A stretch of DNA of 64,000 nucleotides from Amblyornis subalaris (taxonomy: Eukaryota; Chordata; Aves; Passeriformes; Ptilonorhynchidae): positions 1-64,000 of the forward strand of contig JACAXG010000201.1 of the NCBI GenBank assembly GCA_018881555.1, in the 5' to 3' direction. The notes under the pieces were generated by a model that saw nothing but the letters and a program-made list of their open reading frames with translations, ran no database searches and was not told the origin of the DNA. This document shows, piece after piece, positions 1-64,000 of the stretch. Position 1 is the stretch's first letter, and each line of letters begins with the position of its first letter. The translations under genes and the position numbers were made by a program.

Positions 1-60
1 GCTCGCCTCGGCTCCGCACGGCACGGACCGGCACGGCTCGGTCATTCTCTTTCGGGAGCC
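1..60. other. GC-rich, CpG-rich sequence at window edge
   Basis: The first ~45 bases are a CpG-rich run with CGGCACGG-type pentanucleotide repetition. This could be the rim of a CpG island lying mostly outside the window, or simply a short GC-rich repeat. No coding frame can be assigned. Confidence 0.35.
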
Positions 61-177
61 CACCACCGACATTTCCATTCCACCTCAGAAATTACCCATG
101 TGCCACGAGCGCTCCCATGCAAGAGATTTGCTGCCAGGGCACAGGTAGAAGCGCCCTGAAAGGCAGCGGAACAGCCC

Positions 178-690
178 GTTTTAAGCCCTTAAAATGCTGA
201 AAAAGGGAGAGCTTCCTTCCGTTTAATCCCTGAAACTGAGGGAACAGGGGGTGTTTACCTCAATTTAAACCACTAAACCAGTAAATAAATGCGTTTTCCC
301 CTTTAATTTAATCCGCTAAAACATCAGAAAAAGAGGGTTTTCCCTTAATTTCCGGCTCTCAAACGATGGGAAAAGGGGGATTTTTACCTCCATTAAAACC
401 CTTCGAAAGGAGGGACAACAGGGCTTTCCCCTCAATTTAAACCCTAGGATGATGAAAATGGGGGGATTACCCTCAATTCAAACCCAGAAAATGGCATCAT
501 CCATGTTCTTCCCTTCCATTTAAAACAGAAAACGCGGATTTCCTGTCAATGGATGCCCCAACATCATGGAAAAGGCAGGTTTTACTTCAATTGATACCCT
601 TCAAATTGCAGGTTAATGGGGAGCCTCCCCAGTTTAAACACAAACAATGACAGAACAGTTTCCTCCCTCAACTGAAACCTCTGCTGTCCT
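178..690. repeat. Degenerate ~42-bp minisatellite, about 12 units
   Basis: Units of 30-46 bp (mostly 40-44) follow one another. Each begins with a variant of AATTTAAACCC, passes through an A-rich block (ATGGAAAAGGGG-like) and ends in TTTTCCCTC. Unit starts can be read near 219, 262, 303, 347, 391, 434, 475, 517, 548, 589, 631 and 670. Copies differ from each other at perhaps a quarter to a third of positions, so the array is old. No gene or known mobile element is recognised in it. Confidence 0.75.
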
Positions 691-1333
691 AGTAACTCAC
701 TTTTTTCCTGGGGGCACTGGGGATAGACAGAGGGCCCTGAGGAGGGACTGGCAAGATGAAATTGAAAGGGGAAAGGAGAAAGAACTCCCGTGCAAACCCA
801 CGCACTGGCTCACCTGCTCAGGTCCTGCCCCCTGGCACNGAGGTTTGTCCCTGGGCACCTTCTTTAAGCAATGCTCCACATCCAGGTACATGCAGGTGCT
901 CCCTTAGGCCCCGGGAGATGCTCTCACCGTCGGTCCATGAGAAATCCCTGGAACCCCCCCCACGGGCCCCTCTCCTCCAGCAGCTCCCTGCACAGGGGAG
1001 CTGAGGTAGCCCCACCAAAGCAGCCCCCAGCAGGCCCCGCTCCCTCCTCATCCTCACTGCTCACAACTGGGGCTGCCCTGCCCCCTGGTCACCCTCACCA
1101 CTCACACTCGGAGCTGTCGCCAGTCGGAGGGAGGGAACTGCAGAAAGGTCTCGCTGGTCATCACCTTCCCTGGACAGTCCATTGTCTGCCCCTGAAACAC
1201 GGGGGCACCAGGCTTTCCTTTCTATGGATAAGTGTCTGAGGTGTCTCAGGCTGAAATTGCGATTCCACCTCCAAAATTAAGTATGTTCGAGGTTCATAAT
1301 TTCCAGGTAAAGTCCCCACAGATCATAAGCAAT
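691..1333. other. Unassigned sequence, no gene recognised
   Basis: Moderately GC-rich sequence with purine-rich (720-790) and C-rich (950-1120) stretches. Several short open frames overlap on both strands, none with a recognisable domain. It holds one isolated N (839). Confidence 0.4.
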
Positions 1334-1636
1334 CACCTATAATTTTTCCTCTGGAATCATTACTGACTTGGCTCTTTGTTCAAGTGTTTGACATATCCAT
1401 TGAGGCTTAAGGGGCTCGGCTGGGTTGTTTGCGGCTAATTCTGACAGGTCCAGGCCAAACCCAACCACCCGCATCCTTACTCCGCCCCCACTTTCAGGGA
1501 AATATGGATACAGTTTATAAATAGTCCCCCCCTCCCCTGCAACACAGTCCTTCACTGCGCGTCCAAGGAGCAGATTTACTCCATCCTTTGCTCCCAATAG
1601 CACCTCTCCAGCCCAAATCCCAGTTCTCACAGACAC
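1334..1636 (-). other. Coding-like open frame of unknown identity (possible exon or retroelement remnant)
   Basis: On the minus strand a frame of about 99 codons runs from a GTG at 1636, just inside an upstream stop, to a TAG near 1337. Its codons show a strong purine-first pattern, and the predicted peptide has a balanced composition rich in Gly, Val, Leu and Glu, unlike the low-complexity shadow frames elsewhere. There is no Met start, and the flanking splice signals are weak: a candidate acceptor ends in CTGTGAG near 1624, and GTGATT follows the stop. It could be a terminal exon, an exon of a minus-strand gene, or a fossil retroelement frame. I do not recognise the family and infer no function. 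Confidence 0.25.
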
Positions 1637-4600
1637 AAACTAACGCGAAAACTACTACAATTGTTTGCTTTGAAAGTAATATTTTGAGTACATCTGGCTA
1701 CATGAATGTCCTGGAGTGACTTTATGATGCTATATATCCCAATCGCCTGCTTGGCAAAAAATATTAACTCTGTGTCTTTAAGCTGGCTTAAATAAATACA
1801 TATACTAATGGTCAACAAGGAAAAGCTTTTCAGAGGAGAAAATATCCACATTGGTAGCACAGTTTGATACACCTTCAGAAAAAGCAGAGTTATAACCAAC
1901 TCCTAAGATCCCTGATGAGAGATCAAGCGCTCCTTGTGACATCCAATGCAGCAGACATCGAAAAAGGAGGGGAAAAGCCAAGCTTATAGTGGAAAAATAG
2001 AACAGAAATATGTCAGCCTTTAAAAGCCTTCACATTCCAATAGTGTGAACCAGGGTCATTTACTCTTCCCTTGCTTTTTGTGATTGCATAAATATTAAGT
2101 AGAAACGCACTAAACAGAATCCACTGAAGACAGAGCTAGGATTTTACAGGTCTTCATTTTGAAAGTTTGAATGAAAGATGTCTCTTCCTGCACTAACACC
2201 CACCCCAGTTCAAATCCATACTTAGCCGGACTCTTCCTCAGCTCCTCTTTCCCACAGCTCTGCTCAGGGCTTTACACCTCACACCCCTTTCCTACTGCAG
2301 TGGGATGGCACTGCAACACTTTCAGAGTTTGGCTGGCACTCACGCTCTCCCAGCTGATTTTACCAGGAACTCTTCTGCTTTTCAGTGCATGAGCCACGAC
2401 AACATTTGCTCACTAAAATAAATATTTTCCACATTGAACTGCAGGTGCAAGGTAACAAGTACTGCACAGGAATATTTTTTAGCCTAAGGACAAATCAACA
2501 TTTTTTAGGGTTTGGATCCTGTTCCAGTGCACCAGAACCAAATCAATCTGTTCTGGCTCTGAAAACATCAGCAACACAAAACTGAGCTGCCAGCACAGAG
2601 CACCTCGCTGTTCCTACCCACCCCTGCAAAGCAGAGGGCCTTCCTTTCCCTGGCACAGCATCACCCCTGCCAGTGCAGCTGTAGCTCAGAGATCCAGGGC
2701 ACACCCCCCCAGCACAGGACAGCAGCCTGTTCTCCCCAGCTCAGGGGCATCCTGCACTAACACACAGCCTGGGGCTTCCTTGAAAACTGACTGCCCTCCC
2801 TGGGCCGAGCCAGGGCCATGCCGCAACTCAGAGATGAGACAGTTTGACACACTCAGGTCTGCGAGCCATGTCACCAAAAGACAGCTGGAGTTCTCAAAAA
2901 TACACCCTGTAAAAGCTCCCCTTGGCAGATGTCGTTTCACTGCCTGGGTCATTTCCAAAATCATTTTTTCCCAGGTCTCAAAAATGCACCCAAGTCCAGA
3001 ACAAAACCATTTTGTGGCACTAAGAGGAGGCAGCAGTCCCAGGTGACACAGGCAGTCAGGTCACACAGCTGTCCAGGGCTAGAATTGCTCCCAGTTAAAT
3101 CAGTCCTGTCCCTCAGACACTGCTGTTGTGTCCTGCACTACCACACTACAGACTGCTGTGCACAGGATTCATCCCTGAGAACTGTCACACCGATATCCTT
3201 GAACATTCCAACTGCAATGTGATTATATGAACCTTTCTGATTCCATTCCATAGTACAGCAACAAGACAAATTGCTTAGCCATCCTGTGTATTTACAAAAT
3301 AAAATACAAAGTTTAAACACGCCTCGTGGTTTGAGGTGCAATATCTGTCCCAAAAGCTTGACTTTGCACCCAGGAATGAACAAGAGATGCACGGGACATT
3401 GTCAGCCTGGATCTGCAATTAACTCAACCTCTGCCGCTGTATTGGCACAGCAAATGAAAAACTTGGGCCTGAAGATCTCATTAGAGAGTACAAAATCTAT
3501 TTAATGCTGTTTCTAGAAGTTGTCAATATCATTATTTAAAGATGTGGCTCAAATAAAGAGCAAAACCAATAAAGCCCACAGAAAGCTTGGGGTTTTCATG
3601 CTGAGTTTTATTCTTTAAAAAATAAACTCAACTATCCAAAGTATGTTTCTGTAATTCAGTTGAGTTCAGCCTGCCAGATTCTGTGGAAAAGGGATCAAGT
3701 CTACACGCTGAGAGATAAAGAGTAGCAAGTATATTAAAGTGATGAGACACACAGTATCATTTTAATGACAGGTTTCAGGCAGTTTTAAACCCAAAATACT
3801 TGAATTACTTCCACATGGCAGATTTGTGAAAATAAATGTGATACAAGACCTATTGTGTCTTTTAGAAGTATTGCATCAGTTTTTAAAAATGATACGGTTT
3901 CCAATCAAAACCAAAGGTTATTTAATCTCTTTTCAAGTAATAATCCTGCACCTTTCCTTCCTTTCTGCACTGACAGCACACAGCTTGGATGCCCTTACTA
4001 AAAAATTAGACAACACTCTCCAACTTTTGTTAAAACCTCTTTAATCTTTCATGTGGTAAACCCACTGTTTTGATTTTATCTAGAAAAACAAAACCAAACA
4101 AGAAAACATCCCAACCTAACACAGGTCATAAGTTACAAAAGATACTCCAAGTCACATGAGGAAACCTAATGAACACGTGAAGTTCCAAGGAAATCCCAAG
4201 TATCCCAACGTGCTGCCCGTGTCACCTACGCTGCTCCCTGGATGGGGCCCACTGCCAGGCATCTGCCCAACAGNAGACACCACTGCTGCCCTCTCCAACG
4301 GCACATTTAAGCCGTGCCCCACCACTGTTCCAAGAAGCACATTTCCATGGCTATGAGTGCCAGATGTGCCAGCTGAACAGTGTCATCTGTCTCTCAGGCA
4401 AGGCCCTCCTCTCTCCAAAAACGGGCTCAGCAGGCAGCACCGCCACTTGTCTGACACCTGCTCACTTCAAGCAGTCAGTTGACTCAAACACTTCAGTAGG
4501 TCCGTGGGAGCACGTACGGGACCTGAAGTCTAAAGCTGTAATGTGGCACACAGAGTAGGGGATCTCACGCGCTGTCTACAGAAACTGTTCTGCTACTACG

Positions 4601-7506
4601 GAATGTTTTCTCCTCAAAAACCCACCCGTGACACAACTTACACATTTGACCAAAATGCAGCAAGCGGCTTCAAATCCCATTCATTGTCTACTTGCTCTCA
4701 CNACATCCTTACCCTGAAAAGGGAGGGGGAGGTCTACAGCTGATTCTAGTGCCTAGCTGGAGAAAAGCAGCTGTAGAGCAGCTGGTATTTTCCTGAGGCG
4801 GCTAACATAGCAACCAGACATGTTTCCATGAGACCATGCAAGGGACCTGTGGGGGTAGATTAAAAACTCTTGCTGAATTGTAGCCTGATCTTATTACTGT
4901 GTAGCCCCAAATTATACACAGCTCAATAAAAAGCTAAAATCAAAACAATCAGTGTGCAGGAGAAACCAGATTAAGAGACATGTCAGTGGCATGACACTTC
5001 CAGGAAAACAATGAGAAATTTCAGTCCTGCTTCCTTGTATATGCAGGGACACAACCTGTGCCACTGCACACAGACACGTAACATCAAGAATATGAAAAAG
5101 TTCAAGGGGAAAAGTGCACAGTGGCTTTAAAAATTCTAAAATAGCACCCTATTTCTGCCAAATATTGTTTTCCTATCAAGACCAAGTGCACGGACTGAAT
5201 TAAAGGATTTTTGAGCATGCACAAAAGGTCTTGACAGAAAATAAAGTCCAGAAGGAGAGACTTTATTAACACAGACCCTGAGCTCCACACATCCTGTCAC
5301 TGTCCTGGTTCTCTCCTCGGCTCAGTGCACCCCGAGGACAGCACAGCCATTCTGTCACACTTTGGCACGTCAGTGACTGGGACAGGATGTGGAGATCACA
5401 GCAGTTCCAATGCCAGCCCCCCCAATGGCAGAAGAACAGTCTGTGCGGAGTGATCATTGGGAATCAACTCCAGTATCCTGTTCCGCCCCTGCAGTGCCCC
5501 AAAACAAGGAGCTTGCCGTGTCGCTGCCCTATCTGTCTANCCTGTAGAGCAGAGTGCAGAGTGAAATGCCCAGGGCTTCTCTTGCTGCCCTGCAGAGACG
5601 TGGGGAGCAGGTACAGGCTGGTCACCCAGAAGCAGATCCACACAGAACTGCATGTACAACAGCAGGGAGGAAATATCGAGACAAATAATCCAAGAGAGCG
5701 ATGCTCTAATGCACATGAGACTGGAATGCCATAAACAGCAGACAAATGGTACAAGAATCTGTATCCTCTTCAATTGCTACAGTGCCAAACAGAACACACT
5801 TCCAGTCAGGATACTGTGTCCACATCTTCTCCCAGTTAAAACAGGTAAGTGCTGTGTCACATCTAAACCCACATCAGACCTTGCAAGGGCCTTCCTTTTG
5901 ATAACTTGGGTCACAAATGCAAAATAAATGAGTTCTGTGATCAGAACAATCAACCTGAACAGCAATTCTCTAATCACATACCACTCATCCCAAAGTGAGC
6001 CAAGAAAGGAGCCCTGATTGTGGACACATGCTTCCATCCCCATGCACAAGGAAAACAGCCTATCACCATCTACTCCTTTACACTGCTGCCAAAATACAGT
6101 CACCAGGAAAAAACTGACTAAGGAGAACACTGTGGGATTTTTAGTGTGCCTTAGTTCTTCTATGGGGGGCTCAAGAAGAGGCAAACACAAAGTTAACAGC
6201 TACAAAAGCACAGTAATACCGAGAATGAAAGTTTCTCAGCAACAACAAAAGCAAAACTTTGGAGAATGGCAGATGAAAAAGGAAGAGGCTACTAAAACAC
6301 ACTGGCAGAGGAAAAAACCACATAATCCAGGTGTCAAGTCAAAGCCAATGCATTTATTCCCAACCCTGTTACTCAGGTAATAATGATGAAAGACACTTGA
6401 GAATCAGTTTCTCAGGAGCAACTTTTTTAACTACTTCCACAGTGCAACAGCAATTTGGAGAAGGGGAAAAGACAAGCTCTTGCAGGCTGGAAGCCTGCTC
6501 TGGGGCAGACAAACCCTGGCTTGAGAGGGATTGGAGCTATCAATGGGAACCTCCAGATAGGTCTAGTGGTGCCGTAGGAACTGAGCGACACTGGCTATTA
6601 CAACATCACGAGGATATGGCCCGGCTGGGTGCTAGTTCCCACAAAACAAGGATGCCAACACACTATCCAACTGTCTCAACATGGAATGCTGAGGGCCCTG
6701 CTGGCTTCAAGCACATCTGCAGTCTAATCGAGTCAGGATTTGTGCAGCCAAGCGACCCAAACAATTAAGCAGGTAGGCTTGGCAGATGTTCAGCTGCCGC
6801 AGGTGTGTTTGTGAAAGCAGTCATGGCAGCTTCCCTCCTTCCTTCAGCCTTGCCCCAACTTCTGAGGGGCCAGAGGAACCACACAACCCAAAACTGTCAG
6901 CGCTCACACCCACTACTAGTATGGACACCTTCACGTTCTATCTTCAGCCGAACAAACCCCAGGATGTTTTGCTTCCCTGACAGAATTGGCAAATTTCATT
7001 TTCATTTATCAAGGCAACAAACACCCTGTATGGCCCGGGGGTCAGAGCCCCTTTGGCACAAGAACCGGAGAGAAGATTGGAGGGAAGAATCCAATAGCAA
7101 ATTGAAATCGTGGGTATGGAATGAAGGTCTGCTTTTGGCAGGTTTCGTTTGGCTTTTGGGACACAAGAAAGGCCTTCAGACCTTACTCACCCATATGAAA
7201 ACCCTGCACCGAGGACTTGGTTTTAAAGATGTTGCACTTAACATTATGAACATATAATTGCTTTGGGATTTGGCATTTCCTGCACCTCCAATCGCCCAAA
7301 CACATTAGAATTAAGTGCAGAGTCCTGAAGCTCAATTATTATGATTCTATTTTGGTGGTATCATTTGACATACCAAAATCCAACGCAATACTTTAAAACT
7401 GAAAAGCAACATTGGTTTGGACCCAAGCAACCCCTCCCTGAATGAGCCACCCAAGCCCTATGTCCCAGCTGTGGCCTAAAGGACTTACATTGTTTTCCTT
7501 GGCTGT
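1637..7506. other. Repeat-poor stretch, no gene recognised
   Basis: About 5.9 kb of AT-moderate sequence with no CR1 tail, LTR signature or satellite visible. Open frames of 60-150 codons occur on both strands (for example minus 5777-6190 and plus 6331-6768), but none shows a recognisable domain, continuous codon bias or convincing paired splice signals. The low repeat density would suit an intron or UTR of a neighbouring gene; that is inference only. Confidence 0.4.
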
Positions 7507-7644
7507 GCTCCAGGCCACGTTGGACTGGGCTTGAAGCAATCTGGTCTAGTGGAAGGTGTCCCTGCCTATGACAGGGGAGTGGAATGAGATGAGCTTTAAG
7601 GTCCTTTCCAACCAAAACCATTCTGAAATTCTATGATTCTATAA
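7507..7644 (+). mobile_element. CR1 LINE 3' end, truncated
   Basis: Sense-strand CR1 3' UTR: a diverged 'caggccacgttggactgggcttg' segment, then 'tagtggaaggtgtccctgcc', then the CCTTTCCAACC block and the tail TTCTATGATTCTAT at 7632-7644. It is 5' truncated, like most avian CR1 copies. An A12 run lies just downstream (near 7665). Confidence 0.85.
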
Positions 7645-8571
7645 ACAGCTAAGTCTACAATTTAAAAAAAAAAAAATAGGTTACGTCCTGAACTAGAAGC
7701 TTGACACAGGATTGCACATGAAGTATGGCAATAGCTGAACTATGCCGCACATGCATTCCTGGCCCACAAACACTACCACAGGCATTTGATAGGTGCTGTT
7801 AAAATATTTCATGATCATCTCACTATGGCACAAAAAGGAAAAAGCACCACAGGACAATGAGGCTGCTCAGAGGCTCTACTGTTCACCAACCACCCTGATA
7901 AAATAAGTGGTGTAAAAACATTTTGTAGCTCCTTGTAGCAAGACACCAAAAAGAAAAACCACTATTTATGTTGGTTGTCAATTTATTTTCCACAAGAGGC
8001 CAGAAAAGCACACAGCTAAATATTTTAAGATGTACAGACCAGTGAAATAGAGTGGGGAAGGGGCAAGAATAAAAAAAGGAGGGGGAGCCAGACATGAGGT
8101 ATGATAAAGCATTACTGCAAAGCACTGAATTCTCAGGGCATGGTCAGTTTCCGCAGCAAGCACATGCTGCAACGAGTGTGACAAGGCAGAGCTCAAAACA
8201 AACGCCTAAAACCAAAAATTGCTTAAGCAGGGCTAGAACTGCCCTTGTCAAGAGACTTTTGGGGAGTACCTCAGCTCTCCTCTCAAACGCTTTTTTTAAA
8301 AGGAAGCAAAACATTCCACATAAAGAGCCATTTACCTTGTAACAACACTCACAGTAAAACTTCCCCCGTGAAGGACCAGGTTCCGTGTAACAACGTCCTC
8401 AGCGAAACAGACACTTTACCTTCTCATGTGCCATCCCTTTTGCATCGCTGTGTTCCCTGTCCTGTACCCATCAATCCCAGGAGCCCGAAGCACTGGAAAA
8501 CACACATTTCTGGGCAACAGCTTTTTAAGGATGACGCAGGCATTCAAGCCCGCGGATAGATTAGCATTTAC
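7645..8571. other. Unassigned sequence left of the CpG island
   Basis: No repeat or gene is recognised. Minus-strand donor-like sites (AG followed by GTAAA) occur near 8339, 8415 and 8571, but no coding exon could be assigned between them. Confidence 0.35.
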
Positions 8572-9560
8572 CTCTGGGGAGCCACCACCTGCCACTCGAA
8601 CCACCCCCGCCGCAGCACGTCCCCGGAGAGGCGGGTGCCCAGCTCCCACCCTCCCAGCTGGGGACAGGTGGCTGCTCTCTGGGAGCACACCTGTAAGCGA
8701 GCCCCCCGCCCCCTTAGTGTAGGACAGAACACCCGCGGGGACCCGCTCTTGCCAAAGTGCTTCCACCGAACAATGTGCACCGTCGTTTTCAAGATCCAAA
8801 TTCCAGCATTTGTGGCCTTTTGAACGCTGCTGTGATGCAGCTTGTTCAACCAGACACATCCCTGGGAATGATTCAGCCCCAAAATCATGCCCTGTAAGCA
8901 CTGCACAGGGATCTCCTTCCCATTTTTGGTTGAAAACCGGGCCAGGACCAGCAAAAGGCTGCCTTTGCCCACCCGAGCCAGCCCCACTGTCAGCTCACCT
9001 CACACCTCCAGAAAGGTGTTTGTGCCAAACTTTGTCTCTCTGGGCGGGGCATCAGCAGCAAACACCGCAAAACAAAGAGCTGCTCACGGGAAAGGCTAGC
9101 CAGGGGAGCCTGGTCCGGCTGACCCCCGGCTCGGCCGATCCTTGGGGTCCGGCTGAGCCTCGGCTTGGCGGCACTTCTCATGCCGACCCAGACACGAGCA
9201 GCACCGCCGTGCCCGCCCCGGTGCCCCCCCTGTTCCAAGGCCACTGGCAGCTGACGGACCCCAGACCTGCTCGGGGCTTTCAAGGTCTGTGCCCGCTCCC
9301 GGGGAGAGGCAGAGCCGCCGGGTGGTTCGTTCCCCGAGGAAGGGGGGGAAAAGCCGAGCAGCCCCCGCACGGAACGGGCACCGAGGGCGTTGCAGCGAGC
9401 CGGCCACGCCCGGGAGCCGAGCTCCGAGCCGCCCCCGCAGCCCCCGGACCCCTTCCGCCGGACCCTACTCCTCTGCGGGTGCGGCCGGACCCGTGGCATC
9501 CCCCGCGAGCCCCGGCGCCTCCCGCCCTGCCCCTCGGGACCGACCAGTGTGCTAGCAGCG
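8572..9560. promoter_or_regulatory. Orphan CpG island, candidate promoter
   Basis: A GC- and CpG-rich block of about 1 kb with GC boxes (GGGCGGGGC at 9042-9050, CCCGCCCCG near 9212) stands out from AT-rich flanks. GC content drops sharply at about 9560. It is TATA-less in appearance, like a bird housekeeping promoter. Long frames on both strands here (plus 8810-9628, minus 8990-9499) are low-complexity Pro/Arg/Ala products expected of GC-rich DNA. In human, the gene head-to-head with ATRN is DNAAF9, from memory; whether this island is its bird promoter is inference, and no DNAAF9 exon was recognised. Confidence 0.55.
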
Positions 9561-10222
9561 AGGCGGCATCATTCTTTATGTCATTAGTTATAGGGAAAAG
9601 TTCAACTACTTTTGAGGCTTCCAGCTAATTCAATCAACATTTTCCTTTGAAGACCTTTTGAAAGAAGCCTCTGATTTGCCTCTCATAAGTGCATAGGTGC
9701 TTTGTCAACGCACTGATTCTTTTTTCTGTGTATTTTAGAGTAAGTTTGAGTTTACAGAAGTAAATACGAATACTTATTGAAAACTCTGCAAAATAGAGGC
9801 AGAAGAGAGAGGAAAGCTTTATTTGATGGTGAAATACTTAATTGTTTTAAACACGCAATACCATGGCTTATGTCACAGTGTAATATCCATTAATGCATTT
9901 AGTTATATGAGTAAATGCCGCAGAGATTTACCAGCATTTGACTTACCAAGCACTCTCTACAGCCACAAGTGCATAACTACAAGGAGCCTGTGTGTCTACT
10001 GGAGTTGCCAACATCATGCAAGTTGTGAATCTTGACCCCTGAGTGTGAGTACTGATTCAGAAAACAGTTCATCACGTCATAAATGGAGAGATTTAATTCT
10101 ATGTGGAATAAGATTAATTAAATTTATCACAGAAGTAGCATTGCAGATGTTAATATCAGCAAATCAGCTACAGAGAACTCTACATATTTTGAAGGAAATT
10201 AACAAAAATCTGACAGTTGCAG
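9561..10222. other. AT-rich intergenic sequence
   Basis: AT-rich sequence between the CpG island and the TTTCA repeat, with no gene, CR1 or LTR signature visible. Confidence 0.4.
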
Positions 10223-10425
10223 CATTTCATTTTGTTTCATTTCATTTCATTTCATTTCATTTCATATAATCTCATTTCACTCCATAGAATTTCACAGAAT
10301 TTCATTTCCCTTCATAAAATGAAATTTTAAAATTTCATTTAATTTCATTAATTCAATAACATTTATTTTCTTTTCATTTCACTTAGTTCCAGGAAGTTTC
10401 ATTTCATTACATTAAGTGAAATCAC
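10223..10425. repeat. (TTTCA)n microsatellite with degenerate flanks
   Basis: A pure TTTCAT run of about six units occupies 10235-10265. It is followed by about 160 bp in which ATTTC/TTCAT motifs recur with substitutions, including reverse-complement ATGAAAT near 10318. This is a decayed pentanucleotide array. Confidence 0.85.
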
Positions 10426-11163
10426 AGACCTACTGTTGCTAAATTGTGATTTTGAAATGCGGGTCAGGGGGTGACAGCAGGAAGTATAGGGGAACATAAA
10501 TAATGCTGTGCCCTATAAATAATCCTCTGGAAATTCGGCTTCCCTACGTCCATGGGGAGTGCAGAGTGGCTATCTGCCCTGTCCGCATGAATCAAACCAG
10601 ACCCAGGGAAACAGGTCTGCCTAGTGGAGACAGTGGCTTGTGGTCCAGCAGATGCCAACCCCAGTCATCATCCCTGGCAGATTTGGTTAGAAGGTGGATT
10701 TGGGTGAGTAGGGCATGGACAGGAGGTACAGGTCTGAACCCATGGCTCCCCTTCCCCCTCCTAGGAAGTCATGGGGTGCGTCCTGAGGACAGTCTGATGT
10801 CTCTTTTGGAAAACAAGGGTTGAAAACTCCCCGAGGTAGTTTGACTTCCAACCACATTGATGGGAGCAACAGGAAGTATAAAGTCTCTGAACTTCCAAGT
10901 TAATGTCTGTGATATTCAGTGAATGGAATAAGTTTTCCTTCAGACCCCTCAGTTTTGGTTGAGTCTCTAATTCATTCTTTGGTGGAAGTCTGCCACATTT
11001 ACCTTTGGCTCCCTGGAGGGTGCTGAAGGGACAGGGGAGAGAGGACTAGTTCCAGCAGACTGTACTGGTGAGCCCTTTGCTGGGACCTCCAACGGGGTCC
11101 AAGATGGCAGGCAGAAAAGTGCACCCAAGTCTTCTGTTGCAGTGCCTGTAGAGGCTGAGAGCG
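10426..11163. other. Intergenic sequence with a possible 381-bp insertion
   Basis: An 11-bp direct repeat, CAGGAAGTATA, occurs at 10478-10488 and again at 10870-10880. It brackets 381 bp that contain a TATAAATA motif near 10515. The repeat length resembles a retrotransposon target duplication, but no poly-A tail or known element is recognised. The remainder is unassigned. Confidence 0.3.
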
Positions 11164-11538
11164 TTGAAGATGTTCAGCCTGGAGAAGAAAACACTTTGGG
11201 ATGACCTTAAAGCACCTTCCAGTGCCTAAAGGGGCCCCAGAAGAGCTGGAGAGGGACTTTGGACAAGGGATGGAGTGACAGCACAAGGGGGAATGGCTTT
11301 ACAACAGTAGGTTGAGATGCAATATTAGGGAGAAATTCCTCCCTGTGAGAATGGTGAGGCTCTGGCACAGGTTGCCCAGAGAAGCTGTGGCTGCACCATC
11401 CCTGGGAGTGTTCCAGGCTGGGTTAGACGGGGCTTGGAGAAATCTGATCTAGTGGAAGGTGTCCCTGCCCGTGGCAGGGGCGTGGAACGAGATGATCTTT
11501 AAGGTTCCTTCCAACCCAAATCATCCTGTGATTCTATA
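11164..11538 (+). mobile_element. CR1 LINE 3' fragment
   Basis: A fairly long sense copy starting in the 'ttcagcctggagaag' region. It continues through 'gagagggactttggacaagg', 'ggcacaggttgcccagagaagctgtgg' variants and 'gtggaaggtgtccctgcc', and ends in TGTGATTCTATA. It is 5' truncated with scattered substitutions. Confidence 0.93.
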
Positions 11539-12950
11539 TCTGCCCTTACTCACCACTTGGCTGAATTTTCCCATCCTTTATTGCATTGTCTCCATATATT
11601 CATTCCTTACACACACTGTTGTCCACATGCAGCAACATCATCTTCAATTCCATTCTTTGACCTTTATGTACCAGAGACCCCAAACCACCTCCCCAGCCCC
11701 ATTTCTGAGAGGCCTCCTCACAACTGCTTTTTCCATGACCATCATGATGAAAGACCCCTGCCCTTCTTCCCCATGAAATCATGCCTCTCAAGAAATCAAC
11801 CCTCCCTTTACTTTTCTTTGGGTCAGCTCCACAGATTCCATTTTCTCCTAGACATCAATATCCAAATGTCTGGGTGATTATTGCGGCTTCATGAGTCTGC
11901 AGCTGGAGGTCATCTCTTGGCTTGTTCATAAATAAATCATAAAATGTTATTATTTACATAGTGGCAACAGTGTGATAAGTGCAACATAAGGCAAATTCAC
12001 TGTGGCAGCCAACTTCCAATCTCTTTTCTTCCTGCTGGTTTTGTATCCAGCTAAACAGAATACTCTGTGCAATTGCTCAGCTCCTCCAGGGAGATTTAAA
12101 ACCCTTGCAGTCAGTAGGATCTTGCTGTTGATTTCCAGCCCATCCAGGATTCATCCCTTGTGTCTCATCTCCCATGGCAGTGGGCTGGGAGAACCTTTGC
12201 AATTTCATTTTTCCCCCTTCAGCCCTTAAGCCTGAATCCTGCTGTCTGCAATTATCCAGTGGTCAATTTTCCTGGCTCATAGACCATCCTGCCACAGCTA
12301 TGAGGATGTGTCAGGGATGGGAATGAGGGTTGGAAATAGCTTGAGACAGGGAAAGTATTTCTATTTCTGGCCCATCTGCCAAGAAATGAAGGCTGCAGGC
12401 AGCTTCTTGCCTCCAGCACTGTATGGCAATGTCCAAACCCTCTGAGCCCAGGAAGGCATTGGATTAGCCCTGGAGAGTCAGGGTTCAGAAGAGCATTTTG
12501 CTCCTGCTGCATCACGAATGTCAGGGCAAATAGAAACTCCAATTAGGCAGAGCCTCAGCTGGCCAATTAGACACTTCCAAGGAGTTTTTCCCAGTGAATA
12601 AGCTATTTCTGCTTCTGGGACAGTCTTCTGTGAGAGATAGCAGCCGCAGATTGGTTATTTTAATTGCTTCATTTAGTCTGTGTAAATATTATCAGAAAAC
12701 AACCTTCAGCATCCACCAGCACGAGATGAAGCTCCTCCCTGCCCAAAAAACTGTTTCCCAGAGCCTCTGCACCATTTACCTTATATTATCTCACCCAGGA
12801 GGTGTTTCACTCTGAAAGGGCAAACTGGAAACTTCAAAATCACTCACAACCAAACATGATTTAATTGAGAGGCAGCTGTGCTTCTCCTCCAGGATGGGCT
12901 TACACCAAGAAAGGATGAAACCAAAGAGCAGCTGCAACCCTCATTTCATG
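11539..12950. other. Unassigned intergenic sequence
   Basis: No gene, LTR or tandem repeat is recognised between two sense CR1 fragments. Short open frames are present without recognisable domains. Confidence 0.4.
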
Positions 12951-13288
12951 ACTTTATAGCACTTTCCAGTGCTAAAGGTGCTCCAAGAGAGCTAGAGAGG
13001 GACTTTGGACAAGGATATGGAGTGACAGGACAAGGGGGAAGGGCTTCACATTGACAGTAGGGGTAGATTAGATAGTAGGGAGAAATTGTTCCCTGTGAGG
13101 GTGGTGAGACCCTGGCACAGGTTGCCCGGAGAAGCTGTGGCTGCCTCATCCCTAGAAGTGTTCCAGGCCAGGCTGGATGGGGCTGGGAGCACCCTAGGAT
13201 AGTGGAAGGTGTCCCTGCCCATGGCAGAGGGTGGAACTGGATGGTCTTTGAGCTCCCTTCCAACCCAAATCATTCTGTGACTCTATAA
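12951..13288 (+). mobile_element. CR1 LINE 3' fragment
   Basis: Sense copy starting near 'gcactttccagtgctaaagg', passing 'ctggcacaggttgcccgg' and 'ggaaggtgtccctgcccatgg', and ending TTCTGTGACTCTATAA. It belongs to the same subfamily as the copy at 11164. Confidence 0.93.
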
Positions 13289-13758
13289 TTGTATTTGCTG
13301 AGGCAAATCAAACAGTTGAGCTTCCCTGAGAATGAAGATTTAATTAAAACACATCTTGAAAAAATCTAAAGGGCTCACAAGCATTCTGAAGGTATCAAAC
13401 CAAAATATGTTAACATCTTAAGATTATGAGTGATGCCTTTTCATTTTTAATTTCAGAAGGGCTTTTTATTTCAGTCTCTCATGTACTGGAAAAGAAAACA
13501 GTCAAAATAGAAACAGAGCATTTTGATTGACCAGAAGGTTTGGGGGATTTTCAATGGTTCTCTCCAGCAGAGGTTGTAATGTTTTCTCTGACTCAGAACA
13601 AGGACCTGCTTTGGAATTGTGGCATATTTTCATGCTGAAATTGTGCCCTCCCTGTAACCCACCAGAGATTTGAGATGACTTACATACTGGGCTTGAGTGA
13701 AACATGGTGGAGGAACAACACGCAGTCATTTAAGGCAGGAAATAGAATATTTTATCTN
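13289..13758. other. Unassigned intergenic sequence
   Basis: AT-rich spacer between two CR1 copies; nothing further is recognised. Confidence 0.4.
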
Positions 13759-14043
13759 ATCTCTGCTCTCTGTGACCAAGGACAGGACTCAGGGAATGGC
13801 TGGGTCAGGAGAGGTTTAGGTTGGATATCAGGGAAAGGTCCTTCCCCCAGAGGGCGGTGGGCACTGAACAGGCTTCCCAGGGAATGGGCACAGCCCCAGG
13901 GCTGCCAGAGTTCCAGGAGCATTTGGACAATGCTCTCAGGCACAAGGTGGGATTGTTGGGGAGTCGTGTGCACAGCCAGGGGTTGGACTGAATGATCCAT
14001 GAGGGTCCCTTCCAGCTTGAGACATTCTGTGCTTCTATGATTG
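13759..14043 (+). mobile_element. CR1 LINE 3' fragment, second subfamily
   Basis: Sense copy of a different CR1 subfamily, marked by 'aaggtccttcccccagagg', 'acaatgctctcaggcacaag' and 'gggtcccttccagcttgag', ending TTCTATGATT. The element at 54991-55336 is of the same type. Confidence 0.88.
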
Positions 14044-14148
14044 ATTTTATCTAATCAAGACAATAATAGGCTAGAACATTTGGCCGCTCATCTCCAGCTT
14101 TCGGAAACAATGTGGAGATCTGTCAGCACTGTCAAGCCCTAGAGACAT

Positions 14149-14392
14149 CATAAAATCATAGAATGGTTTGGGTTGGAAGGGACCTGAAAGATCACCTCGT
14201 TCCACCCCCTGCCATGGGCAGGGACACCTTTCACTATCCCAGGGTGCTCCAAGCCCCATCCAGCCTGGCCTTGGACACTTCCAGGGATCCAGGGGCAGCC
14301 ACAGCTTCTCTGGGCAACCTGTACCAGGGTCTCACCTCCCTGACAGGCAAGAATTTCTTCCCAATCTCCAATCCAACCCTGCCCTCTCTCAG
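14149..14392 (-). mobile_element. CR1 LINE 3' fragment
   Basis: Antisense copy beginning with its tail (AAAATCATAGAATGG). It continues through 'ctgccatgggcagggacacc', 'cttggacacttccagggatc' and 'cagcttctctgggcaacctg', and breaks off at CTCTCTCAG near 14390, where a perfect hairpin begins. Confidence 0.93.
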
Positions 14393-14428
14393 TTTAAACC
14401 CAGCTTTAAACTGGAAGTTTAAACTGAG
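14388..14428. repeat. 12-bp perfect inverted repeat (hairpin)
   Basis: CTCAGTTTAAAC at 14388-14399 is exactly complementary to GTTTAAACTGAG at 14417-14428, with a 17-nt spacer. The spacer itself contains CCAG...CTGG, which could extend the fold. It overlaps the truncated end of the preceding CR1. Confidence 0.85.
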
Positions 14429-15081
14429 TCCTCAGCTTCAGATAGAAGCAGTGCAGCCCACAGTGCTCCCTAACAAAATGCCAAAGCAATGAAGCTGTAC
14501 AAGCTCAGGGGATACAGTTTAAAAAATTTGGTGTCCCAGACTTGGTTCATGGGGTAACGAATTTCCTTCCCTCTTCTCTCCACTCACATGCTCCTCGGGA
14601 TATTGGCAATGACGTGGTCTTCCTGTATTTTCTTCCTGTAAGACTGAGCAAGAAAGAAAAGCAATTTGACAGCCCTGATTAGGTTGGTTTTTTTTTTCTT
14701 TTGAACAACTTCGATGCTACCTGCATTGCAGTTCTGCAAATTAATCTTGTGGATGCTTGTGCACACACAGAGTCGGTATCATTACAGTCTGCACATGAAA
14801 ACCAACTCAGCACAGAAGGGAGGGAGGCTCAGGGGGAAACACAGCCAGAGATCGATTGGCTCAAGTCTGTGTATCAAAAGCACTGGAGAGAATCCCATCA
14901 ATAAGACATAAACCACAAAACACCTTTACCTCCCTCCATCCTCAAGCATTTGATGAGGGAATATAAAATACACAAAGGTCACGAGAAAAGTGGTTGGCAC
15001 CTTTGTGTTGTTAATGGGGAAAAGAAGCAGAGAAAGCAGCAATGGGAGAAGAAAACAGAGATATCAAAGGAACTTTGGAGG
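14429..15081. other. Unassigned intergenic sequence
   Basis: Spacer with a T-rich run near 14690-14700; no gene or repeat family is recognised. Confidence 0.4.
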
Positions 15082-15350
15082 AAATCACAGAATCATTTAG
15101 GTTGGAAAGCCCTTTGAGATCACCAAGTCCAACTGCTACCCCAGCATTGCCAAGGCCACCACTAACCCATGTCTCCAAGTGCCACATCCACATGGCTTTT
15201 AAATCTCTGCAAGGATGAGGATTTCCCCACTGTCCTGGGCAGCTGTGCCAGGGCTGGATAGCCCTTCGCATGAAGAAATTTTTCCTAAAACCCAACCTAA
15301 ACCTTCTCTGGAGCAACTTGAGGCTGTTTCCTTCAGAGTGGGTAAAAGAG
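15082..15350 (-). mobile_element. CR1 LINE 3' fragment, third subfamily
   Basis: Antisense copy starting ATCACAGAATCATTTAGG, then 'gccaaggccaccactaaccc', 'tgtcctgggcagctgtgcca' and 'gcaacttgaggctgtttcct'. The same subfamily occurs at 34460 and 44445. Confidence 0.9.
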
Positions 15351-17980
15351 AACCTTGTTGACATCCTTGATAGCGAAGGATTGTGATTCACACTTGCAGG
15401 GACCAATTCCTATGGATGTGAGTAGGCACCTTCACCACTCCCACTCCAGCTTTGTGCCTTCTGCTCACCAGGAAAACAATTTTTTCAAAACATTGGGTGC
15501 CACCAAGAAGCCACAAATCTGGGGGATGTGATGTGCAGGAGGGCAGGGAAGGAAAAAGCTGAAGGATAGCAAGTGAACATTCTTCCAACCTCCTCCTCTT
15601 GATCACTCCAGAAAGAAGAGCTGGATTGAAATCTACCCGTGGAATTTGCCCATGGAGCAACAATGATTTCTGAGCAGTTAAAACCTGTCTTGCTGGACCT
15701 GCATGGGAAACAAAATTCAGCATACTTCTAGAAAGAGAACAGGGAATTTCCAGTCTCTTCTCTTTTTCTTCATTTCACTGAGACATGCTACTAGTCTATC
15801 TTGCAGCCATTTAATTAGATTGATTAATTAGTCTGATTCTGCAGCATCTCTGAAGTCTTTTCATTGAAATTGAGGTTATTCCTCCTCAGTCTTTCTTTAA
15901 ACCTCCCTCTTTTTGTCCAGATCTGCAAACTTCCTTAGCATTAACTATGCTGGTATAGGAAATGTAAAAAATTTTCTTTTTGCTAATTTTTGTGGGGTTT
16001 TTTTTGTTATTGTCCTGATTTGCCTCTCTTGAAAACCCCTAATGTGGGCTGCAAGCTGAATACCCATCCTCTTCTCAGTGCCACAGAATGTGGAGCTCTC
16101 TAGCAAAGGAGTCCTGCAATGCTGCATTTTGGGCTTTATTTCAGGAAATCCCTTAGATACATAGCTAATTTTAAGGACATGCTTAACTCCTTCCCCAGAG
16201 CAGGTTTTCTTTCCCCAGTCAGAGCTGAGGCAAAACTGTCTTTCATTTCCAGGGTACTCATCTGGAATTTTTCACGAGCCCTGAACTCAATAAAAGTACT
16301 TTTAATTTCTTACCAGAAAAGAAGTTTCTGTGGTTAATAAAATATGACTCCACCTAGAAGGATGCAAGACATCCTTTGATTCATGCTCCTTGAGCAGGAA
16401 TCAAGCTGCCTTGAGTCGTCCTTGTAGACAAGCAGTGGAAGGGGACAGAATAACTTTATACAGTTGCTGGCAATGAATTATTAAAACCTTTATGAATACA
16501 GCATATTATCTGTCCTGGTGCCTTCAGGCATTTCCTGTTCCTTTTTTGCTTTTAAAGCAATTAATCTTGCAACTGCTTATCATTTTCGGAGCCAGTTTTA
16601 CAAGTCTGGAAAATGTGTGAAAATTGGAGAAATTGGAGTGAGCCAGTAGCAGAGGAGCTGAGGATTCACCCTTCCCACCAGTGGGGGCTTGCAGGATGAG
16701 ACCATCCTCACTGGGATGCTTTCTGGGGTATTCTATTGGAAATTGCAAGTTCCCCACTCTGGGACTCTCATCCCTTTCTTGGAGAGCTGCTCCTGGCTGT
16801 TAGAAAATGCATCTTCCACGCCAGTCTGTTCTTCCTTGTATTAATCCCATTACTCTCATCTCTCTCATCTATGCCACCTCTGAATAATTTATTTCTTGTT
16901 TGCAGTCCTTGTCTATTTCCCACGTGCCAATCAGAAAATTGTGCTGCTTTTTTCTTTCTTGCCAAAACCCTCCAAAAATCAAAATCATCATTTATTACTA
17001 GGCTTGACAGCAAAGTTTCACTTGACATGAAACCACTTGGGCCCCTATAAAGCACACAAAGAGCTCAGGTCTTCGTGGCCTTCCCACCTATATGTCTCCC
17101 AGTAAGAGACATGGACCAGGATGCTGCCTTAGAGCCCTGTCCAGGGAGATCCCAGACTCACAGACAGAGGTTGGAGCATGGGGATGCTCTTCTCCACCTT
17201 TCCGCTGACATCAGGGTGATTTTGTGTGAGTAACAAAAGAGAAAAAGAGAATGATTCTTCTTTTTTTTTTCTCTTTTCTGAGTGAATGTTCTGCACTATC
17301 AGTTTGAGCTGTTCCCAGCATCACCTTGGTGAATACTTTAGTGCTTCACACTCAGTCAAATAGCTCGATCAGGACACAACAGAGCCCAGAACCATGTCAC
17401 GAAACCAGCCAGCCTTGTTGCTATGGCAGGGGAGAAGTGGTTCAAGTTTAAGCAGTGGTACATGCATTGTCCTTATGGCCTACAGCTTGGGTTTGAAGGT
17501 ATCCTATGGGTCCGCAGGGGCGGGTTGGTGCAGCCACTGCTGACATTTCCAGTAAAACAGGTCTTTACCAGTTGCTCCAGCAATCCCTCTGCCCAGACTC
17601 TGAAGGGCTTTGGCCTGCCAAAAATATTTTGGCTTGAATTTGTAAATAGTCTAGGATCTTAATTTTGGCAAATTTATCCTTGCTGAGAAAGCTTCTCCTG
17701 GCACCAGTACAGCTTGTGGAAGCTGGGCTGCTGCAAATGCCATCATGGGGAGTTGCAAAGCCTCCTCTGAGCAGTGTGGAAGGAGATCCCATGGCTTGGG
17801 TGGGGCTTCTCACCATGGGGACGTTGGAGCCATCAGCCAACTCACTTGAAGAGCTGAAGATCTGCTCAGCTGGAAAGTGCTACAGAACTAACCTGACAAG
17901 TGATATACCGGGTGATTACATCCACCTCCAAAGGGAAGCTCAGAAGGGGATGACATGGAGCTGCCAAGGAGGCTGATGGC
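15351..17980. other. Unassigned intergenic sequence, repeat-poor
   Basis: About 2.6 kb without CR1, LTR or satellite signatures. Poly-T tracts occur near 16000 and 17265. Short frames on both strands have no recognisable domain. Confidence 0.4.
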
Positions 17981-18560
17981 TCCTGGGCTGTTCCAGCACT
18001 GGGGGAACAGGAGGGCTAGGGCAATGCCTGTCCCTGTGCTGGCACTGCTGGGGCATCTCCAGTGCTGGGGACAGTTTTGGGCCCCTCCCAGCAAGAGAGA
18101 CCTGGAGGTGCCGGAGTGTGTCCAGGGAAGGGAACGGAGCTGGGAAGGGGCTGGAGCACTAGGAGTGGCTGAGAGAGCTGGGAAAAAGGCTCAGCCTAAA
18201 GAAAAGGAGGCTCAGGGGGGACCTTCTGGCTCTGCACAACTCCTGACAGGAGGGGGCAGCCAGGGATGTTCAGGCTGTGCTCCTAGGGAACAGCGACAGG
18301 ATGAGAGGAAACAGCCTCGATCTGTGCCAGGGCAAGTTTTAGGTTGGATATTAGGGAAAATTATGGAAAGGGCTGTCCAGCCCTGACACAGCTGCCCAGG
18401 GCAGCAGTAGAGTTCCCATCCCTGGAGGGATTTTAAAGCCCTGTGGATGTGCCACTTGGGGACATGGGTTGGTGGTGGCCTTGGCAGTGCTGGGGAATGG
18501 TTGGACTCGATGGTCTTGGAGTGCTTTTTGCAACCTCAATGATTCTGTGGTTCTATGGTT
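17981..18560 (+). mobile_element. CR1 LINE 3' UTR plus end of ORF2 region
   Basis: One of the longer sense copies (~580 bp). It has 'ctgttccagcactggggg', 'tgtgtccagggaagggaacg', 'aaaaaggctcagcc', 'ggttggactcgatggtcttg', and a tail GATTCTGTGGTTCTATGG. The remnant coding portion is broken by substitutions and indels. Confidence 0.92.
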
Positions 18561-18796
18561 TGTGACAGGAGCACATCCTGGGGAAACCCCTGGCAATTGG
18601 GATCTGATTCCGCAGGTCTCTAGGAAAAGGACTTGCAGCATGGAGAGGTGTCTGGGAGGGAGCAGAGGTGGTGTTGGTGGCAGTGCCTGCCCGGCTGGCA
18701 TTGCCTACGCTTGGAGCCAGACCTGCACAGCAGCAGGGCGGTGGCAGCAGAGTTTGCAGAGCAGCCAGGAGATGGAGCCCACATACAAGACACCAC

Positions 18797-19079
18797 AGGT
18801 TCCAATCCCCCTGCCATGGGCAGAGACACCTNCCACTATTCCAGNTTGCTCCAAGCCCCATCCAGCCTGGTCTTGAACACATCCAGGGATCCAGGGGCAG
18901 CCACAGCGTCTCTGGGCAACCTGTGCCAGGGCCTCCCCTCCCTTCCGGGGAACAATTCCTTCCCAATATCCCATCTAACCCTGCCCTCATTCAGTGGGAA
19001 GCCATTCCCCCTTGTCCTGTCACTCCAGGCCCTGGTCCAAAGTCCCCCATCCAGCTCTCTTGTAAACCCCCTATTAGGC
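18797..19079 (-). mobile_element. CR1 LINE fragment lacking its extreme 3' tail
   Basis: Antisense CR1 from 'ttccaatccccctgccatgg' to 'cccctattaggca'. The usual TCATAGAAT tail is missing; the left edge (ACCACAGG) shows no tail motif. It contains two isolated Ns (18832, 18845). Confidence 0.9.
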
Positions 19080-21294
19080 ATGCAGCCTGATCTCACCNCT
19101 GCCAGCCCACATGAAATGCAGACCATCAGCCTGGTCTGGGGGTACTCTGGTGAGGGGCAGCTCTGAGCACCCACACATTAGGGGGTTTGCAGGATAGCTC
19201 ATCCCACCTCTCCATCTTCTCAAGGGCCCTCTGGCTACAGGCAAAGAACCACTGATGGCCTTTTCTCGTTGGTCTCAACACCTCTGACTGCACAGGGAGC
19301 ACATGCTGGGTCATCGGTGGGCTTAGCCCACATATCTGTCCTGCATAAAGGGACAGATGTGCAGCTCTCGTGACAAAATAGAGGGTTCTCTGCTCTGTGG
19401 TCCCCTCTTGTGACAAGAAGGCTGGCTTTGGNGCAGACTTTGTCACAAAACCAAGGGAAAAAGGAGGAAGAGCACCATTTCTCAGCATTCCAGCAGGGTT
19501 TGCGGCCTCACCCTGTAGAGTTTGCAGTCCAGCATAGCTGGAAGCTTCCCTGCTGCTGTCACCTCNACCAAATACACCCAGAGTTGCGTTGGCCTAATTC
19601 TTCTCTGCCTCTGCTCTGCTTGCAGAAGCACAGACCCAGCTGTGGCTGTCACACAAACCAACCTCCTCCTTCTCCTTCTGAAAGGCTGGTTTGCTCACAC
19701 CATGGACAAGGTGATGTGTCCTACTGCTGTGACAAGCACACAGACAGGATTTGGGAGCTTCCATATTATTACCTCTTNGCTCAACAAGACACCTCGAGAT
19801 ATAGAGATAGAAAATCATCCCTGACTTTTAGACCATCCTCCCTGAGGAAGGCTGTAGGTACCTCTTGCCACGGCTGGGTACNCAGCTGCCTTGTCTCAGC
19901 ATCTCAAGGCAGGTGGTCCGTCAGCCATAGAAGCAACAAAAGGGAGACCCCCCTACAAGTGTGAGACCATGTGTACAAGCTTGAGATGAAACCATCTTCA
20001 TTTTATCATCCATAACACACTCATGCCTCCCTCCAGAGAGCACTTTTTCTTGGCTATTAGATTTTCCTCATGCTGCCAAGTGACCAAAGACAAGGAAAAT
20101 CCTTTCCAGAACCCAAGGGCCTGATTCAGGCTTGGGGTCTGATCACTAATATCCCATTAAGCAAGAAGGACTGGATTTTGCCACTTGTTATTTTATATTT
20201 TCACAGGAAAACAGGATTTTCTTGGTCTGGGACATCTGCCCAGTGCTATCAGATGCTCTGCAGCGGGGCAGCAGGACCAGGATCCAGGACCCAAACTCCT
20301 CCACCCCATTCCTNCCATAACTATGGTGGGTATCAGTGAAGTTTTTCAGGTCAGATCATCCATATCTCTTACTCAGCTTCCCAAACAGCTTCTCTCTTCA
20401 CCATAAGGATGTTCTGCACAGGAAGGTGGGAGCAATTGTCCTGTCCTCAGCACATGGGAGCCTGGATCCAGACCAGCTCCAGTACAAAANATCTCCTGGA
20501 GATTCCTGCTTCCCACAGCTCCCTCTGGGGAGGATCACCCCAGCACATCCTGCCCGCCTGTGGGGCCCCCTGCTCATAATGCTCCTTTATAAGGCTTCAC
20601 AAAGGCCTTCTTGGTTCATCTCCAGGCTGCTCCGAAAGGTTGCCAAGGGTGTCTCTGCAAACAATAAGGGGCCTCTGTTTGTAAGGCGGCTGCAGTCACA
20701 AATGCTTTTTTTGTGACCTGCAAAATAGCTCCTTCTTTCCCAGCAGATCTCCTTCTGCTGTGTCTTCAAGTCACCTCTGAGGGCTGGAGCAGTGCGGCAG
20801 CTGGGGGGGAGCAAGCTCTCTCCCTTTGCTGACATCCTTCCAGATGAGTCCTGTCANGAGCTTTTTCTTGCTTGTGTAGTCCAAGAGGCTCAAAGAACAC
20901 TTGGCATCACCTGGCAATGCTCTTCACGATGTGATTTTGTCAAGTGGTTCAGCAAGCTGGATGGAAATCCTGTTGGACTCCTTGGGATGTGGGTCTTCCC
21001 TGACCACGCCACCAGACAAGGCTGCTTAGTGCCAGGAGATATCCCAGTGAAAGGATCTCGGAGGGTGCTTGAATACATCCCCCAGCTGAAGCCACAGCTG
21101 CACAGGCACATGGCACACTGCATTTCTGCTCCAAGAATCATTAAGTCACCGAGCTGTGGAAAATCAATGCAACCACAAGAATCTGGGGTGTTCAAGCTTC
21201 TGCAGTGCTCGGAGATGTCAAATGGGCCTTGCAAGGAAAGGATTTACTGTTCAAATTAATTTTAATTATATAAAATAAATGAAATATTTGCTAT
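19080..21294. other. Unassigned intergenic sequence
   Basis: About 2.2 kb flanked by CR1 copies, with seven or more isolated Ns. Plus-strand frames at 19410-19964 and 20792-21259 are fairly long but read through Ns, are Cys/His/Ser-rich, and carry no motif I recognise. Nothing supports a gene or an intact retroelement. Confidence 0.35.
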
Positions 21295-21500
21295 GAAATT
21301 CTTCCTTGTGAGGGTGGTGAGGCTCTGGCACAGGTTGCCCAGAGAAGCTGTGGCTGCCCCATCCCTGGAAGTGTTCAAGGCCAAATTGGACAGGGCTTGG
21401 AGCACCCTGGGATAGTGGAAGGTGTCCCTGCCCATGGCAGGGGATGGAATAAGATAAGCTTTAAGGTCCCTTCCAACCCAAACCCTTCTGTGATTCTACA
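21295..21500 (+). mobile_element. CR1 LINE 3' fragment
   Basis: Sense copy starting GAAATTCTTCCTTGTGAGGG and ending TTCTGTGATTCTACA; typical 5' truncation at the 'aaattcttccctgtgagg' region. Confidence 0.93.
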
Positions 21501-22804
21501 GTTTCCTGAGCTCTGCCTCTCAGAGGCCAGAAGAAAAAAAGGTCTTATGAAAGTCACATTTCTCCTTCCAACTCAAGAAGTTGTGTGTGGAGCAAATTCT
21601 GAAAATTCAGCATTATTTAATTTTTTAAGGCCAAAGTCACTTTTGGGTTGGGGCAGGAGGGGACTTGGTGTTGAACTAGACTTAAAAACCCTCACATCAC
21701 AGCCAGGCCACCTTAAGAGCACAGAGAGCCAGGGTGAAGCCCGCCCAGCCTCAGATTCCTGTCTAACCACAGCCTTCTCAGAGGCTTTTTTCCGTCCCTA
21801 ATCACTGCCCTCTTTTGAAGGTGGTTGTTAACAAATATTGAAAACCTTCATAGAGGCAGGTAGCTGAGAACAGAGCTCAAAGCACCCAGACATGTGTCCC
21901 TTGGAAGTGAAGGTCTACGTGTGCCCAACAAGGAGGTGGTACAGGCGGTCTGGGACAGGAGCAGGCAGAAAAATGAGGGATATATGGCTCCATCGAGGAG
22001 CTGAAGAACATGGGAACAGTTTGTGTGACTCAACATGGCGTCAAGGCTAAGCTAATGCCTGGTGAGTGCAACCCATCTCGGGCATCCTCAGGATGGAGGG
22101 AGGAGGACACAGAGAGGTCCAGGCAGAGCATAGGCAGCTCATGCACACAGAGCATGCTCTGGCTTCCCAGACATCCAGCATTCCAAATAAACCCCACCCC
22201 CTCAAGCCTGAAGAGCAGAGAAATGGGCCTAAATACTAAAAAACAATTTAAGTAGAAGAGTTGCAAGATCATTGCTATAGAACAAAACAACCCCATCAAA
22301 GGTTATACAGATGGATAGTTCTTCAGGACAAACCTGCCCCTCTACTGTGCTCCTTCCCAGGATCCAGCTGAGCTCTGCTCTTTCCCCAGGCATTCTTATG
22401 TGACAAGTGCATCAGATCCTTATTTTCAGATCTCCATATTGCAGATGGGCTTAGGAAGCTAGCAATATTTAAGAGAACTTGTCTACAGCTGGTTGCATAC
22501 AAATAAACTTTAAAGAGGTCCTGTAAAGCCTTCTACTATCTTGAGAGTGGGGAGGATGACAGAGAGGACAGAGAGAGACTTCCCAGAGATTCACAACAGA
22601 GGGACAAGGTGCAATTTTTAGGAAAAAGAGATCCAACTGCATATAAGGAAGGAAAAATGCACCATGAGGGTGATTGAACAGAAGAATAGGAGCAGGTACT
22701 TTAGGAATCTGTGTAATGAGGTGAAACCACTGATGAGTGGTTTCAAGGCAAGTGTATGAATACTTCACCCACCGTAATCAACAGCCTGTCTTGAGTTGTT
22801 ATTT
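21501..22804. other. Unassigned intergenic sequence
   Basis: Spacer between a CR1 copy and the alpharetrovirus-like LTR; no gene or repeat is recognised. Confidence 0.4.
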
Positions 22805-23161
22805 GTACTGTGTGGTAGAAAGGGACAGGCGGACGGAAGATCACGCGATGTGACGGAAAGCAGGAGCAGCAAGGAATCTACCTCCCTTCATTCCTTTGTG
22901 ATAACAGCATGCAGACCCCTCTAACCCCAGTAGTTTTCCACTCCTTACTAACTCCAGCTATCCCACAGTCCCCCTTTTCCTGACGTAGTAAAGCTCCTTA
23001 CTATTTAACCTCATGAGATAAGATAATAAATGCCATTTGACCATCCACCACATTGGTGTCTGTGCGTCCATGGCCCGAGTGGCCACGGGGTAGGCCGGGC
23101 TGCCGTGCTAGCTTCTTGAAACCAGGTCGCCTTGTCTTCTTATCAGAAGGCAACAGTACTG
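22805..23161 (+). mobile_element. Complete alpharetrovirus-like solo LTR with 6-bp target duplication
   Basis: The LTR spans 22811-23155 (345 bp), begins TGTGGTAG and ends AAGGCAACA. It is flanked by the identical hexamer GTACTG at 22805-22810 and 23156-23161. Within it lie a TATTTAA box (23002-23008), AATAAA (23025-23030), and a following R/U5 segment (GCCATTTGACCAT then CCACCACATTGGTGT) that closely resembles the R region of avian leukosis/Rous-type LTRs. LTR length, TG...CA ends and a 6-bp duplication fit the alpharetrovirus family. No gag, pol or env lies beside it, so it is a solo LTR left by recombination. Orientation is plus, from the order TATA, AATAAA, U5. Confidence 0.9.
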
Positions 23162-23170
23162 CATAGGTAG

Positions 23171-23240
23171 AAGTGCTGGGTTAATGGTTGGACCCAATGA
23201 TCTTAGAGCTCTTTTCTGACCTAAATTCCATGATTCTGAA
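23171..23240 (+). mobile_element. CR1 LINE 3' terminal fragment
   Basis: About 70 bp in sense: 'gtgctgggttaatggttgga', 'aatgatcttagagctctttt', then the tail CCATGATTCTGAATCT. It is diverged and lies immediately right of the solo LTR. Confidence 0.8.
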
Positions 23241-25070
23241 TCTGACCATATTACAACATATCTGATCACCAAACCAGCAGAAAAAAGGTTGACCAAGAAG
23301 CTTTGCAGCTTCTTGAAGCCACCAACAGCTGGAGCAGAACTTTATGGTAATTTGCTAAATTAACAACCTCTCTAGATAATTTTCTCCCTGGCTGCAGAGC
23401 ACCTTCCCATTAGAGTCTCTCCTCCATGCTGCCATTGCTGTGGTCCATCAGAGGCCATTCCAGAGGACATCACCACAACCTCTGGTGCATGAGGAAACAT
23501 GGAGACAACAAATAGTCCCCCAACCCGACAGATGAATCATGCTGAGGGAATCCCACCTCTGCAGCAGGAATGAGTTCCCTGGGAAGAGGGAAGACTTCCA
23601 CCCTTGGGCTTCGAGGCAACAGTATTGGTGCTGCTCAGACCTGGAAAATGCATCGCCTGGAGCAAGAACACGTCCAGCTATCTGCATTGACTTTCTGCCA
23701 GCACATGAGCTCACATGGTGGATTTGTGATAAACTCAGGTTTTGGTTTCCTTGGTTGACCTGCTGAAGCCTGGGAGAATGGAGAACTCCACAGGCAGAGA
23801 GATCTGGGGATCTAAAATTTATGAGCACATGTTGCTGCACACTTGTCTGACCAACACTTCTCAACCCAGCATGTGCTTTCCCTGTCTTGCTCGCTGAAGA
23901 GCAGCATCATCTATTAATGAACCTGAATGGCTGAACACATGCTTCCCTGCTAGTGGACGACAAAACCAGATGACCCATGAATGGAAAATAAGGTGGCGAC
24001 ATGCTCTGAGCAACATTGTCTGATGATAAAGAGATACTGTCATGGCAGGATGGATTGTTCTGCAATAAAAAAATCAAGTCCAGGAGTGATGGACTTAGCT
24101 TGCAGACTCAGGTCTTGAGCAACCCTGGTATGGGCTTAAATAAATCACTGCAAGAAATCATCAGGGCTGAGAATGGGCCAGAATCCACAATGGCTGTGCA
24201 GTGACTGACCATTGTTCCTACCAGGTATTCATTAGCTTGGTGTGATGAGTTTAGTGGCCTCTCTAGATTGGACAAGTTACTTCAGCAAAACTGTTGGGAG
24301 CAATTGCCTCCTTTTCTGGTAATATCAAGAGGATTTGGTGATGAAGACTGAACCCCTCCCTCCCTATAAAGTGCAGAGCCATGATAGGAAGGCTGGGCGT
24401 GAGATGAACTGCTTGGACAGAGAAGTGTTCTGCTGGCAAGTCCTCTATAATATAAAATCATTTATATTGGGAATATTCCCTCACAACTCTCACAGCAAGG
24501 AGTGACTGGTTTTTGGCATGGAGAAGAGCACTGAAGCACAGCAGCCCCTGGCGCTCTGAGCTCAGATGTGCCATGAATCCATAACCATCTATCTTGAACC
24601 AATCTGGCATGACGAACTCACAGAGTTGGAAGAGAATTGGAAAGATTTGTCTTCAGATCATGCTGAATCCATAATTTCATTCCATTACTTTGTTAATTGC
24701 AGTACTTGAGGATTGTGGAAGAAAAAGGAACACCAGTGGATTTATATTCCAGTCCTGCTTGCAGACATGCCATCCTTTCCTCTCTGCTCTCCAGGGTTAT
24801 TGATAGAGCAATATTTTGCTCAGGGTTCATGATATGCCTTTGATGGATAATCAGCAGGAGAGGGACCGGGATGACGTGACTCCTGGACCTAAATTTTGAG
24901 CCTTCTCAGACCCAAGCTGGGAGGTCATAGCTGATCACAGTGATGCAAAAAGTGCAGCTTGCCTTATCAGCCCCATGAGAGGGACGTCCTCTTCAGAATG
25001 GCACGGCCAGCATGTCCTTTGCGGTTGTAACCTCGAATGCTGCTGCAAGACCAGTTAATATTATTATTAA
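23241..25070. other. Unassigned intergenic sequence
   Basis: About 1.8 kb with no recognisable gene, CR1, LTR or tandem array. Confidence 0.4.
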
Positions 25071-25453
25071 TCATAGAATGGTTGGAAGGGACCTTAAAGC
25101 CCATCTCATTCCAATCCCTGCCATGGACAGGGACACCTCCCACTAGACCAGGCTGTTCCAAGCCCTGTCCAACCTGGCCTTGGACACTTCCAGGCATGGG
25201 GCAGCCACAGCTTCTCTGGGCAACCTGTGCCAGGGCCTCCCCACCCTCACAGGGAACAATTCCTTCCCAATATCTCATCTGACCCTGTCCTCTGACAGCA
25301 GGAAGCCCTTCCCCCTTTGTCCTGTCACTCCTGGCCCTTCTCCAAAGTCCCTCTCCAGCTCTCCTGGAGCCCCTTTAGGCACTGGAAGGTGTGCAAAGGT
25401 CTCCTCAAATCCTTCTCTTCTCCAGGTTGAACCCCCTAGCTCTCTCAGCCTGT
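25071..25453 (-). mobile_element. CR1 LINE 3' fragment
   Basis: Long antisense copy starting TCATAGAATGGTTGG, through 'ctgccatggacagggacacc', 'ggcaacctgtgccagggcct' and 'caaagtccctctccagctct', to the Pol-III-like 'cttctcttctccaggttgaa' region. It is followed by an AT-rich TAATAAT stretch. Confidence 0.94.
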
Positions 25454-26129
25454 TAATAATAAATTAGTTATTATAGTTACTACTAATAATTAGTAAGAGA
25501 GATCAGCCTGCTCTCACACAGAGAAACACCTTCTTCCAAAGTAAGTATCCTCCTCCAGAGAAAATTACCACCATTTCCTTTCAGGATGGTCATCCCCTCT
25601 GTCCAACTCACTAATGGGAAGGGTCTTCATTAACCCCCTGAAAATCTCAGCCCCTGACTCACAAATTATTCTTTGCAGTTGTGTCCTAAATCTGGGCTCA
25701 TCAGAGCCCTGACAGTGAATGCCGCCCAGCTGGGAGGCAGGATAAATATCCTGTAATTTCTATTGCATTTCATAGCCTCCAGGGCTGATACTGGGCTACT
25801 ACTGGAGTTGCTGCTCAGAGAGGTGAAGCACAAGGAAAAATTGCTGCCTTAGGGAGATACAGGGAATAATGAGGGGAAAATAGCAGCACAGGGTCCTGCT
25901 GGCATTGACAATCTGAACAGAGGCACAGATAACAGTCCTATGCATGCTGGAGATAAATCCCATCTGTGGCTGCTGGGATGTGAGCCTGGATGTACGACAC
26001 AGGTATAAGAACAGAGGCCANGAATTGTATCCTTTTAGCTGTGCTAGGACATTGGGCTAAACCCAATGTGCAAGAACATTTCCAGTGAGGTGCTATAGGA
26101 GGTTTCCCAGTATGACAATTCTTGATATC
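25454..26129. other. Unassigned intergenic sequence
   Basis: Begins with (TAATAA)-like AT-rich sequence; nothing else is recognised. Confidence 0.4.
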
Positions 26130-26260
26130 CTCCCCGGAAGTGTTCAAGGCCAGGTCAGACACAGCTTGGAGCAACCTGGTCTACCTGCCCGTGGCAGGGG
26201 GGTGGAATGAGATGGTCCCTTCCAATCCATTCTGTGATTGCACGATCATTCTATGATTCT
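26130..26260 (+). mobile_element. CR1 LINE 3' terminal fragment
   Basis: Sense copy from CTCCCCGGAAGTGTTCAAGG to a tail with two repeats (TCTGTGATTG and TCATTCTATGATTCT). An internal deletion removes part of the 'tagtggaaggtgtccctg' block. Confidence 0.9.
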
Positions 26261-26828
26261 GGTGGTCAAGAATGCCAAGGGTAGTGGGGGAGCTGGAGGT
26301 GTGGAGGACAATGGATGACCAGCACTTGCAGACACTCAGGGCTGGGAGAAACACATTAAGAAGATCTCTAAGACAAATAATTAAAAGATCTCAAATGCAC
26401 AAGTCTTGTATTAATCCTATATTGTCCTTCAGAAATTCCTGACTCTGGGGTAGGAGAGGGTTAAGAGAAAGCTCTGAGCTCTCTGACTACATGGGATGCT
26501 CCCAAGGGCGAGCTGAAATCTCCCTGAAAGGCCTCCTACCCTTTTGACCAGGCTCAAAAGAGAATGTCTCTCATCAGGATGGCAAGGAGGGGCATTTTCA
26601 TGGCTGATTAGCTCCACAGAGCTCAGGCCAATTCAGCTGTCATGGGCAGATAGATTGTGCTCCTGCCTTGCAGTAGCCAGCCTGTTTGCTGGAGTGGGAA
26701 ATCGCTTGGAGCAGAAGCCACCGCAGCAAAAATCCTGCACTGGAGACTGAAGAATGACAAAGCTTCAAAGCCAGATTTCATAGCCTGAAGTTTCGTGTTT
26801 GTTGTCCTCACAGTGTTTATGTGTCAGA
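26261..26828. other. Unassigned intergenic sequence
   Basis: No gene or repeat is recognised. Confidence 0.4.
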
Positions 26829-27045
26829 TCATAGAACCATACAATGACAGGATGGTTTGGGTTAGAAGGGACCTTAAAGATCATTCAGTTTCACCCTCCC
26901 TGCCATGGGCAGGGACACCTTCCACTATCCATGGTTGCTCTGAGCCCAGTCCAACCCGGCCTTGGACACTTCCAGGGATGGGGCAGCCACAGCTTCTCTG
27001 GGCAACCTGCGCCAGGGCCTTGCCACATTCACAAGAAAGAATTTG
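26829..27045 (-). mobile_element. CR1 LINE 3' fragment
   Basis: Antisense copy starting TCATAGAACCATACAATGAC, then 'ctgccatgggcagggacacc' and 'cagcttctctgggcaacctg', truncated at AAGAATTTG. Confidence 0.93.
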
Positions 27046-27836
27046 TCTGCATTCAACTAGACCAGAGCCCAGAGCTGAGCTGGCTGAATGTTGGGAGTGG
27101 GGCAGGGAAGTGAGGCACTCAGAGGCAGAAGTGAGGTACTCAGATGTTCTGCTTCGGAAAACCAAGTCTGATTTCGCTAAGCTTTTCCTTTTCATTCCCT
27201 TCTTCTCCTCTTCCAACTATTCCAGAAAGAAACAAAATCCCATACAACAAATTTCTACCTTGCCTCCCTATAGGATTTCCCATTCAGAAGCAGCTGAGTG
27301 CATTTTGGGGAATCCAAGGGCTCTGCCAGATGCTGTGAGGCTGTGAACGTGGTGGGAGCCGATGCCTTCTTGAAGGCATTTCCTGATTGAAAAGGTTTAG
27401 TTCCCAATCATTCATGCACTTGATTTAAATGTTGCACAAAAATCCTGCGAAGAGAAAACTGCTGGAACTTGTATGTAGCTGGGGTCAGCCGGGGAACGGT
27501 AAGTGCAAGGCACAGAGGGGACAGTCTCCTGTGTGCAAAATGAGGAGGTTTTGGATACCTGAGTTGCTGTAGCCTGGTTTTTGCAAGCTGGAAAGGAAAG
27601 AAGGTTGCTGGGGCTGTAGGAAGCTTGTGCAAGCTGGAGTGGACTGCAGCATGTTCCTGCTAGCATCAGGGAGCTGGGATGCATCAGGAGTAATCAGGAG
27701 CAGATGGGAAAACACAGGGCTTTATCCTATGTCTGCAAGACCTCTGTCACCTGAGAGTCAGACACCAGAAGTAGATTTATAAGATAAATCATGGGATTGT
27801 GATGAATTGTGCCAAGGGCAGGTGAACTATAGCCTT
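27046..27836. other. Unassigned intergenic sequence
   Basis: No gene or repeat is recognised; short minus-strand frames at 27408-27715 overlap in three frames and show no domain. Confidence 0.4.
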
Positions 27837-28060
27837 CATAAAATCATGGAATTGTTTGGGCTGGAAGGGACCTTAAAGATCATCCAGTTCCCACCCCCTG
27901 CCATGGGCAGGGACACCTTCCACTAGACCAGGATGCTCCAAACCCCGTCCAACCTGACCTTGGATACTTCCAAGGATGCGGCAGCCACAGCTTCTCTGGA
28001 TAACCTGTGCCAGGGCCTCACCATCCTCATTGTAAAGAACTTCTTCCTAATATCTAATCC
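27837..28060 (-). mobile_element. CR1 LINE 3' fragment
   Basis: Antisense copy from TCATAAAATCATGGAATTG to CTTCTTCCTAATATCTAATCC with the usual internal blocks. Confidence 0.93.
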
Positions 28061-28589
28061 TGGAAAAGCTACTTGTGGGTTTGATCCAGGCATTTGGGGC
28101 AGAAACAGTGATGCCAGTGGGATGGACAAGTCCTCTGGATAATATTACAGAAGATGTGAGGGACAGAGAAAATGTCGGGGAGCATCTGTGAATTCTGGGT
28201 GCTGACAGAGCTGTGGGGATGCTCTCTGTGAATCTGCTCACTTGTAGCTTGGTTTCTTCAGCAGTGAAGAAGCTGGAAAGCAGAGGACTTGACAGGCCAA
28301 TGTCTGTCCATCTGTAGGTTCTTAGTCCTGTCACCCAGTAGTGGAGACAGGCCAAAGAAAGGGTGACCTGAACTGTCTGGGCTGAACTATCCCAACCCAG
28401 TGGCCTGTGTCCAGTGGCTTAGGGCAGTATACACACAGGCCAGAGCACTCCAAGGGTGAGGTTCTCAAGACTCACGTATTAGAAAAAGGTCCTCTGCTCC
28501 AGCACTGATTTGCAGACCTACTGAGGAAGACCACCGGCACTGGGAAGAGATTTTCCAGTTCATATTTTGAGCCTTCCCAACAAGGTTTT
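28061..28589. other. Unassigned intergenic sequence
   Basis: No gene or repeat is recognised between two CR1 fragments. Confidence 0.4.
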
Positions 28590-28743
28590 GGATGCCCCAT
28601 CCTATGAAGTGTTCAGAGGTAGGCTGGATGGGGCCCTGAATAACCTGATGTAGTGAGTGGCATCCCTGCCCATGGGAGGGGGGTTGAACCACATGTTCTT
28701 TAACTCCCTTTCAACCTAAACCATCCTGTGATTCTATGATTCT
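28590..28743 (+). mobile_element. CR1 LINE 3' terminal fragment
   Basis: Sense copy: 'gccccatcctatgaagtgtt', 'gtgagtggcatccctgccca', ending TGTGATTCTATGATTCT. Confidence 0.92.
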
Positions 28744-29443
28744 AAGTGGTTGTCACTCCTGCACCTGCTCATCTCCACTGATGTTGGCTCAGTGGTTTCT
28801 CCACCCATCTGATGTTGGTTTCCCTCTGGAGACAAGAAGTGGCCAGTGATCCATGAAATCCCATGGCTTCACCCCATGTGACGTGTCCAGTATGTCTCCT
28901 ATGGGGAGTTTGAGCTCATGTAACAGAACTCAGTCCTGGATGACAGAGACTAAAACAAGTTCATTTTCTCAATGTCTACAAAGAGAGTTAATTTCCCTGA
29001 CAGCACCTGGCTCCTGAGTCACCCTCATCCACCCTCCTGCCTTGCCCTGTTATCAGCCATCAGCACTTCCTAGGTAGACAGGTGACTTTTATAGGAAGAC
29101 GTCCCACAAGACAAATCCTCTAAAAACAGGCATCAGAGCATTCTATCACCGGTTTCACAGTGATTCTCATACAAACACAAGACCAGCTCCCCTCTCTAAG
29201 CCTTTTTAATCCTTTTCTTCTAATGTGAGATACCAGGCTGAAGAAAGTAACACCAGCAGTCCCAATTCTTGGATTAGGTGTTCTTCGGAAGCTTCTGCCA
29301 ACTTTTCTACCCATCAGCCAGGAGTTTGTCATGCTCTGTGGGCTTGGGCAGAAGAAGGTGAAGATATTTTCACACCAGGAAAAAGAGTATGGAAATGAGA
29401 ATGATATATAACGTCCCTCACAAAACCGGTTTAGAAGAAATCA
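28744..29443. other. Unassigned intergenic sequence
   Basis: No gene or repeat is recognised. Confidence 0.4.
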
Positions 29444-29553
29444 AGGGCCCTGAACAACCTGGTCTAGTGAGTGGCATCTCTGCTCAGGGCAGAGGTTTGG
29501 AACTAGGTGATCTTTAAGCCCCCTTCCAAACCAAACCATTTTATGATTCTATG
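29444..29553 (+). mobile_element. CR1 LINE 3' terminal fragment
   Basis: Sense copy of ~110 bp: GGGCCCTGAACAACCTGGTC through 'gtgagtggcatctctgctca', ending TTTATGATTCTATGA. It shares the 'gtgagtggcat' variant with the copy at 28590, suggesting the same subfamily. Confidence 0.9.
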
Positions 29554-30740
29554 AAATAACCCTTCTCCAGGGCAGAGGACTCCCTAAAATGGTCAGAAAG
29601 CACTGATCACAGCATGGTACCTGTGAGCAAATCAGGGAGTTTGGGGTGTTAAAGCTGTGGCAAACCATGCGGAAAACAGATTTGCTTCTGGATATTTGCT
29701 GTAAAATACTTCCTCTTCACCTCTATTCTGACATTTTTATAAGACACTGTAAAAATGTTCATATTCAACAATGCTGTTCTGTTTATTTAAGTAACAACAA
29801 CTGAGCCTACAGGCATTTCCTGGAGAAAACCTTCTGGCAAGGAGCTTTTGTGTTTTAACTGCTCATTAATCCTCCAGTGAATATCCTGGTTTGACACCAT
29901 GGATATCGAGGCTGCTACACGATCACTGTTGAGACTATAATGTGATCACTTAATGGTAGGTTGTTATTTCTTAGCACTTAATTATGGCAAGGTGCTTGTT
30001 GTGTGTCATTAAAATTACTCCAGCATGAAAATTCCCATTCTTAACCCCCTGGTTCCCACTCATAATTCCTCATATCACAAGGTGAGTTATTTTCCCCTCA
30101 AGCTCCTCACTCTTTACCTTGAGTTCTGCATGCATGCGAATCACCTATTTCTTGCTATTTTTGCCCCAAAAGTAATCCATTCATTTCTGAGCAAAGGGAA
30201 AGTGAAAAAGTAGTAAAAATAAAATGGGCTTATTGTGAAAAAGAGACACTTTACATGGTCATGAGGTTTCTGTGTGAGCCAAAGGGTTGAAAGGTGGCCT
30301 GAGGCATTGGGTTATCTGTGACCCCTCTCTGTGAGCGTGTTGGTACTCCTCCATTGCTGCTGGGATCATCTTCCCAGCTCATCCCTCAAACACATTGCCC
30401 TTGTGATTCCATCCTTCCCCTGCCTCACAGTCTGAGCCTGCACCAAACAAAGCATCTTCTTTGCGACTTTATTCTCCATGTAGCTGCAGCCTTTTGCAGC
30501 CCCCAGAATTTTTGCCAGCTTTTTCATTAACTTGCTCCTTAATCTTGCCTGTGGATGACACGGATGTCTGCATTGCAGCCCTGTGGTATGTACTTTCTCC
30601 TGGGTCTCTAAAGTCTTTCCAAACACAACAGATAACTGGATCCCACTCACACTCATCTGCAGATCGAAGCATGGCAGAGTTTTGATTTCCCGTTTCAAAG
30701 ACAAAATTTCCTTTGAAAGTTTTTACCCATCTTTCTTACA
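29554..30740. other. Unassigned intergenic sequence
   Basis: About 1.2 kb of AT-rich sequence with no recognised gene or repeat. Confidence 0.4.
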
Positions 30741-30863
30741 GGCCCCCTTAAAAGTACTGAAAGGCTGCAATAAGGTCTCCCTGGAGCCTTCTCTTCTCCA
30801 GGCTGAACAATCCCAAGTTGCTCAGCCTTTCTGTATAGGAGAGCGGCTCCAGACTTCTGATAA
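30741..30863 (-). mobile_element. CR1 LINE internal fragment (no 3' tail)
   Basis: Antisense fragment of the part upstream of the CR1 3' UTR: 'aaggtctccctggagccttc', 'ttctccaggctgaacaatcc', 'gctcagcctttctgtatagg'. It is separated by ~50 bp from the next, independent CR1 3' end. Confidence 0.85.
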
Positions 30864-30914
30864 ATTCTCTACTGACCACAGAAAAAACCTCTGGGACTGG
30901 CTTGGGTGAAGACA

Positions 30915-31125
30915 TAATCACAGGATGGTTTGGAATGAAAGGGCCCTTAAAGACCATCTTATTCCAATCCCCTACCGTGGGCAGGGACACCTTCCACTAT
31001 CCCAGGGTGCTTCAACCTGGCCTTGAACACTCCCAGGGATGGGGCAGCCACAGCTTCTCTGGGCAACCTGTGCCAGGGCCTCACCTCACTCACAGGGAAG
31101 AATTTCTTCCTGGCATCTCATCTAT
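30915..31125 (-). mobile_element. CR1 LINE 3' fragment
   Basis: Antisense copy starting AATCACAGGATGGTTTGG, with 'gtgggcagggacaccttcca' and 'cagcttctctgggcaacctg', breaking off at CTTCCTGGCATCTCATCT. Confidence 0.93.
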
Positions 31126-32721
31126 GAATCTTCGCTGCCAGTTTCACAGGCCCATTGAGGTGAGTCTCACCCTTTGGGGCAGAGGCAGTGCTATCTATAA
31201 AATATCAAGTAACCCAGAGACGATGCAGCACTTCTGGCCTGGAGCAAGGATGGCGTTAGTGGCTCCGCAAAGGCCATCACCACTTACTCATTGCTGGAGC
31301 ACAGTTCAACCAAGGAATGCATTTTCTTGGCTCTCCCTGACTGTTCCAGACTTAACCACAACGGCTTCCTAACGCTGTTCTCTGCATGTCGTTAGCAAAC
31401 GTGTTGGTCATATCAACAGCTGAGGCTGTTCCTCCAAGGTGGATATTATTCCGTGTGATTAAATAGTACATTTATCTGCCAGTACCAAACACAAGCTGAC
31501 TCATAGATTCCCAGATAATGCATCTATCCAATGCTATTTCTAAAACACACAATCCTGCTATAAAGACACCCCTGGGGCATCTCGTTGCGGAAAAGCCCGC
31601 TCTGTTTTCCATCTGCATTCTCAAACAGCAGTAGCCGTTTTTTGTGCTCAGGGTAGATCCTTTCAGCAGAGGACAAAACAGTTCCACTCCTTCTAAACCA
31701 ACAGTTCTTGTTTTGGCAGGTGTCTCATCACCTCCCAATAGCTGTGAATCTGCACTTGAGGTTGTGCTGAATAGGGGCCATTTTTTTCCCATTCCTTTGC
31801 CTCCCACCTTTCCTCCTTGGCTGCCTTTGCTCAGACTGGACACTCACACAATCTTACTGAGGAGAGGTCAAAGCACTGGAAGAAATGTCAAAAGACTTTT
31901 CTGTATTTGTTTCATAGATCACAACATTTTACATTTAAGCTATATTTATTTAAACTGGAAAAAAAATAAAACCAAATCCAGCCCCCCAGACCTTTCTGGA
32001 TTATAATGAAAAACTGTCTCCTCCCAAGGGATTCCATAGCAATATCTTCCTTGAGCCACATGTTCTGCTTCCTGGAACAGCTGCACAGGGCTCAAACTGC
32101 AGTGGCCATCACCCTGAATTGTGCCACAAAGCTGAGTTTTTCCAGCAAAACCTGGGAGCCCGGAGATGTGAGACTCTCTGGGACTGCGAATGGGGTGGGA
32201 TCCCAATCTGCATCCCTGGCAACAGGATGGAACCAAAATGCAGGAAGTCAGCCTCCGTGAGCTAAGGGTTCCTCCTTGTCTCTGATTCCATGAACTGTCT
32301 TAAATCCCACACAAAACAGTTGTATGGTAGAATCTATTTCCTCCTCTGTTCACTTCTCTCTCCCTTTCCTCACCACTCCTCCTGCCCTCGCACCTGGATT
32401 TTGCAATGACTCACCCTGGGGGCAAGGCTGCTGCATGTCTGCTCCCAGCAGTTTATTCCTAGTCTCTGTGCCACCCAAACCCCATGCCCTAGTGGTACGC
32501 CTCCCGATGGAGTTACACCATCTCTACCAAGGAAGGAACGAACATGCTTCCAAGGTTCTTTCACTCCTAAAATTGGTTTAATCCCCTGTTAAGCTCTGTA
32601 ATAGGTAGGCATCCACAGCTGTACTGCAGTTAAGTTGCATGAAACTATTAATCTTGATTTTGTGCTCAGAGGTGTTGACTAGTCATTTATCTTCAAGCGC
32701 CAAATATTTCTCCAAGGTGAT
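31126..32721. other. Unassigned intergenic sequence
   Basis: About 1.6 kb without a recognised gene, LTR or tandem repeat. Confidence 0.4.
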
Positions 32722-32798
32722 TTGAGCTGCTTGGTGGAAGGGGAGAGGGTTGAACCAGATTTCTTCCAACCTCAGTTCTTCTGTGATTCCACAATTCT
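32722..32798 (+). mobile_element. CR1 LINE 3' terminal fragment, short
   Basis: Sense fragment of ~75 bp ending CTTCTGTGATTCCACAATTCT after TTCTTCCAACCTCAG. It is diverged. Confidence 0.75.
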
Positions 32799-33487
32799 GT
32801 TTTCTCCACCCGTAAGAATTCACCCCTGTATTTTGTGTGTTCTCTGTATGTCCATCCCCCCTCCTTTAGGCATTTCCTACTCTCCAGTGCTATTCATGCA
32901 ACCTCTAGCAAAATACCTGCTTCAAGACTGTTATTATCCTAGGCTCTATTATCCCAATTATACTTTCCTAACTATTTTGAAGAGGTGTTTGGAGAACTGG
33001 TTTCAATGTAAAATCAGTAACTCCTTACTGGTTTGGCCTGTCACGATAGGAGGAAGCAAAACATGTTGATATAATCTAAAAACCAAGTTCCTTTTGTGCT
33101 GTTTCAACAGGCCACAGACCAGTCCATGGGGAATTTCCACTCTCCTTAAGCTGCAGGCACTGGTTTAGCTACACATCCATCCCCTCCCACAGAAGTCAGC
33201 CAGACCAGTCATTCTCTTAATGACAAGTCCATGTATAAAAGTTTGAATAAAGTGCAGTTTCATAAACTTTCTATAAATGTGAGGGTCTTTATGCCAGAGG
33301 TTCCATGGCTGAGGAAACTAATTTAGCCTGAGGTGGCAGAACAACAGGGTTTGCACATATTCTGCCAACAAAGTCCCCAGACAGTTATTAAGTGGATTTA
33401 AACCAGTGTAACTTCACCCAGGAAAGTCAGCAGCCCACCTCGGTTATCCTTAGTGCTAATGCTGCTGCTCTAATATTAATTTTACTT
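32799..33487. other. Unassigned intergenic sequence
   Basis: No gene is recognised. A GTATAAAAG motif (33233-33241) followed at 33246 by AATAAAG resembles an LTR core, but no LTR ends or target duplication could be found. Confidence 0.35.
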
Positions 33488-33775
33488 ATAGAATCATAGA
33501 ATCACAGAATGTTTTTAATTGGAAGGGCCCTTAAAGACCATCTAGTTCCAACACCTGCCATGGGCAGGGACACCTTCCACTAGACCAGGTTGCTCCAAGC
33601 GCTGTCCAACCTGGCCTTGAACACTTCCAAGGGTGAGGCAGCCACAGCTTCTCTGGGCAATTTCTTCCTAATATCTCATCTAACCTGCCCTCTGGCAGTG
33701 GGAAGCCATTCACCTTTTCCTGTCACTCCAAGCCCTTTTTCAAAGTCCCTCTCCAGCTCTCTTGGAGCCCCTTTA
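33488..33775 (-). mobile_element. CR1 LINE, outer element, 3' part
   Basis: Antisense copy starting TAGAATCATAGAATCACAG. It runs to CTTGGAGCCCCTTTA, where it is interrupted by a second CR1; its sequence resumes at 33911. Part of the 'aacctgtgccagggcctc' block is deleted near 33660. Confidence 0.93.
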
Positions 33776-33910
33776 TTCACAGAATATTTGGAATTGGTCA
33801 GTTTGGAAGGAACCACAGTGGGTCATCTGGTCCAACTTCCCTGCTCAGAAAGGGTCATCCTAGAGCACACGGCACAGGATTGCATCCAGATGGTTCTTGA
33901 ATATCTCCAG
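33776..33910 (-). mobile_element. CR1 LINE 3' end nested inside another CR1
   Basis: Antisense ~135-bp CR1 of another subfamily (TTTGGAAGGAACCACAGTGG, GGTCATCTGGTCCAACTTCC, ending ATATCTCCAG). It sits exactly between 'ggagccccttta' and 'gaactggaagtgtcttaaag' of the outer element, so it inserted later. Confidence 0.88.
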
Positions 33911-33995
33911 GAACTGGAAGTGTCTTAAAGGTCTCCCTGGAGCTTTCTCATTTCCAGGCTGAACAATCCCAACTCTCACAGCCTGTCTCCAGAGC
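33911..33995 (-). mobile_element. CR1 LINE, outer element, continuation
   Basis: Resumes the outer CR1: 'aaaggtctccctggagcttt', 'ttccaggctgaacaatccca', 'cagcctgtctccagagcaga'. The order and orientation match a normal uninterrupted antisense CR1. Confidence 0.88.
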
Positions 33996-34459
33996 AGAGG
34001 TGAAGTATTATACTATGAAAAAGGAGCAACTCTCCTATAGCTGATGGTATTCAACTGGTATGAAGCTGGAGCTCCCTTCAGACAAGCTCTTTCAGAGCCG
34101 GGCAGGCAATGCTCCAAGTCCTGGAGCTTTATGGTACTGGTGTGCAGTGCAGTTTGCAAGACATCTTAAGGATGAGACCTATGAAATGCAACACAACATA
34201 ATTTGACACATAATTTAACTCCGTTCCTCAGTCATGAACATACAGATTCAGTGCACATCTGCTAAAACAGTGTCCAGTGTAAATCTGGCTGTGAGGAAGA
34301 AAGGTGCAAGAAACTTCAGAGGCATCATCACCGAGGGGGTTGTATGAAAAACAAACAATAAGTTTTGAGAAGCAACATCCTGCTGATGGGATAGAGCCCA
34401 AATGTTAGACTCAGGCATTTCTCTTCCTTGTAAATGTCAGGATGAGGGTATTTGTGCTT
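33996..34459. other. Unassigned intergenic sequence
   Basis: No gene or repeat is recognised. Confidence 0.4.
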
Positions 34460-34915
34460 TCATAGAATCACAGTCATTAGGACTGGAAAACCAAGAACAT
34501 CGAGTCCAACCATTCCACTAGCACTGCCAAGGCCACCACTAACCCATGTCNCCAGCTGCTACACTCACATGGCTTTTATATCCTTCCAGGGATGGACACT
34601 CCATCAGTGCCCTGGGCAGCCTGTGCTAGGGCTGGGCAGCCTGTGCTAGGGCTGGACAGCCCTTTCCATGCAGAGATTTTCCCTAATATCCAATCCGAAC
34701 TGCTCCGGCACAACTTGAGGTCACTTCTTCTTGTCCTGTCCCTTGTTATTTGGGAGAGGAGCCCAATTCCCAGCTGGCTGCACGCTCCTCTCAGGGAGTT
34801 TTAGAGAGGGAGAAGGTCCCCCTTGAGCCTCCCTTTCTCCAGGCTAAGACCCCCAGCTCCCTAAGCTGCTCCCCAGCAGACTTGTGCTCCAGACCCTTCC
34901 CCAGCTCTGTTCCAT
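34460..34915 (-). mobile_element. CR1 LINE, third subfamily, long copy
   Basis: Antisense copy starting TCATAGAATCACAGTCATTAGG, with 'gccaaggccaccactaaccc', 'gcacaacttgaggtcacttc', 'gaaggtcccccttgagcctc' and 'ctccccagcagacttgtgct'. It contains an exact 20-bp tandem duplication at 34613-34652. Confidence 0.92.
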
Positions 34916-37900
34916 TTTCTGGACTTGCTTTCGGAGTCTGTAACTTTTTGATGGTCTCTCTTTTCTCCAGCATGAAGTCACATTTAAAATAGCTGCTTCC
35001 AGCCCTGTAGGAGAGCTAATGGGGAGCTGGCAGACCAGCAGCACAGCACATCACAGCACTGAAAGGCCACCAGCCCGAGCTCCGTGGAGCTGGAGATGTG
35101 GAGCCCTGAGGCTGTTTTTGTGAGGAACACAAAGGAGTCAACCATGGAAAGGACTTTGCACTGACTGGCTTTTTAACAGCATGTTTTCATGTACAGCCAC
35201 ATCACGTCTTTGGCAGGAGTGGCTCTCCTGAGAGCTGCTAATGAACATGCTGCCTTGTTAGCTTCAGCCAAGAGGCAGGTACCCAAACAACCTCAGCCAG
35301 CCCTGCTTTATCCCCCAGCAAGGAGAAGTAGGTGTACATTCCAGCAGAGATTTTTGACAGGGAGTCACCAAAACAGCCCTGAAGCTGGAGGCTGGTGTCT
35401 TCTGCCACTGCTGTTTACCTGGTTGTAGCCAGGGAATGTGGTTAAGGCTTCAAGCAGGTGAGAAAATGGAGCTTAGTATCTCCTCCCAGATAGTGAATAC
35501 CATTCCAACATCTTTCCCAAGAGCTGGAAGGAGTCAATTTGATATGTGAGCCAGAGGAGAGAGAGAGAGAATTGGTGGTGGAATTGCACCCAGCAGAGGT
35601 TGGGTATTGCACAGGGTCTGTCTGTGCAGCGGCCAGAAACACACCTGCATCCCTGGAGTGGTGCCTGACCTCTGATGGGGCCATGCTGGTTCCCAGGAAG
35701 TGAAAACTGCCATGGGAATGGTGGTGCCAGGGGCTGATCGGGGAATCACCGATCACCCCAGATATGTGAGTCAGCCAGTGCCAGGCTGCATGTCAAGGGC
35801 AGCAATCACGTTTCCTTGTAGCTCTGTCGGCAAGGGTTGGGCAGCACTGCTCGACTTCCAGCAGAAACCACACAGGCAAGGAAGCTTTGTGCTTTTGCAT
35901 TTGCCTCTGCAAATGAGTTGGGGAAGAGGAGAGGATGGGGAGGCACAAATGCAATAGCATCTCCTTCCTTTCCTCTCTTCCTCGTCAGTAAATCTCTCTG
36001 GGGGAGGTGAGAGCTCCTCAAACACATGCAGCACCATATGCCTGCCTGTCTGCACCCTCAGGACGGTGTTAGCGGGGTGAGTCTTGCACCCATCATGGGG
36101 CTGCCAAGGCTCTTGCTCTACCAAACCACCACGGGCACCAGCTGCTCCCCCAGCCCTGACATCAGAGCAGGGGGTCGCTGAGATCAGACATAGCAGAGAT
36201 GCTTCTGCGTGAGAAATGCAGAGCGTCTGGTGCGGCCCTGAACAATGTGCAGCCTGTCCTTACTGTTTTGTTTGGGTTTTGGTTTTGAATACACAAAACC
36301 GTCTTGACTCCCTTTTTTCCTCCCAAGAATACCCCGAATAATGCTGGCAGCTCCTCTCTTTTCAACCCGTTCCGTCAGCTGAATGTGGGAAGGGCCCCAT
36401 TATCCCAGACTGTGGCAGTGGCTCTGAATGCCTTTCGCTATCCTCTTCTGAGCTCTCTGTTGGAAGGAAGGAGGGAGACAGAGCTATTTTTATAGCATCT
36501 AGGCTCTCTCCAGACTGCATCTAACTTGCTATTGTTGGTCAACGATCTTTCTCTTACTTGTTACACTCGGGACTTTGCTCGATGCTNGAAAAAAGGGCTG
36601 ATGTATTTAANATGCTCCTTCCAAAGATTGGAATGATTCGTCTGTGCAGAAGAGTTGCTTGCAAACAAAGCCTTTCTTTTTATAAATATCACAGTTTGAG
36701 CATGTAGCTGGCTTTTTTCTTGCAGCAAATTTACTATTCTGTGTTAGTTTTCAAAAAATATCTGTCAGAAATGGCTGGCTGAAATGATTTTTCTGTTCCC
36801 GAGACATGCAAGTTACTTTCTTTTGACTTATTTTTTTTTTTTTCCTTTTCCCTCCTTGTTCTTTATACAATATTTTGATTTTCATTGCTAAGCTGGAGGT
36901 TATCTCAAAATATGCCAGGACTTTGGAGGAGTGGCTTTACAGAGATTAAGACTCTGGGCTGGAAGCCACACTTCCCAGGTCTGGCCCTAACTTTAGTACC
37001 TGGTCTATACAAATCAACATTTTCTCTAACAGATACTTTGATTTNGTAGTTACCCAACTTGAGACCATCAGATGTTGCTCTTCAGAGCCTGCACATCTTC
37101 CCCCTAAAATCAGATAGAGATGTGTCAAATCTTTCCATAAATCTGTTTCAAGACATGACCTCAAAACAGAAAATCTACAAGAAAAACAGAGGCAGAGCAG
37201 ATACACTGCAAGTAACTTGGACACTGAGATGTTTTTTGCTGAACTTGGATGGATCCAGCAGCCTTCCTGATGCTACAGAATTGGACATATGATCATTAAT
37301 GTCCCTTCCAATTCAAAACATCATATAATCCTCTGAAATATTGTTTATTTTGAATTANATGGAAGCCTAAAATCCAAACTTTTGTAATCACTAGAGCTCT
37401 TCCAGGGTTCTGCACATAACCCAAGTCCACGTTTTCACAGTCTCACTAACCACCATTCCCACAGCAGCTTTGGAAGAGTGCAGGGTTCTTCATTTTCTCT
37501 CCCAACTTCTGTGCTTCAGTAAAGTTTTATTACTAGTTTTTCCCTATCCTAAAAATCTAAAGCAACTGTGCAGATTTATTTTTCTGCTATTCATCACTAT
37601 CATGACTGCAAATCTCTCAGACCTTTGTTCCCAGCAGCACTCTAGTTACTATATTTCTTCCCTTATTAAGCACATTTTCAAAGGACCTTTGGTCATCCAC
37701 ATCTAAACAAAGAAAAAAGAGAAACCAAACTAGACCTCTAGGAAACTCTGAATTTATACCTAAATGTGCTTAATAATTGGATTTTTGTTGTCAAACATGC
37801 TCATAGCAGGATTTCCAGTTGGGTGGATAGAAAATAGAGGGTTTCTGTGCTTACTCCTGCTGTTCTGACTTTTGTATCAGCTCAGGAACTTTGGTGGAAA

Positions 37901-38048
37901 AGCTCCTGATTGGTACGAGGGGGACTCGTGCCACTGTGAGGTCTGGACAGGATCAAGGGAACCGAAATGAAACAAGGTTGAGTTGTTTGCAGGAAATCTG
38001 GAGAGGAAAAAAAAAATGAAACAAACACTTCAAATGACCCAGAGAGTG
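34916..38048. other. Unassigned intergenic sequence, repeat-poor
   Basis: About 3.1 kb. It contains an AG-rich run near 35556-35570, a T13 tract near 36830, a short hairpin at 37912-37932, and a very diverged CR1-like tail near 37300-37335 (CCCTTCCAATTC then ATCATATAATCC). A plus-strand frame at 36304-36495 follows a polypyrimidine-AG but shows no recognisable domain. No gene is assigned. Confidence 0.4.
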
Positions 38049-38435
38049 TTTGAAGGAAGAGTTCGGGCTATTCAGCCTGGAGAAGAGAAGGCTCCAGGGA
38101 GACCTTCGAGCACCTTCCAGTGCCCAAAGGGGTTACAAGAGAGCTGCANAGGGACTTTGGACAAGGGCCTTGTGTGACAGAACAAGGGAGAATGGCTTCC
38201 ACTGCCAGGGGGCAGGTTAGATTAGATATTAGCAAAAATTCTTCCCTGTGAGGGTGAGGAGGCCCTGGCACACGTTGCTCCGAGCAGCTGTGGCTGCCCC
38301 ATCCCTTGGAGTGTTCAAGGCCAGGTTGGACAGGGCTTGGAGCACCCTGGTTTAGTGGTCCTGCCCATGGCAAGGGAGTGGGACAAGATGGTCTCTAAGG
38401 TCCCTTTCAACCGAAACCATTCTGGGATTCTACGG
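38049..38435 (+). mobile_element. CR1 LINE 3' fragment
   Basis: Long sense copy from GGAAGAGTTCGGGCTATTCAG through 'cttccagtgcccaaaggggt', 'gaggccctggcacacgttgc' and 'gcccatggcaagggagtggg', ending TTCTGGGATTCTACGG. Confidence 0.93.
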
Positions 38436-39367
38436 TAAGACCACGTGGCAGTTTTTAGGTGCAGGGTTTCCTCACACACCTCTCCAGACAGCATATGAGC
38501 ATCTTAAGTGAATATATTTTGGTCTGGGCATGATCGTGTTCAGATTCAGACTTCACCAGTGCAGCAGAGGTGAAGCACTAAGGGAAGAGGAGTTTTGGGG
38601 AAAATGGAAGGATCCTCAACAGAGGGCTGCAAGATGCTGAGGATTTGGGAATGTGGGCAGAGGTTATAATGGATTGAAATAGCAGGTTGAGTGAAGAATA
38701 GAAAAACTGGAGATGCTGAGTTACAAGATAATTGGAAAGAGTTGATTCCAGGCCATTGGGAAAGGAGTTATTTCTGAGTTCAGGACTCCTGTGAGCTCAT
38801 CTCAACAGAAGATAAAAAGCCTGTGCAATGCAGCATTATGGTTATGGTTTCATGTGATTTTTGACCCCAGATATCACCCTGACTTAATCCATTTTGATAA
38901 ACATACCATGGAACCAGCTTCCCAGGGCAGATCCACTGTTTACACATCTGTGATACCCAGCTCAGCCATGACTCAGCCACCAGCAATGATGTTCTGACCT
39001 TAATAATATCACTGTGAGTCTTCTTAATGAGGACATAATTTCACCCCAGAGGCCAATTCATTAATTAGCATGACCGGCTATNCTGTCATTGGGCATATGA
39101 AGTGGGTAGTAACTTGGTTTATATACCGAGCAAATATGTGCTGAGCAAATATGGATTCAACTGCATGTATAATGACAACAGACAGGGCCATAAAAGTCTG
39201 GCAGCAAGAGTGAACAGAGATGAGTGTAGCTCCTCACTCCAAACCTAATTCAGTGCTGGTGGTACTTGCTTGTTGTAGAGTTGTCTAAAATCAATGTCCA
39301 GGGAAACACTTGTTGAATTAGTTGTTTATTTCACATGCTGCATGAAGTTGTGTGAGAGTTATAAAAT
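38436..39367. other. Unassigned intergenic sequence
   Basis: About 0.9 kb upstream of the ATRN-proximal CR1 pair; no gene or element is recognised. Confidence 0.4.
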
Positions 39368-39586
39368 ATCATGGAATAGAGCATCCTGTGTGGGAAAGGA
39401 CCCACAAGGATCATTCAGTCCAATTCCCAGCTCTGCACAGGACACCCCAACAATCCCACCCTGTGCATCCCTGGGAGCATTGTCCAAATGCTCCTGCAGC
39501 TCTGGCAGCCTTGGGGCTGGGACCATTCCCTGGAGAGCCTGTTCAGTGCCCATCACCCTTGGGGGGAAGGACATTTTCCTGATTTA
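39368..39586 (-). mobile_element. CR1 LINE 3' fragment, second subfamily
   Basis: Antisense copy: ATATCATGGAATAGAGCATC, 'cccacaaggatcattcagtc', 'gagcattgtccaaatgctcc', 'gggaaggacattttcctgat'. It belongs to the subfamily seen in sense at 13759 and 54991. Confidence 0.9.
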
Positions 39587-39636
39587 CACATAAACTTCCC
39601 CCTTCAAACCTAGTTTAAAATCCTTTCAATGAGGGC

Positions 39637-39958
39637 ATAACTCCCTGACAAGAGGGGGCAGCAAGGTGGGGATGGGGCTCTGCTCCCAGGGAACAATGCA
39701 CAGGACGAGAGGAAATGGCCTCGAGCTGTGCCAGGGGAGGTTTACTTTGGACATCAGAAGGAATTTCTTCATGGAAAGGGTGGTCAGGCATTGGAAAGGG
39801 CTGCGCAGGGAGGTGGTAGAATCCCCATGCCTTCAGATGTCCAAGGAAGGCCTGGACGCGGCACTCAGTGCTCTGGGCTGGTGACCNGGGGGGGATCAGT
39901 CACAAGTTGGACTCGGTGATCCCGGAGGTTTTTCCAGCCCCAGTGATTCTGTGATTGT
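39637..39958 (+). mobile_element. CR1 LINE 3' fragment truncated at a duplication boundary
   Basis: Sense CR1: ACTCCCTGACAAGAGGGGGC, 'gagctgtgccaggggaggtt', 'aggaatttcttcatggaaag', 'ttggactcggtgatcccgga', tail GATTCTGTGATTG. Its left edge coincides with the boundary of the duplicated block rather than with an ordinary CR1 truncation. Confidence 0.92.
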
Positions 39959-40272
39959 TACTCCTATTAGCCTTCCTTTAACCAGGGGCAGTGCTTGTGC
40001 TGTAGCTGTGCCAGCTGCTGCTTGCTCACCTGTAATATTTAACTAATGGGGAGCAGTAAAGGGGCTTTAATTTTACAGCACGATTTTAAACCGACTAATT
40101 TCCTGGGAAATGCCATTTCATGGTTTGGGAATTGCCGTGTGCTTTAAACTCTCTGCTTGTTAAATTTGCTGAGATGAGAAACTCACCCCTAAATGCAGAG
40201 TTGTGCAGCTGGAGGATCTAAGCAAGAACTTGTTCCCCTCCCTCTAACCCACGGACTGTAATTAGTGGAACC
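39637..40272 (+). repeat. Duplicated segment, ATRN-proximal copy
   Basis: This ~636-bp block recurs in the same orientation at 60386-60986. It contains a CR1 3' end (39637-39958, tail GTGATTCTGTGATTG) and about 310 bp of non-CR1 sequence ending ATTAGTGGAACC at 40272, right where the ATRN CpG island begins. On the left, the CR1 is cut off abruptly at ATAACTCCCTGACAAGAGG, where the intronic copy continues into more CR1. From stretches read side by side I estimate mid-90s percent identity, apart from a ~35-bp deletion in the intronic copy and small indels. Confidence 0.92.
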
Positions 40273-40411
40273 CTCCCGTGAGTCTGTGATTGCCGGGCCC
40301 GCCCCAGCCCTGCCGCCATGGCCGTGGGGTGACGCCACTAGCCCCGCCCTCCCGCTTCCCCCCCCACTCGCGGCCACCGTAGCGGGATCGGCGGAGGCCC
40401 CGCGGCGGCCG
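40273..40411 (+). promoter_or_regulatory. ATRN: ATRN CpG-island promoter / 5' UTR region
   Basis: GC content rises sharply at 40273 and stays high to ~40960. A GC box (CCCCGCCC at 40342-40349) lies upstream of the start codons, with further Sp1-type sites at 40435-40450. There is no TATA box in the expected position, consistent with dispersed CpG-island initiation. The transcription start cannot be fixed from sequence. Confidence 0.7.
40318..40332 (+). promoter_or_regulatory. Upstream ORF of four codons in strong Kozak context
   Basis: GCCGCCATGG surrounds an ATG at 40318. It opens ATG GCC GTG GGG and stops at TGA (40330-40332), 79 nt before the first in-frame ATRN start. The ATRN starts have C at -3, so this uORF has the better context. 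It matters only if transcription begins upstream of 40318. Confidence 0.5.
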
Positions 40412-40716
40412 ATGGTCCGCGCTGCGCCGCCGTCCCCCGCCCGCCCCGCTCCCACCCGGCAGCGGCCGCAGATGGCGCGGCGGGGACCGGGCAGGCGGGG
40501 CGGGAGGTCACCGGCGCCGCCGCCGCCGCCGCTGCTGGCGCTGCTGCTGCTGTTGGTGCTGGGCCCCGCCGCCGCCGCCGGCGAGGAGGTGGCGGTGTCC
40601 AAGGAATGCGACAAGCCGTGCGCCAACGGCGGGCGGTGCCAGCCGGGCACCGGGCAGTGCGAGTGCCAGCCCGGCTGGGTGGGCGACCAGTGCCAGCACT
40701 GCGGGGGGCGCTTCAG
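40412..40716 (+). CDS. ATRN: Attractin exon 1 (signal peptide and first EGF-like module)
   Basis: Attractin is a large type I membrane glycoprotein (CUB, EGF, kelch, C-type lectin, PSI and laminin-EGF domains). In mammals it is the mahogany product, which modulates agouti-melanocortin signalling and is needed for myelin upkeep. This exon gives ~101 codons from ATG 40412; an in-frame ATG at 40472 is an equally plausible start. A basic Pro/Arg-rich lead is followed by a Leu-rich core and AAAAG, a signal peptide with cleavage near residues 55-58. The first EGF module follows: KECDKPC, NGGRC, GTGQCEC, GWVGDQC and the terminal CQHCGGRF. The exon ends after CTTCAG at a GTGAGA donor, splitting the Arg codon (phase 2). 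The spacing and wording of the EGF module match ATRN better than the paralogue ATRNL1. Downstream exons are outside the window, so the gene is partial here. Confidence 0.92.
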
Positions 40717-40832
40717 GTGAGACCCCGCGGGGCGGGGGGGTGGGGACGTGTCCGGGGGCGAGTGCCAGCACTGCGGGGGGCGCTTCAGGTGAGACCCCGC
40801 GGGGCGGGGGGGTGGGGACGTGTCCGGGGGCG
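40689..40832 (+). repeat. Exact 72-bp tandem duplication across the exon 1/intron 1 boundary
   Basis: Copy 1 (40689-40760) holds the last 28 nt of exon 1, the splice donor and 44 nt of intron. Copy 2 (40761-40832) repeats it without a mismatch, including the terminal AGTGCCAGCACTGCGG exon sequence and a second CAG/GTGAGA donor at 40788/40789. The donor context is therefore present twice. Confidence 0.93.
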
Positions 40833-40938
40833 GGGGGCGGAGGGCGGGGACGTGTCCGGGGGCGGGGGGCGGAGGGCGGGGACGTGTCCGGGGGCGGGGG
40901 GCGGAGGGCGGGGACGTGTCGGGGGGCGGGGACCTGTA
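40817..40938 (+). repeat. G-rich 32-bp minisatellite with G-quadruplex potential
   Basis: GACGTGTCCG anchors recur at 40817, 40849, 40881 and (as GACGTGTC) 40913, an exact 32-bp spacing, followed by a degenerate GACCTGT at 40931. Between anchors lies GGGGGCGGGGGGCGGAGGGCG-type sequence, offering four or more G-runs per unit on the coding strand. Confidence 0.9.
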
Positions 40939-41265
40939 GGGTCGGCGTGGACGGGGATTGAGGGGCTGGTTCGGGGAACGGGGCTGAAAGGCTGGCTCGG
41001 AGCATGGGGGTCAGGGGCTGGTTTGGGGAACGGAGGGGAATGTGTGGCAGCCGCATCAGGGGTGGAGATGAGCGATAGGGCAAGGGGGAAAGGAGGGGAC
41101 ACGGCAGTGCCTCGGTGGCCCGGGTCAGGCTGCTCAAAGGAGCACCTGAGGGAAATAGGGAGGTGGGTAGGGAAAGCTGGTTTGGGGACTCAAAGGGGGT
41201 GGGAGGTTGAGGGTGTTCAGGGATGAGTGTGGGGGCAGTGGGGTCGTGGTGCAAGGGGAAGGGCT

Positions 41266-41420
41266 AGGTGACAGTAAAGGTGAGGGGCGAGACCGGGTGA
41301 GGTTAAAGGTGAGTGGCAGATCGAGGTGACAGTAAAGGTGAATGGCAGGTCAACGGGACGGTGAGGGACGCTCAGGTGATGATAAAGATGAGGGGCAGGT
41401 CCAGGTGACGATAAGGATGG
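41266..41420 (+). repeat. Degenerate 29-bp tandem repeat
   Basis: Units of the form AGGTGACAGTAAAGGTGAGGGGCAG start at 41266, 41295, 41324, 41374 and 41403, with a shortened 21-bp unit at 41353. Several units contain GGTGAG/GGTGAC strings resembling splice donors. Confidence 0.85.
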
Positions 41421-44400
41421 AGGTGTTAGGATAGGGTAGGAGCATTTTGAGGGGACNGTAGGGGCTGGTTTGTCCTTGGTTGGGGGTGTGAGCGTGGGGG
41501 TGATTCAGGGGGATGTGGATCTAAAGGGATGGGCAGGAGCCAGGCTCGAGTGCCCCAGTTGGTGGGTACAGGATGTTTGTATTGCCAAGAGGCACTTCTA
41601 AGGGGGCTGAATATTTGGTGTTGGTTGCTGGGGTTGCAGAGGGGTCACTGGGCATCAGTTGTGATTCTAAGGGGCTGTGTAGGAGCAGGGACATGGTTGT
41701 AGGGCACTGGGTCAGGGAGGGGCTGAGTGTGATGGATTGCTGAGCCAGGAAAATGTAGGTTTTAAGTTTTAGTAGGTCTGGAGAGAAAGTAAGGCTGGAG
41801 GTGAGTGGGTAGGGGGACATATTTTTGGCAGCAGGGTTGGGTTTGGAGGCTGTATAAATGGAAGTCTAAGGATTGTGGGTGACTGGACTGGTTTTGTGTG
41901 TGGATGTGGCTGGAGTTGGAAGCAGATGGGAGGAGTGAGGAGCAGGTGGACAGAGGAGGACAGTGTGGGTGTGGGGCCAGTTCCTGGGCGGGGTAGAAGG
42001 ACTAATGTGGAGATGGGATTAGATCAGACGGAGAACAGGTTGGAGGGGAAGGGTGTGAGAGTGGGTGCTAGGGCTGGGTGGAGGCTCTAGAAGCGTTTGG
42101 GGGGTTAAGGAAGCTCCTCTTGTCAGATAAGCACGTGCTGATTTTGGTTAAAGGTGATTTCAGGAGAAGTATGTGCAGGAGAGGGAAGCAGCATCCTAAT
42201 CTGGGAGGCATTGGAGGCTCAGCTTTTGGAGCTGGAATGCTGCTGACTCTTGGGGAGGGACAGTGGGAATAACAGCATGGTGGAAGTTCCTGGGTTGGTG
42301 GGGAGACAAGACTGGGCAGCTGGAGGGGATTGAAGTCCTGCTGCTTCAGAGTAAAAGGCTAAAGGGGAGTTTTGCCCCTTGATGAAATGGATGGAATCAC
42401 CCTGGCTCTGAGCTGGTCCAGGCTATGTGCATATGCACGTGTGTGAGAACAAGGGGTATCTGCACAGGACAGTGACTTTTGGGCTGTATGATGCTGGAAA
42501 GTGCATTTCTGCAGTGCTGGGGCCAGTTCTTTTAGTGCTGGGTTACTCAGTTGGGTTGTGTGTCTGAAGTCTATTCCACAGGATAAGAAAATGAAAATCT
42601 TCATGGGAATAGGCTGGGAGTGCTCCCTGGCTTCTCTATTATGGCAAGGGTTTCTCGAAGATGGTTACCTGCCTTGGATTCATCAGCTGTGGCAGTGAGA
42701 GAGCCAGTGTGCATGCATTAGGTGAATTCCCTGGGCAGGGCTGATTCCTGGAAAAGAAGGAAATGAGAAAAGGATGATTATCCTAGGCGGTGACTGCTTT
42801 CTTGGGGACCTACTGAAAGTACCAAGCACCCTTTGATGATGTTCCTTGTGGATTTGGGAGAAGGGGAACTGTCTGTATAACCTGAATTCATGGAGGAAAA
42901 GTACTTTAATCTTTTCATTAGTATTTATTGACAGTCTGTAGATGAGTGTGTGTTGCAGACAGTTTGAAAGGGGTTTTGTATGGAAACGATTCCAGGCTAG
43001 GCAAGTCAAAAGCTGCCTTTTTAATGTCTTTTTGCCACTGTCGTGATAAGAATTTTCTTTTAGCTGGCAGAGAGCATTATGAAATAGCCTCTTACCTGTT
43101 ACTTTTCTGGAGAGACTTGGGATGTTTGTCATTTTAAGGGGACTGGATTTGAGAGGCTTCTTTTCCGAATGGCGACGCTGAGTAAAAAAAAAAAAGAATT
43201 GGTATATATCCACTGCTAAGAGAACCTCAAATTTTTATCCTCTTACCTGTTTTGCTAAAACTTCTTGTTTCTTTCTCACATATATTTTCAGGTGAAATTT
43301 TAGACTGGAGTACATGTTTCTCTCTATACATGGTTTATTTGGCTGTTTGTTTATTAAGGAGTTGAAGTTTCTAGTAATGTTTTTAAACCTGGAGCTCTGA
43401 GAAGTACAAACAAGCAATGTTCAGAGTTTTACGGTCATGTGCCTTCTTTCGCATGCCTTGAGTTTGCTCTATCTCCTATCAGAAATGGCTCTGCAGGAGG
43501 TGTTTTTTTTCATTCATGGTTGTCAAGAGTTTGGCTTTAAAGGACTTGACGTGTTATTAGATGCTGTAGGTACAAATGGGAAGTGGAAGGGCAGGTGAAA
43601 NTTATTTTCTAAGTGTGGCATATTCCATGTGCTTATCTGCTTGACTGAGAGATGTGATTAAATTTGACATGTTAATCATCTTGTCTTATCTAGATGTATA
43701 TGATGACTGTATTTGTGGCCTTCACTATTTTTATTTACCTTGTAAAGATACACCTTGTGCTTGACTAACCTACTAATCTCACATCTTGTGTTTGCAGCGA
43801 AGGATGAACATTGTAGCATCGAGTTGCAGTCTGCTAATATTCNGTTTCCCTTTTTTCATGGGAAATCTGTTTATTTAGGCTACTGTTAGATGTATAAGTA
43901 ACACACCACAGATTAGTGGTGCTCTTTAGAGGTAGAAGGTTGACTTAGGAAGGGCTTCAGGTGACTTTTTTTTTTAAGATGGGGAACAAGTCACTTTAGT
44001 TGTTCAAAGATAAACATCTTTGTTGTGGATAGGTAAAACCTTGCAAAACATCTTGGTGTTAACGGAAGCTGAAATAGAAAATACAGAATATGCCTGATGT
44101 GCTTGCGTTTTGTATTTCAATACAAACCTCTAGCGGGCTGTGAGCTGGCTGGAGGCTGCTGTGGGCTTCGAGCTGCTGTGATTTGGGCAGGAGAGGAGCT
44201 ACTGCTGGGAGGGATGAGAAATTCCCCAGTCACAGAGCTGCAGCAGCATCCTAAGATAACATTTGGAGCAGTGGGAGCTTGGAAGCTCCAAACTCGAGAC
44301 TGAAATTGGCAGCATTCAGTATTGTACAATCAGAAAGATGCTGCAGATTTGGAAAACGGACTCTTCAAAGCACTGTCTGCAGCTCAGTGGCACAACCTCT

Positions 44401-44444
44401 TGTCCTGCCTAAACTGAGTTGTGTCTGCCTGATTAGCAGACCAA
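41421..44444. other. Intronic unique sequence
   Basis: The first ~900 bp is G-rich on the plus strand with T/G-rich phrases, then composition becomes AT-rich. No CR1, LTR or coding exon is recognised. Confidence 0.45.
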
Positions 44445-44828
44445 AATTAAGGTTGGAAAAGCCCTCTAAGATTATTGAGTCCAGCTGTTCCCCCAGCACT
44501 GCCAAGGCCACCACTAACGGCATCCACTTGTTTTTTTGAACACTTCCAGGGATGAGGACTCAGCCACTTTCCTGGGCAGCCTGTTCCAGTGCCTGACCAA
44601 CCTTTCCTTGAAGAAATTTTCCCCAATATCTATTTAACCCCCGCCCAGTGCAACTTGAGGCCATTTCCTCTCATCCTGTCCCTTGTGCCCTGGGAGCAGA
44701 GCCCGACCCCCCCCGACTGCTCCCTCCTGTGAGGGAGTTGTGCAGAGCCAGAAGGTCCCCCTTGAACCTCCTTTTCTCTAGGCTGAGCCCTTTTCCCGGC
44801 TTCCTCAGCCGCTCACCAGACAAGGCAG
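44445..44828 (-). mobile_element. CR1 LINE, third subfamily
   Basis: Antisense copy: AATTAAGGTTGGAAAAGCCC, 'gccaaggccaccactaacgg', 'tgcaacttgaggccatttcc', 'gaaggtcccccttgaacctc', ending near CTCACCAGACAAGG. The terminal tail is missing. Confidence 0.9.
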
Positions 44829-45784
44829 GTAAAGCGCAGGGTAAGAAATGAACTCTGGTTCACATAGATTTATTGTCCTGAGATTGTAAAGGATTGGATT
44901 AAGAAATTGAGGATAATGATTGACTTCTGGAACAGTCAGTGTATGTGGATTGTGTGTGTAGGTTCACTGATGGGCAGTTTGATGTATGACTGTAGCTGAA
45001 AATAATATTTTGACTATATAGTGAAATATCAAATGATTCCAGGACTTTGGATTTTGTGTGCAAAGACACTGGTGCTCCTTTCATGGTAACACTTTTTTTG
45101 TGGTGGGAGACGGCAAATGCTAAGCAGAACTTAACCATGCGACCTGACAGTTGGAGAGGGAAAAAAAGATTAGAGTGTCCTTTAAAGTCCCTTTTTATTA
45201 ATATAATGGTAGCAGTTATGTGTTGCTGATTGAATGTTATGAAGGAGTTGGTGGTAATATAGTGTCCTTGGCCAAAGAATATTACAGTGAAGAGGAATTT
45301 TATCTCTAGATTTGTGTCAATCACAACCTGAGAGAATTGTGAGCTGGAAAGGAACTATCACAGTTCTCTTTGTTAAATAAATAGGAACTTTTAGTCAAAA
45401 GCTTATATACAGACTATTGTCTTTAAGAAGCTACCTGAGGCAGTTTAAAGATTTAGGAAGGTCAGGAAACTGCTTAATAGATTCAAGGATGTTGGCAATT
45501 TGAATCACATCAGTTTAAGTGCTTAAATTAGATTTGGGGTGTGCATTTGTGCCTGATCTCCATTCTGTTTCTCCCTTTTCATTAGGATATTATCTTGCTT
45601 TAAAATGATTTTCTCTTCCATGCTGCTTCATGAAAGGCTTGCTCAAACCCTGTTCACTGGTAAAAAAGAATAAGCTATTCAAGTAGGAAATACTTAAACA
45701 TGGTCAATTTTAATGAATACGCTGGGGAAAAAAGAACATTTATATGCTTTTATTTAGTTCTTGGAGGTATGTGTGGATATCTTT
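44829..45784. other. Intronic unique sequence
   Basis: AT-rich, with no recognised exon or repeat. Confidence 0.45.
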
Positions 45785-45852
45785 AGGTATGCATATGTAT
45801 ATTTCTGTATATCTATACATGTACAAAATATATACATATTATATATTTTGTA
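45785..45852. repeat. AT-rich (TA)n-like low-complexity tract
   Basis: Alternating ATATGTATA/ATATACATAT-type sequence, partly self-complementary, directly abutting the 5' truncation point of the next CR1. Confidence 0.7.
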
Positions 45853-45958
45853 GCTTGTAGCGACCTGGTCTAGTGGAAGGTGTCCCTGCCCATGGCAGGG
45901 AAGTGGAACTAGATGGTCTTCAAGGTCTCTTCCCACCCAAACCCTTCCAGGATTCTAT
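45853..45958 (+). mobile_element. CR1 LINE 3' terminal fragment
   Basis: Sense copy: 'agcgacctggtctagtggaa', 'tgtccctgcccatggcaggg', 'agatggtcttcaaggtctct', ending CAGGATTCTATTT. It was integrated next to an AT-rich tract. Confidence 0.92.
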
Positions 45959-46700
45959 TTAAATGGTCTGTTCATTGAAAAACTCATGGCTAATATTTAA
46001 TCTGAATTCTGTGTTATTGCTTCTCCTACTGTTTAATTGAACTATCCGATATTTTACTAGGGCTGTTTTAAGAACAAAACTTCACGTGTGAAATAATATT
46101 TTTGAAGTATCTGAGATGTTCTGCAGTTTTTGCCTTGCACTAAACGACCAGCATAAATATTTGACTTACGGGAGGTTTTGTTAATGTTTGCAATAAGCTC
46201 ACTGCTTATTTTCAGTCTTCTTTATAGTGAGGAGTCAGTATTTGAAAATTCAGAGCAGTCAGACAAAGCAGCTTGTGCTGGATCCTCCTCATCATCTCTG
46301 TTTCACGTACATCCAGGGCCTTCCCTGTTGGAGCTTTAGTTGTTGGAATTATTGAACACTTCATGGTTTGAACCTATGAGAGGAGTAAGTCCTGTCCTAT
46401 TCCTGTCTTCCTGCTGAGCACGTCTGAGCACTGAGACCTCCTGGAACACAGCAGATAAAGGGTAACATTCCTCTGCCTGCCAAATCCAGGGACGTATCAC
46501 TGCCTTAGACTTACAAACACCTCCTTATCTGCAGTGGTCACCATTTCTGTCTCATTTCTCTATGTTTCTGTGAGTATCACAGAAGGTGATAGCTATTTTT
46601 CCATGAGAGTATTTGCCTGAGTCCCTTAGCAGTTGTCTGACACTGCTCTAGATTTTTCCAGTATTTCTCAGTCTCAGTTTCTTTCATTATGGATGCAAAA
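45959..46700. other. Intronic unique sequence
   Basis: No exon or repeat is recognised. Confidence 0.45.
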
Positions 46701-46857
46701 TAATCACGGAATGGTTTGGGTTGGAAGGAACCTTAAAGCTCTTCTCATTCTAACCCCCTGCCATGGGCAGGGACACCTTCCACTAGACCAGGTTGCTCCA
46801 AGCCCTGTCCATTGAACGCTTCCAGGAATGGGGCTGCCACAGCCTCTCTTGGCAACT
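46701..46857 (-). mobile_element. CR1 LINE 3' fragment with internal deletion
   Basis: Antisense copy: TAATCACGGAATGGTTTGGG, 'ctgccatgggcagggacacc', then 'gccctgtccattgaacgctt', where the 'aacctggccttg' block has been lost, ending CTCTTGGCAACT. Confidence 0.9.
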
Positions 46858-49800
46858 AATAAAATAAGCTCGAGTCCAACCAGGTGTTCGTTACCATCTT
46901 CATCAATTTACATTTTACATAAATAACTTATATTGAAATACCAACAAATGACAGAGGTTAGCACTGTTTTCACAGGAAAGACTTGCTTTCTTTAATTAAA
47001 AAAAAATAAAATCTAGGACCAGCAATCCTTTTATCCTGTGTCCCGATAAAGTTAAATAATATTTAGAATGCATGTGGTGGATTTGACTTTCCCGGCTTGT
47101 TCCTCTGAAGCTTTTGTGAGCAATCAAATTTCAAACTCCAAGCTTCCTGTGCCTAATGTGTCTATGAAATCCATGCCGAAAATCCAATAATGCTGCTGAC
47201 CAAGCTGTTGTCTTACTGTATTAATTTAAGATACCCTTGGGTGCTCTTTTCTTAAACAGACCGTTTCCTTGAAGAATTTTTTTCCAGTTTGAAGTTTTAA
47301 GCACAGCACTTGGAATTACCTTCTTGATCTTGTAGAGCTTTGCTTTTTTTCCCAGCACTCAAAATATTCCCAGCAAGCAGGAGCTCTTAAATCACATCTT
47401 CTAAAGCACAGTGAGAAAACAGAGTAAAACAGACAGAAGAAGAGGTTGAGAATGATGTGATTTTGTGGGTGAAGTAGTTTTGGGGGAGGAGGGAGCTGCT
47501 GCAAAGTGGAATTCACTGTAAGAAGGACCACAGCGGTTTTATGCCAGTACTTTGTTCTTGCACAGACACGTGCTCACGTCTGTGTGTGGAACCACTGCAG
47601 TGTCTTGGAAGCAGGGCTGGAATATTTGGTAATCAATTTTACAGCAGTGAACAGAGATGATAATTTGCTTTTGTTCACGGATTTGAATGAAATACTCATT
47701 TAGTCACTGAAACACTGGAGCAGTAACGATGTTTGCTTTTTGTTTCCTGCTTTTGTTCCCTTGCTTTGTTTATGGCTGATCCTCGCAGAGTTCCTTTAGA
47801 TCTACTTGAGACTGTCACTTTTTCTCCCTTTGCTTAAAATAAATATTTATTTGATGGAGAGGCAAGTTGCTTGCCAGAGTTTTGGTGGATGTGTGCTGCA
47901 TACAGATGATTCTGAGCATGGTTTGGGCTTGGTGGAATCTGAAATCCTCAGGATCTTTAGAATGGAAGGGCTTTGTCCTTCTTACGGAATTGTGACATCT
48001 TTAGGGTTGTTAAGAGCCCTTAATTGCACAAAGAACAAGCTTCATGTAGCAATCTGATAACCTAAATTTGGGATATNGGCATAGTGGGGGATTTGGAAAA
48101 TAATTTAAAGAAAATGGACTCTGTGTTTTGGGCTGGTAATAACCCTAGTGCATCTTGCGTGATGAAGAAGAATTTAAATGTTTTACTGATGAGCTGAGCA
48201 ATATTCCTTCTAAAGACGGGCAGCTGATCTCCAAAGCAGATTGTGAGAAGTACTTCTTGGACACCCCAGGACCTGGATAACATTCCTGGTCCTGATGGTG
48301 GCTTCGTTTGGTAAAACAAGTTTCCTGCAGTATCACCAGATTCAGAATTTTCAGTTCCCTTAAAATGCAGAAGTGAAATTAAGCTGGTTTAGGGGACACC
48401 ATACTGGCAGAGGCAGTCTAGGCATTCCAACCAAGGGTTTTCCAACATGTGAACTACCTTTTATTCCCTGCCATGCCTGCTGGGCTCATAGCTGCAAAAG
48501 TAAAAGCATTGCTGTATACAAATTCATCTCGGGTGTGCTCAGTGCATGTCGCAAAAATTTAAATGGGGGGTTGTTGCTTCGTGTAGGTACAGGGTGTTAC
48601 ACATCCTCTTCGGGGTGAAAATTATCTGTAATGACCTTTACCATTAGACAGTGCTGCTTAGCTTTCCATAGAGACCTATGCAGGACATGCAAATACAGCT
48701 GTGAAAATCCCAGATTTTCTATTATTTGCCTTTCCCCTCTGTTTCCTGATTTTAAGAAACCTTCTTTTTTTCTTTGCTAGTTTGTGTAAGCTGAAAGGAA
48801 ACAAAATAAGGAAAACTGTGCTAGGAAAACACTCTTTGAAAGACTTTCTTATTAGTCAATGTTTGTATTGCTTGAAAATTTAATATCCGTCTCTGAAGTG
48901 GTGCTTGTCTATTCAAAGGCTAAGAAGGTTGGCACAAATGAATTAGAATTTTTTGTAAACTCCTTTTATAAACTCAAATACAGAAGGTGAGANGTATTTT
49001 TCCATTCAGAAAATTTAGATTGCGTTTAATATTATTTCGTTGTAAAGGGAAAGAATAACCATGTCTTCAATTCCTTTGCAGTTAAAGCTGTTATAGTTTT
49101 CATCCCTGCTGGTTTTCAGTCATTGCAATGAAAAAAAATTACTCCTGAAGTGGATTAGCTGTGTATTGAGTGGTTTTAGTGGTTTTTTCCTCCCAGTTTC
49201 TTTGTACTTGTGTCATTATCTCCTTCGTTCCACAGTTTGGTCATGTTCCACGTCTTGGTATTGTGACACTGCTCCCAGATATTTTGAATGTAATTGCCTT
49301 ATCTAGGGAAAATCTATGATTTAGGTTCACCCTGAGCACAGTTTTTAGATTTCATTGCTTGTTACTATCAAGAACATATTTGAGTTCGTCTAAAATAAAC
49401 TTTTCGAGGTGGTTTTCTGAAGTTTTTTTGTAGCAATGTGCAGCACATTTCCTGCCAGAGTGTTGCACCTGCCTGTTTAATGATTAATTTACACAGCCAA
49501 TCTCCCATTAGTACAGAGTGGAGAGTGTCACTTGAATTTTATAGTGATTTCAGAGCTTAGATCTCCAGCATCTGCCTGTTACATACTTTGATCTTGTGTG
49601 GAATCAGCAAAGGTGACGCCACGAAGATTTCCAGTCTTTGCAAGACCTGAGTTGCGGAGTAGTGTGGGACTGAAGTGCTGACTGGGCAGGCCAGCATTAC
49701 AGGAAGAAAACCAGGGAAAACTCCAGCATTGTTTCCTATCAAGGCTTCTGTGCTGCTGGAAGAAACTACACTACTGTATCCAAATTGTGAGCATACATCA

Positions 49801-51139
49801 AAGTTGCTGGTTTGCTGGAAGCAAAGTATTGAATTCCAAGTAATATAGTGGGAAATAATTAGTTTTGAGGTCACTGGTGATTTTAATTTCAATTTTTTTC
49901 AAGGGGATATCAGCAACAGGCAGAATTGCAGGGTGAGTTGCTTTTATTTTTGTTGAAAAAGTTGAAATTTATTGTTGTACAAGGTACAATCTGTATTTCC
50001 ATCTGCGTTTATTTATAGTTGCTGCCTGCTTGTTTGACAGTGTGTTAAGTGCACTTTTGTTAAGGGATTGATTTATGGCATTGAAACACATAACAGGCAG
50101 CTCCGTAAATTTGGGTCAGTCGGTGTCTTTCTCACAAGCACAGGTTGCAGTGACCCTTTAAAGTCACTGGTATTCATTTCGGGAATGGTAATAGATGTTT
50201 AAATGTGTTCTTGTTCAGCTTTTGGAGGATGAATCATTTTGAGGAGGTGTTGATGTGGTTCAAAGTCAAAACCAGGACTTGACTTCCCACCTATGCACGT
50301 TTTTTCTGAAACATCCATACTAATGTTGCTGGAATTTTTTATTTTCTAGCTGATAGTCTGTTAACTTGTTTTATCTGAATTTATATGGTAAGTCCAAAGA
50401 AAATTCAGGGCTACTGAAAGGATGTTAAAACAGTAATTCCTGGATCACTTCCAGCACTTCTCAATACTGGAGCTGATGAGGATTTCTGGGACAGCAGGCA
50501 AATGTCAGTACCAGAGGAATTCCCTCATGTGAATAGCACAATAATAATTTCTATGCAGGTTTGATGTTTGAGTGTGAGAGGATGGGGATTTGTATTTCTG
50601 GTGGAAACAGGAATGTGTGATGCAGTTGGAAAAACCGAAATGACTATAACCTGTAACTTTACCGTTCCCTGGAGAATAGAGGACCAGAGACTTCAGGAAT
50701 CAAATGGAAGTACAGTTCATCCCCTTGGTTCATTTTCCCTATCAATTAATTAGGACAAATTATTTATATGTTTTAAAGATGTTCTGATGATGACTCTATT
50801 TACATAGGAATTTGGAAGTTTGGAAGCATATTTTAATGGCAGTTTTGCATGGCAACTGGTATTCATTTGTCTATTTTGAGAATAATACTGCCCTACAGTA
50901 GAAATGTGGTTAATATTACTATAAATATGCCTAAATCATCTTCACTGAGGCTGATGAAAAAGGATATTGTCTGTTAAAAGTGAAGGAGTTTAAATGTGAT
51001 CTTAATTTCTCTATTCAGCACTTATGGGAATTTGTCATGTGGTATTGAAAGACAAAAAATCACAATGTGAAAATCATGTTATCAGATGAAGGCTGCTTGA
51101 GGCTTTGCTTGTTTTCAGTGCAAGATGTGTGTGCATTAG
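46858..51139. other. Intronic unique sequence, longest repeat-free stretch
   Basis: About 4.3 kb of AT-rich intron without CR1, LTR or tandem arrays. Short frames show no domains. No exon is recognised. Confidence 0.45.
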
Positions 51140-52365
51140 ATAGGTGTCAAGGGTTAACCTGGAGGCAAACTCCAGATCCCCATGCTATATTCTTCAGAGG
51201 AGAGGAGACAGCAAAAACAGGCTGNAAACTTGGAAAATGATTAAATAATTTATTTACTAACTCCACTAAGAATAGAAAGAATAAAAAATAATAAAAATAT
51301 TAAGGCATAATGTACAAATATCATTCTCCCCACCATACATTCCAATCTTTCTCAGTGGTCACGCAAAGGACATAAACATGAGATTCTGATCTTATAATTA
51401 AGAGTTCTTGTTGCTACTTTATGGGATAAAGAGAGAGTTCTTTCTGTAGTGTAGTGGGATCCATCCCACAGAAGACAGTTCCCTAAGAAATATCTTTAGT
51501 GAGGTTCCAAACCGTCCGGAAACACTACAGCTCGCCCTGGTTTTTGCAGTGGTGTATCCTCTCTCCCACAATACACTCCGTAGTTTGTGGGTCATAAGCA
51601 AAGTCTAATGGGTTAAACATTTTAAGAGTAAGTCATTCCAGCCTAAAGGCACCAAAAGCACAGGCTCCTGCTTTACTCATAATCTCCAAAGACTGCAAAT
51701 TTCATCTGCAGGTCTCCATATTTAGTCTTTCACGTGACTGCTTTCCTTTCTATCTAGCTTAGAGAAGAGGTTAATATTTGCAGAAAATGCCTACAAAAGT
51801 ATTTATAACAGTTTACATGCTCCCATAAGATAATGCAGCTGTATGAGACTCGCTTCCTGGGCTCGGGCCCAAGGCTCCTTTCCCCCCCGAACTGCTCTGC
51901 ACTGGCAGCCATCCAAATTTTGAGAAGTCTCTTGGCTGCTAATAATCTCTTATCTGCAACAACAAGGTCACTCTTCGATCTCACCCATACACCTCCGAAA
52001 AAGGGCGCTTTTTCTCCGGCACAATCTCGGCTCTCTCTGCGTAGCTTGGCTCAGCTTAGCTTCTCTTGGCTTCTCTCAGCTTGGCCTTGGTCCAGATGGT
52101 GATAGACCAGCTCCTCTCAGGTCCGAAACAGCACAGGACCGGTGGAGGGTGAGGCTGGCTGCCCCCGCTGTCCCCCCGGGCCGTGGGCCCCTTGCTAGTG
52201 GTCAGCAGGGAGCAAGTGAGGAAGTGACCCTTACTTCCTGGGTGGTTTTTACAACATTCCTTTCANAGAGGCGTCACAGGAACACTAAGTGGTCCATATA
52301 ACTGTCCTTTACGTGTTTTTAACCAATCAGATTTGTCTCGCACCGGGTCAAACCATGACAATAGG
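51140..52365 (-). mobile_element. Complete ERVL-type solo LTR with 5-bp target duplication
   Basis: The LTR spans 51145-52360 (1216 bp) with ends TGTCAAGGG and CATGACA, i.e. 5-bp inverted termini TGTCA/TGACA. It is flanked by ATAGG at 51140-51144 and 52361-52365. Read on the minus strand it starts TGTCATGGTTTGACCC, a start common in avian ERV LTRs. It has a TATAAATA-type box near 51800 and an AATAAA signal near 51248, about 100 nt before its 3' end, giving the orientation. A 5-bp duplication fits the ERVL (class III) group. A GCTTGGCTCAGCTTAGCTTC-type internal repetition lies at 52043-52090. No internal genes adjoin it. Confidence 0.87.
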
Positions 52366-52672
52366 GCATGGTGCTGGAGGAGACATCCATTGCTGTATTC
52401 CTGCCCTGTAAATCCTGCTAATTTTCCAGCATCCCAGGACAGGTAGGAGTGAAACATGGGTGCAGACATGAAGGTATGGCGGCTCACCCTGTGGAATTGT
52501 AGACCTGGGCTCCTCAAGCAGTGACCTGTGGCAAGACAGGTTTTACGTGAAGTCCACCGGTGCTGGTGAGATCGGGCACTATGCCTGGGCTGGAGATTCT
52601 CCCAAGAAAGCTGGAGGGAGGTCTTTCCACTTTTCTTGTAGGTTGATGTGACTTTATGCTTCTAGTTCGTGG
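52366..52672. other. Intronic unique sequence
   Basis: Short spacer between the ERVL-type LTR and a CR1; nothing is recognised. Confidence 0.45.
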
Positions 52673-53064
52673 GATCACAGAATGGTTTGGGTTGGAAGGG
52701 ACCTTAAAGCCCATCCTGTTCTTCCCTTTGTCAAAGGCAGAGACACCTTCTACTAGAGCAGGGTGCTCCAAGCCCTATCCAACCTGACCTTGGACACTTC
52801 CAGGGATGGGGCAGCCACAGCTCCTCTGGGCAATGTGTTCCAGGGCCTCCCCACCCTCACAGGAAAGAATTTCATCCCAATATCTCATCTAACCCTGCCC
52901 TCTGGCAGTGGAAAACCATTTACTCTTGTCCTGTCACTCCATGTCCTTGTCCGAAGTCCCTCTCCAGCTCTCTTGGAGCCACTTTAGGTATTGGAAATTG
53001 CTTGAGGTTCTTCCTGGAGTCTTCTCCAGGCTGAACAACCCCAACTCTCAGCCTGTCTCCATAG
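52673..53064 (-). mobile_element. CR1 LINE 3' fragment, long
   Basis: Antisense copy from GATCACAGAATGGTTTGGG to CAACTCTCAGCCTGTCTCC. It includes the 'gaagtccctctccagctctc' and 'tcttctccaggctgaacaac' blocks. Confidence 0.94.
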
Positions 53065-53066
53065 CA

Positions 53067-53470
53067 TGAGGGATAAAATAATGTTTTGCTTCAGCTATTG
53101 TTTCAGCCATGAGAACGTGTGCTCCTGTCAGGTGAGCAAAGATGTAGCTAGCATGAGGCTAGGCCTCCTGAGCATGGGAGGGAGAAAAGGGGGAGCTAAC
53201 CAATGCTTGTTATTAGGGGGAGAAAGGGGAGGAGAAAGGTGTTGGTTTGAAGGCAGTCAGAAAGAATGGGAGTTCCTGAGTACCCAGCCAATGGGAAAGG
53301 GGACAGGGACCCCCACCGGCTGGGGAGGGGTATAAAAGTGTGTGCCTTTTAGGGGGAGGTGAGATGTTTATTGTTTATTAATAAATGACTCAGCTGACTC
53401 ATTTATTAATAAATAGTTTTGCATTGATGACTTTGTCCTCTTTCAGCTTTGTCAGTGTGTATTTCTCACA
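53067..53470 (+). mobile_element. Probable solo LTR (endogenous retrovirus)
   Basis: Plus-strand order: CCAAT (53288-53292, in CAGCCAATGG), TATAAAAG near 53330, two AATAAA signals (~53381 and ~53408), then a short U5 ending TATTTCTCACA at 53470. The right end is typical (CA); the left end is uncertain (TGAGGG at 53067 is the best guess). No convincing target duplication was found. It abuts the truncated end of the preceding CR1. It contains a 40-bp near-perfect palindrome. Confidence 0.7.
53374..53413. repeat. 40-bp near-perfect palindrome with paired AP-1 sites
   Basis: TTTATTAATAAA at both ends flanks TGACTCAGCTGACTCA. The arms match at 19 of 20 positions. TGACTCA occurs twice (AP-1/TRE consensus), and TGACTCAGC also fits a small-Maf/NRF2-type half-site. 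Each arm carries an AATAAA. Confidence 0.9.
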
Positions 53471-54990
53471 ATAGGGTTGCTTGCATTTACGCGTGGATTT
53501 GAAGAAGAAATCCTTTAGGAGAGAACCGTGTGTGTTCATTGATTTCTGTTTGCACTTAATTTTTCATACATTTCCTATTGATATAAAGTTACGAATTTGC
53601 AAAAGTTATAAATTTGCAGAAGCCCGAGCCCTTCATGGCTGGGCTTCACAGAGCTTTCTGGGCATCAAGGCTGTCTTGCTTTTCTGTAGTAAGCTCAAGA
53701 AATAATATGTCAACTTCTGTCATTCACTGAAGGAAATCTTTCTGTTCAGGTTTAGGGAGATGAACAGGATTCTATAGACACAACTGGAATTGATGTTTCC
53801 TTAGTGTCTTGTAACATAACGATTTTGTGACTGATGTGACCAGAAGGAGCAAATTCACACTGAAAATANAGGAATAGGTGGATGAAGGCCGCTACCCGTT
53901 GGTGCTGGGGGAGATAAACCACTAGGGATCATCTCTGTGATAACTGTCATATCTGAAAAAGAAAAAAGTGGAAAGTTTTTAAGTACTCGTAACTTAAACA
54001 TGTGATAAGAGCAGTAAAAGGTGCTGTGCCTGATGGTCAAACTGAGCATTGGAAGCCCTTTGAGAGTCTGGGCTGTTGATGGGCTAAAGATTAACAACAG
54101 GTCAGGACTGTGACTTGGCACAAGATGCTTTCCCTTTAATCTCCAATTAAATAATGAAAAAAAAGCCAGATAGCTATAATTTTAAAGGGGTAAAATATAT
54201 ATACACACATAGTTTTCTCTCTCTCTACCATGACTGACTCACATTTCAACAGCACTTCTCCTCTAATGACTTTGAGTCTTTTTATAAACTTTTTTTAATA
54301 AGTTGTACATGTTTAGTATTAGATCTTTAAAAACAAATCTCTGGAAAAGTTTGGTCCCAGTGAGTTGTGTGTTGCTGTAACTTCTGCGAGGAGTGAAAAT
54401 AGTAGGAATAGTAAGTTTCTGAATTTTCTTTTTGGGTTGTTTTTCTTTTGGCAGCTACTTCTGTACCTAGTATGTGTAGGTAAAGCTCTATGGTTACTGA
54501 GGTGTGGAGTCAAAGTAGTTATTGTGCACGTCACTTATGTTCCTTCATATAAAATATTCTGTTGAAGTGCTGGAGCTAAGGAAAAAATAGGACAGGTCAG
54601 CAGTGTGAAATAGTTGTACAAAGTTTTGATACATACAATATAAAGTCTATTATGTATCATCTCGTCTTGATCTCGGTAGCAAAGGTCTTACTGATTATAC
54701 AATAAAACATCTTGAAAGGTTGCTGGTGCTGATACTGTTTGAGACATTCATGTGTAGAGTAAACTGAACCCAAACTTTTCAAGTGTGGGATTTTGAAATT
54801 AAACCCTGCTTAGGATCTAAAAATGTAAATAAAATGTTGTTATGAGTTGCCTTTTGAGGAACCCTATCCATAGACTGCACAGGATGTGTCCATTCTAAAT
54901 AGGCACTGAGTGGTTTAGGTGGCTCAAGGTAGATGATGGCAATATGCCACCTGTAGAGTCTTATTCCAGGTCATCTTCAGAAATATTCCT
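53471..54990. other. Intronic unique sequence
   Basis: AT-rich; a short TA/CA/CT dinucleotide stretch lies near 54197-54226. No exon is recognised. Confidence 0.45.
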
Positions 54991-55336
54991 GCGGGAGAGG
55001 AGACTGAGGCCAGAGCTCTCTGGGGACTGCAGCCCCTCCCAAGGAGCGGCTTTGATCTCTGCTCTCTGTGACCAGGGACAGGACCTGAGGGAACACCTGG
55101 AGCTGTGCGGGGGAGGGCTGGATATCAGGAAAAGGTCCTTCCCCTGGAGGGTGGTGGGCACTGAACAGGCTCCCTAGGGAATGGGCACGGCCCCAAGGCT
55201 GCTGGAGCTCCAGCAGTGCTTGGACAATGCTCTCGGGCACAAGGTGGGATTGTTGGGGTGTCCTGTGCACAGCCAAGAATTGGACTCAGTGATCTTTGCG
55301 GGTCCCTTCCAGCTCAGGATATTGTGTGATTCCATG
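54991..55336 (+). mobile_element. CR1 LINE 3' fragment, second subfamily
   Basis: Sense copy: 'tttgatctctgctctctgtg', 'gatatcaggaaaaggtcctt', 'gacaatgctctcgggcacaa', 'cgggtcccttccagctcagg', ending TTGTGTGATTCCATG. It is very close in layout to the copy at 13759. Confidence 0.9.
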
Positions 55337-56714
55337 TGCAGATCAAGCCACCNTACAGCAATATTCCCAGCTGTCCTTGCTCCCTGGTGATATCCATAGC
55401 AAACTCACAGCAGCAAATTGCAACAGGATTGAAAATGGGGAAGGGAAATTGCTGTGCATCACTTGGTCTGGTTTAGGGGTTTTTTTAGGTTTTGGTTTTT
55501 TTCCGCAGTCATGGTTTGTATCTTGATTTGTTTGCCGTGTTTTCATTGAAGTTTCAGTTCAGAAGGCTGTACCACACTTCTCTCTCTGAGTTAATTAATA
55601 CAGGGTAGAATTACAGGACTGACGTGTGAGCTGGATACCGGCTGTGATGCAGAATTGATTGGGTACAAGGAGGTACTTTGCAGCCCCTGCAGACAGAGGC
55701 CAGGTGCTGTCAGACTAATGCCATCAGAGTCTTACCTGCCAGTCTAAACGTGCTTTTAGAGAGCTGTTTTCCACATCAAGCTTTTGGAGAATGCAGAGTC
55801 CATTCCCAAGCTGACTGTTAAACTGCAGAGCTCATCCCAAGCACTGGAAATGAGAACACGGGACACATGGATACATGTCGTATTACTGATTTGCACTGGG
55901 GGAGTACGTAGGACTCCTAATCATAGCATTTGGATTGTGTTCCCACTAAAAAAATAATTCATGTTGTACGTTGTCCTGATCATTTGTATACTGATGGGAT
56001 TCACATTCACTGGTTCAAATGAGATTGTCTTCCTTTTTCATTGCTACTCTTTTAAAGCTTTGATTAGATTTTCAGAACTTTTATTGTATCCACTATATCC
56101 TTAACTCACTTTTAAAATCTTCATCTAATTATAATTGAATTTTGCCCTTGAGCAGGTGTACCTATAATCTTTTAAGAGCAGTTTTAAAAATAGGGTGAAG
56201 AAGGTGAAGAGCTGGTCATAGAAAGTAACATTAGTTGAGTCTGGACTGTGGAATAGTGATTAAAAAAAAATCGAGGGAAAGATGATCTGATATCTACAGA
56301 CCCATCAGTCTGACCTTGAGATCAAAATTTATAAACACATTGAAGGAAAGAATGATGGTACACAGACAGAAATTGCCAGATAGATTTGCCATTTGTAAGC
56401 AGTGCTGTTTAAAACAATATATATGTGTGTTGGATGTTTTAGGAGCATCATTTAGGATGAAAGCACTTCTAAGAGATAAATNAATGCAATCTGGGCTTTG
56501 GAAGTCTCTTTGAGTCAATGGCACCACCCAAAGCTGGACTGCAACTGTGTGACCTATGAAGAACTTTTCACCTCAGGTGTGGTAGCCAGGAAATCTGGAG
56601 AGTTTATCGTCCATTCTGTCATTTCTATTGATATAGGATTAATCAGGCTCCTTCTCATATTGAAGGTATGGAAGGGGAGCAGTTGGTGAGGTGTTAAACA
56701 GGAGAATAAGGGTT
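55337..56714. other. Intronic sequence, possible decayed LINE coding remnant
   Basis: Mostly unassigned. Near 56296-56320 the reading Y-R-P-I-S-L-T resembles the conserved reverse-transcriptase segment of LINE ORF2, in the orientation of the CR1 that follows at 56715, but the surroundings are too decayed to confirm it. Confidence 0.3.
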
Positions 56715-57240
56715 AAAAGAGGGACTGCCCTCCACTCTGCTCAGAGCTGCCTCCAGCTCTGGGCCCCCAGCACGGGAAGGACATGGTCCTGTTGGAGAGA
56801 GTACAGAGGGGGTGCCAAGATGATCAGAGGGATGGAGCAACTGTGCTATGAGGAAAGGCTGAAAGATTTGTGATTGCTCAGTCTGGAGAGGAGAAGGCTC
56901 TGGGGTGACCTAATTGTGGCCTTCCAGTAACTGAAGGGAGTTGACAAAGAAAGATGGAAAGAGACTTTGAACAAGGGCTTGGAGGGACAGGACAAAGGGG
57001 AATGGCTTCAAACTGAAATGTTGATTTAGATTAGATATAAGGAAGAAGCTTTTTACCATGAGGGTGGTGATGTGGCACAGGTTGCCCAGAAAAGCTGCCC
57101 CATCCCTGGAAGTGTTCAAGGTCAGGTTGGATGGGGCTTGGAGCAGCCTGGTCTAGTGGAATGTGTCCCTGCCCATGGCAGGGAGTTGGAGCTGGATGGT
57201 CTTTAAGGTCCCTTCCCACCCAAACCATTCCATGATTATG
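56715..57240 (+). mobile_element. CR1 LINE 3' UTR plus end of ORF2 region
   Basis: Long sense copy: 'gctcagagctgcctccagct', 'caagatgatcagagggatgg', 'aaactgaaatgttgatttag', 'ggaatgtgtccctgcccatg', ending CATTCCATGATTATG. The coding remnant is interrupted by stops. Confidence 0.93.
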
Positions 57241-59744
57241 AAAAAAGGGAGAAGGTAGGAAGTTGGAGCTGGAACCTGATTTAGTATTTTCATTTATGAC
57301 CTGGGTAGAGTGCACAGATGTGCAGTGCTTATGTCACTGATGATGTCATTGGGGAGCCTGGGTGCAGAGATCACACCTCTGTCCTGGCAGAGCAGGGGGA
57401 ATGAAGTGACAGAATGGGGCTGAGGCGGCGTTGTGCTCGTGGGGGCTTACAGAAAAAGCCTGTTAAGATGAAGTTATATAAAAGAAAAAGACCCAGAAAC
57501 AGTAATTGGTTGTTTGAATGGTTGTTATTTGTCAGCATGATGCATTTGGGAAGACAAAGGAAAAAAGCAGGGAGGAGGAGGAAAAATGATACTGTGGTTC
57601 AGAGCACTGGTAGGAGCATCGCGTGGGTAGTATCATCACCCTCTGATCAGTTGGTTTCCTTTTAATCACCTGTTTGCAAAGAGGATTTTTCTGGTTTTGT
57701 TTTCAGGGGCTCTGGTTGTCATTTCTGTTTAAGTTCTTTATGTCTGCTGATCAGCAAATGCTCTTGGCCTGTTTCTTATGTTTCTTACCAGCCTAAGAAG
57801 CTGGTGGTGTTCATTCCATGGTTCTTCATGGGTGCTGAAACTGAAACTAGTATTTCAATTACTGAAGGTAATTTTTGAAATGGAACGAGTCCTGATGTTT
57901 AATCCAGAGATTTTGATGATTCACTCCAGCACCAGTCATTGCACAATCCTCAGCATGTCTGCCTGTACAATCCAGTGACATCTACTCAGATTAGAAACGG
58001 GAAGGCAGTAATAGTAGAACATCTTCCCTTTAAAAACCTACTACATTGTTTTAGAAGTATTTTTTTAATTATTATGTTTTGTTACACGTTGCTCTCTAGC
58101 TCACTGGGAGCAGATAGATATTTTGTTTCTTAATTGTCACCATGTCAGCTTTTTCTCAAATGGAAAAAATACCTTTAATATTAAAATTTAACTAGATATA
58201 TAAATGCTTGTCACACTCTTAATGTAGAGCAGCACCCTTGAACAGAATCAATTAGAGCAAAATAATGTCTGTATGTTATCACTTTTCATGGAGAGCTGTT
58301 GACAGCAGAGCAGGCTGGGGGGGTCTCCTCCTCTGCTTTCCATCCGGAGCTGAAGTTCACCCCAAACCCACTGTTTGAGGAATCCTGACAATCCTGACCC
58401 TTTGGGAGCCTCACAAGGCTTCTCAGGTGCTCTTCTGTATATAAAATTAACTTGCAGAAAGTCAAATTTTTTTAATTCCTTACAATGTTGTGATATTTGG
58501 TTTTTGTTGTTTTTTTTATTTTCTTTTTGAAGCGTGAGGTTTAATGTTTCCAGCCTTCTCCTGGAAGTTGTGTTCTCCCAGTTTTGGTGGCTTGTATGAC
58601 GTGTAGTCACTGTTCATGTGATAAAGTTTATGTGCTTAGAGGATTGAAACGCTAATTTCAACCATTTTATCTTCTAATGATTTCAAAAATTTGGATAAAA
58701 CCTCGTGTGGGAAGTTGTATTTTTGGTGTGGTGGAATGCTGGAATCTGTGCAAAATGATGTTAAAATTTTTTATTTTTCATTTTTCATTTGTTTTTGGGG
58801 TTAAAAAGTGATTTTTAATGCAGTTCTCAAGTGATATTGTTAGTAACCTTGCAAAAGTTTTGTACTAACATGTAATTTTTGTGTAATGCTTCACTACACT
58901 GAGTCTTTCATAAAATCCTCCTCTTGCCAATGCCCCTGTGTTGGAGAATTGTGGGAATGTGACTGGGATAGGCAAGATGCGAAGTGCTCTGCAGCAAATT
59001 AGTTGTTGGATGAGGTCTGGGAGTCTCCAGGCTCGTCTGGCAGAGCAGCCTGTGCTTGTTGACAAGTCACAGCGCTGCTCATGTAGAAATAATTTTGTCT
59101 CCGGAGAAAAGAGGACGGAGAGCCCTGGGAAAACATCTGCTTTTTGGTTCAGTATGAAGCGGTGAGGATAGCAGGCAAGAGACAGCTCGGACCAAACTCG
59201 TAATAAATGCATCAGCCATGGCTTTTTGTCCATGAGGGAATTACTTATTGATCATTATGGAACCAACATTAACAGCATGAAATCCTATGTCTCACTGAGG
59301 TAGCAAATGTGTCATACAAATAGTAACCAATTTCATTTGGGTTCCAAAGCAGCAGCCAATTTAGTACGAACTCTGCAAGACTGTCGTGTTTCCATCTGAT
59401 GTTAGAGGGAATGTTGTGAAGGGTCCTGTGGGTGAGTTTAATAATTGTTTTTGGTATAAAGCCCTGTCTGCTTTCAAGGATTTTCTGTGTTTACTGCCCA
59501 TGAAACACTTGTGAATTCAGCCTTAAAGCTGCTGCCCACACACAGAAAATGGTGACTTGAGTTAAACTTTTAAATTAATGGCCCAGATCTTAAAAACGAG
59601 CATTCAATATTTATCAATTCTTGCCTTTTCTATCTTTGAAATACAATGCAGTTATTTAGGAGAGGGAGAAACAAAAAACAGTCAGGTAATTTGTAATGGA
59701 GTTGATGGCAAAGGTCTAAATGCTGCTGGTCCTCCTTGCTTTGG
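57241..59744. other. Intronic unique sequence
   Basis: About 2.5 kb AT-rich; no exon, CR1 or LTR is recognised. Confidence 0.45.
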
Positions 59745-59770
59745 AGGGTTAGGGTTAGGATTAGGGTTAG
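59745..59770 (+). repeat. Short interstitial telomere-like repeat
   Basis: GGGTTAGGGTTAGG, then ATTAGGGTTAG: about four TTAGGG units with one degenerate unit, on the plus strand, immediately 5' of a hairpin and a long CR1. Confidence 0.88.
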
Positions 59771-59800
59771 CTGAGCTAATGCCAATAGGTATTAGCTCAG
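59771..59800. repeat. Perfect 10-bp stem hairpin
   Basis: CTGAGCTAAT (59771-59780) and ATTAGCTCAG (59791-59800) are exact reverse complements around a 10-nt loop. It lies exactly between the telomere-like repeat and the 5' edge of a CR1. Confidence 0.9.
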
Positions 59801-60675
59801 TGTTGTCCCAGTCCTATTTAATACCTTTATTGTTGATCTGGATGAGGGGATCGAGTGCCTCACCCTCAGTGAGTTTACAGACAACATGAAATTGTGCAGA
59901 AGTATCAGTCTGTGGGAGGGCAGGAAATTCTGCAGAGTGGCTGTGGCAGGCTGGATTGATGGGCTTAGACCACCAGGGTGAGGGTCAGCAAGGCCACATG
60001 CCAGGTCCTTGTACTTGGGTCGCAGCAACCCCAGGGAGCACTCCAGGCAGCAGAGGGGCTGGAAAAGGCCCTGCGGATGCTGTTGACAGCGGCTGGACAT
60101 GTGCCCAGGTGGGCAAGAGGCCGGTGGGCAAGAGGCCAGTGGTCCCTGGGCTGTCTCAGCACTGGGGGGGCAGCAGGGCTGGGGCAGTGCCCGTCCCTGT
60201 GCTGGCGCTGCTGGGGCACCTCCAGTGCTGGGGGCAGTTCTGAACCCCTCAGTTCAGCANGGACATTAAGGAGCTCGAGCGTGTGCAGGGCAGGGAACAG
60301 AGCTGGGGAAGGGGCTGGAGCACCAGGGGCGGCTGAGGGGACTCAGCCTGCAGAAAAGGAGGCTGTGGGGGGACCTTCTCACTCTATAACTCCCTGACAA
60401 GAGGGGGCAGCAAGGTGGGGATGGGGCTCTGCTCCCAGGGAACAATGCACAGGACAAGAGGAAACGGCCTCGAGCTGTGCCAGGGGAGGTTTACTTTGGA
60501 CATCAGAAGGAATTTCTTCATGGAAAGGGTGGTCAGGCATTGGAAAGGGCTGCGCAGGGAGGTGGTAGAATCCCCATGCCTTCAGATGTCCAAGGAAGGC
60601 CTGGACGCGGCACTCAGTGCTCTGGGCTGGTGACCAGGGGGTGTTTTCCAGCCCCAGTGATTCTGTGATTCTGTT
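59801..60675 (+). mobile_element. Long CR1 LINE (end of ORF2 plus 3' UTR)
   Basis: The longest CR1 in the window (~875 bp), sense. It starts in the 3' part of the reverse-transcriptase ORF ('tttattgttgatctggatga', 'gacaacatgaaattgtgcag', 'gccaggtccttgtacttggg'), passes 'tgctgggggcagttctgaac' and 'gagcgtgtgcagggcaggga', and ends GATTCTGTGATTCTG. It is non-coding now (frameshifts, stops, an N at 60260). A 15-bp tandem duplication lies at 60108-60137. Its last ~290 bp are shared with the duplicated block at 39637. Confidence 0.93.
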
Positions 60676-60986
60676 ACTCCTATTAGCCTTCCCTTAACCG
60701 GGGGCAGTGCTTGTGCTGTAGCTGTGCCAGCTGCTGCTTGCTCACCTGTAATATTTAACTAATGGGGAGCAGTAAAGGGACTTTAATTTTACAGCACGAT
60801 TTTAAACCGACTAATTTCCTGGGAAATGCCATTTCATGGTTTGGGAATTGCTGTGTGCTTTAAACTCTGCTTGTTAAACTTGCTGAGATGAGAAACTCAC
60901 CCCTAAGTGCAGAGTTGTGCAGCTGGAGAATCTAAGCAAGAACTGCTTCCCCTCTCTCTAAACTAGGGATTGCAATTAGTGGAACC
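60386..60986 (+). repeat. Duplicated segment, intronic copy
   Basis: Same-orientation partner of 39637-40272. Here the CR1 at the left boundary continues without a break into upstream CR1 sequence (…GGACCTTCTCACTCTATAACTCC), so this copy looks ancestral. Homology ends at ATTAGTGGAACC (60986), after which the sequence is AT-rich rather than CpG-rich. Confidence 0.92.
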
Positions 60987-62399
60987 ATTTGACTCTGAGC
61001 CAGTTTGAACAGCCTGCCTTAATCTAAATAAAACTCAAATGCTTTGAGCAAGTTTTGCCTCCCTTTTTCCCTATCAGGCTTTAATAAATAAATTAAATAA
61101 TGAGATGCAGAAAGCTCAAAATAGTACTGCAGAGCTCTTGGCAGGCAGGAAAGCAGCTGTTCTTGTGGGTGGGATGAAGAGGAAAAACAAGTTGGGNCTT
61201 CAACCTGCTCTTGCCTGTCCCCATAGCAGACTGCTGTGACAGCTCACCTTCTTCCCAGAGCTCATCCCAGCCAGTGACACTCCTGAGAGCTGGGCACCAC
61301 TCTTCCCTCTTCTTTGGGAATCATGTTTGGATTTTGAGGTTTCAGCTCTATGTGTTCAGGTGTGTACTAGGGCTCTAACATGATCTGGGCTATGGGAACC
61401 TTACCTGGTCAAACACTTGTGGTCCAGATACTTGGGACACTTGGAGGGGCTCTGTAATTGGATGTGTGAGTTTTAAAATTTCCTAGGAGACATCATGCCG
61501 ACGTCCTTTTTTTTTTGTCGTGAAATTATGAATTTTTATTTGTACTTTTGCATAGATGATTTTAGCATAAGAACAAAATGGTTCATGAAAGCTGTTGTCC
61601 AGTGTCTGGTACCTTTGTATTTTTCGTATGTCTAAGAGGAATTTATCTCTGTAATTGCTTAACTTCTTATTTCTTGTGCTGTAAATTACCTCTGTGACAG
61701 ATTAGTTTAAAGCACAGGAGATGAAGAGGAAGATACTGACTTTATGATGCATTGATGTATCCGTGGTTAGATTGGGGAAGCATTCAGCTAGAATTTCGTC
61801 ATTTGACCTGAAGTTTGTTATTTATTGTGTTAAATATCTTAAATGAGGGCTAAGACACCAAGATTGCCCTCAGTGCAATACCTGTGCTATATCTGTGTGT
61901 GTTCCTCAGTCCCACAGTAGCACAGGAAGCTGCCTTGGGCCTGGAAAAAAAGTACATCCAAGAGGAAAAGAGGCTTGTAGACACCCAAGTCACATCAACA
62001 CTTTGAAACCCTTCCCGTGACAGCCAAGCGCGGACAATGCAGCAGTGTTGGAGTGTGCCAGAGGGAAGCACTCTACGTGAAGTGAGTTATGGGTTTCTGC
62101 TCTGGAGGACTCCACATAAGTGGTTCTCCTAATGCTCCCTCATAGAGTCCAATGAAGTATCATTTTTTTTCAGCAATTTTAAGGCAGGAATGAACTTTTC
62201 CTTACAGGGTCTAAGGGTGCAGACAGAGGGTGGTCGGTGTTTCTAAGTAATGTTTTAAGCCATCTTAGTTATGAATAGAGATAATGAAATGAAAATTTAG
62301 GAAGCTAAATCTTTTCCTTTCTTGTTTTTCTTAATGCACTATGCCAGACACAGCAACATTTTGTGCATGATTCCTTGTTAGTGCAAACTAACATGCTTT
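60987..62399. other. Intronic unique sequence
   Basis: No exon or repeat family is recognised; a T-run lies at 61507-61516. Confidence 0.45.
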
Positions 62400-62654
62400 T
62401 AGAATCATGGAATGGTTTGAGTTAGAAGGGAGCTTAAAGATCATGTTGTTCCATCCCCCTGCCATGGGCAATGATACCTTTCACTAAACCAGGTTGTTCT
62501 GAGCCCTGTCCAACCTGGTCTTGGACACTTTCAGAGATGGGGCAGCCACAGCTGCTCTGGGCAACCTGTGCCAGGGCCTCATCTCTCCTATAGAAAATAA
62601 TTTCTTCCTAATATCTAATCTAAACCCTCCCTCATTTTAGGGCCATTTCCTATG
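62400..62654 (-). mobile_element. CR1 LINE 3' fragment
   Basis: Antisense copy: TAGAATCATGGAATGGTTTG, 'cccctgccatgggcaatgat', 'gctgctctgggcaacctgtg', 'tttcttcctaatatctaatc', ending near GGGCCATTTCC. Confidence 0.93.
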
Positions 62655-63475
62655 GATGTTACCATACTGAGAAAAGGATTGGTGATGACTAAATCCTGAA
62701 TAAGAAGTTGAGACTTTTTTTAGAGTTGTTTAGTTGAGAGGTGGCCTGTCAGTCATGTTCAGCTTGAGAGCGAAGTGAGGGGTTATTTCAAAACTTTGCG
62801 TAACTAGTGTTGAGCCACCGTCTTTGTTTTTGTTGTCACAAATCTTGGGAGCAGATGGAATTTCATTTTTTCCCACTACCGTCCCAGAATAACTCCTTTC
62901 AAAGTCATTTTGGAGGCAATATGAAAGGTGCATATTGCAGAGCTGGGGATGGAAGCAGTGATTTTTGCAGCTACACCTTCCCTTGGGGAGTTTGACTCCT
63001 TGCTGGCTGGGTTGAAGGATGTCCACAATTGTGGTATTTTTTAGATGGATCTATTTGTCTGTTTGATTTGTTGTTTTGTGTTCTTGATTTTTTAAAGGAA
63101 GAGTTTCTTTGTAGTGATTATCAAGAGATCTGCAGAGTAAGACACTGCCTTACTACAGGAAAAGAGAAAAAAAGCCCCACCGTGCAGGAACATCCACCTC
63201 TGCAACTAAGGAATCGGGAGGCTGCGGCGTGACCTTCCCTGCATCAAGAGTGTTTCATAGACAAACACTCCAGAGCTACTTATCCTAGAAAGAAATGCTA
63301 ACAGGTCTTGGACTATGAAGATATTCTAGTGAGACTGTTGCTAAGGCAGCATTGACACAAACCATAAATTCTGTGTTATGTGCCAATGAATGCATTGTTT
63401 CCAAATTTTCAAGGTTTGTTCCAAAAATGAAATGGTTTCGCATAGACTTTGCTGTATTAAAGTGTGCTTAAAAAG
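62655..63475. other. Intronic unique sequence
   Basis: No exon or repeat is recognised. Confidence 0.45.
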
Positions 63476-63869
63476 TCATAGAATTTCAGAAAATTTTAGG
63501 TTGGAGGGACCTTAAAGCTCATCTCATTGCACCCCCAGCCATGGGAAGGGACACCTTCCACTATCCCAGGGTGCTCCAAGCCCTGTCCAGCCTGGCCATG
63601 GACACTTCAGGGATCCAGGGACAGCCACAGCTTCTCTGGACAACCTGTGCCAGGGCCTCACCACCCTCACAGGCAACAATTCCTTCCCAATATCCCATCT
63701 ATCCCTGCCCTCTGGCAGTGGGAAGCCATTCCCTGTGTCTTGTCCCTCCATGCCTTGTCACAAGTCCCTCTCCAGCTCTCTTGGAGCCCCTTTAGGCACT
63801 GGCAGGGGCTCTGAGCTCTTCCTGGAGCCTTTTCTTTTCCAGAACACTGCCAGCCCTCCTAGACTGTCT
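63476..63869 (-). mobile_element. CR1 LINE 3' fragment, long
   Basis: Antisense copy from TCATAGAATTTCAGAAAATT through 'ccatgggaagggacaccttc', 'caagtccctctccagctctc' and 'gagccccTTTAGGCACTGG', to the decayed 'ttttccagaacactgccagc' end. Confidence 0.94.
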
Positions 63870-64000
63870 TCGTCTTAAAGATGGATTTTCTTTTTCTAAA
63901 ACTGAGTTTTCTTGCTGCTTTTTCTGCCCTGGTAAGGAATCAAGGCCTGGTTTTAATAGCCAAGAATTTCTGTTGGTGGGTTAGGAAATACCTGACCTGG

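What the first reader, a model, noticed from the sequence alone, without database searches (positions are those of the whole stretch)
39637..40272. ATRN-proximal sequence duplicated ~20.7 kb away inside ATRN intron 1
39637-40272 and 60386-60986 match in direct orientation over a CR1 end plus ~310 bp of non-CR1 sequence. The first copy ends exactly where the ATRN CpG island begins. CR1 continuity across the left boundary exists only in the intronic copy, implying intron-to-promoter duplication. It may have replaced or displaced native promoter-proximal sequence and could mediate non-allelic recombination deleting exon 1. It could instead be an assembly artefact, though the substitutions and a ~35-bp indel between copies argue against a simple one.
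Basis: partly seen in the sequence, partly recalled or inferred. Interest (0 to 1): 0.75.

Follow-up and report, generated by a model that had tools for sequence, protein, structure and literature searches.

The report
Small duplication beside ATRN promoter
A roughly 600-base piece of an old repeat plus its neighbouring unique sequence occurs twice in this probable bird genome, once inside the first intron of the ATRN gene and once right next to its promoter; it is real in the assembly and most likely arose by ordinary DNA break repair, so it is a local curiosity of a known kind.

Summary
In detail: window 39637-40272 and 60386-60986 match in direct orientation, 581 of 638 columns identical, with 17 true substitutions in 598 gap-free columns. 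ATRN is confirmed with a recalled human probe: exon 1 near 40.4-40.7 kb, exon 2 near 75.1 kb, so the second copy is in intron 1. The non-CR1 part gave 2 matches in the 1.08 Gb assembly, these two. The first copy stops where the CpG island starts. In 260 kb of the contig it is the only listed pair of at least 150 bp with under 5% substitutions. The CR1 was already old when copied: 23 of 217 scored columns carry differences from its subfamily shared by both copies, against 1 and 0 private ones. This fits DNA-level copying and argues against CR1 retrotransposing with its flank. Intron to promoter is the best-supported direction, not proven: no related bird was available. A CR1-tail-like motif lies 5 bases past the right end; repair of a break in an earlier promoter CR1, templated by the intron CR1 and overrunning into its flank, would explain it. 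Effects on the promoter or exon 1 are untested. Modest interest.

The parts
39637..39956 (+). promoter copy, CR1 3' part (starts inside the CR1, ends with its ATTCTGTGATT tail)
39957..40272 (+). promoter copy, non-CR1 part; 2 matches found in the assembly, itself and the intron copy
40231..40259 (+). cluster of 8 of the 17 substitutions between the copies, close to the right junction
40278..40291 (+). CR1-tail-like motif 5 bases beyond the right end, possible relic of a CR1 that stood here before
59978..60385 (+). older CR1 continuing to the left of the intron copy; relatives align across 60386 in one piece
60386..60672 (+). intron copy, CR1 3' part, with a 35-base deletion at about 60642 relative to the promoter copy and to CR1 relatives
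60673..60986 (+). intron copy, non-CR1 part, in ATRN intron 1
40273..41000 (+). CpG island of the ATRN promoter and exon 1
40412..40716 (+). ATRN exon 1 coding part from the first in-frame ATG; splice donor GT at 40717

Best explanation
It is a small dispersed direct duplication made at the DNA level: the 3' part of an old CR1 in ATRN intron 1, together with about 315 bases of unique sequence behind it, was copied some 20.7 kb upstream to the edge of the ATRN promoter. Shown: two diverged copies, a CR1 that was already degenerate when copied, ends without alignable sequence beyond them, and CR1 continuity in the intron. Inferred: direction intron to promoter, and copying during break repair. 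Of the break-repair routes I favour repair of a break in a CR1 that already stood at the promoter, with the intron CR1 as template: synthesis ran through the CR1 into its flank and rejoined at the old promoter CR1's tail, whose relic would be 40278-40291. That sub-step is inferred (about 0.4); templated insertion between two unrelated ends is the alternative route. It needs no function, and I have no evidence for one.
For: The copies differ by 17 substitutions in 598 columns, and the non-CR1 part was found only at these two places. 23 of 217 scored CR1 columns show differences from the subfamily shared by both copies, 1 is private to the promoter copy, 0 to the intron copy: the source CR1 was old. 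Divergence of the intron CR1 from the consensus is the same left (24 of 231) and right (23 of 217) of the breakpoint, and its distances to 23 relatives correlate between the two sides (Spearman 0.57, p 0.005), as for one insertion. Beyond both ends similarity is not above shuffles (right 285, left 444 of 1000 shuffles score as well). A CR1-tail-like motif lies 5 bases past the right end; of 95 such sites in 260 kb, 79 are preceded by repeat sequence with at least 3 relatives, taken as CR1 3' ends; the other 16, this site among them, give 0.0008 expected per 25 bases of one strand.
Against: No related bird could be compared, so the ancestral state is unknown. The correlation also reflects near and far CR1 subfamilies, so it is weak support for a single insertion. 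The tail-like motif was noticed after looking, has one mismatch in 13, missed a stricter cut (15 bases, at most 1 mismatch), and by eye lacks a CR1 hairpin before it, so the chance figure is not formal. The substitution cluster could mean an older duplication later homogenised by gene conversion, junction error, or local mutation.
Confidence: 0.65

Rival explanations
1. The copying went from promoter to intron: a truncated CR1 and native promoter-side sequence were the source, and a longer CR1 in intron 1 was converted and extended by its flank.
For: Would also leave a seamless CR1 in the intron. The promoter copy keeps the 35 bases that the intron copy lost, so if the intron was the source that loss must be later.
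Against: Needs two CR1 insertions that happen to be equally diverged from the consensus on both sides of the breakpoint, and a conversion tract that stops at the truncation point of the promoter CR1.
Confidence: 0.15
2. Retroposition: an RNA of the intron CR1 read through into its 3' flank was reverse transcribed and inserted at the promoter, truncated at its 5' end (3' transduction).
For: 5'-truncated CR1 start, sense orientation, and a CR1-tail-like motif near the 3' end.
Against: The CR1 was about 10% away from its subfamily consensus when copied. CR1 mobilisation is described as needing a 3' hairpin and a microsatellite, potentially the recognition site of the reverse transcriptase (PMC8665684, passages), with an 8-bp microsatellite at the very end for priming (PMC5729268, passages), but here the copy runs 315 bases past them. 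No third copy of the flank was found.
Confidence: 0.08
3. Assembly artefact or chimeric join that placed intron sequence at the promoter.
For: The window has 36 single-base N letters, one inside the promoter copy; no reads could be seen.
Against: 17 substitutions, several indels, unrelated flanks on both sides, no run of N near either copy.
Confidence: 0.07
4. A timing variant that can hold together with the best explanation: the duplication is older, and most of it was later homogenised by gene conversion between the copies; only the last 45 bases kept the old divergence.
For: 8 of 17 substitutions lie in 29 bases at the right end (7 of 200000 random placements).
Against: The left end has no diverged margin; beyond 40272 no residual similarity above shuffles. 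Junction error would give the same pattern.
Confidence: 0.15

Closest known systems
Small intrachromosomal dispersed duplications made by break repair or template switching
   Same: Short copied tract, same chromosome, tens of kb apart. Templated insertions linked to MMBIR are described in PMC8421209 (abstract and passages); insertions of a segment into a non-adjacent locus in PMC5120786 (start of abstract in the listing).
   Different: The insertions that PMC8421209 detects are small inverted copies of templates within 100 bp; here the copy is direct, about 600 bases and from 20.7 kb away, and one end lies inside a repeat.
Ectopic gene conversion between copies of one repeat family
   Same: Conversion is unidirectional transfer between highly homologous sequences (PMC3966225, start of abstract); both places hold the same CR1 stretch in the same orientation.
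   Different: About 315 bases of flank were carried along, and it is not shown that the promoter held a CR1 before.
LINE 3' transduction
   Same: A 5'-truncated LINE end followed by unique flank at a new place.
   Different: The source CR1 was long degenerate, and CR1 is described as needing its own 3' end (PMC8665684, passages).

Membership tests
Dispersed intrachromosomal duplication | Two copies of otherwise unique sequence on one chromosome with different flanks | tested here: met
Dispersed intrachromosomal duplication | Derived copy absent in an outgroup | not testable with these tools
   states that the assembly has no relatives here
Repeat-guided ectopic gene conversion | Homologous repeat present at the recipient before the event | tested here: inconclusive
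   only a CR1-tail-like motif at 40278-40291
CR1 retroposition with 3' transduction | Source element close to its family consensus when copied | tested here: not met
   23 of 217 shared derived columns
CR1 retroposition with 3' transduction | Insertion ends in the CR1 octamer tail | tested here: inconclusive
   degenerate tail-like motif 5 bases past the homology
MMBIR templated insertion | Microhomology at the junctions | tested here: inconclusive
   0 identical bases beyond either end, but this follows from where the alignment stops; the recipient before insertion is unknown, so overlap inside the copy cannot be measured

The most novel reading that the evidence does not exclude
Old, immobile CR1 copies act as landing pads: break repair between them overruns the repeat and carries unique intron sequence to a new place, here up to the edge of a CpG-island promoter, leaving a CR1 tail relic as the only scar. 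If general in birds this would be a homology-seeded way to move non-coding sequence into promoters.
Probability: 0.3. Interest if true: 0.4.

Novelty: new member of a known kind. Interest (0 to 1): 0.22.

Why it matters
If real in the population, about 630 bases of probably intron-derived sequence now end at the start of the ATRN CpG island, and two direct repeats, 97% identical apart from gaps, flank exon 1, so regulation or rare exon-1 deletion could be affected. Neither effect was shown. Its main use is as an example of a short duplication near a promoter whose age and direction a single related genome could settle.

Tried and rejected
Chance similarity between two CR1 copies: rejected, because the other self-matches listed in the window are about 59-88% identical (gaps counted) while this pair is 91% (97% without gaps) and includes unique sequence. 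Recent CR1 retrotransposition: disfavoured by shared old differences. A repeat family in the 315 bases: not found. Homology beyond either end: not above shuffles. A source elsewhere in 260 kb for the diverged last 45 bases: best other hits are the intron copy, then 17 bases or fewer. RNA folding of the CR1 3' region of both copies: no better than shuffles (z -0.36 and -0.35), uninformative. Rfam: 0 matches at gathering score. Exact identity beyond the ends is 0 by construction and was dropped as evidence.

Literature: five searches were answered; only asked for attractin. Among the rows listed (12 of 61, 12 of 6,503, 12 of 19, 10 of 40, 10 of 119 papers) no title or abstract start concerned an ATRN promoter duplication in birds. 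This does not show that none is in print.

A wider background rate from other contigs was planned and not obtained, so the rate rests on 260 kb of one contig.

Full report
The window is C150:1-64000 of a 1,083,935,972-base assembly in 820 contigs; C150 has 1,141,610 bases. The name CR1 rests on recall and on the octamer tail ATTCTRTG given in PMC8665684; no repeat library was available.

Observation. 39637-40272 and 60386-60986 match plus/plus, 581 of 638 columns identical, 18 mismatch columns including an N, 39 gap columns. The 17 true substitutions over 598 columns give 2.9% corrected distance; without the 29-base cluster, 9 over 569, 1.6%. With recalled avian neutral rates of about 2 to 3.3 per billion sites per year this means a few million years, a rough figure. 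The non-CR1 part (39960-40272) gave 2 matches in the assembly from 2 candidates; the tool warns that counts are lower bounds. In the 260 kb of contig C150 that I held, this is the only listed pair of at least 150 columns with under 5% substitutions.

Gene context. A recalled human attractin probe matches the + strand of C150 in 16 pieces: exon 1 at 40601-40717 (82% identity), the next at 75099-75188, and 14 further ones up to 111497. Exon 1 encodes an EGF-like stretch (Pfam EGF_laminin 21.7 bits against a cut-off of 21, EGF 21.6 against 21.5; the 60 solved structures listed are mostly EGF-domain proteins, best a laminin at 2.9e-06, none named attractin). So the second copy lies in intron 1, and the first ends at the CpG island: CpG observed/expected rises from 0.25 (39957-40272) to 0.95 (40273-40472).

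Which copy is the source. The intron CR1 runs on to the left: 10 of 14 relatives with under 28% substitutions align across 60386 in one piece. Against their consensus the intron CR1 differs at 24 of 231 columns left of the breakpoint, and both copies together at 23 of 217 to the right. Columns with fewer than 4 relatives, under 60% agreement or a gap were left out; one of the two substitutions in the CR1 body, at 39707, was thereby not scored. High identity begins where the promoter loses CR1. This favours intron to promoter. It is not proof: conversion of a longer intron CR1 by a truncated promoter CR1 would look alike. The 35-base gap is a deletion in the intron copy, as 27 of 27 spanning relatives (of 65 hits) keep 29-37 of the 37 bases, so it happened after the copying if the intron was the source.

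How it was copied. The copies share 23 derived CR1 columns and have 1 and 0 private ones, so the CR1 was already old. CR1 mobilisation is described as needing a 3' hairpin and a microsatellite (PMC8665684, passages; PMC5729268, passages), and here the copied tract runs 315 bases past them. Retroposition is therefore unlikely, and a DNA-level route is preferred. Five bases past the right end lies GTGAGTCTGTGATT, close to the CR1 octamer tail. In 260 kb, 95 sites match the tail in 13 bases with at most one mismatch; 79 follow repeat sequence with at least 3 relatives, and 16 do not, this one among them, giving 0.0008 expected in 25 bases of one strand. I looked there only after seeing the sequence, and a stricter cut (15 bases, one mismatch) does not list it, so this is a lead. 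It suggests that a truncated CR1 stood at the promoter, that a break in it was repaired from the intron CR1, and that synthesis overran into the flank before rejoining at the old tail. Templated insertion between two unrelated ends remains the plain alternative; microhomology could not be measured because the recipient before insertion is unknown.

Results against this reading. Eight of 17 substitutions lie in 40231-40259, which 7 of 200000 random placements match; junction error, later conversion of the inner part, or local mutation could each explain it. By eye there is no hairpin before the tail-like motif. Similarity beyond the ends is not above shuffles (right 285, left 444 of 1000). The Spearman correlation (0.57, 23 relatives) partly reflects near and far CR1 subfamilies.

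Consequences. The repeats flank exon 1 in direct orientation, with a longest identical block of 170 bp. Recombination between them would remove exon 1, but nothing here shows that it happens. Whether native promoter sequence was displaced cannot be told without an outgroup.

Verdict. Interest is modest.

Noticed in passing
window 40689-40832: A perfect 72-base tandem duplication spans the end of ATRN exon 1 and its splice donor, giving two identical donors (40717 and 40789); read in frame, use of the second would run into a TGA stop at once. It could be real or an assembly slip in GC-rich sequence.
   Followed up: partly
window 40801-40931: A 32-base GC-rich tandem array, about 4.1 copies at 95% matches, overlaps the end of that duplication and runs on in intron 1.
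   Followed up: no
window 39361-39602: The end of another CR1-like repeat in opposite orientation lies about 35 bases left of the promoter copy.
   Followed up: partly
window 59749-59770: Short run of telomere-like TTAGGG units left of the intron CR1.
   Followed up: no
window, 36 positions: 36 isolated single-base N letters, one inside the promoter copy at 39887; their cause (quality or heterozygosity) is unknown.
   Followed up: no
C150 about 63-185 kb (L003 to L015): A younger CR1-like group with pairwise substitutions from 5.3% up to the 10% at which I cut the list, much younger than the CR1 in the finding.
   Followed up: no
window 40412 and 40472: Two in-frame ATG codons in ATRN exon 1, 60 bases apart; which one starts translation is open.
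   Followed up: no
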